Counted from the first letter of the stretch, positions 1-34,446 are shown. The stretch is DNA of 34,446 bases from Sphingomonadales bacterium (GCA_019455285.1 JACFMS010000027.1:1-34446); one strand, 5' to 3'. The notes: generated by a model from the letters alone, not told the origin. Program-made: numbers and translations.

Positions 1-2
1 AC

Positions 3-1073
3 ATTTACAACCAGGTGATCGTGCTGCTGGGTGATTTTACCACCGGCCACAAGACGCTGGAGGAAAGCCGCAACAATCCCGCCAACAGCATTCTCACCGA
101 TGGTCGCGACACCATTGACAGCCAGGCCTGGGGGGTATTTCTGAGCACCAACTACGATATCACGGACGACCTGACTTTGACCATGGCCGCCCGCTACGAC
201 AGGGTCGAAGTCGATACGGAGTACGTGGGCGAGGCGCCCGCCTTCCTGGCGTTGCCGGGCCAGACGGCGTCGCGGACGTTCAAGAAATTGCAGCCCAAGT
301 TCAACTTGGCCTACAAAGTCAACGAGGACGTACTGGCGTACATCGACTTGGCGCGCGGCTTTCGCACCGGCGTGCCAAATCCGACCGCGGCTTTTGCCGG
401 CGGCCTGCCCCGCTTTATCGAGCCCGAGGTGGCCGATACCGCCGAGGTCGGCGTCAAGAGCACCTTCATGGACGGCCGCTTGATCCTGAACGGCGCTGCC
501 TTCTATAGCGATATAGAAAACCGCCACCACTACTTTTACGGCGCCTCGCTGCAAAGCATGACCACCTATGACAAGGCGGAAGTTTACGGTCTGGAAGTGG
601 ATCTGATCTTCCTGCTGACGCAGGAATTGCGCTTCCAGGCCAGCGGCGGCCTGATGAACGCGGAAATCGCCTCCGATGAAATCACCCAGTATCTGGACTT
701 TACGACGGGGGAAGTGGCGCTGGTGGTCAACAACAAGGGTAATACCTTGCCCGATACGCCGGAAAAGACGCTCAATCTGTCGCTGGATTATGATGCGCCG
801 ATTACCGAAGGCATCAATATCGTTGCGCGCGCGTCCTACCGCTACGTGGATAGCGTCTACTTCGATACCGAGAATTTCATCGATGACGGTGGTTCGAAGA
901 ATTTCGTTGATCTGCGCTTAGGGCTGCGGGGCGAGCAGTGGAGCGTCACCGGCTTCATCGACAACGTGACCAACGAGCGCACCTACAGCAACTACGCCTA
1001 CTCGGGCGGGGCGGGCAACTATCTGCCCAACCGGCCGCGCCTGTGGGGGGTTGAAGTCGGCTTCCGGTTTTAA
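3..1073 (+). CDS. TonB-dependent outer-membrane receptor, C-terminal part (5' end outside the window)
   Basis: The reading frame is open from base 3 to a TAA at 1071-1073, so the gene starts upstream of the window; the GTG at 15 is only an internal codon. About 356 residues of a beta-barrel are visible, with alternating hydrophobic and polar strands, the receptor-typical ALAYIDLARGFRTG-like segment (YIDLARGF here) near residue 120, many aromatic girdle residues, and a C-terminal strand ending in WGVEVGFRF. A terminal phenylalanine is the usual BAM recognition end. Plug domain, TonB box and signal peptide lie outside. Such receptors import scarce large ligands across the outer membrane using TonB-ExbBD energy; the ligand here cannot be told. 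A hairpin follows the stop, so it is probably not cotranscribed with the ligase gene downstream. Confidence 0.9.
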   Translation: MYNQVIVLLGDFTTGHKTLEESRNNPANSILTDGRDTIDSQAWGVFLSTNYDITDDLTLTMAARYDRVEVDTEYVGEAPAFLALPGQTASRTFKKLQPKFNLAYKVNEDVLAYIDLARGFRTGVPNPTAAFAGGLPRFIEPEVADTAEVGVKSTFMDGRLILNGAAFYSDIENRHHYFYGASLQSMTTYDKAEVYGLEVDLIFLLTQELRFQASGGLMNAEIASDEITQYLDFTTGEVALVVNNKGNTLPDTPEKTLNLSLDYDAPITEGINIVARASYRYVDSVYFDTENFIDDGGSKNFVDLRLGLRGEQWSVTGFIDNVTNERTYSNYAYSGGAGNYLPNRPRLWGVEVGFRF

Positions 1074-1109
1074 GTAAGCCGCCCCAGCATCGCCTTATCA
1101 TCATCATCG

Positions 1110-1140
1110 CCGCCGCTTCTCCTGATCGGAGGAGCGGCGG
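1110..1140 (+). terminator. GC-rich hairpin after the first receptor gene, possible terminator
   Basis: A 13-bp stem (CCGCCGCTTCTCC paired with GGAGGAGCGGCGG, one G-T wobble) closes a five-base loop TGATC. It lies 37 bases after the receptor stop codon. The following bases (TTGATTCATTG) are only weakly T-rich, so intrinsic termination is plausible but not certain. Confidence 0.5.
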
Positions 1141-1261
1141 TTGATTCATTGTCTCCCGGCGCCCTCTAAAATTGGGGGAGACAAAACTGCTTTGGCGTCA
1201 GAAGGCCTTCGGTTACCCTGAAGCTGGATCTACGGGACCAGCGGCAGCCGGAGGCCACATC

Positions 1262-3040
1262 GTGCAGGCGGAAAAAACGCGCGCAACGCTCCTCAAAAAG
1301 CCCTTGAGCGCCGCCGGCCGGACGCCAAATCTCCTTGATTACAAAGCCGAATGTGCCCGATTCGACTGGCGGAAGGCCTGGGCGCTGCTGGATGGCTTGC
1401 CGGGCGGTCAGGGTTATAACATAGCTCATGAGGCGGTTGATCGCCATGCCGCCGGTCCTCGGGCCGAGCGGGTGGCCATTCGCTGGCTCGGCAAGGCGGG
1501 CGAGCGCCAGGACATCACCTACCGCGGGCTCAGCGAGGCCGCCAATCGCTTTGCCAATGCGCTCTATACCCTCGGCGTCAAGCCGGGTGAGCGGGTCTTT
1601 ATCCTGATGGGCCGGCTGCCGGAGTTTCATGCGGCGGTGTTGGGCGCGCTCAAGGCGCGGTGCGTGGTCTCGCCGCTGTTTTCCGCCTTCGGGCCGGAGC
1701 CCATCGCCACCCGGATCGGCATGGGCGACGGACGGGTGCTGGTCACCACCGCTGATCTTTACCGACGCAAAGTGGAAGGCGTTCGACCCAAACTGCCGGG
1801 TCTTGTCCATGTCATCGTGGTCGGTGGCGACGCGCCTGAAGGGGCGGGCCTTTATGCCTGGGATGAACTGGTGGAGCACGCGTCTGCCTCGTTCACCATC
1901 GCGCCCACTGATCTGGAGGAGATGGCGCTCCTCCATTTTACCAGCGGCACCACGGGGCGGCCAAAGGGTGCCATACATGTTCATGGCGCCGTGGCCGCGC
2001 ACCACGTGACCGGGCTTTATGCTCTCGACCTCCATGACGACGACATATTCTGGTGTACCGCCGATCCGGGCTGGGTCACCGGTATGAGCTATGGCATCAT
2101 TGCACCCTTGACCAACGGCGTCACCAGCATTGTCGTCGAGGCGGAATTTGATGCTGCAACCTGGTATTCGGTAATGGCGCGAGAGCGGGTAAGCGTGTGG
2201 TACACCGCGCCCACCGCCATACGGATGATGATGCGGCTCGGCGCGGCAGCGGTGAAGGATTATGACCTCTCGGCGCTGCGCTTCCTGGCCAGCGTCGGCG
2301 AGCCCCTTAATCCCGAGGCGGTGGTGTGGGGTATGGAAGCGTTCGGCCTGCCATTTCACGACAACTGGTGGCAAACCGAGACCGGCGGCATCATGATCGC
2401 CAATTTCGCTGCGCTTCCCATCAAGCCGGGCTCCATGGGCCTGCCGCTACCGGGCATCGAGGCCGCCATTGTGCGTCGCCGCAACGATGGTGGTGTCGAT
2501 GTCGTCGATGAGCCGTTGATCGAGGGAGAATTGGCGCTGAAAAAGGGCTGGCCGTCAATGATGCGCGGCTATCTTAATGAGGACGAGCGCTACCGCAAAT
2601 GCTTTAGCGGCGACTGGTATCTGACCGGCGATCTCGCCAAGCGCGATGCCGATGGTTATTTTTGGTTTGTGGGCCGGTCCGACGATGTCATCAAGTCGGC
2701 GGGACACTTGATCGGCCCGTTTGAGGTGGAAAGCGCTTTGATGGAGCATCCGGCGGTGGCGGAAGCAGCGGTAATCGGCAAACCCGATCTGATGGTGGGT
2801 GAGGTGGTCAAGGCCTTTGTGGAGCTCAAGCCCGGCTACGAGCCCAACGATGACCTGCGAAAGGAGCTTCTCGGCCATGCCCGCAAGCGCTTAGGACCCG
2901 CCGTCGCGCCCAAGGAGATTGATTTTCGCGCCAATCTGCCCAAGACTCGCTCCGGCAAGATCATGCGGCGTTTGTTGAAGGCGCGGGAGCTTGGCCTGCC
3001 GGAAGGGGATATCTCGACCCTGGAAAGCGATGAGAAATGA
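1262..3040 (+). CDS. acsA: Acetate-CoA ligase, AcsA type (AMP-forming)
   Basis: This is an adenylate-forming ligase of 592 residues that would activate acetate (or a short acid) to acyl-CoA through an acyl-AMP. Visible motifs are the P-loop-like [10 protein letters not shown] near residues 227-236, the [10 protein letters not shown] block, [18 protein letters not shown], the [20 protein letters not shown] hinge, and [12 protein letters not shown] with the catalytic lysine at about 566. The C-terminus ending [12 protein letters not shown] closely follows Bacillus AcsA as I remember it. I chose GTG 1262 because GGAGG (1250-1254) sits seven bases before it; an in-frame TTG at 1172 lacks such a site and would add 30 unconserved residues. 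It overlaps the E1 alpha gene by 4 nt. Next to acetoin/pyruvate dehydrogenase genes it could recycle acetate formed from acetaldehyde. Confidence 0.88.
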
Positions 3041-4023
3041 GCGACAAGGTTCATCTAGATCGTGACCATGGCCAGCATCTGTTGCGCGAGATGCTGCGCA
3101 TTCGCCGTTTCGAGGCCAAATGCGTCGAGCTTTACCAGGCGCAGAAGATTCGCGGCTTTTTGCATCTTTACGATGGCGAGGAAGCGGTGGCGGTGGGCGT
3201 CATGCAGGCGCTCGATGCGCGCGATGCTGTCGTCTCCACCTATCGCGATCATGGCCACGCTCTGGCGCGCGGCGTCGATATGGGATCGTTGGTGGCAGAG
3301 ATGTATGGCAAGGTTGAAGGATGCAGCAGAGGGCGAGGCGGCTCCATGCATTTTTTCGATCGCGCGAAGCGTTTCTATGGCGGCAACGCCATCGTCGGCG
3401 GCGGCCTGCCGTTGGCCGTCGGCATTGCGCTTGCCGACAAGGAGCTTCGCGCCGGCGCCGTTACCGTCTGTTTCTTCGGCGAAGGCGCGGCGGGCGAGGG
3501 CGAATTTCACGAGAGCTTGAATCTTGCCGAATTATGGAAGCTGCCGGTGTTGTTTGTTTGTGAAAATAATCTTTACGCCATGGGTGTTCCGCTGGAGGAG
3601 GCGGAGGCCGAAACCGATATCTACCGCAAGGCGGCCGCTTATCGCACCCCCGCTGAAAAGGTGGACGGGATGGACCCGATCGCGGTGGAAGCGGCGGCGC
3701 GCCGAGCGGCGGCGTCCATCCGCTCCGGCAATGGCCCCTATTTTCTTGAGTGCCGTACCTACCGCTTCCGCGCCCACTCCATGTTCGATGCTCAGCTATA
3801 CCGCACCAAGGAGGAGGTAGAGCTGTGGAAGAAGCGCGACCCCCTTCCTCGCCTCCAGACATGGCTGGTGGAAAACAACATGCTATCGGAGGAAGAGTTG
3901 CGGCGCATGGAATCGGAGATCGATGCTGAGATCGTTGCGGCGGTGGCTTTTGCCGAAGCAGGGCAATGGGAGGCGATCGAAGATCTGGAACGATTCGTGC
4001 TGATGGATGAGGCGCCGGAATGA
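3037..4023 (+). CDS. 2-oxoacid dehydrogenase E1 component, alpha subunit (pyruvate/acetoin type)
   Basis: This 328-residue thiamine-diphosphate enzyme subunit would form the alpha half of an E1 heterotetramer that decarboxylates a 2-oxoacid such as pyruvate, or cleaves acetoin, and passes the acyl group to lipoyl-E2. The N-terminal [20 protein letters not shown], the GGSMHFF segment (101-107) and the TPP/Mg motif starting at GEG 148-150 and ending at NN 177-178 are clear. The motif has Glu where most relatives have Asp (GDG); the conservative change also occurs in some homologues I recall, so activity is likely. The start ATG overlaps the acsA stop (ATGA), and the end overlaps the E1 beta start in the same way. 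Pyruvate and acetoin subfamilies cannot be separated by eye. Confidence 0.9.
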
Positions 4024-5027
4024 ACGCCGAGAAGGGAACGGCAGCCCCATTACGCATGACCTATCGCGAGGCCTGCCGCCAGGCAATTCGCGAGGCGCTT
4101 GCCGGCGACCCTAAGACCTTCATCATGGGCGAGGATGTGGGGCTTTACGGCGGCTGTTATGCCGTCACCAAGGGATTGCTGGAAGAATTCGGGCCAATGC
4201 GAGTACGTGATACGCCGCTCGCCGAAAGCGCCTTCGTGGGGGCAGGGATCGGCGCGGCGCTCGCCGGTATGCGGCCCATCGTGGAAATCATGACCTGCAA
4301 TTTCAGTTTACTGGCGCTGGATCAAATCTTGAACAATGCGGCCACCATATCGCACATGTCTGGCGGGCAATTTGCGGTGCCGCTGGTCATTCGCATGGCC
4401 ACCGGCGCCGGCCGCCAGCTCGCGGCGCAGCATTCGCACAGCCTGGAAGGGTGGTATGCGCATATTCCCGGTTTGAAAGTGCTGGCTCCCGCCACGGTGG
4501 AAGACGCGCGATATATGCTAAAAGCTGCGCTCAACGATCCCAACCCGGTGCTGATCTTCGAACACATCGTGTTATACAATGCCGAGGGCGAGCTTGATCC
4601 ATCAGTAACGGCAGTCGACATCAGCACGGCCAAGGTGCGGCGGCCGGGCCGGGCTGTGACGATCCTCGCCTACGGCAACAGTCTGCCCAAGGCGCTGCAA
4701 GCGGCGGATGAACTGGCGCGCGACGGTATCGATGCAGAAGTTATCGATCTGCGCGTCTTGCGGCCGCTGGATAATGCAACAATCTTTCAGTCCGTCACCA
4801 AGACGCGACGCTGCGTCATCGTCGATGAAGGCTGGAAAAGCGGCTCCATCTCCGCCGAAATCGCGGCGCGGCTGTCGGAGGATCTGTTCTTTGAGCTCGA
4901 TGCGCCGATACGCCGTATTTGCAGCCGCGAGGCGCCTATTCCTTACGCCGCGCATCTGGAGGCGGCAGCCTTGCCGCAAATGCCGCATATTGTTGACGCT
5001 GCGCGCCGCTTGGTGAGGCCGGCATGA
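4020..5027 (+). CDS. 2-oxoacid dehydrogenase E1 component, beta subunit
   Basis: The 335-residue partner of the preceding alpha subunit. The pyrimidine-binding domain shows GEDVGLYGG (37-45), [11 protein letters not shown] with the catalytic Glu at 69, and a long conserved stretch from [18 protein letters not shown] to [19 protein letters not shown]. The C-terminal transketolase domain follows from about residue 200 ([25 protein letters not shown]). Length and domain order match PdhB/AcoB proteins. It is translationally coupled on both sides by ATGA overlaps. Substrate preference (pyruvate, acetoin or another 2-oxoacid) cannot be decided here; a branched-chain specificity is less likely given the PDH-like motif spellings. 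Confidence 0.9.
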
Positions 5028-6202
5028 GCGATTTTGTCATGCCCTCATTGGGCGCGGATATGGAGAAGGGCACCGTTGTCGAATGGCGGATCAAGCCGGG
5101 CAGCGCCGTGAAAAGGGGGGATGTGGTCGCCGTGGTGGAAACCTTGAAGGGGGCCATTGAGGTTGAGATTTTCGAGGAAGGGACTGTTGCCGAGCTGATC
5201 GCCAAGGAAGGGCAGGAGGTGCCGGTGGGCGGCGTGCTCGCCCGCATCACCAGGCCGGGCGAGACGGCGCCCGCGCAGCCGGCACCTCAGCCGCCGCTGC
5301 CGGCAACTCCACAGCCCAAAATACCGCCGCCGATCATCTCCGTCACTGCACCTTCCGCACGCGTCAAGGTGTCTCCGGCGGCTCGCCGCCGGGCGGCGGA
5401 GCGCGGCATTGATCCTGATAGGCTCACAGGCACCGGGATCGATGGTTCGGTGACGCTGGCCGATGTGGAAGCCGCGCCAGCGCCCACGCCGGCGGAAGCT
5501 GCGCTGCCGAAGGCGGCAAAACCGCGCTGGGGCTTCGAGCCGAGCGAAATGCGGCAGGCAATAGCGGCGGCGGTGTCACGCTCCAAGCGGGAAATCCCTC
5601 ACTATTATCTGACCACCACCATCGACATGAGCGCCGCGCTGCATTGGCTGCAAGCCTACAACAAGGAGCGGCTACCGGATAAGCGGCTGTTGCCCGCCGT
5701 ACTGGCGTTGAAAGCAACGGCCAAGGCGCTGCGCGAGACGCCGCAACTCAACGGATATTGGGAAAGTGGCGCATTTCGCGCCATGGAACGGATCAATATC
5801 GGCTGGGCGGTATCCTTGCGCGGCGGTGGACTGATCGCGCCGGCGCTGCGCGACGTGGATCGCATGACCCTGCCAGAGGTGATGGCGGCCTTGCGCGATC
5901 TGGTCGCCCGCGCCCGCGGCGGCGGTTTGCGCAGTTCCGAGCTGACCGATCCCACCTTCACCGTGACGAGTTTGGGCGACCGTGGCGCGGAATCGGTGAT
6001 CGGCGTCATCTACCCGCCGCAAGTGGCGATCTTAGGGTTGGGGCGCATTTCCAAACGCCCCTGGGTCGTCGATAACCAAGTAGCGGCCCGTCCCTTAATG
6101 GCGGCGTCGCTCTCCGCCGACCATCGCGCCAGCGATGGCCATACCGGGGGGCTGTTTCTGGATGCACTCGATCGCTTGCTGCAGGAGCCCGATGCGTTAT
6201 GA
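5024..6202 (+). CDS. Dihydrolipoamide acyltransferase (E2) of the 2-oxoacid dehydrogenase complex
   Basis: The 392-residue E2 has one N-terminal lipoyl domain (1-76) with the lipoylated lysine in [10 protein letters not shown] at K42, a proline/alanine linker (80-110), a peripheral-subunit-binding domain (about 113-149, [21 protein letters not shown]), a second flexible linker, and the catalytic core from about 165. The core ends with SADHRASDG, giving the active-site H367 and D371. The enzyme would pick up the acyl group from E1 on lipoate and transfer it to CoA. The lipoyl sequence ETLKG is AcoC-like rather than the ETDKA of standard PDH. No E3 gene lies nearby, so a housekeeping E3 must reoxidise it. 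It overlaps the acyl carrier protein gene by 4 nt. Confidence 0.92.
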
Positions 6203-6435
6203 ACGAATCCGATATCCGCAACCTTATCTTTGATGTTCTGTCCGGTATCGCGCCCGAGGCTGACCCCACTAAACTCGCCGGGACGGTAGACCTTCGCGCG
6301 GCGCTGGACCTCGACTCGATGGATTTTCTTAACTTCGTCATTGCGCTATCGAAGCGCATCAGCGTCAATATCCCCGAGGCGGATTACCCCAAGCTCTTCA
6401 CCCTCAACGGCGCCATCGCCTATCTAGCCAAATGA
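6199..6435 (+). CDS. Small acyl carrier protein coupled to the E2 gene
   Basis: A 78-residue protein of typical acyl-carrier size. LRAALDLDSMDFLNFV carries the phosphopantetheine-attachment motif DSM with Ser40; helix I (ESDIRNLIFDVLSGIAP) and the C-terminal helix (LFTLNGAIAYLAK) fit the four-helix ACP fold. It starts inside the E2 stop codon (ATGA), so its translation is coupled to the dehydrogenase complex. This suggests that acyl groups made by E1-E2 could be handed to a carrier protein rather than, or as well as, to CoA; that is inference. No ketosynthase or phosphopantetheinyl transferase lies in the window. Its 3' end overlaps a decayed antisense receptor remnant. Confidence 0.85.
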   Translation: MNESDIRNLIFDVLSGIAPEADPTKLAGTVDLRAALDLDSMDFLNFVIALSKRISVNIPEADYPKLFTLNGAIAYLAK

Positions 6436-6608
6436 CGAGTATGTCGGCGTTCGTACTGAACGCTCAATTCAAGGCCATAGGTCCGCGGCATGTCGTGCAT
6501 GCCCTGAATCATACCAAAGGATTCTCCGACATCGATCAGATAGGATCAATAAATCTTATCGGCGATGTTACGCACCCAGCCGCCCGCAGTTCCTGGGTAA
6601 AAGTTCAT
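6422..6608 (-). pseudogene. Remnant of a TonB-dependent receptor C-terminus (antisense)
   Basis: Read on the minus strand, the frame gives GGWVRNIADKIY, an in-frame TGA, then SYLIDVGESFGMIQGM and MPRTYGLELSVQY. The WVRNI.DK.Y block and PRTYGLEL ending are the last two strands of TonB-dependent receptors; the intact receptor at 10755 ends with PRTYGLELTYKW. The normal aromatic C-terminus is lost: the frame runs on through ERRHTRHLAR into the end of the acyl carrier protein gene before stopping. Everything upstream of about base 6608 is missing, replaced by SDR debris. This is a dead fragment, not an expressed gene. Confidence 0.72.
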
Positions 6609-6611
6609 TGA

Positions 6612-6903
6612 TCGACGCAAGCCAGGTCGCGGATGCTGTTGGCCAATGGCGGATCGGTTATCAATATCTCACCCGTCGCCGGGCAGCATCGAGACGACCA
6701 TGGTGCCGCCGGATCATCCCGAACGTAAAATCTCCGCCGCCTATTGCCCGCTGGGGTGGATCGGCAAGCCGGAGGAAGTAGCGGCGCTCGCCCATTTTCT
6801 GGCAAGCCCTGACAGCGCCTACCTGACGGGCCAAGTGATTACGCTGGACGGCGGCATGACGGCAGGCTTCACTGGACGCGCCATCGAACTGGCTGTCGGG
6901 TAG
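6612..6903 (+). pseudogene. Decayed short-chain dehydrogenase/reductase, internal deletion
   Basis: Two pieces of a classical SDR are joined. Frame one (6612-6683) encodes STQARSRMLLANGGSVINIS and then PVAG, the helix-4/strand-5 region with the catalytic-serine strand. The sequence then shifts frame into SPGSIETTMVPPDHPE...GWIGKPEEVAALAHFLAS...YLTGQVITLDGGMTAGF, the C-terminal cofactor-closing part that ends at TAG 6901-6903. The roughly 45 residues between them, including the YxxxK active site, are absent, and so is the whole N-terminal Rossmann half. The join falls at GTCGCCGGG, where both halves could share bases, suggesting a deletion at microhomology. A second fragment of a similar SDR lies at 10172. 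Confidence 0.75.
6643..6683 (+). repeat. Left copy of a 41-nt direct repeat from an SDR gene
   Basis: This segment encodes NGGSVINIS and PVAG of the SDR remnant and matches 10164-10204 in the same orientation at 36 of 41 positions by hand count, with a perfect 15-base run GTTATCAATATCTCA. The two copies bracket the heme-copper reductase operon. Confidence 0.7.
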
Positions 6904-6979
6904 AGTAACTTGCTATTAGTATAATTATAAAATAGACTACTCCAATGGTATTCGTAATTTGATCATCCCGCAATTCTCC

Positions 6980-6993
6980 TTGATCTAGATCAA
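6980..6993. promoter_or_regulatory. Perfect FNR/Dnr/FixK-type box upstream of the nor-like operon
   Basis: TTGATCTAGATCAA is an exact match to the CRP/FNR-family consensus TTGAT-N4-ATCAA and forms a 16-bp palindrome with one flanking base on each side (6979-6994). Its centre lies about 58 bases before the ATG at 7045. An activator at -41.5 would place the transcription start near 7028, leaving a short leader that contains the Shine-Dalgarno site. Control by an oxygen- or NO-sensing regulator (FNR, ANR, Dnr, FixK or NnrR type) is therefore likely; which one cannot be told. Confidence 0.8.
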
Positions 6994-7044
6994 GGACTTC
7001 CGCTGACCCAGCACCAAACTTTCCGCAGATTGGGGAGGTGGCCA

Positions 7045-7578
7045 ATGACTGTGCAAACTGTGTCCCTATTGCTGTCTGCGGCGGCGATTCTCATACTCGC
7101 CGCCGTATTTCTCCGGGTACGTGTTCTTGCCCATGCTGTTGAAGACTATGCCCCCGTTCAGGGGCGTGCCTATCGCATCCGCGCCATCGCGTTCTGGCTG
7201 ATGCTGCTGGTCGGGCTGCCGATCAGTATTTGGCTCCTGCGGGATATGCCTTACGAGGCGGACGCTACCGAAGCGCAGATTGTCAATGCGACAGCGGCGC
7301 AATGGTATTGGGAACTCGACCGCGAGGATGTCTCTCTTAACCGGCCAGTCGAGTTCCATGTGGCGAGCATGGATGTCAACCATGGCTTCGGCATCTATGA
7401 CGCAGCAGGGCGATTGGTCGCCCAAACGCAGGCGATGCCGGGCTACGTTAACCGCCTAGTACACAAGTTCGACGCGCCCGGTACTTACCGGGTGCTCTGT
7501 CTTGAATATTGCGGACTGGCGCATCACGGCATGATGGCCGAGGTTATCGTCAGCGAAACAGGAGGGAGCGATGGCTGA
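7045..7578 (+). CDS. norS: CuA-containing subunit II of an sNOR-type nitric oxide reductase / heme-copper oxidase
   Basis: A 177-residue membrane-anchored cupredoxin subunit. Two transmembrane helices (about 5-25 and 48-66) form a hairpin, followed by a periplasmic domain. All CuA ligands are visible: His113 in MDVNHGFGIYD, then Cys152, Glu154, Cys156, His160 and Met163 in LCLEYCGLAHHGM. It would accept electrons from a soluble cytochrome c or cupredoxin and pass them to the heme centre of the partner subunit. ATG 7045 follows GGGGAGG at 7032-7038; an in-frame TTG at 7030 is less likely. It overlaps the subunit I gene by 8 nt. The short length and the order II-I-SenC-membrane protein match norSY-senC-orf1 clusters; automatic annotation would probably call it cytochrome c oxidase subunit II. 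Confidence 0.8.
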   Translation: MTVQTVSLLLSAAAILILAAVFLRVRVLAHAVEDYAPVQGRAYRIRAIAFWLMLLVGLPISIWLLRDMPYEADATEAQIVNATAAQWYWELDREDVSLNRPVEFHVASMDVNHGFGIYDAAGRLVAQTQAMPGYVNRLVHKFDAPGTYRVLCLEYCGLAHHGMMAEVIVSETGGSDG

Positions 7579-9031
7579 GGCATATACAACGGCGGGCGCG
7601 AAGGTGACGGCCGCTGATCGGGGGCGGTTGTGGGTGACCCTCTATCTGGCGGTAACCGGGATCGTGCTGCTTCTAATGATGACGCTCGGACTTTTGATGC
7701 GGCTCGCGCAAAGCGATATTCTTACTCTTGATCCCGCGCTCTTCTACCAAATGATGACCGTCCACGGCACCGGCATGGTGGGGATCGCGGCGCTTGGCGG
7801 CATGGCGGTGATGTGGCACTTCCTGTCGGCCCATGTGAGGCTGCATGGCTGGGTGCTGGGGGTGAACCTGGTGCTTTTCCTGGCGGGGGTGGTAGCAATT
7901 CTTGCAGCCGACTTCCTGGGCGGCTTCGGTGGCGGCTGGACGTTCCTTTATCCCCTACCGGCCACTTCGGGGGCCGTCTGGCCCACCTGGGCGGCGGCCC
8001 TGCATCTATCCGGGCTTCTGGTGATTGGCGTGGGGTTTCTGATCGTTTGCCTTGAGATCGCGCGGGCGATCATTGTCGGCTACGGCGGGCTTGGCCGCGG
8101 ACTTGGCTGGCACGTGCTGTTTGCAAACAGCACGGAAAATGTCCCGCCGCCGACGGTCGTCGCCTCGACGATGGTGGTGATCGTCACTACGCTCGCACTC
8201 ACCGCAGGGGCGGCGATCCTGGTCATGAGTCTGATCAATATTGCTTTTCCGGAGATTCAGATTAATCCGCTTTTGGCCAAGAACATGACCTACTTCTTTG
8301 GTCACGTCTTCATCAATGCCACGATCTACATGGCGGTTACGGTGGTCTATGAACTGCTGCCGCGGATCACCGGGCGGCCCTGGAAAACCAACAAAGTGTT
8401 CCTCGCAGCCTGGACGTTATCCACGACAATGGTGTTGGTCATCTACCCACACCATCTGCTGATGGACTTCGCGATGCCGACCTGGATGATGGTGATTGGC
8501 CAAGTGTTATCTTATGTCAATTCCTTCCCGGTGCTGATCGTAACGGGACTGGGCGCGCTGGCGATTCTGCACCGATCGGGCATCCGCTGGGACTTGATCT
8601 CGACGTTGCTGCTGATCTCGATGTTCGGCTGGATGGCGGGGGTAATTCCCGCAGTGATCGATGCCACGATCACGGTCAATTCGGTGATGCACAATACGAT
8701 GTGGGTACCCGGACACTTCCACTTCTATCTGCTGCTGGGGCTGCTGCCGATGCAGTTCGCCTTTATGATCTATCTGGCGCGGGGCGAAGATGTGACACCG
8801 CAGGGCGGCGACATGACGGCGATCCTTTATCTACTATTCGGGCTCGGGTTTGTGGGTATGTTCCTGATGGGTGGCTGGGCCAGCGTGCCCCGCCGCTGGG
8901 CGACGCATCTTCCCGAATGGCTGATCTGGGATCAGATCGCATCGGTCATGGCGGTGGGAGTGATCGTGCTCGCAACTGTCTTTGTGCTAAAGTTTCTCAC
9001 CCGTATGCCCAGGATACTGCAGGAGGCGTGA
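7571..9031 (+). CDS. norY: Heme-copper subunit I lacking the helix-VI tyrosine, probable sNOR nitric oxide reductase
   Basis: A 486-residue polytopic protein with about 12 helices. Heme and copper ligands are all present: His65 (helix II, TVHGTGM), CuB ligands His245 (FFGHVFIN) and His294-His295 (YPHHLLMDF), and His382/His384 (WVPGHFHFYL) for the high- and low-spin hemes. In oxygen-reducing A and B types the residue four after the helix-VI histidine is the cross-linked tyrosine (GHPxVY); here it is Asn249. Loss of that tyrosine is a mark of NO-reducing branches. With the neighbouring senC and orf1, this points to the sNOR class described in ammonia oxidisers, reducing 2 NO to N2O. GGAGGG sits four bases before the ATG. 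Oxygen reduction as the main role cannot be excluded without biochemistry. Confidence 0.78.
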   Translation: MAEAYTTAGAKVTAADRGRLWVTLYLAVTGIVLLLMMTLGLLMRLAQSDILTLDPALFYQMMTVHGTGMVGIAALGGMAVMWHFLSAHVRLHGWVLGVNLVLFLAGVVAILAADFLGGFGGGWTFLYPLPATSGAVWPTWAAALHLSGLLVIGVGFLIVCLEIARAIIVGYGGLGRGLGWHVLFANSTENVPPPTVVASTMVVIVTTLALTAGAAILVMSLINIAFPEIQINPLLAKNMTYFFGHVFINATIYMAVTVVYELLPRITGRPWKTNKVFLAAWTLSTTMVLVIYPHHLLMDFAMPTWMMVIGQVLSYVNSFPVLIVTGLGALAILHRSGIRWDLISTLLLISMFGWMAGVIPAVIDATITVNSVMHNTMWVPGHFHFYLLLGLLPMQFAFMIYLARGEDVTPQGGDMTAILYLLFGLGFVGMFLMGGWASVPRRWATHLPEWLIWDQIASVMAVGVIVLATVFVLKFLTRMPRILQEA

Positions 9032-9035
9032 ACGG

Positions 9036-9623
9036 ATGCGCGCGGCGCTAGCGACGGTCGTTGTGGCCGGCCTTGGAGCTGCAGCTTTCTGGTGGGGGAC
9101 TGAAGGGGGGATGGCCCTTACTTCGGAAGCGGCGCGGCGGCTCGATATTGCCGCTGCGCCGCGAATGCTGCCTGATGTGCCGCTTTATGACCAGACAAGC
9201 GCGAAGTTGCAGCTCTCGGACTATCGCGGCGCGCCGGTGGTGCTGGAATTCATCTATGCCACTTGTCCTGATGTCTGCCTGACGCTCGGCACCGCCTTTG
9301 AACGGCTGGACGCGGTTTTGCCGCCCGGCGTGCCGCTGCTCAGTCTCAGTTTCGATCCGGCGGATGGCCTGCAACGGCTCGGCTGGTTCGCCAATCGGCA
9401 TGGGGCGGAAGCTCCGCATTGGCGGGTAGCGGGGGTCAAGGATCCCAAGGCGAGGGCAGCACTGCTTGAGCGCGCCGGCGTCGTGGTGATACCAGACGGC
9501 GTGGGCGGTTTTGTCCACAACGCGGGGCTATACCTCATTGACGGTAAAGGTCGGCTGTCTCGTGTATTTGATCCTGAAGATACTAAAGGCGTGCTTGATG
9601 CGCTCTTGGTTATTGAAGGCTGA
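9036..9623 (+). CDS. senC: SCO1/SenC family copper chaperone
   Basis: A 195-residue protein with an N-terminal membrane anchor (about 3-20) and a thioredoxin-like periplasmic domain. The copper-binding CPDVC gives Cys77 and Cys81, and the third ligand is His161 in FVHNAGLYLID. SCO proteins deliver or reduce copper for the CuA site of heme-copper enzymes, which fits the CuA-bearing subunit II encoded two genes upstream. AGGAGG precedes the ATG by nine bases and only four bases separate it from the subunit I stop codon, so it belongs to the same transcript. SenC in third position is a defining trait of norSY-senC-orf1 clusters. Confidence 0.85.
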   Translation: MRAALATVVVAGLGAAAFWWGTEGGMALTSEAARRLDIAAAPRMLPDVPLYDQTSAKLQLSDYRGAPVVLEFIYATCPDVCLTLGTAFERLDAVLPPGVPLLSLSFDPADGLQRLGWFANRHGAEAPHWRVAGVKDPKARAALLERAGVVVIPDGVGGFVHNAGLYLIDGKGRLSRVFDPEDTKGVLDALLVIEG

Positions 9624-10170
9624 GGCGCGCATCGGCGTTGGCGCCGTATTGGCGGCGGCGGCGCTCCTGCCGCCTTTGGCAGGACTGCTTGAGGGGCAGC
9701 TTGTCACTCACCTGCTCTGCCAGTATCCCCTGCTTGTCGGCGGTGGGGCCATGATCGGCGCGACGCTTGCCCTGACGCGGCTTGCCAATTGGACAGCGCC
9801 ATCGGCGCTGCTTGCCGGGACGCTTGCCTGTGTCTTCTGGCTCGTCCCGCGATGGATAGATGCGGCGCTTGCCGATCAGGCCGTGAATGCCGCCAAGGCG
9901 GTCTGTCTTGTGATACTGGCGGGCCTGCCGCTTGGCTGGGGATGGGCGCAGGCGGGGCCAGTGCTCCGGGGCTTCGTTTGGGCCAACGCCACAGCGATGC
10001 TTGCCGTTATGGGCTGGCTGCAATTGGCGACGCCCATCCGCCTTTGCAACAGCTACCTGCTGAGCGAGCAACGCGACCTTGGCCTTGCATTGCTGACGCT
10101 TGCGATACTGGCGCTGATCGCTGGAATGAGTCGGGCCATGCTTGGTCAGTGGGGTCGCCCTATCCAATAG
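9598..10170 (+). CDS. Polytopic membrane protein, orf1 of the nor-like operon
   Basis: About 190 residues with five to six hydrophobic helices (VGAVLAAAALLPPLAGLL, PLLVGGGAMIGATLAL, AVCLVILAGLPLGWGW, ATAMLAVMGWLQLA, LALLTLAILALIAG). I know no enzymatic motif; THLLCQYPLL and TPIRLCNSYLL carry the only obvious metal-capable residues (His, Cys). It starts inside senC (26-nt overlap; ATG 9598 with AAAGG eight bases upstream), so it is translationally coupled. Its place matches the uncharacterised orf1 of sNOR clusters, where an assembly role is usually supposed. Its last bases, CCAATAG, already belong to the SDR-derived repeat at 10164, so the native C-terminus may have been altered at that junction. 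Confidence 0.68.
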   Translation: MRSWLLKAEARIGVGAVLAAAALLPPLAGLLEGQLVTHLLCQYPLLVGGGAMIGATLALTRLANWTAPSALLAGTLACVFWLVPRWIDAALADQAVNAAKAVCLVILAGLPLGWGWAQAGPVLRGFVWANATAMLAVMGWLQLATPIRLCNSYLLSEQRDLGLALLTLAILALIAGMSRAMLGQWGRPIQ

Positions 10171-10204
10171 CGGTTCAGTTATCAATATCTCATCCGTCGC
10201 CAGG
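10164..10204 (+). repeat. Right copy of the 41-nt SDR-derived direct repeat
   Basis: It matches 6643-6683 at 36 of 41 positions, same strand. It starts within the last codons of the membrane-protein gene and supplies its TAG stop. In its own SDR frame it reads NSGSVINISSVAR. Confidence 0.7.
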
Positions 10205-10433
10205 TAGGTCATCGTTCCCGGCTACGGTCAATATGCGGCATCCAAGGCGGCGGCGGACAGCTTGACGGCAGACAACCGCCTTATCGGCGGCTCGAAATGG
10301 GTGTGCTGTGCTTTTGGCAACTGCTTGGCGGCTGTGGCCGCTGCCGCCCGAGCCGTTGCGCTGGCTGGCCTATCAGGCGCTGATCAAGCCCCTGGGATGG
10401 AAGTACGCCCTCCTCGATCGTAAAATCGGCTAG
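10172..10433 (+). pseudogene. Second decayed SDR fragment plus an unidentified C-terminal fragment
   Basis: From 10172 one frame gives GSVINISSVAR, an in-frame TAG at 10205, VIV, and then PGYGQYAASKAAADSLTAD, which is the SDR active-site helix with YxxxK (YAASK). This is the very portion that the fragment at 6612 lacks. After about 10270 the SDR similarity fades. A different frame then reads LPPEPLRWLAYQALIKPLGWKYALLDRKIG to a TAG at 10431-10433; it looks like a genuine protein end but I do not recognise its family. No start codon, ribosome site or complete domain is present, so I regard 10172-10433 as gene debris. Confidence 0.65.
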
Positions 10434-10533
10434 TCCGGGCCTAATATTCCCTTTCGTTCATAACCATACCCACAGGCGATCAATCCGCGGCAATCCTGCT
10501 GCCGAGGAGACAAAGGCGCACGCCACCTCCATC

Positions 10534-10560
10534 GGACGTCCTCTTGTGGAGCGTCCTTTC
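10534..10560 (+). terminator. Weak hairpin with short T tract
   Basis: GGACGTCC and GGAGCGTCC can pair around TCTTGT with one bulged base, followed by TTTCTC. It lies between the debris at 10433 and the operator at 10594 and could end leftover rightward transcription. The evidence is only the fold. The rest of 10434-10593 shows nothing else. Confidence 0.3.
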
Positions 10561-10593
10561 TCAGCCTAATGGAGCCGCCCAATAAATATAATA

Positions 10594-10630
10594 TGCAAAA
10601 AATTTGTTGCAACAAATTTCATTTTATGGT
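10594..10630 (+). promoter_or_regulatory. Operator/promoter of the TonB receptor gene, shared with 15367
   Basis: A perfect 20-bp palindrome, AAATTTGTTGCAACAAATTT, occupies 10600-10619. The 21 bases 10594-10614 are identical to 15367-15387. Six bases after the shared block both promoters carry a similar element: CATTTTATGGT here (10620-10630) and CATATAATGGT at 15393. A palindrome of this kind is typical of a dimeric repressor or activator; the GntR regulator encoded at 23177 is the obvious candidate, by inference only. Confidence 0.7.
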
Positions 10631-10754
10631 CCGATTGACCTGTCCATGAGGATAAAGCGCGGCGCGATCGGGTCTCTAATACTGGCCGTTCGACAATAAA
10701 GGGCGCTGACCCCGGATCCCCTGTTGTAATGCTATTTTAAACCTTTGGGAGGCG

Positions 10755-13016
10755 ATGATGAGAAGAACTGTGCACAGAAGTGCAACCGGCCTGCTTACTC
10801 TCTCTATGCTGCTGGGCACCACCTCGGTATTTGCTCAAACAGCCATCGAAGAAATCATTGTATCAGCGCAAAAGCGCGAACAAAGCCTGCAGGATGTCAG
10901 CGTCGCCGTGACGGCATTCTCAGGCGAGGAAATAAAGAAGCTTGGGCTTTCCGAGCCGGCCGATTTGGCTGCCCTTATTCCCAACGTCACATCGGTCAAT
11001 ATTTTTGGCAACAGCTTAACCAACTTCGTGATTCGCGGCTTAGGCTTTAACGACATTGCGCCCAACAACGGCTCCCCGGCGGCCGTTCATCTGGATGAAG
11101 TGTATTTCTCCTACAGCATCATGCTGAGTTTTGCCTTGTTTGACATCGAGCGCGCCGAAGTCCTCAAAGGGCCGCAAGGAACGCTTTATGGCCGCAACAC
11201 CACCGCCGGCGCCGTCAGTTTCTTCAGCGTTAAGCCGAAATCGGAATTCGAGGCGCTGATTTCCGCCAGTTATGGCAATTACCAGAATGCCGAACTGGAA
11301 GGGTATTTGAACGTTCCCGTCAACGAGAAGGTAGCGACGCGGTTTTCCGGCTACATGCGCCAGCAAGGCAGCGGTCCCTTCTACAACCGCTTCTACGATA
11401 TTCGTTCCGGCGAGGTGGAAAAATACGCCTGGCGGGCTCAGGTCAACATGAAGCCCAGCGAGGTTTTGGAAGTCAATCTCAATATCCATGGCGGCGAAGA
11501 AAATTCCGACAAGTATAACTACACGGTTTCGCCCTATGGCGATGGAACTCTTCCCCTCGGTGGCAACATTCCTTGTCCCGCCTACTTCACTGGAACCTTG
11601 CAAGGCGGCGAGCCTGACTGTTTCGGCTATCTCGGCGAACAGGAGCCTGATTCGGATCCCTTCACCAACGCCGATGGGCAACGCGGCCGCATTGATCATG
11701 AAGGCTATGGCGGTAACTTGAATGTCAAGTGGGATGCCGGCTTTGCCACGCTGACGTCGGTTTCGTCCTATGACACGTTTGACCGTTATCAATCAGATGA
11801 TGCCGACGGGTTCCCGCAGCAGATCGTCGATAATTATTACCAGAACGAGATCAACCAATATAGCCAGGAATTCCGCTTGGCGTCCAACGGGGAGGGGCCG
11901 TTCAACTGGATTGCCGGACTATATTGGCAAAAAGATAAAATGGATACTCCCGTTCACGAAGCCAAAAGCTTCTTTGCCCGTAATCTGGGCGTGAAAACCA
12001 TGTATGTGCAAAAGTCAGAAACCTACGCCGGATTTCTGCATACGGAATATGAATTTGATGAGAACTGGCGGTTGATCGCCGGCGTACGCTACACATGGGA
12101 AGAGCGGTTCTGGGATGGCGCCACCTACTTAACGTCGGGCGATCCCAACCCCAACGAATCGCCCACTATTCCCGTAACCAGGGTGGCGCAACGCACGGTG
12201 AAGAAAAGTTGGGAAAACATTTCCGGTAAAGTGGGCATCGACTATATGCCCAATGAGGATACGCTGCTTTACGCCTCGGTATCGAAAGGTTTCAAGAGCG
12301 GTGGCTATAACGGCAACTTGGCGTTCGCCGATGTCGGCATCACTGATTTCGACGAAGAAATCGTCTACGCATATGAAATCGGCGCTAAAGCCAAGCTGCT
12401 TGATGGCCGTCTGATCTGGAATAATTCGGCGTTCTACTATGATTACCAGGATATTCAGCTCATCGGTAATTCTACGGTGATAGGTCCCGGCGGTTTGCCC
12501 ACCAACGTATTCGCGTTAGGCAACCTGGCTGATGCCCGTGTCTATGGTGTGGAAACCGAGCTGTGGTGGCGGCCGATGGATGGCTTGGATATCAAGTTGA
12601 CGGGCGGATGGCTTGACGCCAAGACGAAAAATCCCAAGCCCGGCAACGAAGCCATCGACGGCAATGATCTGGCCTACGCGCCGGAGTGGAACACCAGCGG
12701 CGTCGTGCGCTACGCCAAACCCATCAGCAAGAACGGTCTCTTGGGCAGCGTACAGGTGGACTGGCAATATCAGGGCGACCGCTTCGCCAACGTGTCCAAC
12801 CACCCTGTGACTCACTTACGCAGCTACTGGCTGTTCAATGCCCGGCTAGCTCTGTCGGCGGAAGACTCCCGTTGGGAAGTGGCGCTGTGGGGGAAAAATC
12901 TTTTCGACAAGGAATATGAAACCACGGCGACGGATTTGGGCAGCACCCGCCGGCTGTTGGAGATCTATGGCTACCCCCGTACCTATGGGCTGGAGCTGAC
13001 CTATAAGTGGAACTGA
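10755..13016 (+). CDS. TonB-dependent outer-membrane receptor
   Basis: A complete 753-residue receptor. A signal peptide (1-27) ends at SVFA before QT; a TonB-box-like EEIIVSAQKR follows at 32-41; the plug domain (about 45-160) contains VAVTAFSGEEI, the VIRGLGFND segment and VLKGPQGTLYGRNTTAGAVSF. The barrel follows, including YASVSKGFKSGGYNG, and ends PRTYGLELTYKWN. GGGAGG sits just before two consecutive ATGs (10755, 10758). It is monocistronic, with an operator upstream and a strong terminator downstream. Sharing its operator with the CoA-transferase/MFS promoter suggests that it takes up the substrate of that pathway. The ligand is unknown; many receptors of this Sphingomonas/Caulobacter-like type handle carbon sources rather than iron. 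Confidence 0.93.
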   Translation: MMRRTVHRSATGLLTLSMLLGTTSVFAQTAIEEIIVSAQKREQSLQDVSVAVTAFSGEEIKKLGLSEPADLAALIPNVTSVNIFGNSLTNFVIRGLGFNDIAPNNGSPAAVHLDEVYFSYSIMLSFALFDIERAEVLKGPQGTLYGRNTTAGAVSFFSVKPKSEFEALISASYGNYQNAELEGYLNVPVNEKVATRFSGYMRQQGSGPFYNRFYDIRSGEVEKYAWRAQVNMKPSEVLEVNLNIHGGEENSDKYNYTVSPYGDGTLPLGGNIPCPAYFTGTLQGGEPDCFGYLGEQEPDSDPFTNADGQRGRIDHEGYGGNLNVKWDAGFATLTSVSSYDTFDRYQSDDADGFPQQIVDNYYQNEINQYSQEFRLASNGEGPFNWIAGLYWQKDKMDTPVHEAKSFFARNLGVKTMYVQKSETYAGFLHTEYEFDENWRLIAGVRYTWEERFWDGATYLTSGDPNPNESPTIPVTRVAQRTVKKSWENISGKVGIDYMPNEDTLLYASVSKGFKSGGYNGNLAFADVGITDFDEEIVYAYEIGAKAKLLDGRLIWNNSAFYYDYQDIQLIGNSTVIGPGGLPTNVFALGNLADARVYGVETELWWRPMDGLDIKLTGGWLDAKTKNPKPGNEAIDGNDLAYAPEWNTSGVVRYAKPISKNGLLGSVQVDWQYQGDRFANVSNHPVTHLRSYWLFNARLALSAEDSRWEVALWGKNLFDKEYETTATDLGSTRRLLEIYGYPRTYGLELTYKWN

Positions 13017-13054
13017 GCGTCTATTCTCCGATAACACTGATGTAACTAAAAAAC

Positions 13055-13087
13055 ACCGGCCGTCTGTAAGACGGCCGGTTTCTTTTT
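13055..13087. terminator. Bidirectional intrinsic terminator
   Basis: An 11-bp perfect stem, ACCGGCCGTCT with AGACGGCCGGT (13055-13065 and 13069-13079), encloses a 3-base loop. A T tract TTTCTTTTT follows on the plus strand, and an A-rich ACTAAAAAAC precedes it, serving as T tract for the minus strand. It separates the convergent receptor gene and enoyl-CoA hydratase gene. Confidence 0.9.
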
Positions 13088-13109
13088 CACGCCAGATAAG
13101 TCGCTAAGC

Positions 13110-13907
13110 TTATTTGCCTTGGAACCGTGGCGGGCGTTTTTCATTGAAGGCGGCAACGCCTTCGCGCCGGTCGTCAGTGGATACCAGATGGTTATAGGCT
13201 TCGACCTCGAAATAGAAAGCAGTACGGCGATCCATTTCCGCGCCCAGTTGAATGGCCTTCTTGGCCTGTCTTATGGAAAGCGGCGCATTTTGCGCGATGC
13301 GCCGCGCCATGCTCAGTGTTTCTTCCAGCACGCGATCAGCCGCAAACAACCGATTGATGATGCCCCAGTCCAGCGCCTCCGTCGCCGTGAAGGGCTGTGC
13401 GGAAAAGATGATTTCCTTGGCGCGCCTTATGCCCACCGCACGGGGCAGGTTTTGCGTGCCGCCGGCGCCGGGCATGATGCCGAGGCTGGTCTCGGTCAGG
13501 GCAAAGCGGGCGCTATCCGCCGCATAGGCAAAATCCATGTTCAAAATGAGCTCCAGGCCGCCGCCGAAGGCAACGCCATTGACGGCGGCCAAGACCGGAA
13601 TGGGGCAATCCGCCATGGCCAGGATCGCCCGCTCAATCAGCAGATGCTGGGCGCGCCAATCGTCATCGGACATGCTGTTGCGCTGTTTCAGATCGCCGCC
13701 GGCGCAGAACGCTTTTTCGCCGGCGCCGGTAATAACCAAACAGCGCGGCAACGGCGATTCCAATATTAGCTTCGAGAAGAAATCCAGAAGCTCCGCCGCC
13801 ATTTGCGTATTGATGGCGTTGGCGGTCTCCGGGCGATTTAAGGTCAAAAGCCGAACGGCGTCGTCCAAGTCTTCCACGATTAGGGTTTCGTAGTTGCTGC
13901 TTGCCAT
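13110..13907 (-). CDS. Enoyl-CoA hydratase/isomerase family protein (crotonase)
   Basis: A 265-residue crotonase-fold enzyme. Oxyanion-hole segments CAGGDLK (68-73) and FGGGLELI (114-121) are present, and both catalytic glutamates of true hydratases can be placed: Glu119 (GGGLEL) and Glu139 (LTETSLGIMPGAGGTQ). It should therefore add water to a 2-enoyl-CoA. In this context it could be a 3-methylglutaconyl-CoA-hydratase-like enzyme feeding the lyase encoded at 16626, though the substrate is inferred. Its ATG follows the permease TGA directly (TGAATG), with an AGGA site upstream, so the two genes are cotranscribed leftwards and end at the terminator at 13055. Confidence 0.9.
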   Translation of the reverse strand: MASSNYETLIVEDLDDAVRLLTLNRPETANAINTQMAAELLDFFSKLILESPLPRCLVITGAGEKAFCAGGDLKQRNSMSDDDWRAQHLLIERAILAMADCPIPVLAAVNGVAFGGGLELILNMDFAYAADSARFALTETSLGIMPGAGGTQNLPRAVGIRRAKEIIFSAQPFTATEALDWGIINRLFAADRVLEETLSMARRIAQNAPLSIRQAKKAIQLGAEMDRRTAFYFEVEAYNHLVSTDDRREGVAAFNEKRPPRFQGK

Positions 13908-15308
13908 TCAGTCTTTTCCTCCCGCGGGCGTCAGCCACGCTTCCGCCCGTATCATGCTTTCCCGGTAATGTTTCAGGCCGCGCCACAGGCAATAAAGGCT
14001 GGGCGGCAGCGTGGTGATGGCGACAATGGATAGGGAATAATTCAGCTTCATCGGATCCTGGAAAACAAAATCGGTAATCAGGGCCACATAGGTGATCCCT
14101 AACATAAGGCCGATCACGTTGTTAAAGAAAGAGAAAATGGCGGATACCTGGGCGCGCATCTGGTTGGGGGTGATGAATTGCAACACCGCCGGCACCACCG
14201 CGTAAAGGCCGTAACAAAATAAGGCGATGGGACAATAGAGGGCCAAGACCCAAATCGGATCGTCGAGGAGCGGCAGAATGATGCTGGGAGGAGTGGCCAA
14301 GGCCCCCATGATCAGCGAGGTGCGCATTAAAGCGTCCCGCTGTCCGCGCTGTTTCAGGCGCGTGGCCAAATTCATGCTGATGATGATGCCGAGTGTGGCA
14401 AATACCAGCAAAATTGAACCTTGCGCCATACCAATCTGGCTGAGGCTCCAACCGAATTTGCGAATGAACATGGTGGGCATCCAGATGGTCAAGGCAACGG
14501 AGTAGAGCACCAGCCCGCCATAGGCGATAAAGATGACGAAAAACGTCTTGCCGTTTTCTTTGAAGACAAATCGCAGCACGTCCTTGAACGGGATTCCCTT
14601 GCCGTGATCCGCGGCCGATCCGTGACGCTCCTTGCGCGCCGGTTCGCGCATGGTGAATAGAAGGAGAACGAACAGCAGTCCCGGCAGGCCTACAGCGAAA
14701 AATGTGACCTGCCAAGGCCGTAGTGCGCCCAGGATAGGTACTTCGATTTCCGGAATCAGCGCTAGAATGTAATTAATGGTGCCGCCGACGATGAACGCCA
14801 GGCTGGATCCGATGGGAATGGCGATGTTATAGGAGGAGAGGGGGCGAATGCGTCGCTCTGGCGGAAAATAATCCGAGATGATGGAATAGGCTGCCGGCGA
14901 CAGTGTCGCCTCGCCAACACCGACTCCGATTCGGGCCAGGAACAACTGCCAGAAATTCTGGGCAAGCCCGCACATGGCAGTCATTAAACTCCACAAGGTG
15001 ATACCGAGTATAATCAAATTCCGGCGGTTCACGCGGTCCGCCAGACGACCCAGGGGAATGCCCATGGCGACATAAAACACGGCAAAAGCCATGCCAGCCA
15101 GCAAGCTGACTTGGGTATCTGAGATGTTCATATCCCGGCGAATGGGCTCCAACACAATCGCCAAAATCTGACGGTCGATGTATGACAGGGTATAGGCCAG
15201 CGTCAGAATGACCACCACATACCAGGCATAGCCGGGATTTGGCCAATCAGCCGTTGCGCTGGCGGCAGGGGAGCTGGTTTGTTGAGCGTCCTGGGCAGGT
15301 GGCGTCAT
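13908..15308 (-). CDS. MFS permease, Spinster-like family
   Basis: About 466 residues and 12 membrane helices. Signature elements are LSYIDRQILAIVLEPIRRD in the first helix region, the motif-A loop GRLADRVNRR, and RIGVGVGEATLSPAAYSIISDYFPPERR after helix 4, all typical of the Spinster-like group common in sphingomonads and related bacteria. It probably imports the pathway substrate, an organic acid or amide, by proton symport. I place the start at ATG 15308 (TPPAQDAQQ), because the longer frame back to 15395 would run through the shared operator and adds an unconserved leader. It is divergent from the CoA-transferase gene; the operator at 15367 lies between them. Confidence 0.87.
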   Translation of the reverse strand: MTPPAQDAQQTSSPAASATADWPNPGYAWYVVVILTLAYTLSYIDRQILAIVLEPIRRDMNISDTQVSLLAGMAFAVFYVAMGIPLGRLADRVNRRNLIILGITLWSLMTAMCGLAQNFWQLFLARIGVGVGEATLSPAAYSIISDYFPPERRIRPLSSYNIAIPIGSSLAFIVGGTINYILALIPEIEVPILGALRPWQVTFFAVGLPGLLFVLLLFTMREPARKERHGSAADHGKGIPFKDVLRFVFKENGKTFFVIFIAYGGLVLYSVALTIWMPTMFIRKFGWSLSQIGMAQGSILLVFATLGIIISMNLATRLKQRGQRDALMRTSLIMGALATPPSIILPLLDDPIWVLALYCPIALFCYGLYAVVPAVLQFITPNQMRAQVSAIFSFFNNVIGLMLGITYVALITDFVFQDPMKLNYSLSIVAITTLPPSLYCLWRGLKHYRESMIRAEAWLTPAGGKD

Positions 15309-15366
15309 ACTTATTTTTCCATCATATTCGGGGTTTGTTTTGATCTTAACTTTATTCACCTCAGTG

Positions 15367-15403
15367 TGCAAAAAATTTGTTGCAACAGACAACATATAAT
15401 GGT
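15367..15403. promoter_or_regulatory. Shared operator and promoter between the divergent MFS and CoA-transferase genes
   Basis: The 21 bases 15367-15387 equal 10594-10614 exactly. The palindromic core here is TGTTGCAACA; the right arm is less complete than in the receptor copy (AACAGAC instead of AACAAAT). A TATAAT at 15395-15400 inside CATATAATGGT lies six bases downstream, at the same offset as in the receptor promoter. The 143-nt divergent gap holds no other obvious element. Confidence 0.7.
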
Positions 15404-15451
15404 TTCATGAGGACTATAAAGCCAACCATATAATATGGAGGGACCATAAAC

Positions 15452-16591
15452 GTGACTAGCGCCGCGCCTTTGAGCAATGTTGTTGTTGTGGAGATCGGCC
15501 ACAGCGTTGCGGCGCCGTTCGGCGGCTTCATTCTGGCGCAAATGGGCGCCACGGTCATCAAGGTTGAAAACCCGGGGACCGGCGACCACGCGCGCAAATG
15601 GGGGCCGCCCTTTAGGGATGACATGTCGGTACTGTTTGAAACCCTCAACCGCGATAAAAAAAGCATTGTCCTCAACTTGCGTTCAGCGGAGGAACGGGCG
15701 GAATTGGTGCAATTCATCCAGGATAAGGCCGATGTGGTGTTGCAGAATTTGCGGCCTCATAGCATTGATGAGTTGGGACTAGGGGCAGAGGTTTTGCTCG
15801 CGGCTAAGCCATCGCTGATTTATTGCAATGTGTCATCCTATGGGCACGTGGGCCCGATGCGCCTGCAGCCGGGATACGATCCCTTGATGCAGGCCTACGG
15901 CGGCATCATGAGCGTTACCGGCGAGGAGGGGCGTCCCCCCATTCGGGTGGGCGTTTCCTTGATCGACAAAGGCGCGGGCATGTGGGCGGCCATGGCCATT
16001 CTGGCGGCCTTGTATGAGCGTGACAGAACCGGCAAGGGCGGCGTGCTTGATACTTCGCTTTATGAAACGGCCCTGTCTTGGATGGATGCGCAGATAACCT
16101 CTTACCTGGCGTCCGGCGAGGTGCCCAGGCGCTATGGATCTGGGGCGGCGCAGATCGCGCCTTATAAGGTGTTCGAGACCGCCGATCATTATCTGATGGT
16201 GGCGGCCGGCAATGATGGATTGTTTCGTAAGCTATGCACGGTGATCGCACGTCCCCAATGGGCCGATGATCCGCGATTTATCAGTAATGCAGCGCGGGTT
16301 AAGAATCGCGATATTTTGTGTGATATGCTGCAGGAAATCTTTCATGCCGCGCCGCGCAGCGAGTGGATCGCCAAGCTGGAGAAAGCAAAGATTCCCAATG
16401 CGGCGCTGCAAACGATCAATGACGTGGTGGACAATGTTCAAACTCAGTCGCTGGGGATCATTCAGCCCTGTCCAGATAATGAGCATATGTTGGTAGGACT
16501 GCCGATTTCGTTTGATGGCGTGCGGCCGCAGTTTCGTTCCGCGCCGCCGCACTTGGGCGAGCATAACGATGACGTGCTGGGTCGCAAGTAA
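15452..16591 (+). CDS. CaiB/BaiF (class III) CoA-transferase
   Basis: A 379-residue family III CoA-transferase, which moves CoA from a donor such as succinyl-CoA to a free carboxylate. The N-terminal VVEIGHSVAAPFGGFILAQMGA and IKVENPGTGDHARKW are family hallmarks, and the nucleophilic aspartate is Asp172 in GVSLIDKGAGMW. The GTG start at 15452 is supported by GGAGGG at 15437-15442. It is the first gene of a five-gene rightward unit and would activate the imported acid. Relatives include succinyl-CoA:glutarate/HMG and citramalate transferases, which fits the HMG-CoA-lyase-type neighbour, but the acid cannot be read from sequence. Confidence 0.9.
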   Translation: MTSAAPLSNVVVVEIGHSVAAPFGGFILAQMGATVIKVENPGTGDHARKWGPPFRDDMSVLFETLNRDKKSIVLNLRSAEERAELVQFIQDKADVVLQNLRPHSIDELGLGAEVLLAAKPSLIYCNVSSYGHVGPMRLQPGYDPLMQAYGGIMSVTGEEGRPPIRVGVSLIDKGAGMWAAMAILAALYERDRTGKGGVLDTSLYETALSWMDAQITSYLASGEVPRRYGSGAAQIAPYKVFETADHYLMVAAGNDGLFRKLCTVIARPQWADDPRFISNAARVKNRDILCDMLQEIFHAAPRSEWIAKLEKAKIPNAALQTINDVVDNVQTQSLGIIQPCPDNEHMLVGLPISFDGVRPQFRSAPPHLGEHNDDVLGRK

Positions 16592-16625
16592 TCAGCTGAA
16601 ATGCCGCAGGTAGAAAGAGTATTTC

Positions 16626-17591
16626 ATGGTATTGGATAATGTGCGCGTGCGGGAAGTAGGCTTGCGGGATGGTCTGCAGATCATCCGCGCCTTTCTGCCG
16701 ACCGAACATAAGAAAGCCTGGGTCGACTATTGCAGCAAGGCAGGCTTCCAGGAAATAGAAGCCACCTCCTTCGTGCCGGCCAAATATATCCCGCAATTTG
16801 TCGATGCGGCTGAAATTGTTGCCCATGCCACGGCCAAGCCCCACTTGCAGGTGGCGGCCTTTACGCCCAATGTCAAAGGCGCCGAGTTGGCCCTGGCGGC
16901 AGGGGTGCACAAAATTACCTGCGTGGTGTCCTCGACGGAAAGCTTCAACCAAGCCAACCTTCGCCGCTCTCGCGCGGATAGCCTGCGTGATGCCAAGGAG
17001 ATCATTCGATTGCGCGACGCGGAGCACGGCAATCGGTCTGTGGTGGTGCAAGGCGCGCTATCCAGCGCCTTCGGCTGTCCGTTTGAGGGTATCGTCAGCG
17101 ATAAAACCATCCTTGAGCTATTGGAAGAATTACTCAAGCTCGGAGTCGATGAAATTTCGGTAGCTGATACGGTTGGTTATGCCAATCCCACGCAGGTTCG
17201 CCGGCTATGCCGCGCCATCTTGAGGGAAACCGGCGATTTGCCGGTGGGTCTGCATCTGCACGATACGCGGGGCACCGGGCTTGCCAACGTCCTCGCAGGG
17301 TTGGATACGGGGATTCGCTATTTTGATTCTTCCCTAGGCGGACTTGGCGGCTGCCCTAACGCCCCGCGTGCCACCGGCAACATAACCACGGAAGATTTGG
17401 TGTATATGCTGGAAGCCATGGGGCTGAATACCGGCATTGATTTGGAAATATTGTTCAAGAGCCGCGAATTCGTTCGCCGGCAACTGCCGGACGTACCCAT
17501 GTTTGGTCATATCACTGATGCCGGATTGCCCAAGGACTTTCAAGTGGCGCAATCACAAGATTCCATTCCTTCAGACAAAAAAGCATCCTGA
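16626..17591 (+). CDS. HMG-CoA lyase family enzyme (DRE-TIM metallolyase)
   Basis: A 321-residue TIM-barrel lyase. It has the opening REVGLRDGLQ with Arg14-Asp15, metal ligands His210 and His212 in GLHLHDTRGTG, Asn252, and the lid loop GLGGCPNAPRATGN with catalytic Cys243. Human and bacterial HMG-CoA lyases read GGCPYAPGASGN there, so two loop positions differ (Tyr to Asn, Gly to Arg); a related 3-hydroxyacyl-CoA may be the substrate. The reaction would be retro-aldol cleavage to acetyl-CoA (or acyl-CoA) and a 3-oxoacid. It stands 34 bases after the CoA-transferase gene and its stop overlaps the dehydrogenase start by one base (TGATG). Confidence 0.88.
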   Translation: MVLDNVRVREVGLRDGLQIIRAFLPTEHKKAWVDYCSKAGFQEIEATSFVPAKYIPQFVDAAEIVAHATAKPHLQVAAFTPNVKGAELALAAGVHKITCVVSSTESFNQANLRRSRADSLRDAKEIIRLRDAEHGNRSVVVQGALSSAFGCPFEGIVSDKTILELLEELLKLGVDEISVADTVGYANPTQVRRLCRAILRETGDLPVGLHLHDTRGTGLANVLAGLDTGIRYFDSSLGGLGGCPNAPRATGNITTEDLVYMLEAMGLNTGIDLEILFKSREFVRRQLPDVPMFGHITDAGLPKDFQVAQSQDSIPSDKKAS

Positions 17592-18775
17592 TGAGCGAAG
17601 AAGCAAATAACATCACATTATCCCTCGGGCAGGACTACCCTGAAATTCGCGAGGCGGTGATCCGCATTTGCGAAAGTTATCCGGGTGAATACTGGCGGGA
17701 GCTCGAAGAAAAGTGCGACTATCCCACCGCATTTGTCCGGGAATTGACGGCAGCCGGTTTCTTGTCGGCTCTTATTCCCCAGGAATACGGCGGCGCCGGC
17801 TTGCCGTTGCGGGCGGCGGCCGTCATTCTGGAGACCATCAACTCTACCGGCTGCAATGCCTCGCAATGCCACGCCCAGATGTACATCATGGGTACCCTGC
17901 TGCGCCACGGCAGCGTTGCGCAAAAGCAGAAGTATCTGCCACTAATCGCATCGGGAGCACTGCGATTGCAGGCGTTCGCAGTCACCGAGCCCACCACCGG
18001 CTCGGATACCACGAAATTGAAGACCCGGGCGGTAAGGCAAGGGGATCACTATGTGGTCACCGGGCAAAAGGTTTGGACGTCGCGAGCGCTTTATTCGGAT
18101 TTGATGCTGTTGCTGGCGCGCACTACGCCGCTGGATCAATGCAAAAAGAAGACCGATGGTCTGTCGGTATTTCTGGTGGATATTCCTGGCAACCTGGGAA
18201 AGGGACTCGATATCCGGCCATTGAAGACCATGTTCAACCACAACACGACGGAAGTGTTTTTCGATGGCATGAAAGTGCCGGCGGAGAACTTGATCGGCGA
18301 TGAGGGGCAGGGTTTCCGTTACATCATGGACGGCATGAATGCCGAGCGTATCCTGGTCGCCACGGAAAGCGTCGGCGATGGCCGCTTCTTTATAAAGAAG
18401 GCGGTCAATTACGCAAACGAGCGTGTGGTTTTTGACCGCACCATCGGCAAGAATCAGGGTATTCAATTTCCCCTGGCGCGGGCCTATGCGCAACTGGAAG
18501 CCGCCGATCTCATGGTGCGGCGGGCGGCGGCGATGTTTGAGCTGAACCAACCCTGCGGGGAAGCTGCAAATATTAGCAAACTTTTAGCGTCCGAAGCCTG
18601 CTGGATGGCGGCCGAAGCCGCCATTCAAACCTTCGGCGGCTTTGCTTTTGCCCGCGAATATGACATTGAGCGAAAATGGCGGGAAACCCGCATCCATCAG
18701 GTTGCCCCCATATCGACAAATATGATTCTTGCCTACATCGGCCAGCATGTATTGGGATTGGAGCGGTCTTACTAA
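17591..18775 (+). CDS. Acyl-CoA dehydrogenase
   Basis: A 394-residue flavoprotein that would oxidise an acyl-CoA to the 2-enoyl-CoA, passing electrons to ETF. Visible are AFAVTEPTTGSDTTKLKT (FAD/substrate contact), TGQKVWTS, ITRA-type dimer contacts, and the C-terminal IQTFGGFAFAREYDIERKWRETRIHQVAPISTNMI helix pair. At the position of the MCAD base (IYEGT) it has IHQVA, so Gln replaces Glu; other family branches such as isovaleryl-CoA dehydrogenase use a glutamate elsewhere, so this does not prove inactivity. ATG 17591 overlaps the lyase stop, and TAATG links it to the amidase. Together with crotonase and lyase it makes a complete dehydrogenation-hydration-cleavage set. Confidence 0.88.
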   Translation: MSEEANNITLSLGQDYPEIREAVIRICESYPGEYWRELEEKCDYPTAFVRELTAAGFLSALIPQEYGGAGLPLRAAAVILETINSTGCNASQCHAQMYIMGTLLRHGSVAQKQKYLPLIASGALRLQAFAVTEPTTGSDTTKLKTRAVRQGDHYVVTGQKVWTSRALYSDLMLLLARTTPLDQCKKKTDGLSVFLVDIPGNLGKGLDIRPLKTMFNHNTTEVFFDGMKVPAENLIGDEGQGFRYIMDGMNAERILVATESVGDGRFFIKKAVNYANERVVFDRTIGKNQGIQFPLARAYAQLEAADLMVRRAAAMFELNQPCGEAANISKLLASEACWMAAEAAIQTFGGFAFAREYDIERKWRETRIHQVAPISTNMILAYIGQHVLGLERSY

Positions 18776-20220
18776 TGATCAAAGACTACTGGAAATATGA
18801 TGGCGTAGCGTTGGCGGAACTTATTCGCAATGGCGAGTTAACGCCCGGTGAGGTCCTTGAGTCGGCCATTGAGGCGGCGGCGAAAGTGAGCCCGATATTG
18901 AACTTTGCTTGCCATGATTTATCGCAGAGCGCTCGCGCCACCGCCAAAGGGCCGTTACCTAATGGTCCGTTTAAGGGCGTTCCATTTGCCTTGAAAGACA
19001 TTGGCGCGCAGATGAAGGGAACGCCCTACGAGGCGGGCAGCATGCTGATGAAGGGCTATGTCTCCACGCATGACAGCAATCTGACCAAGCGCTTTCATGA
19101 TACCGGGCTCATCACCTTCATCAAGACCACCACGCCGGAATTTGGCGCGCAGATTACCTGCGAGGCGAAAATCTACGGCATCACCCGCAACCCCTGGCAT
19201 ACTGGCCATACGCCGGGTGGTTCCAGCGGCGGATCATCGGCGGCGGTGGCCGCCGGCGTGCTGCCGTTCGCGCATGCTAATGATGGACTGGGCTCGATTC
19301 GCATCCCGGCGGCAAATTGCGGCTTGTTCGGCTTGAAAGTCACTCGCCAACGCACGCCGGCCGGTCCCCATGCCGCCGAGATTTCCGGCGGCCGCGGCGT
19401 GGAGTTCATCGTCTCTCGCACGGTGCGGGACTCGGCGGTGCTGCTGGACGCCGTGCATGGCGCCGATGTGGGCGCGCCGCATTGGGCGCCGCCGCCCGTC
19501 CGGCCCTATGCGGAGGAACTGACCGCCAAACCGCGCAAGTTGCGCATCGCGCTGCTTGATAAAACGTTTTCCGGCAAGCCTGTGCATGCCGATTGCGCTC
19601 ATGCCGTCCGGGATACGGCGAAACTTTGCGCCGACCTTGGTCATCATGTGGAGGAGGCCGCGCCCAATATCGATTGGGAGCGTTACGTATGGGCCATCCG
19701 TCTGGCGGGCAGCGCCAGCATGACGGCGGGCGTCTTATCGGCGGGCGAGATGATGGGGCGCACGCCATCGCCGGAAAACCTGGAGATGCTGACTTGGCTG
19801 GCGGTGGAAGAGGGCAAGAGCTGCCTGGCCAGCGCGTATTTCAAGGCGACGGATGTGTATGCGCGCATACAGCGGCAGCTGGGAGCATTCTTTGTCGATT
19901 ATGACATTTTGCTCACGCCCATGCTGTCGCAGCCGCCGGCGGCCATCGGCTGGCTGGGCGATCCCGAGGATGATCTGGATATTTTCTGGGACAAGTTTTC
20001 CTCGGACGCTTATTCGCCATTCGCCGGCGTGTTCAATGTCAGCGGCCAGCCGGCGGCCTCCATTCCGCTTCATATCAACAAGGCAGGCCTGCCCATCGGC
20101 ACCCAACTGGTAGGCCGTTTCGGTGATGAAGGCAGCATCATTGCGCTTTCAGCGCAATTAGAACAAGCGCGGCCATGGATTGATCGTCTGCCGCCGATCC
20201 ATGTGAAGAATTACCTGTAA
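18775..20220 (+). CDS. Amidase signature family hydrolase
   Basis: A 481-residue amidase. The Ser-cisSer-Lys triad is visible: Lys74 (FALKDIG), cis-Ser150 in TPGGSSGGSSAAVAAG, and nucleophile Ser174 in NDGLGSIRIPAANCG. The spacing between the two serines, 24 residues, equals that of peptide amidase. I start it at ATG 18775, which overlaps the upstream TAA (TAATG); a longer frame from 18676 only extends into the dehydrogenase gene. It would hydrolyse an amide to acid and amine or ammonia, so the pathway substrate may arrive as an amide or N-acyl compound. The signature family is broad (FAAH, GatA, arylamidases), and GatA itself is unlikely because gatCB are absent. Confidence 0.87.
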   Translation: MIKDYWKYDGVALAELIRNGELTPGEVLESAIEAAAKVSPILNFACHDLSQSARATAKGPLPNGPFKGVPFALKDIGAQMKGTPYEAGSMLMKGYVSTHDSNLTKRFHDTGLITFIKTTTPEFGAQITCEAKIYGITRNPWHTGHTPGGSSGGSSAAVAAGVLPFAHANDGLGSIRIPAANCGLFGLKVTRQRTPAGPHAAEISGGRGVEFIVSRTVRDSAVLLDAVHGADVGAPHWAPPPVRPYAEELTAKPRKLRIALLDKTFSGKPVHADCAHAVRDTAKLCADLGHHVEEAAPNIDWERYVWAIRLAGSASMTAGVLSAGEMMGRTPSPENLEMLTWLAVEEGKSCLASAYFKATDVYARIQRQLGAFFVDYDILLTPMLSQPPAAIGWLGDPEDDLDIFWDKFSSDAYSPFAGVFNVSGQPAASIPLHINKAGLPIGTQLVGRFGDEGSIIALSAQLEQARPWIDRLPPIHVKNYL

Positions 20221-20261
20221 TACACGGAAAAAAAGTTGCTCATGAAAGGAGAGATATAACG

Positions 20262-21509
20262 ATGTCCTATAAATACAGTCTCCCAAAAAAGGGGGAGACG
20301 GCGCAGAATATTCTCAAGCATATTGAGGATTTCAAGAAAAAAGAGCCCGATAGAAACAAGGCCTATATGGGGGCCTATTGCATGGTAGGCTCTCCTGAAA
20401 TTCAGGAACTGATGGAGCAGGCCTATCAGCGGTATTTCTTCGAAAATGCCCTGGTGCGTCGCTACTTTCCCGGATTGCGCCAGATGGAAGATGATATCAA
20501 GGAGATCGCCGCCGGCATCCTGTCTGGAGGGACCGAAGGGATCAAGGTAAACATTACATCGGGCGGCACGGAAAGCCTGTTTTGCGCCATGCATGCGGCG
20601 CGGGAATGGGCGCGGGACAAGTTTCCGCACATCAAGGAGCCGGAATTCATCGGTCCCTATTCGGCGCACGCCACCATCACCAAGTCATGCCATTACCTGG
20701 GAATGAAGCTGAAGCGTGTTCCCGTAGGCGCCGATTTTCGCGCCGACGCGAAGGCCATGGAAGCAGCCATCGGTCCCAACACCATTGGTCTGTTGGGCTC
20801 GGCGCCAAGCTGGCCTTACGGCAAGGTCGATCCCATGGCGGACATCGCGGCGGTGGGGCAGAAACACGGGCTTTGGGTGCACGTGGATGCGTGCGTGGGC
20901 GGCTACTTTGCGCCCTGGGCCAAGCGCCTTGGGTATAAGTTCCCCGATTGGGATTTCAGCGTGCCTGGCGTCATCTCCATCTCTGCTGACTTGCACAAAT
21001 ATGGCTACGCTCCAAAGCCAATCTCCACGATTGCCTGGCGATCGGAGGAATATCAAAAATATCATGGCGTTTACCCGACCGAATGGCCAAGCCAGCAGTA
21101 CATCGCAGAAGGTCTCGTCGGCTCGCGGTCGGGCGGCGTGCTTGCCGCGGCATGGGCGGTTCTGCACTATTTGGGCGAAGACGGCTACATGGATTATACC
21201 CGTCGCACCATGGATACCAAAAAGAAACTCACTGACGGCTTGATCAAGCTTGGCATGAAGCCCTTGGATACGGATCTTTGCCTCATTTTATATGAATCGC
21301 CGGAATTTCCCGCCGAGGCGGTGGTGGGCGCAATGACTCAGCGCGGTTGGACCTGCATGGGCACGCAACGCCCGCCGCTCATCCAATTGGTGCTGGATCC
21401 CATGGCGGAGCGGATCGCCGATAACTATCTGTCTGAGCTCGCCGAAGTGATTAAAGAGCTTCGTGCCGGCAAGCAAGGGAAGAAAGGCGAACTCGGCTAC
21501 GCCGATTGA
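20262..21509 (+). CDS. Sphingosine-1-phosphate-lyase-like PLP enzyme (group II decarboxylase fold)
   Basis: A 415-residue PLP enzyme. Key stretches are ITSGGTESLFCAMHAA (98-113), SAHATITKSCHYLGMKL with stacking His136, IGLLGSAPSWPYGKVDPMADIA, WVHVDACVGGY with Asp209, and DFSVPGVISISADLHKYGYAPK with PLP-lysine Lys246. This series, above all GSAPxxPxG..D and VPGVxSIS.D.HKYG.APK, follows yeast Dpl1/S1P lyase more than glutamate or aromatic amino acid decarboxylases. It may cleave a beta-hydroxy amine (retro-aldol giving an aldehyde) or decarboxylate an amino acid. GAAAGGAGAG precedes the ATG. It is last in the rightward unit, after the amidase and before a strong terminator; the aldehyde dehydrogenase on the other strand could take its product. 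Confidence 0.85.
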   Translation: MSYKYSLPKKGETAQNILKHIEDFKKKEPDRNKAYMGAYCMVGSPEIQELMEQAYQRYFFENALVRRYFPGLRQMEDDIKEIAAGILSGGTEGIKVNITSGGTESLFCAMHAAREWARDKFPHIKEPEFIGPYSAHATITKSCHYLGMKLKRVPVGADFRADAKAMEAAIGPNTIGLLGSAPSWPYGKVDPMADIAAVGQKHGLWVHVDACVGGYFAPWAKRLGYKFPDWDFSVPGVISISADLHKYGYAPKPISTIAWRSEEYQKYHGVYPTEWPSQQYIAEGLVGSRSGGVLAAAWAVLHYLGEDGYMDYTRRTMDTKKKLTDGLIKLGMKPLDTDLCLILYESPEFPAEAVVGAMTQRGWTCMGTQRPPLIQLVLDPMAERIADNYLSELAEVIKELRAGKQGKKGELGYAD

Positions 21510-21529
21510 TCATTCCTTAACTCACAATA

Positions 21530-21560
21530 AAAACGGGGTCCTTGGCGGCCCCGTTTTTTT
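21530..21560 (+). terminator. Intrinsic terminator of the CoA-transferase unit
   Basis: AAAACGGGG and CCCCGTTTT pair across a ten-base loop, ending in a run of seven T (21554-21560). It stands 20 bases after the PLP-enzyme stop codon. Confidence 0.88.
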
Positions 21561-21582
21561 GTCGGGCTGATCGAGTTGATCT

Positions 21583-21657
21583 GTAGGATGGATTAAGCGA
21601 AGCGAACCCATCGGCGGCGATATTTCGTGGGTCCGCGTGCCGCTTGACCCACGCTAC
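21583..21657. repeat. Intergenic palindromic repeat (REP-like, GTAGGATGG...CTAC)
   Basis: The 75-nt segment begins GTAGGATGGATTAAGCGAAGCG and its opposite end, read on the other strand, begins GTAGCGTGGGTCAAGCG, so both arms form an imperfect inverted repeat with internal ACCCA/TGGGT blocks. Elements of the form GTAGGGTGG..AAGCGAAGCG..ACCCA are widespread in proteobacterial intergenic DNA. It lies between two convergent units, a usual position. Confidence 0.65.
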
Positions 21658-21670
21658 TTGTTTAACTTGA

Positions 21671-23143
21671 TTAGCGCAGCACGAAGGGATTGGCTGTCTG
21701 GCCGGTGGTGTTGATCCACACGCTTTTGGTTTCCAGGTATTCCCGGATGGCATCGATGCCGTTCTCGCGTCCCAAACCGCTGCGCTTGAAGCCGCCGAAT
21801 GGCATCATGAAGCTCATGGCGCGATAGGCGTTGACCCACACCGTGCCGGCGCGCAACTGTTTTTCCACGCGCAGGGCGCGGCCGACATTCTCCGTCCAGA
21901 TGCCCGCCGCCAAGCCATAGGGCGTATCGTTGGCGATGGCCACGGCTTCTTCTTCATCGCGAAAGCGGATGACCGACAGCACCGGGCCGAACACTTCTTC
22001 CCGGGCAATGCGCATGTCATTGGTGACCTCGGCAAAAATGGTCGGCTCCACGAACCATGGTCCGGGAGAATTTGTTGGGGTGCCGCCGCCCAGCACGCAT
22101 CGCGCGCCTTCACCCTTGGCAATGGCGATATAGTCGAGGATTTTTTTGTGTTGCGCCGGCGTCGTCACCGGGCCTACTTGGGTATCCGGATGCATGGGAT
22201 CACCGAGTTTGGCGGTTTTGGCGAAGGCCACCAATTTATCAAGAAAAACATCATAGATGCTGTCTTGCACCAGCAGCCGGGAGCCGGCGATGCAGGTTTG
22301 CCCCGACGCCGCGAAAATGCCGGCGATGGCGCCCTTGACGGCATTGTCGATGATGGCGTCGTCAAAGACGATGTTGGGGGATTTGCCGCCCAGTTCCAGC
22401 ACCATGTCCTTCAAGCCGCGCGCCGCGCTTTCATAAGCGGCGATGCCGCCTTGCTCGCCGCCGGTAAAGGCGATCTTCGCCACTTTCGGATGGGCCACCA
22501 AGGGCGCGCCCACCTCGCCGCCAAGGCCTGTCACCACGTTGATCACGCCGTCGGGAAAGCCGGCCTCCGTCACCAGGCGGACAAATTCTAATGCTGACGC
22601 AGATGTAAACTCGGACGGCTTCAGAACCACCGTATTGCCCGCCGCCAGCGCCGGCGCCAGTTTCAGGGTCGCCAACAACAACGGTGAATTCCACGGCGTG
22701 ATGGCGACGATGACGCCCAACGGTTCGTGACGGGTGTAGGTGAAGAAACCGTCCTTGTCTATGGGCACCACGCTGCCTTCAATCTTGTCGGCAAGTCCGC
22801 CATAGTAATAATACCACTGCGGCAGGTACTTCACTTGCCCAAGCATTTCCGCGTAAAGCTTGCCGTTGTCACGCACCTCGGTGGCGGCCAGCTTTTCGGC
22901 ATCGCGAGCGATCAGATCACCCAGGCGGCGCAGCATCGCGCCGCGCGCCGTTGCGGTCAATTTGCTCCACGGGCCGGCCGTGAACGCGGTATGGGCAGCC
23001 GCCACGGCTTTCTCAGCGTCGGCCGCGTTGCCGCGCGGGATGCGCGCCCAAGGCTCGCCGGTAAAGGGGTTGTGGGTATCGAACCACTCTCCCGACTCCG
23101 GACGCTGCCAAGCGCCATTGATGAAAAGATCATACTTCTGCAA
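21671..23143 (-). CDS. NAD(P)-dependent aldehyde dehydrogenase
   Basis: A 490-residue ALDH-superfamily enzyme that oxidises an aldehyde to its acid. Catalytic residues are present: Asn152 in TPWNSPL, Glu250 in LELGGKSP, Cys284 in SGQTCIAGSR, and EVFGPVLSV near the C-terminus. The usual cofactor loop FTGSxxxG is altered to FTGGEQGG (227-233), which may affect NAD versus NADP binding. The start is TTG 23143 with GAGGG five bases upstream; no ATG fits. It follows the GntR gene by 33 bases on the same strand and is presumably controlled with it. The aldehyde may be the product of the S1P-lyase-like enzyme, encoded convergently next door. Confidence 0.9.
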   Translation of the reverse strand: MQKYDLFINGAWQRPESGEWFDTHNPFTGEPWARIPRGNAADAEKAVAAAHTAFTAGPWSKLTATARGAMLRRLGDLIARDAEKLAATEVRDNGKLYAEMLGQVKYLPQWYYYYGGLADKIEGSVVPIDKDGFFTYTRHEPLGVIVAITPWNSPLLLATLKLAPALAAGNTVVLKPSEFTSASALEFVRLVTEAGFPDGVINVVTGLGGEVGAPLVAHPKVAKIAFTGGEQGGIAAYESAARGLKDMVLELGGKSPNIVFDDAIIDNAVKGAIAGIFAASGQTCIAGSRLLVQDSIYDVFLDKLVAFAKTAKLGDPMHPDTQVGPVTTPAQHKKILDYIAIAKGEGARCVLGGGTPTNSPGPWFVEPTIFAEVTNDMRIAREEVFGPVLSVIRFRDEEEAVAIANDTPYGLAAGIWTENVGRALRVEKQLRAGTVWVNAYRAMSFMMPFGGFKRSGLGRENGIDAIREYLETKSVWINTTGQTANPFVLR

Positions 23144-23176
23144 GGTTGCCCTCGCTTCGTCGATAATGTGACAGTT

Positions 23177-23890
23177 CTATGCCTTGCGCCGGGCGGCGCG
23201 CCGTTTCGTCTTCATCAGCGTGGCGTCGCTGGCCATGACCTCAAAGACCATATCGCGGGTGCGCGTGATGATTTGTTCCAGGTAATGGCTGGCGGCCTTG
23301 GGGTCGCGGTTCTCCAGTGCGGTAACCAGCCCTTGCCGTTCCTTGCGGATGGAAAAATCCGCCGGCCGCGGCCGCAGCAATATTCCCAGGATGACGCTGC
23401 TGCGCAGCCAAAGGTTGTCGATCAAGTGCAACAACAGCATGTTACCCGTGGCGCGGTAAATGGAGAAAAAGTACTCTTCGCTCTTATCCAGGGATTCCGG
23501 GCTCTCCCCTTTCTTTTCCAGCTCTTCCAGTTCCTTCAGCACTTTCTTCACATGCGCCAGTTCGGTTTCGCTGATATTCATCGCCGCCAGTTCGGCGCCG
23601 TAGGGCTCAATCCTGAGCCGCACCGCATAGAGATCTTCCAGTATTTCCTTGGTCAGTTCCGGCACCATGGCCTGGCGGTTGCGGGGATCGACGTCCAAGA
23701 CGTTCTGGGCAATCAGGCGGCTTAAGGCATCGCGCACGGGGGTGGAGCTGATGCCCAGCGCCTTGGCCAGGGTGCGGGTGCGCAGGGTATCGCCGGGGCG
23801 CAGGCGGCCGTCCCTGATGGCGCCTTTGATCTTGTTATAGGCGATGTTGTGCAAGGCGTTGTAATTGATTTTATCCAGACTTTCTTCCAC
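23177..23890 (-). CDS. GntR-family transcriptional regulator, FCD subfamily
   Basis: About 237 residues. The N-terminal winged helix (IAYNKIKGAIRDGRLRPGD, LAKALGISSTPVRDALSRL) is canonical; an all-helical FCD effector domain follows from about residue 80. The usual metal ligands of FCD domains look mostly lost: the D..FH position reads EEYFF (138-142), and EHR reads ERQ (184-186), so effector binding may not depend on metal. A basic tail KTKRRAARRKA ends the protein. I prefer GTG 23890, which has GGAG nine bases upstream; a TTG at 23905 would add five residues. It heads an operon with aldehyde dehydrogenase and is the likely regulator of the promoters that share the TTTGTTGC motif. Confidence 0.88.
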   Translation of the reverse strand: MEESLDKINYNALHNIAYNKIKGAIRDGRLRPGDTLRTRTLAKALGISSTPVRDALSRLIAQNVLDVDPRNRQAMVPELTKEILEDLYAVRLRIEPYGAELAAMNISETELAHVKKVLKELEELEKKGESPESLDKSEEYFFSIYRATGNMLLLHLIDNLWLRSSVILGILLRPRPADFSIRKERQGLVTALENRDPKAASHYLEQIITRTRDMVFEVMASDATLMKTKRRAARRKA

Positions 23891-23969
23891 GACTAAGGTC
23901 TCCAATCTTCAAGCCCGCAAAGTTGCCTGCGTCTTCATAATGTTTAGCCTACCACAAGCCAAGTTAATT

Positions 23970-23990
23970 TTGATACAACAAGCAACAAAT
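23970..23990 (-). promoter_or_regulatory. Possible autoregulatory site of the GntR gene
   Basis: On the minus strand the sequence reads ATTTGTTGC followed directly by TTGTTG, 80-100 bases before the start codon. ATTTGTTGC is also the left half of the palindromes at 10594 and 15367. Only a half site is conserved, so this is a moderate claim. An A/T-rich inverted repeat (ATACATA and TATGTAT, 24083-24101) lies further upstream; the rest of 23891-24174 shows nothing else. Confidence 0.45.
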
Positions 23991-24174
23991 ATGCTGTTAA
24001 CTATGCGCTACTAGGCGCAATTTCGCGCCCTTTGCTGGTCCAAAGTTCGGCAGAGCTGGAAATACCCTATTCCGTCCAATAAATACATATATATTATGTA
24101 TTATATTTGCCCATAAACTGGAGAATTGTCGGGCCGCCGGCGGATCGGATCAGCGGGTAAGGGCAGGTGAGTCC

Positions 24175-25407
24175 CTATCGTCTGATGGCTTGATCCAGCA
24201 CGGCATGGAGCAGGACATTGGCCCCGGCGGTGAGGTGCTCAGGAGCGGCATCCTCCGCCTCGTTGTGCGAAATGCCGCCGGCGCAGGGGATGAAGATCAT
24301 GGCGGTGGGGGCCACCCTGGCGAGATAGACGGAATCGTGCCCGGCGCCGCTGACCATATCCAAGGTCTCGTAACCCAGACGATGGGCGGCGTCGGCAATG
24401 GACTTCAGGCAATCGCCATTAAAGCGCACGGCGGGGGAGCGCCATACCTCGGTCACGCTTGCCGGACAGCGCGCTTTATCGGCGGCGTCGTTCACCAGGG
24501 AGCGAAACTGACGATCCATGGCGTCCAGCGTAGCCTGGTTGGGATGCCTCAGGTCGACGGCAAGGCAGAGATTGGCCGGCACCGTATTGCGGACGCCGGG
24601 GCTGACGGCGATATCGCCAAAGGTGGCGCGCGCCCCTTCGCCGTACGCCGCCGCCAGCGCATACACGCCAGAGATAATATCGGGCAAGGCGCGGAACACA
24701 TCCCGGCGGCGATCCATGGGGGTGGGGCCGGCGTGCACCGTTTCACCCGTTAATGCCACGTCATACCACCGCATGCCCTGAACGCCGGTAACCCGTCCGA
24801 TCGTAACGCCTGCCGACTCCAAGATGGGGCCTTGCTCGATATGTACTTCAAATGCCGCCTTGAGCGGACGGGTACGGCAGGGATGCGTCCCTCTATAGCC
24901 GATGCGCTCCAGTTCGCTGCCCAGGCTATGTCCTGCCTTGTCAGTCAGCGCGTATGCCTCCTCAACGCTGAACACCCCGGCAAAAACGCCCGAGCCGATC
25001 ATGGCGGGATTGAACCGCGCGCCCTCCTCGTTGGTCCATACCGCCACTTCCAAGGGATGGTTGGTGGTCAGCCCGCAATCATTGAGCGTCTCGATCACCT
25101 CAAGACCCGCCAGGACGCCATAAACGCCGTCAAACTTGCCGCCGGTGGGCTGGGTGTCGAGATGCGATCCCATCAGCACCGGCGGCAGACGGTCATCGCT
25201 TCCGGCGCGGCGCGCAAAGATATTGCCCATCTCATCAATGCTGATGGCGCAACCCGCTGATCGCGTCCAGGATAGGAATAGATCGCGTCCCGCCTTATCT
25301 TCGTCCGTCAATGCCTGCCGGTTGCAGCCGCCGTTGGCCGTGGCGCCGATGGCGGCCATCGCCATCAAGCGCCGCCATAACCGCCCGCCATTTACTTGAA
25401 CGGGCAT
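24175..25407 (-). CDS. Hydantoinase/carbamoylase family amidohydrolase (M20-like)
   Basis: A 410-residue binuclear-metal hydrolase of the N-carbamoyl-L-amino-acid hydrolase, allantoate amidohydrolase and beta-ureidopropionase group. Metal and catalytic residues visible are His82 (GSHLDTQPTGGKFDG), Asp93, Glu127/128 (WTNEEGARF), His189 (FEVHIEQGP) and His381 (ISHNEAED). The lid/dimer domain lies about 205-320 (GVQGMRWYDVALTGETVHAG). ATG 25407 has GGAG ten bases upstream within the TetR gene end, seven bases after the TetR stop codon. It would release ammonia and CO2 from an N-carbamoyl amino acid or hydrolyse an amide. An omega-aminotransferase in the same unit makes an N-carbamoyl-beta-amino acid a reasonable guess, not more. 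Confidence 0.88.
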   Translation of the reverse strand: MPVQVNGGRLWRRLMAMAAIGATANGGCNRQALTDEDKAGRDLFLSWTRSAGCAISIDEMGNIFARRAGSDDRLPPVLMGSHLDTQPTGGKFDGVYGVLAGLEVIETLNDCGLTTNHPLEVAVWTNEEGARFNPAMIGSGVFAGVFSVEEAYALTDKAGHSLGSELERIGYRGTHPCRTRPLKAAFEVHIEQGPILESAGVTIGRVTGVQGMRWYDVALTGETVHAGPTPMDRRRDVFRALPDIISGVYALAAAYGEGARATFGDIAVSPGVRNTVPANLCLAVDLRHPNQATLDAMDRQFRSLVNDAADKARCPASVTEVWRSPAVRFNGDCLKSIADAAHRLGYETLDMVSGAGHDSVYLARVAPTAMIFIPCAGGISHNEAEDAAPEHLTAGANVLLHAVLDQAIRR

Positions 25408-25414
25408 GGACGCT

Positions 25415-26113
25415 TCACTCCGCCGCCGCCAGCAGCAAGCCATGGGCCGGCTCCGGCGCGCCGCGTTGCTTCAGCACCTCGGGGATATAGCAGCTCAGAT
25501 ACGCTTTGCCGGCCCGCTGCGCCTCGCCGATGGCATGCGCCGTAACATGGCCGTGCTCGATTACCGACAACGTAAAGATGAGGTCGACGATTTCCACATA
25601 AAGGTAAAATACTTCCTGCTTGTTGGGAATTTCCGGCAGATGAAAATAGGTTGAAAAGGCGGATTCGATCACGTGCGCCAGGCGACGGTCATTAGCGCGG
25701 TCCGCCATCTTGATTTCTGGTGGCGTCTTGCCGCCAAAAATGATCCGTCGCGCTGCCGGATTGTTTTCAACCAACGCGGCGCCGCGGGCAATCTGTTGGT
25801 CCACGATATCTTTCCATGATGCAATGCGTGCGCCATCAAATGGTTTGCTCATTTCCAGAACATAGAGATTGCCAAACTCTTGAGCCAGGGCGGCGCAGAT
25901 GGAAAGCTTGCTGGGAAAGAAGTGGTACAGCGATCCTATCGGCACGCCAGCATGCGCGGCCAGATCGCCATAGGAGATATCGTCATATGGCGTACTGGCG
26001 AACAACTCGGTCACTGCCGTCAAGATTTTTTCCCGCCGCGCCAGGCCGCGGACCTGCGGCGTGCTTCTGCGCTGGCGTCTTTTCTTGGGGGATGTATCCG
26101 GTGTGGTGGTCAT
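25415..26113 (-). CDS. TetR-family transcriptional regulator
   Basis: A 232-residue regulator. After a basic N-terminal arm (KKRRQRRSTPQVRG) comes the TetR helix-turn-helix: REKILTAVTELFASTPYDDISYGDLAAHAGVPIGSLYHFFPSK (about 27-69), where GSLYHFFPSK is the recognition helix and following turn. The C-terminal ligand domain is not diagnostic. AAGGAG lies eight bases before the ATG. It is 42 bases downstream of the aminotransferase gene and seven bases upstream of the carbamoylase-like gene, so it probably regulates its own operon through the A/T-rich region before 27526. Confidence 0.9.
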   Translation of the reverse strand: MTTTPDTSPKKRRQRRSTPQVRGLARREKILTAVTELFASTPYDDISYGDLAAHAGVPIGSLYHFFPSKLSICAALAQEFGNLYVLEMSKPFDGARIASWKDIVDQQIARGAALVENNPAARRIIFGGKTPPEIKMADRANDRRLAHVIESAFSTYFHLPEIPNKQEVFYLYVEIVDLIFTLSVIEHGHVTAHAIGEAQRAGKAYLSCYIPEVLKQRGAPEPAHGLLLAAAE

Positions 26114-26155
26114 TACGCCAACTCCTTATCTGAAGTTGTTATTTTCGATCCGATC

Positions 26156-27526
26156 TCATGTAACGGCAAACTGTTGAGCCGCAGCATCCAATATCGCGCG
26201 GGTCTCATCAATCAGCGTATCCACTTGCTGGTGCGTGATGATCAAGGGTGGGCTGAATTCCAGCACATCGCGGATGGCGCGAATAATGACGCCGCGCTCA
26301 AAGGCCAAGTTCATGCAAAAAGCGCCCACCTTCAGCGTCGGATCAAACAGGGTGCGCGTGGCCTTGTTCCGCGCCAACTCAACGCCGCCCAGCAAACCGA
26401 CGCCCCGCACCTCGCCCACCAGCGGGTGATCGCTCAGCGAGCGCAGCTTGAGCTGAAAATAGGGACCGATATCGTCCCGCACCCGCGCAACCAGATTTTC
26501 TTCTTCCATGATGCGGATATTCTCCAACGCAGTGGCGCAGGAAACCGGGTGCCCGGAATAGGTATAGCCATGAGCAAATTCGCCGCCGTTGGCAAGGACG
26601 CGGTAAACGTCATCGGACAACACCATGGCCGAAATGGGCGCATAACCAGAAGATAATCCCTTGGCGATGGTCATGATGTCGGGCGCAATGCCAAGGGTCT
26701 GGCTGCCGAACCACTCACCGGTGCGACCGAAGCCGCAAATCACTTCATCGGCGATAAGCAGAATGCCGTATTTGCGGCATATGCGCTGAACTTCCGGCCA
26801 GTAGGTCGCCGGCGGCACAATGACGCCGCCCGCGCCCATCACCGGCTCACCGATGAATGCCGCAACGTTGTCTGGTCCTATCTCCAAAATCTTCTTTTCC
26901 AATGCCTCCGCCGCGACCAGACCGAAGTCGGCCGGCGTCAGATCACCGCCAAAGACATACCAGTAGGGCGGCATGATGTGCTCAAAGCCGGGCAATAAAG
27001 TATCGCCGAGCGCATGCATGTTCTTCCAGCCGCCCAGGCTCGCGCCGGTCAGCGTGCTGCCATGGTAAGCATGCACGCGACTGATAAAAACACGCCGCTT
27101 GGGCTGTCCCAATGTCCGCCAGTAATGCCAAACCGTGCGCACGATGCTGTCATTGGCGTCAGAGCCGGAATTGCCGAAAAAGACATGGTTGAGGGCGCCC
27201 GGCGTCAGGTCGGCGATGCGTGCGGCCAGTTCAGCCTGGGCCGGCGTTGCGGTCATGAAAAAGGCGTTGTAGTAGGCCAGCTCTTCGGCCTGCTGCGCCA
27301 TGGTCTTGGCCAGCCGGGTGCGGCCGTAGCCCACATTGACGCACCACAGCCCGGCCATGCCGTCCAGATAGCGCTTGCCGTCCGCATCCCACAGATAGAC
27401 CCCATCCCCTTTGCACAGAATGCGCGCGCCATCCCGCGCCAGCACGGCGGGATCCGTAAAGGGATGGAGGTGATGCCGGGCGTCAAGCCGCTGCCAGTCG
27501 GCCGCGCTGCGATTTTGATAGGCCAT
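26156..27526 (-). CDS. Class III aminotransferase, omega-amino acid/putrescine:pyruvate type (SpuC-like)
   Basis: A 456-residue PLP enzyme. The early HHLHPFTD (18-25), GVYLWDADGKRYLDGMAGLWCVNVGYGR and PQPYWY-like PPYWYVFGGD blocks follow Pseudomonas SpuC closely as I remember it. Asp260 (ADEVICGFGRTG) binds the pyridine nitrogen and Lys289 (TIAKGLSSGY) forms the Schiff base. It would transfer a terminal amino group from putrescine, beta-alanine, taurine or a similar amine to pyruvate, giving an aldehyde. ATG 27526 with AAGGA upstream is a better start than 27577, whose leader lacks homology. It is first gene of the leftward unit with the TetR and carbamoylase-like genes. Confidence 0.87.
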   Translation of the reverse strand: MAYQNRSAADWQRLDARHHLHPFTDPAVLARDGARILCKGDGVYLWDADGKRYLDGMAGLWCVNVGYGRTRLAKTMAQQAEELAYYNAFFMTATPAQAELAARIADLTPGALNHVFFGNSGSDANDSIVRTVWHYWRTLGQPKRRVFISRVHAYHGSTLTGASLGGWKNMHALGDTLLPGFEHIMPPYWYVFGGDLTPADFGLVAAEALEKKILEIGPDNVAAFIGEPVMGAGGVIVPPATYWPEVQRICRKYGILLIADEVICGFGRTGEWFGSQTLGIAPDIMTIAKGLSSGYAPISAMVLSDDVYRVLANGGEFAHGYTYSGHPVSCATALENIRIMEEENLVARVRDDIGPYFQLKLRSLSDHPLVGEVRGVGLLGGVELARNKATRTLFDPTLKVGAFCMNLAFERGVIIRAIRDVLEFSPPLIITHQQVDTLIDETRAILDAAAQQFAVT

Positions 27527-27891
27527 GGACGTGTCCTTGAGTTTAGGGTTTCCGGCCCCACTCGACGTGTGGAGCAAATATATATTAAACTCGTATATAT
27601 ATTAGTTTTAAATTTCAAGCTAGGTAATAGCAAGTCCTTTTAAGGTCCGAAAAAGAACCATAAAATTACCTATAACTTTATATAATAAAACAATATTATT
27701 ATAGTTCTCTCTTGGAGAAAATGGGTGTGGCCATTGACTAATGGTGTATATTCAATCAGAAAAAAATCGTAAAAAATTGATCTATTGACAACTGGGGAAG
27801 TAACTTGAGGCTGCGTATTATTAATCAATAGAATAAATTACATACTGTCTCTGGCGCTCGCGGGCGCTGCAAGTCTGGAAGCCGTCAAACC
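27527..27891. other. Gene-free A/T-rich region upstream of the aminotransferase gene
   Basis: About 365 bases, strongly A/T rich between 27575 and 27860, contrasting with the GC-rich coding DNA around it. No frame of useful length or RNA gene is apparent. It serves as the promoter region of the leftward aminotransferase unit and as the 3' region of the mutarotase gene. The only ordered element I see is a TATATATTA direct repeat, listed separately. Confidence 0.6.
27579..27604. promoter_or_regulatory. TATATATTA direct repeat, 17-nt period, possible TetR site
   Basis: TATATATTA occurs at 27579-27587 and 27596-27604, 17 bases apart start to start, 53-78 bases before the aminotransferase ATG. 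The low-complexity A/T content makes chance repetition possible. Confidence 0.3.
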
Positions 27892-28215
27892 TTAGGCCAT
27901 ATAAAAAACCGGCTCCATGACCGCCCACCATTCGCCTTCTTTACGTGTCGGCAGCGGTTCCTGGCAGGGGCCGCACACCGCGTACCATTTCTTCATGGCG
28001 GGCTCCTTGCCCATTTTGGCGAAATCTTCCTCCAGGTTGGCGCCGCTATACTCCAGGTACCCGAACAGCAGATTGTCTTTGAGGAAAATACTGTAGTTGG
28101 AGATGTGGTACTTATGCAGGATATCCAGCACTTCAGGCCATACGGCGGCGTGCAGCTTCTTATATTCGTCAAGCTTTTCGCGTTTGATGCCGATGACCAT
28201 GCCGAAGCGTTGCAT
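27892..28215 (-). CDS. L-rhamnose mutarotase family protein (RhaM-like)
   Basis: A 107-residue monomer of the dimeric ferredoxin-like mutarotase family. KREKLDEYKKLHAAVWPEVLDIL places His22 exactly where E. coli RhaM has its catalytic His22, followed by the conserved WPE. ISNYSIFLKDNLLFGYLEY and the ending MEPVFYMA also match the family pattern (EVFYLP in RhaM). It would interconvert alpha and beta anomers of a 6-deoxy-sugar before its oxidation. ATG 28215 has GGAG eight bases upstream, preferred over ATG 28230. It has its own promoter region with a perfect palindrome. L-fucose or L-rhamnose are the likely sugars given the neighbouring dehydrogenase and lactonase genes. Confidence 0.85.
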   Translation of the reverse strand: MQRFGMVIGIKREKLDEYKKLHAAVWPEVLDILHKYHISNYSIFLKDNLLFGYLEYSGANLEEDFAKMGKEPAMKKWYAVCGPCQEPLPTRKEGEWWAVMEPVFYMA

Positions 28216-28242
28216 TTGTCCATCTCCCATTAAAATCAGGGC

Positions 28243-28258
28243 GAAATGATATCATTTC
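28243..28258. promoter_or_regulatory. 16-bp perfect palindrome upstream of the mutarotase gene
   Basis: GAAATGATATCATTTC is a perfect palindrome 28-43 bases before the mutarotase ATG, downstream of where a promoter would be, so binding there should repress. The neighbouring IclR-type regulator is a candidate. Confidence 0.5.
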
Positions 28259-28278
28259 ATCGTTTTATTTACAAAATT

Positions 28279-28293
28279 AATTTTTATATATAA
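28279..28293 (-). promoter_or_regulatory. A/T box shared with the aldose dehydrogenase promoter
   Basis: AATTTTTATATATAA occurs here, 64-78 bases before the mutarotase start, and again at 34274-34288, 57-71 bases before the aldose dehydrogenase start, in the same orientation. On the coding strand it gives TTATATAT, suitable as a -10 region. Confidence 0.4.
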
Positions 28294-28337
28294 TAGAATG
28301 TTGAGAGATTAGATGATATGGCAATTCGCCGGCGCGC

Positions 28338-29129
28338 TCATGGCAAGCGCGCGCCGATGGCTGCCGAAAGCTTCTGCGCCGCCTCGCGCAACGCTTCCCT
28401 GGCGTCGTCGATTTTCGGCGTCGTTCGATCGATCCGCCTAAGATAAGGCACTGCCAGGGCGGCCACGGCCTTGCCCGTGAAATCCAGCACCGGAAAAGAT
28501 AGATTGCGCACGCCCTGCACCTGTTGGCTATCGGATTCTTCATAGCCGCGTTTGCGGATCTGCTTGAAGCGGGCTTCCAATTCCCCAAGTTCTAGGCCAT
28601 GCGCCGATTGTTCGGAGAGGATGCGCTTACGCTCATCATCCGCCTGGAAGGCCATGATCACCAAACCCGAAGCAGTGCGCAACAGGTCCAGTTGCGCCCC
28701 CATGCGAACCGAAAAGCCGATGCTGCCGGGGTTGTCCACTTGCGCCACCACCAGCATGCGATCCTCATGGCAGACGGAGAGATGGCAAGACTGATCGATC
28801 TTGCGCACAATGTTGGTCATTAACGGCAGCGCTTCATTGATCAACCGTCGCATCGGCGGGTAGCGATGGGACAATTCAAACAGCTTGAGTGTGAGGGTAT
28901 AGACATCGGCCGGCTTATGGAGGGTAACGTAGCCCCTTTCCTGCAGGCAGGTCAGCATGCGAAAGATTTCGCTGACCGATCTTTTTAGCGCAGCGGCGAT
29001 CTCCCCTTGCGTCATTCCATCCGGCTGGTCAGCCAATAACTCTATGATATCTAGACCTTTTTCCAAAGCAGGCGCGCGGTACTGCGGGCGTGCGGCGGCG
29101 ACTTTAACGGTCTTGCGGGGTCTGGCCAT
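28338..29129 (-). CDS. IclR-family transcriptional regulator
   Basis: A 263-residue regulator. The N-terminal winged helix-turn-helix runs from about 18 to 85 (ALEKGLDIIELLADQPDGMTQGEIAAALKRSVSEIFRMLTCLQERGYV), and the GAF-like effector domain follows with DQSCHLSVCHEDRMLVVAQV and the C-terminal GVRNLSFPVLDFTGKAVAALAVPYL. AGGA is six bases before the ATG. It is divergent from the enolase-superfamily gene, with an IclR-like palindrome in between, and upstream of the mutarotase gene. IclR relatives commonly sense sugar acids or aromatic acids, so control of the surrounding sugar-acid cluster is likely. Confidence 0.92.
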   Translation of the reverse strand: MARPRKTVKVAAARPQYRAPALEKGLDIIELLADQPDGMTQGEIAAALKRSVSEIFRMLTCLQERGYVTLHKPADVYTLTLKLFELSHRYPPMRRLINEALPLMTNIVRKIDQSCHLSVCHEDRMLVVAQVDNPGSIGFSVRMGAQLDLLRTASGLVIMAFQADDERKRILSEQSAHGLELGELEARFKQIRKRGYEESDSQQVQGVRNLSFPVLDFTGKAVAALAVPYLRRIDRTTPKIDDAREALREAAQKLSAAIGARLP

Positions 29130-29144
29130 GGTTGGTCCTCTTTA

Positions 29145-29177
29145 TTTTATATAAGAAAATCATTTTCTCTTATAAAA
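29145..29177. promoter_or_regulatory. IclR-like inverted repeat between the divergent regulator and dehydratase genes
   Basis: The core AGAAAATCATTTTCT (29154-29168) is a perfect palindrome around a central C and resembles the E. coli IclR consensus TGGAAATNATTTCCA. The symmetry extends outward imperfectly: TTTTATATAAGAAAAT on the left and ATTTTCTCTTATAAAA on the right. It lies 16 bases before the regulator ATG, consistent with autoregulation. Confidence 0.6.
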
Positions 29178-29223
29178 GTTTCGTGATAGGCTGCCTGCGC
29201 GGCCATCCTCTCATAAGGGAGCT

Positions 29224-29243
29224 GTTTTTCATATATGAAAAAC
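29224..29243. promoter_or_regulatory. 20-bp perfect palindrome upstream of the dehydratase gene
   Basis: GTTTTTCATATATGAAAAAC is symmetric over all 20 bases, 42-61 bases before the dehydratase ATG. It differs in spacing from the IclR-like site at 29154, so it may serve another regulator or a second site of the same one. Confidence 0.55.
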
Positions 29244-29284
29244 CAGGAAAGGCAAACCATCCGCCGCTATTGGGAACGGGACAA

Positions 29285-30391
29285 ATGCGCATCAAGGATG
29301 TTGAGATAAGGCTCTGCCGTTTGCAGGAGCCGCCGATGGCAGCCTCGGAAATGCGGGGCGGGGTGAAGTCCGACCTCGAATTTCTGGTGCTGACCTTAAA
29401 GACCGATGAAGGGCTTGAGGCATCGACATTCGGGTTTGCCGGGCGCGGCGCCCGCATGGCCGGCGAAATCGCCGCTTCGGCGCTGAAACCTTTCTTCCTT
29501 GGCCGCGACCCGCTGTTTCGCGAACAGCATTGGCATGATTACCGCATGGCGGACCGCTGGTGGAACCACGTGCCGATGTATTCTTACGGGCCATTTGATA
29601 TTGCCTGCTGGCTCATTGGCGCTCTTTCAGCCAACCAGCCGCTTTATAAATACTTAGGCGCCTATCGCGATCGGGTACCGGTTTACGCCAGTTCGCTGTT
29701 GCTCAAGTCGCCGGCCGATTACGCACAGCAGGCAAGGGAGATCAAGGCGCGCGGCTGGAAGGGGTATAAGCTGCATCCGCCAGGCGACGTGGCGTTTGAC
29801 TTGGAAGCCTATCGAGCTTGCCGCGAGGCGGTAGGCCCGGATTTCAAATTGATGAGCGATCCGGTGGCCGCTTACACTTTCGAACAGGCGCTAAAAATCG
29901 GCCGCGAACTGGAAAAACTGGATTATCACTGGTTTGAAGAGCCGCTTTATGACGAGTCGCATCACACCTTGCGTGAATTGACGCGCACGCTCGATATTCC
30001 CATATGCGGCGCGGAGGTTCTCACCAAGCACCCCTACAGCGTCGCCGAGTGCATATCGGGACGAGTCTTTGACATTGTGCGCGCCGACGTATCCTGGAGC
30101 GGCGGCGTCACGGCGGTGATGAAAACGGCGCACCTGGCGGAAGCCTTTGGCGTGCAATGCGAAATTCATACCACCATTTATCATCCGCTGGAGCTGGTGA
30201 ACTTGCATTGTTGCGCGGCGGTGAAGAACAGCGAATTTTTTGAGCTTTTGGTGCCGGATACGCATTATGCTTTTGGTTTGAAAGAACCGATCCGCATCGA
30301 GGATGGGTACGCAATCCTGCCTGATAAACCTGGCCTCGGTATCGATCTTGATTGGGATCTTATCGATAATTGCACCTTCGATGTACTGTAA
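29285..30391 (+). CDS. Enolase-superfamily (mandelate racemase subgroup) acid-sugar dehydratase
   Basis: A 368-residue protein with the N-terminal capping domain (1-115) and a modified TIM barrel. Metal ligands are Asp192 (LMSDP), Glu218 (WFEEP) and Glu244 (CGAEV). On the second-base side His295 (EIHTTIYH) pairs with Asp268 (RADVSWSGG), the mandelate-racemase dyad. On the other side the usual KxK appears as KLH (Lys162, His164), with Lys159 nearby. This fits a dehydratase of a sugar acid, in this context L-fuconate/L-rhamnonate-like, giving a 2-keto-3-deoxy acid. I start at ATG 29285, where the family begins (MRIKDVEIRL); the frame extends upstream to 29132 but crosses the regulatory palindromes. 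Function as racemase or cycloisomerase is less likely. Confidence 0.85.
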   Translation: MRIKDVEIRLCRLQEPPMAASEMRGGVKSDLEFLVLTLKTDEGLEASTFGFAGRGARMAGEIAASALKPFFLGRDPLFREQHWHDYRMADRWWNHVPMYSYGPFDIACWLIGALSANQPLYKYLGAYRDRVPVYASSLLLKSPADYAQQAREIKARGWKGYKLHPPGDVAFDLEAYRACREAVGPDFKLMSDPVAAYTFEQALKIGRELEKLDYHWFEEPLYDESHHTLRELTRTLDIPICGAEVLTKHPYSVAECISGRVFDIVRADVSWSGGVTAVMKTAHLAEAFGVQCEIHTTIYHPLELVNLHCCAAVKNSEFFELLVPDTHYAFGLKEPIRIEDGYAILPDKPGLGIDLDWDLIDNCTFDVL

Positions 30392-30429
30392 GCGGCGCAG
30401 CAGGGGGGTGGGCGATCAAGGATGAGACG

Positions 30430-31524
30430 ATGAAGACCAAGCAATCTCCAGCCATTGATCTGTTCACGCCAATCAAGCTTGGGCCTTATCAATTGCCCAA
30501 TCGCATCGTCATGGCGCCTATGACGCGCAACCGCGCCAGCGATGACTTTGTTCCGCAGGAAATCAGCGCCACCTATTATACGCAACGCGCCTCCGCCGGC
30601 CTGATCATCACCGAAGCGTCTCAAGTCTCGCCCCAAGGGGCCGGCTATCCCTGTACCCCGGGGATTTATAACCAAGAACAAATCGTAGGCTGGCAGCGAA
30701 TTACGCGGGCGGTACACGAGCGGGGCGGTCGCATCTTTATGCAGCTCTGGCATGGCGGGCGGATTTCTCATCCGTCGATCCAGCCCGATGGCCTGCTGCC
30801 GGTAGCGCCGTCGGCCATTGCGGCGGATGGCAGCATCATGACGCGCACCGGCATGCAGCCTTATGTCGTGCCGCGCGCGTTGGAGACGGCGGAGACCCCC
30901 GGGATTGTCGATCAATTCCGCCATGCTGCCTCATGCGCGCTGGCCGCAGGTTTCGATGGCGTCGAGCTGCACGCGGCCAACGGCTATCTGTTGGATCAAT
31001 TCATCCGCGACGGCTCCAACCGGCGCACCGATGCCTATGGCGGATCTATTGAGAATCGGGCGCGGCTGCTGTTGGAGGTAACGGAAGCCGTTGTCGGCGT
31101 GTGGGGCGGTAATCGTGTCGGCGTGCGTATCTCTCCCCTGGTGAACGTTCATAGCGTGCGGGATTCCGATCCCGAGGCGACATTCACCTATATCGCCCGC
31201 CAGCTCAATCGCTTTTCTCTTGCCTATTTGCATGTCTTTGAAAGCAGCATACTGCCGTCGGTTCCCGCCGTGACGGTCGAGTTTGGAAATTTGCGTCAGG
31301 CTTTTACGGGGGCCTATATGGCGAACGGCGGCTATGACGTGAAAAAAGCAAACGATGTCTTGGCTTCGGGGCGAGCGGACATGATCTCGTTCGCCACCGC
31401 TTTTATCGCCAACCCTGATTTACCGGAACGATTGGCGCGCAACGTCCCGCTAGCAGTTGCCGATAAAGACACCTTCTATCAAGGCGGGGAGCGGGGATAC
31501 ATCGATTATCCATCGCTTTCTTAA
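30430..31524 (+). CDS. Old Yellow Enzyme family FMN oxidoreductase (NemA-like)
   Basis: A 364-residue TIM-barrel flavoprotein. LFTPIKLGPYQLPNRIVMAPMTRNRA, IFMQLWHGGRISHPS and GVELHAANGYLLDQFIRDGSNRRTD...GGSIENRARLLLEV define the OYE class. His181 and Asn184 bind the activated carbonyl and Tyr186 is the proton donor, so ene-reductase activity is expected. AAGGA lies seven bases before ATG 30430, 38 bases after the dehydratase stop. An ene-reductase is not part of the known oxidative fucose or rhamnose routes; it might reduce an enone formed from a dehydrated sugar acid, or protect against electrophiles. Its role here is unexplained. Confidence 0.9.
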   Translation: MKTKQSPAIDLFTPIKLGPYQLPNRIVMAPMTRNRASDDFVPQEISATYYTQRASAGLIITEASQVSPQGAGYPCTPGIYNQEQIVGWQRITRAVHERGGRIFMQLWHGGRISHPSIQPDGLLPVAPSAIAADGSIMTRTGMQPYVVPRALETAETPGIVDQFRHAASCALAAGFDGVELHAANGYLLDQFIRDGSNRRTDAYGGSIENRARLLLEVTEAVVGVWGGNRVGVRISPLVNVHSVRDSDPEATFTYIARQLNRFSLAYLHVFESSILPSVPAVTVEFGNLRQAFTGAYMANGGYDVKKANDVLASGRADMISFATAFIANPDLPERLARNVPLAVADKDTFYQGGERGYIDYPSLS

Positions 31525-31557
31525 GCAACGCAAATAATACACGGGAATCATCAGGCC

Positions 31558-32319
31558 ATGACGCAAAAACTTATCAACAAGGTTGCCATCGTCGTCGGCG
31601 CCAGCCGCGGCATTGGCGCGGCCACCGGCCAGGCGTTGGCCGCCGAAGGGGCTTATGTGTTTCTCGCGGCCCCCGCGCCGGAGACGTGTGAACCGGTTGT
31701 GGAAAAAATCCGCGCCTCCAATGGTCAGGCGGAAGCCCATGATTGTGACGCCGCCAACAGTGATCAGGTGAGCGCCCTGGTAAAGCAGGCTGTGGAGCGC
31801 CGCGGCCGGATCGATATCATGATCAATTGCGCCGGCATCATGGGCCCGGTGGCCTTGGTTGAAGATTGCGATCCGCAAGCCTGGGCGCAATGCATCATGG
31901 TGAACATGGTGGGCGCGTTCAACGGCTGCCGGGCGGTGTTGCCCTATTTTCGCAAAGCCGGTCAAGGCGTCCTCATCAACATGAGCACCGGGGCCGCCTT
32001 TCATCCCTTGAAGGGATGGAGCGCTTATTGCAGCAGCAAGGCGGGTCTTCTGATGCTGTCAAAAATCATCTCCGCCGAGGTCGCGGGCAGCGGCATCAGG
32101 GTGTTCAGTTTCCAGCCCGGCATGGTGAACACGGCCTTGGGCAGGGAGTCCATGAAAATCGACATCAATCAGGTCACCAAATATAATCCTGATACGTTTG
32201 CGCCGCCCACCGAGCCGGCGCGCGCCATGACTTGGTTGTGTACCGATGAAGCGGCGGATTTGGCCGGCACGGAAGTTTCCATCACCGATCCGGATTTTCG
32301 CAAACGTGCCGGGCTTTAG
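31558..32319 (+). CDS. Short-chain dehydrogenase/reductase, probable 2-keto-3-deoxy sugar acid dehydrogenase
   Basis: A 253-residue classical SDR. GASRGIG (14-20) binds the cofactor, NCAG (90-93) replaces NNAG, and the catalytic set is Ser143, Tyr157 and Lys161 (YCSSK). Strand beta-2 ends in LAAPAP rather than an acidic or basic residue, so cofactor preference is unclear. In the non-phosphorylated L-fucose pathway an SDR oxidises 2-keto-3-deoxy-L-fuconate to the 2,4-diketo acid, and this gene stands in the right company for that role. It is the third gene of the rightward unit, 33 bases after the OYE gene, and converges with the lactonase gene only 11 bases away. Confidence 0.86.
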   Translation: MTQKLINKVAIVVGASRGIGAATGQALAAEGAYVFLAAPAPETCEPVVEKIRASNGQAEAHDCDAANSDQVSALVKQAVERRGRIDIMINCAGIMGPVALVEDCDPQAWAQCIMVNMVGAFNGCRAVLPYFRKAGQGVLINMSTGAAFHPLKGWSAYCSSKAGLLMLSKIISAEVAGSGIRVFSFQPGMVNTALGRESMKIDINQVTKYNPDTFAPPTEPARAMTWLCTDEAADLAGTEVSITDPDFRKRAGL

Positions 32320-32330
32320 CGGATGTACGG

Positions 32331-33182
32331 TTATACTTTATAAAACCGGGCGGCATTCTCGCCGAACACCTTGGCCTTATCGGTCGCGGATAATTCCCCT
32401 AACAGCTGATTTGCCGTTTCAAACCAAGTTTCGTAGCTGCCGGCCAGCGTCACCACCGGCCAATCACTGCCGAATATCAGGCGATCCGGTCCAAAGCAGC
32501 GCAGCAGATGATCGGCATAAGGTTTAAGCTGATCAATGGTCCAGCCGCCACCCGCCTCGGTGATGAGCCCCGAAAACTTGCAAAGGGCTGTCGTGTCTTC
32601 GGCCAGCCGATTCATGTCGGCGGCCCATTGATGATAAGCGCCGGCGGCGATTTGCGGCTTGGCGCCGTGGTCGATGACGGCGCGCAGATCAGGATGGCGC
32701 GCCAGCAGCCGGTGCAGGTTTTGCAAATGCGGCGGCTTGACCAGGCAATCAAAGGCAAGGTCCAACTCCACAACGGCGCGCAACCCAGGGGTCAAGGATT
32801 CTCGCAGCATCCAATCCACATCGGCGATGTCCTGGATCATCGGCCGGATGCCTTTGAAATAGGGATTTTGCGCCAGGCGGCCCAAGGTTTGGGGCGCTGC
32901 GTCATCCTCCAGATTCACCCAACCAACCACCCCCGATACAAAATCGGTTTTCCGGGCGATGTCGAGGATGAATTCGGTTTCGGCCACGGTGGCGGCGGCC
33001 TGGACGATGACGATCTCCTGCATGCCCGTGGCATCAAGATATGGCTGCAGATCGGCGGGCCAATAATCTCGATAGAGGATCGTCAGGTCCGGCGTCATCC
33101 ACTCATAATCGCCGCGCGCCAGCTTCCAGAAATGTACATGGGCGTCGATGCGGCGCGGGCGGACGGGCGTTTTATTAGTCAT
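32331..33182 (-). CDS. Amidohydrolase 2 family protein, L-fuconolactonase-like
   Basis: A 283-residue amidohydrolase-fold enzyme of the COG3618 type. It opens with RIDAHVHFW (His15, His17), continues with FKGIRPMIQD, the mid-barrel VIDHGAKPQI and CKFSGL, and closes with LIFGSDWPV, whose Asp is the catalytic base. These are the marks of sugar lactonases such as L-fuconolactonase and L-rhamnonolactonase. It would open the lactone formed by the aldose dehydrogenase encoded just upstream. ATG 33182 has GGAGG five bases before it; the ATG at 33194, directly after the upstream TAG, lacks a site. The gap to the dehydrogenase gene is 12 bases, so the two are one operon. Confidence 0.86.
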   Translation of the reverse strand: MTNKTPVRPRRIDAHVHFWKLARGDYEWMTPDLTILYRDYWPADLQPYLDATGMQEIVIVQAAATVAETEFILDIARKTDFVSGVVGWVNLEDDAAPQTLGRLAQNPYFKGIRPMIQDIADVDWMLRESLTPGLRAVVELDLAFDCLVKPPHLQNLHRLLARHPDLRAVIDHGAKPQIAAGAYHQWAADMNRLAEDTTALCKFSGLITEAGGGWTIDQLKPYADHLLRCFGPDRLIFGSDWPVVTLAGSYETWFETANQLLGELSATDKAKVFGENAARFYKV

Positions 33183-33194
33183 CGCAACCTCCAT

Positions 33195-34217
33195 CTACTG
33201 AGGCGTTGGCGCGTCGGCGCGTAAGATGCCTTCATGCTTTAACTCGGCCCAGAAATCGCCGGGGATTTTTGTGGCGAAAGTCTCGATGTTGCTTTGAACT
33301 TCCCGTATGGAACGCGCGCCGGGGATGACGCTGGCGATGGCAGGATGGCCAAGCGGGAAACGCAGCGCGGCGGCGGCCAGGCTGATCTGGTGGCGGTGGC
33401 AGATATCTTCGATGCGCTTGACGTTCGCCAAAATCTCCGGCGGGGCAGGGGCGTAGTTGTAATAGGCGCCTGCAACCGCGCCGGTGGCAAGAATTCCAGT
33501 GTTGTAGGGCCCGCCGATGATGACGCTGATGCGTTTTCTCTCGCACAAGGGCAGAAAGGTATCAAGGGACTCCTGTTCCAGCAAAGTATACCGGCCAGCC
33601 AGCAGGAAGCAGTCAAAATCTCCTTCCTCGGCGAATTTCTGGCACCATTGCCATTCATTGAGACCGGCGCCAATGGCCGATACCACCCCCTCGGCGCGCA
33701 ATTTTTCCAGCGCCTTGTAGCCGCTGCCCATGACCTCGCGAAAGCGCCGCTCGGTTTCCGCCATACTGCCTTGATTTACGGTGTCCACGTCGTGGATCAA
33801 CAAGATATCGACGCGATGCAAGCCCAGGCGTTGCAGGCTGTCCTCAAACGAGCGCATGACGCCATCATAGCTGTAGTCGAAATAGGGCTGAAAGGGCGGC
33901 ACGTTCTCGAATATGACGCCGTCCACTTGGGCCGGGTCCATGGCGCGCAGTCGCCGGCCGACTTTGGTCGACAGCACGAAGCTATCCCGCGGCAACGCAC
34001 CCAGGGTCAGACCCATCCGCCGTTCGCTGAGGCCATAGCCGTAAAGCGGTGCGGTATCGAAATAGCGGATATCGAGATCATAGGCGGCCTTCACCGTCTG
34101 ATCCGCCGCGGCGTTCGACATCGACGCATAAAGGTTGCCCAGCGGCGCGCCGCCGAATCCCAATTCCGTCACGCTGAGCGTGGTTTTGCCGAGCCGCCGT
34201 TCAGGTAAGGACATCAT
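33195..34217 (-). CDS. Aldo/keto reductase, D-threo-aldose 1-dehydrogenase-like (L-fucose dehydrogenase type)
   Basis: A 340-residue AKR with the catalytic tetrad members Asp and Tyr in YFDTAPLYGYGLSERRMG, Lys in STKVG, and His in LLIHDVD. ELGFGGAPLGNLY, VVSAIGAGLNEWQ and RYTLLEQESL are typical of the galactose/L-fucose dehydrogenase branch of AKRs, which oxidises C1 of aldoses to the lactone with NAD(P). It would perform the first oxidative step after mutarotation. Two consecutive ATGs (34217, 34214) follow GGGA; either may start. It is the first gene of the leftward pair with the lactonase and is divergent from an incomplete gene at 34373. Confidence 0.86.
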   Translation of the reverse strand: MMSLPERRLGKTTLSVTELGFGGAPLGNLYASMSNAAADQTVKAAYDLDIRYFDTAPLYGYGLSERRMGLTLGALPRDSFVLSTKVGRRLRAMDPAQVDGVIFENVPPFQPYFDYSYDGVMRSFEDSLQRLGLHRVDILLIHDVDTVNQGSMAETERRFREVMGSGYKALEKLRAEGVVSAIGAGLNEWQWCQKFAEEGDFDCFLLAGRYTLLEQESLDTFLPLCERKRISVIIGGPYNTGILATGAVAGAYYNYAPAPPEILANVKRIEDICHRHQISLAAAALRFPLGHPAIASVIPGARSIREVQSNIETFATKIPGDFWAELKHEGILRADAPTPQ

Positions 34218-34264
34218 GCTTACATCCCATTGAAAGTGGACATTATTTTTATAGCCTTGATTAT

Positions 34265-34288
34265 TATAAAAACAATTTTTATATATAA
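34265..34288. promoter_or_regulatory. Inverted repeat and A/T box before the aldose dehydrogenase gene
   Basis: TATAAAAA and TTTTTATA flank CAA (34265-34283), and the right arm merges with AATTTTTATATATAA (34274-34288), the 15-mer also found upstream of the mutarotase gene. It lies in the 155-nt divergent region between 34217 and 34373. Both strands could use it as a promoter. Confidence 0.4.
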
Positions 34289-34372
34289 AAAAGAAAAAGG
34301 CAATACCAAGCGGTTAAAGTGTCCGCGCCGTGGCTCCATATTATCAAGAGTCTAGGGGGGAGATAGCGAAAC

Positions 34373-34446
34373 ATGGATGGTGTGATGTCGATGAAAGACA
34401 GGCCCGATAGCGCTACCCCCTGGAACCAACGCTCTTTCGCCGTGTG
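34373..34446 (+). CDS. Start of an incomplete gene, function unknown
   Basis: ATG 34373 follows a purine-rich AGGGGGGAG about ten bases upstream and opens a frame MDGVMSMKDRPDSATPWNQR and onward that is still open at the window edge (about 24 residues). In-frame ATGs at 34385 and 34391 are alternatives. The hydrophilic beginning ending in WNQRSFAV is compatible with the cytoplasmic leader of a permease, which would fit a sugar-acid cluster, but that is a guess. Confidence 0.5.
   Translation, partial: MDGVMSMKDRPDSATPWNQRSFAV

Follow-up and report, generated by a model that had tools for sequence, protein, structure and literature searches.

The window, that is, the whole stretch of 34,446 nt analysed here, comes from the genome of a Sphingomonadales bacterium (GCA_019455285.1; JACFMS010000027.1) and carries an operon of four closely spaced plus-strand genes, norS–norY–SCO–orf1, at 7045–10170. 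A palindromic box precedes the operon, which is flanked on both sides by fragments of a gene for a short-chain dehydrogenase (SDR):

6643–6903, plus strand: remnant of an SDR gene, internally deleted; the gene is intact (287 aa) at the same place in a congener.
6980–6993, no strand assigned: perfect FNR/NnrR/DNR-type palindrome, TTGAT-CTAG-ATCAA, ending 51 nt before the norS ATG.
7045–7578, plus strand: norS, encoding a 177-aa subunit II with two N-terminal transmembrane (TM) helices and a CuA cupredoxin domain (Pfam COX2, 2.2e-07).
7571–9031, plus strand: norY, encoding a 486-aa heme–copper catalytic subunit I (Pfam COX1, 1.8e-43).
8315–8317, plus strand: AAT codon for Asn249 of NorY, four residues past helix-VI His245.
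9036–9623, plus strand: gene for a SCO/SenC protein with CxxxC (C77, C81) and H161 (Pfam SCO1-SenC, 2.6e-06).
9598–10170, plus strand: orf1, encoding a 190-aa membrane protein with five TM-like segments and invariant W81, P84, G109, C150 and Q158.
10164–10266, plus strand: another piece of SDR sequence (GSVINISSVA...YAASKAAADSL), which forms a direct repeat with the upstream remnant.

The norS gene starts at the ATG at 7045, behind a GGGGAGG motif, and the upstream TTG at 7030 is unnecessary as a start. norY overlaps norS by eight bases, and the orf1 ATG at 9598 overlaps the 3′ end of the SCO gene. In profile searches, orf1 matched neither Pfam nor NCBIfam, and no NCBIfam model exceeded its cut-off for any of the operon proteins, so that an annotation pipeline would at best name oxidase subunits here. 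The first-pass annotation had warned that the genes would be misread as cytochrome oxidase, and this is what has happened to their relatives in Ruegeria and Thermomicrobium, whose annotation reads cbb3-type oxidase subunit I; the KEGG name for sNOR is likewise coxA (PMC11388526).

Residues were defined from a published description (PMC3475470) and from an alignment made in this analysis. The relatives of NorY are the best 80 of 362 from a pattern scan of genome contigs, and the comparisons cover 84 usable NorY, 85 NorS and 78 SCO sequences. The six histidine ligands of NorY (65, 245, 294, 295, 382 and 384) and Asn249 lie exactly where the first-pass annotation placed them and are shared by 84/84 sequences; because the relatives were found with patterns that omitted residue 249, this invariance is not due to chance. 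K237, N238 and Y253 are also invariant, and Y260 is conserved across the family. Helix-VII Y292, which adjoins the histidine pair, is Tyr in 77/84 sequences, a count biased upward by the presence of this residue in one of the scan patterns, and Phe in the remaining seven, close relatives among them. The CuA site of NorS is complete, as had been claimed, with ligands H113, C152, C156, H160 and M163 kept in 84–85 of 85 sequences. C77, C81 and H161 of the SCO protein are present in 78/78, and the five orf1 residues vary little or not at all. Two members have disturbed norY frames: on a Parasedimentitalea plasmid (L012, 5866–7322) norY occupies two overlapping frames with no annotated CDS and is frameshifted or misassembled, and in a metagenome-assembled genome (L058) one in-frame stop falls within the extracted NorY frame.

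The residue four positions after the helix-VI histidine (+4) is Asn in all 84 NorY sequences and Tyr in the A (6/6) and B (11/11) oxidases sampled. At +11 (NorY residue 256), Val is found in 81/84 sNOR sequences, in 4/4 eNOR-like sequences and in the single bNOR sequence (1/1), and Tyr in all 11 B oxygen reductases sampled; the +15 Tyr is kept. The +11 change from Tyr to Val may thus offer a second diagnostic site for NO reductases.

We placed NorY in a maximum-likelihood tree of 59 heme–copper subunits I, 25 of them sNOR, with A, B, C, cNOR, qNOR and eNOR-like references and the Schinkia type I NOR. The 25 sNOR members form a single clade (100/100) that contains the operon's NorY together with NorY of Nitrosomonas and Nitrococcus, and NorY stands apart from every Tyr-bearing oxygen reductase clade sampled. 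Within the clade it pairs with the congener copy and then with those of Roseovarius, UBA6213 and Sinisalibacter. The deeper branching is less firm, and sNOR may be sister to the B/eNOR group or to A + B: the best tree groups A with B/eNOR at only 84/33, and a tree with sNOR, eNOR, bNOR and ba3 as one clade is equally likely (AU p 0.49). A tree and an inspection of helix VI had both been proposed in the first-pass annotation, which named a place in an oxygen-reducing clade with Tyr from another helix as a refutation; as far as sequence shows, this is not what is seen.

Other class assignments were considered and set aside. NorY is not a cNOR or qNOR: it lacks the combination of a helix-VI Glu (HxxxE) with NorC or a fused N-terminal domain, and the cNOR/qNOR clade is separate. 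Nor is it a cbb3 (C-type) enzyme, as Val288 stands where those enzymes have Tyr, six residues before the histidine pair, and the C clade is separate (100/99). Asn at +4 in 84/84 sequences likewise dismisses a B-family oxygen reductase with a cross-linked Tyr. A tyrosine might instead come from another helix, and the candidate considered is Y292; it precedes the histidine pair by two residues, where the cbb3 Tyr precedes it by six, and its replacement by Phe in 7/84 members argues, as far as sequence allows, against an obligate replacement cofactor. Judged by sequence, membership of the operon in the sNOR family is established; NO reduction, the donor, the regulation and the physiological role are inferred. 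The AlphaFold model of NorY, built from 61 aligned sequences, has a heme–copper oxidase fold (pLDDT 87.9, pTM 0.90) and in Foldseek matches bovine COX1 (subunit I) with a TM score of 0.81 and Thermus ba3 with 0.72. The solved folds nearest to the model are thus oxidases, and fold alone does not tell NO reductase from oxidase.

The gene order was said in the first-pass annotation to be that of ammonia oxidisers, and it does correspond to the norSY-senC-orf1 cluster listed for them (PMC4940428), with the same active site and a place in one clade. The order norS–norY–SCO–orf1 occurs in nearly all 80 loci, with SCO or orf1 undetected in a few, and recurs in Nitrosomonas (L083, L085), Nitrococcus (L090) and Schinkia azotoformans (L077). 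The Nitrosomonas sNOR shares with the operon the four genes, their order, the +4 Asn, the CuA subunit and the clade; its NorY is 52–53% identical and its orf1 is homologous to that of the operon at 31–32% identity. It differs in its host, an ammonia oxidiser as opposed to the heterotroph-looking bacterium here, and the operon's closest kin are copies from Rhodobacterales (74–80%). Type II qCuANOR of Bacillus (Schinkia) azotoformans (L077/L138), a cluster with Asn for Tyr, a two-TM-helix subunit II, SenC and a 4–5 TM protein (PMC3475470), is alike in all these features, but its identity is about 49% and its host is Gram-positive. The B-family ba3 oxygen reductases resemble the operon in fold, CuA subunit II and the six histidines, whereas they carry Tyr at +4 and +11 in place of the Asn and Val of sNOR.

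The listed relatives include Nitrosomonas communis, Nitrosomonas sp. Nm132, Nitrococcus mobilis, Schinkia azotoformans and many Bacillus-like genera, as well as Arthrobacter, Roseovarius, Pseudoalteromonas and Thermomicrobiales, and the operon's NorY is 49–80% identical to sNORs of many heterotrophs. The host does look heterotrophic, as the first-pass annotation remarked, but the occurrence of sNOR in heterotrophs is already published, and sNOR is found across Bacillota (PMC11388526). The operon thus adds one sNOR to a published type, and a heterotrophic host for it has precedent.

The palindrome upstream of norS is the only exact TTGATN4ATCAA in the whole window. The congener has it too, again at 51 nt, and Sinisalibacter has it at 48 nt; in four Rhodobacterales loci it is kept or nearly kept, at 48–65 nt. 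If up to one mismatch is allowed, the box occurs in 8/85 upstream stretches, compared with 1.6% of control stretches, and seven of these eight are the window, the congener (counted twice) and Rhodobacterales relatives. A Fnr box common to the whole sNOR family was accordingly rejected, as it is found almost wholly in the Rhodobacterales relatives. The box at 6980–6993 probably serves a Crp/Fnr regulator that responds to anaerobiosis or to NO. In the family at large, Rrf2 regulator genes are frequent neighbours, at 28 loci, as are formate/nitrite transporter genes, at 26. Both adjoin the Ruegeria pomeroyi megaplasmid copy, the Rrf2 gene divergently, where the window instead has the Fnr-type box; this copy shares the gene order but is more distant (about 50% identity).

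Within the order, norY is present in 1/99 relatives searched, the congener (96% identity), and absent from the other 98; across the class it occurs in 5/385 sampled genomes, the window's own included. Among the relatives listed, the closest kin are the Rhodobacterales copies (Sinisalibacter, Roseovarius and UBA6213), with the same gene order and 74–80% identity. Given these nearest kin and the 98/99 order-level relatives without norY, the operon was likely gained horizontally, probably before the two congeners split. The flanking SDR pieces share a 44-nt direct repeat (86%), and alignment places the downstream duplicated fragment in both the window and the congener. The position of the operon between duplicated pieces of one gene is probably an insertion footprint. 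Further upstream, a block with acetate–CoA ligase and pyruvate-dehydrogenase-like genes (1148–6453) has no counterpart at the corresponding position of the congener (L021:2075–2084), which marks the region as plastic.

The first-pass annotation had noted that no denitrification genes lie nearby. This holds within the 34-kb window but not genome-wide: the host genome (3.3 Mb, 57 contigs, 100% complete) carries narK–narGHJI on contig 14 and nirS on contig 15. There nirS adjoins an eNOR-like heme–copper oxidase with Gln at +4 (L113:2579–11520, minus strand), in a stretch that also holds ctaB, SCO, a cytochrome b–ferredoxin fusion and a hemerythrin, so that these genes form an apparent NirS–eNOR cluster. 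A canonical qNOR on contig 56 (L115:5258–8086, minus strand) adjoins an Rrf2-family regulator gene, possibly NsrR-like. In all, six genes of the COX1 family are present in the host: A type, cbb3, eNOR-like (HSSQQ), qNOR, a second qNOR-like gene and norY. nirK was not detected in the genome, and neither was nosZ with three models, of which the first two matched controls (pHG1 plasmid, Schinkia) and the clade III model had no control over its cut-off. With narGHJI and nirS present and nosZ undetected, the host is by gene content a truncated denitrifier.

In helix VII of the second qNOR-like protein (774 aa; contig 50:31559–33880, plus strand; L116:4560–6884; L005), HH has become HN (AHNFYW), with Asn for a His metal ligand; Gln replaces Glu (LQVVP), and two quinol-site positions carry Gly. 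The copy in the congener shows these changes as well and is 95% identical, and the best plasmid match of the protein reaches only 39.5%. In its residues, the protein matches the nitric oxide dismutase signature given in PMC3413370. The host's other NO enzymes, this dismutase-like gene above all, lie outside the window and are more unusual than the sNOR operon itself.

We consider it likely that the operon encodes an sNOR, a type II CuA nitric oxide reductase that converts NO to N2O. As Asn replaces the Tyr of the Tyr–His cofactor, the usual tyrosyl radical for four-electron O–O cleavage is not possible, and the site fits two-electron NO chemistry. In our proposal for the substrate, electron donor, regulation and role of NorSY, CuA of NorS would receive electrons from a one-electron donor in the periplasm, either cytochrome c or a cupredoxin, and they would travel by way of the low-spin heme to the heme/CuB centre of NorY, where two NO would be coupled and reduced to N2O and H2O. 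The SCO protein, probably a copper chaperone for the CuA site of NorS, would load the copper, and orf1 would probably act as an assembly or accessory membrane subunit. An Fnr-family regulator would probably turn on expression at low O2 or in the presence of NO. NirS would produce NO, and sNOR would be one among several NO-removing enzymes of this truncated denitrifier. To our knowledge, sNOR has never been purified.

Purified NO reductase is known from a related type, and it could be asked whether the operon belongs there, to bNOR/qCuANOR type I, instead of sNOR. Type I shares with it the CuA subunit, the +4 Asn, the +11 Val and a SenC gene nearby (PMC3475470). The Schinkia azotoformans type I NOR (L135), on contig 42 of its genome (G100), was matched by contig and coordinates to cbaA1 on contig42, which is identified with purified qCuANOR (PMC3475470). 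It carries Asn at +4, yet it nests in Bacillus B oxidases (100/100) and not with NorY, and a tree in which the Asn of sNOR and that of type I arose once is rejected (AU p 0.018). Moreover, NorS resembles type II in its two TM segments, where subunit II of type I has one TM helix plus a small peptide (PMC3475470). We therefore give almost no weight to a type I assignment. Type I has a separate origin within the B oxygen reductases, so that the Asn arose at least twice; on the tree, the Tyr-to-Asn change of sNOR is convergent with that of the enzyme identified with the purified NO reductase.

That convergence also bears on a more serious alternative, that NorSY is mainly a high-affinity terminal oxygen reductase in which another radical or electron donor replaces the classical Tyr and NO reduction is a side reaction. 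Such a role has been raised for sNOR on the grounds of strong induction in O2-limited Nitrosomonas europaea and of CuB-type ligands, with copper, not iron, at the site, and the Nitrococcus evidence for a NO reductase that the same paper cites is indirect (PMC6967387). The proximity of the model to oxidase folds favours it too, an FNR-type box is equally compatible with microaerobic expression, and the conserved tyrosines Y253, Y260 and, in most members, Y292 may count against a NO reductase role. So may the host's possession of two or more further candidate NO reductases, which would make NO removal by sNOR redundant. Yet no member of the family (0/84) has the +4 Tyr, Y292 gives way to Phe even in close relatives, the same Tyr-to-Asn change marks the CuA-NOR identified with purified enzyme (PMC3475470), and oxidases of the A and C types are already available to the host. 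On balance, we regard a primary oxidase function as unlikely. A decayed, non-working oxidase might be suspected from the fragments of a broken SDR gene that flank the operon; however, all four frames are open and 90–96% identical to the congener, every ligand is kept and the upstream box is perfect, which makes decay highly improbable. A working sNOR that reduces NO remains our preferred reading, which is favoured as well by the +11 Val common to sNOR, bNOR and eNOR-like proteins, by the frequent Rrf2 and formate/nitrite transporter neighbours, and by nirS and narGHJI in the genome.

More tentatively, the host genus may have an unusually layered NO economy, with nirS-linked eNOR, qNOR, a horizontally gained sNOR, a dismutase-signature protein and no detectable nosZ, and loss of Tyr at +4 and +11 may be a two-site mark of B-related NO reductases; we see this as possible but doubtful. 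If such an economy exists, sNOR would help to set the share of NO that goes to N2O as opposed to N2 and O2. Where sNOR genes are annotated as cytochrome oxidases, N2O-forming capacity is overlooked. The operon shows that the sNOR family spreads between orders, and a genome that holds sNOR, eNOR, qNOR and a NO-dismutase-like protein together would be a good setting in which to examine why a bacterium retains several enzymes for NO removal, and whether the substrate that sNOR reduces is NO, O2 or each of them.
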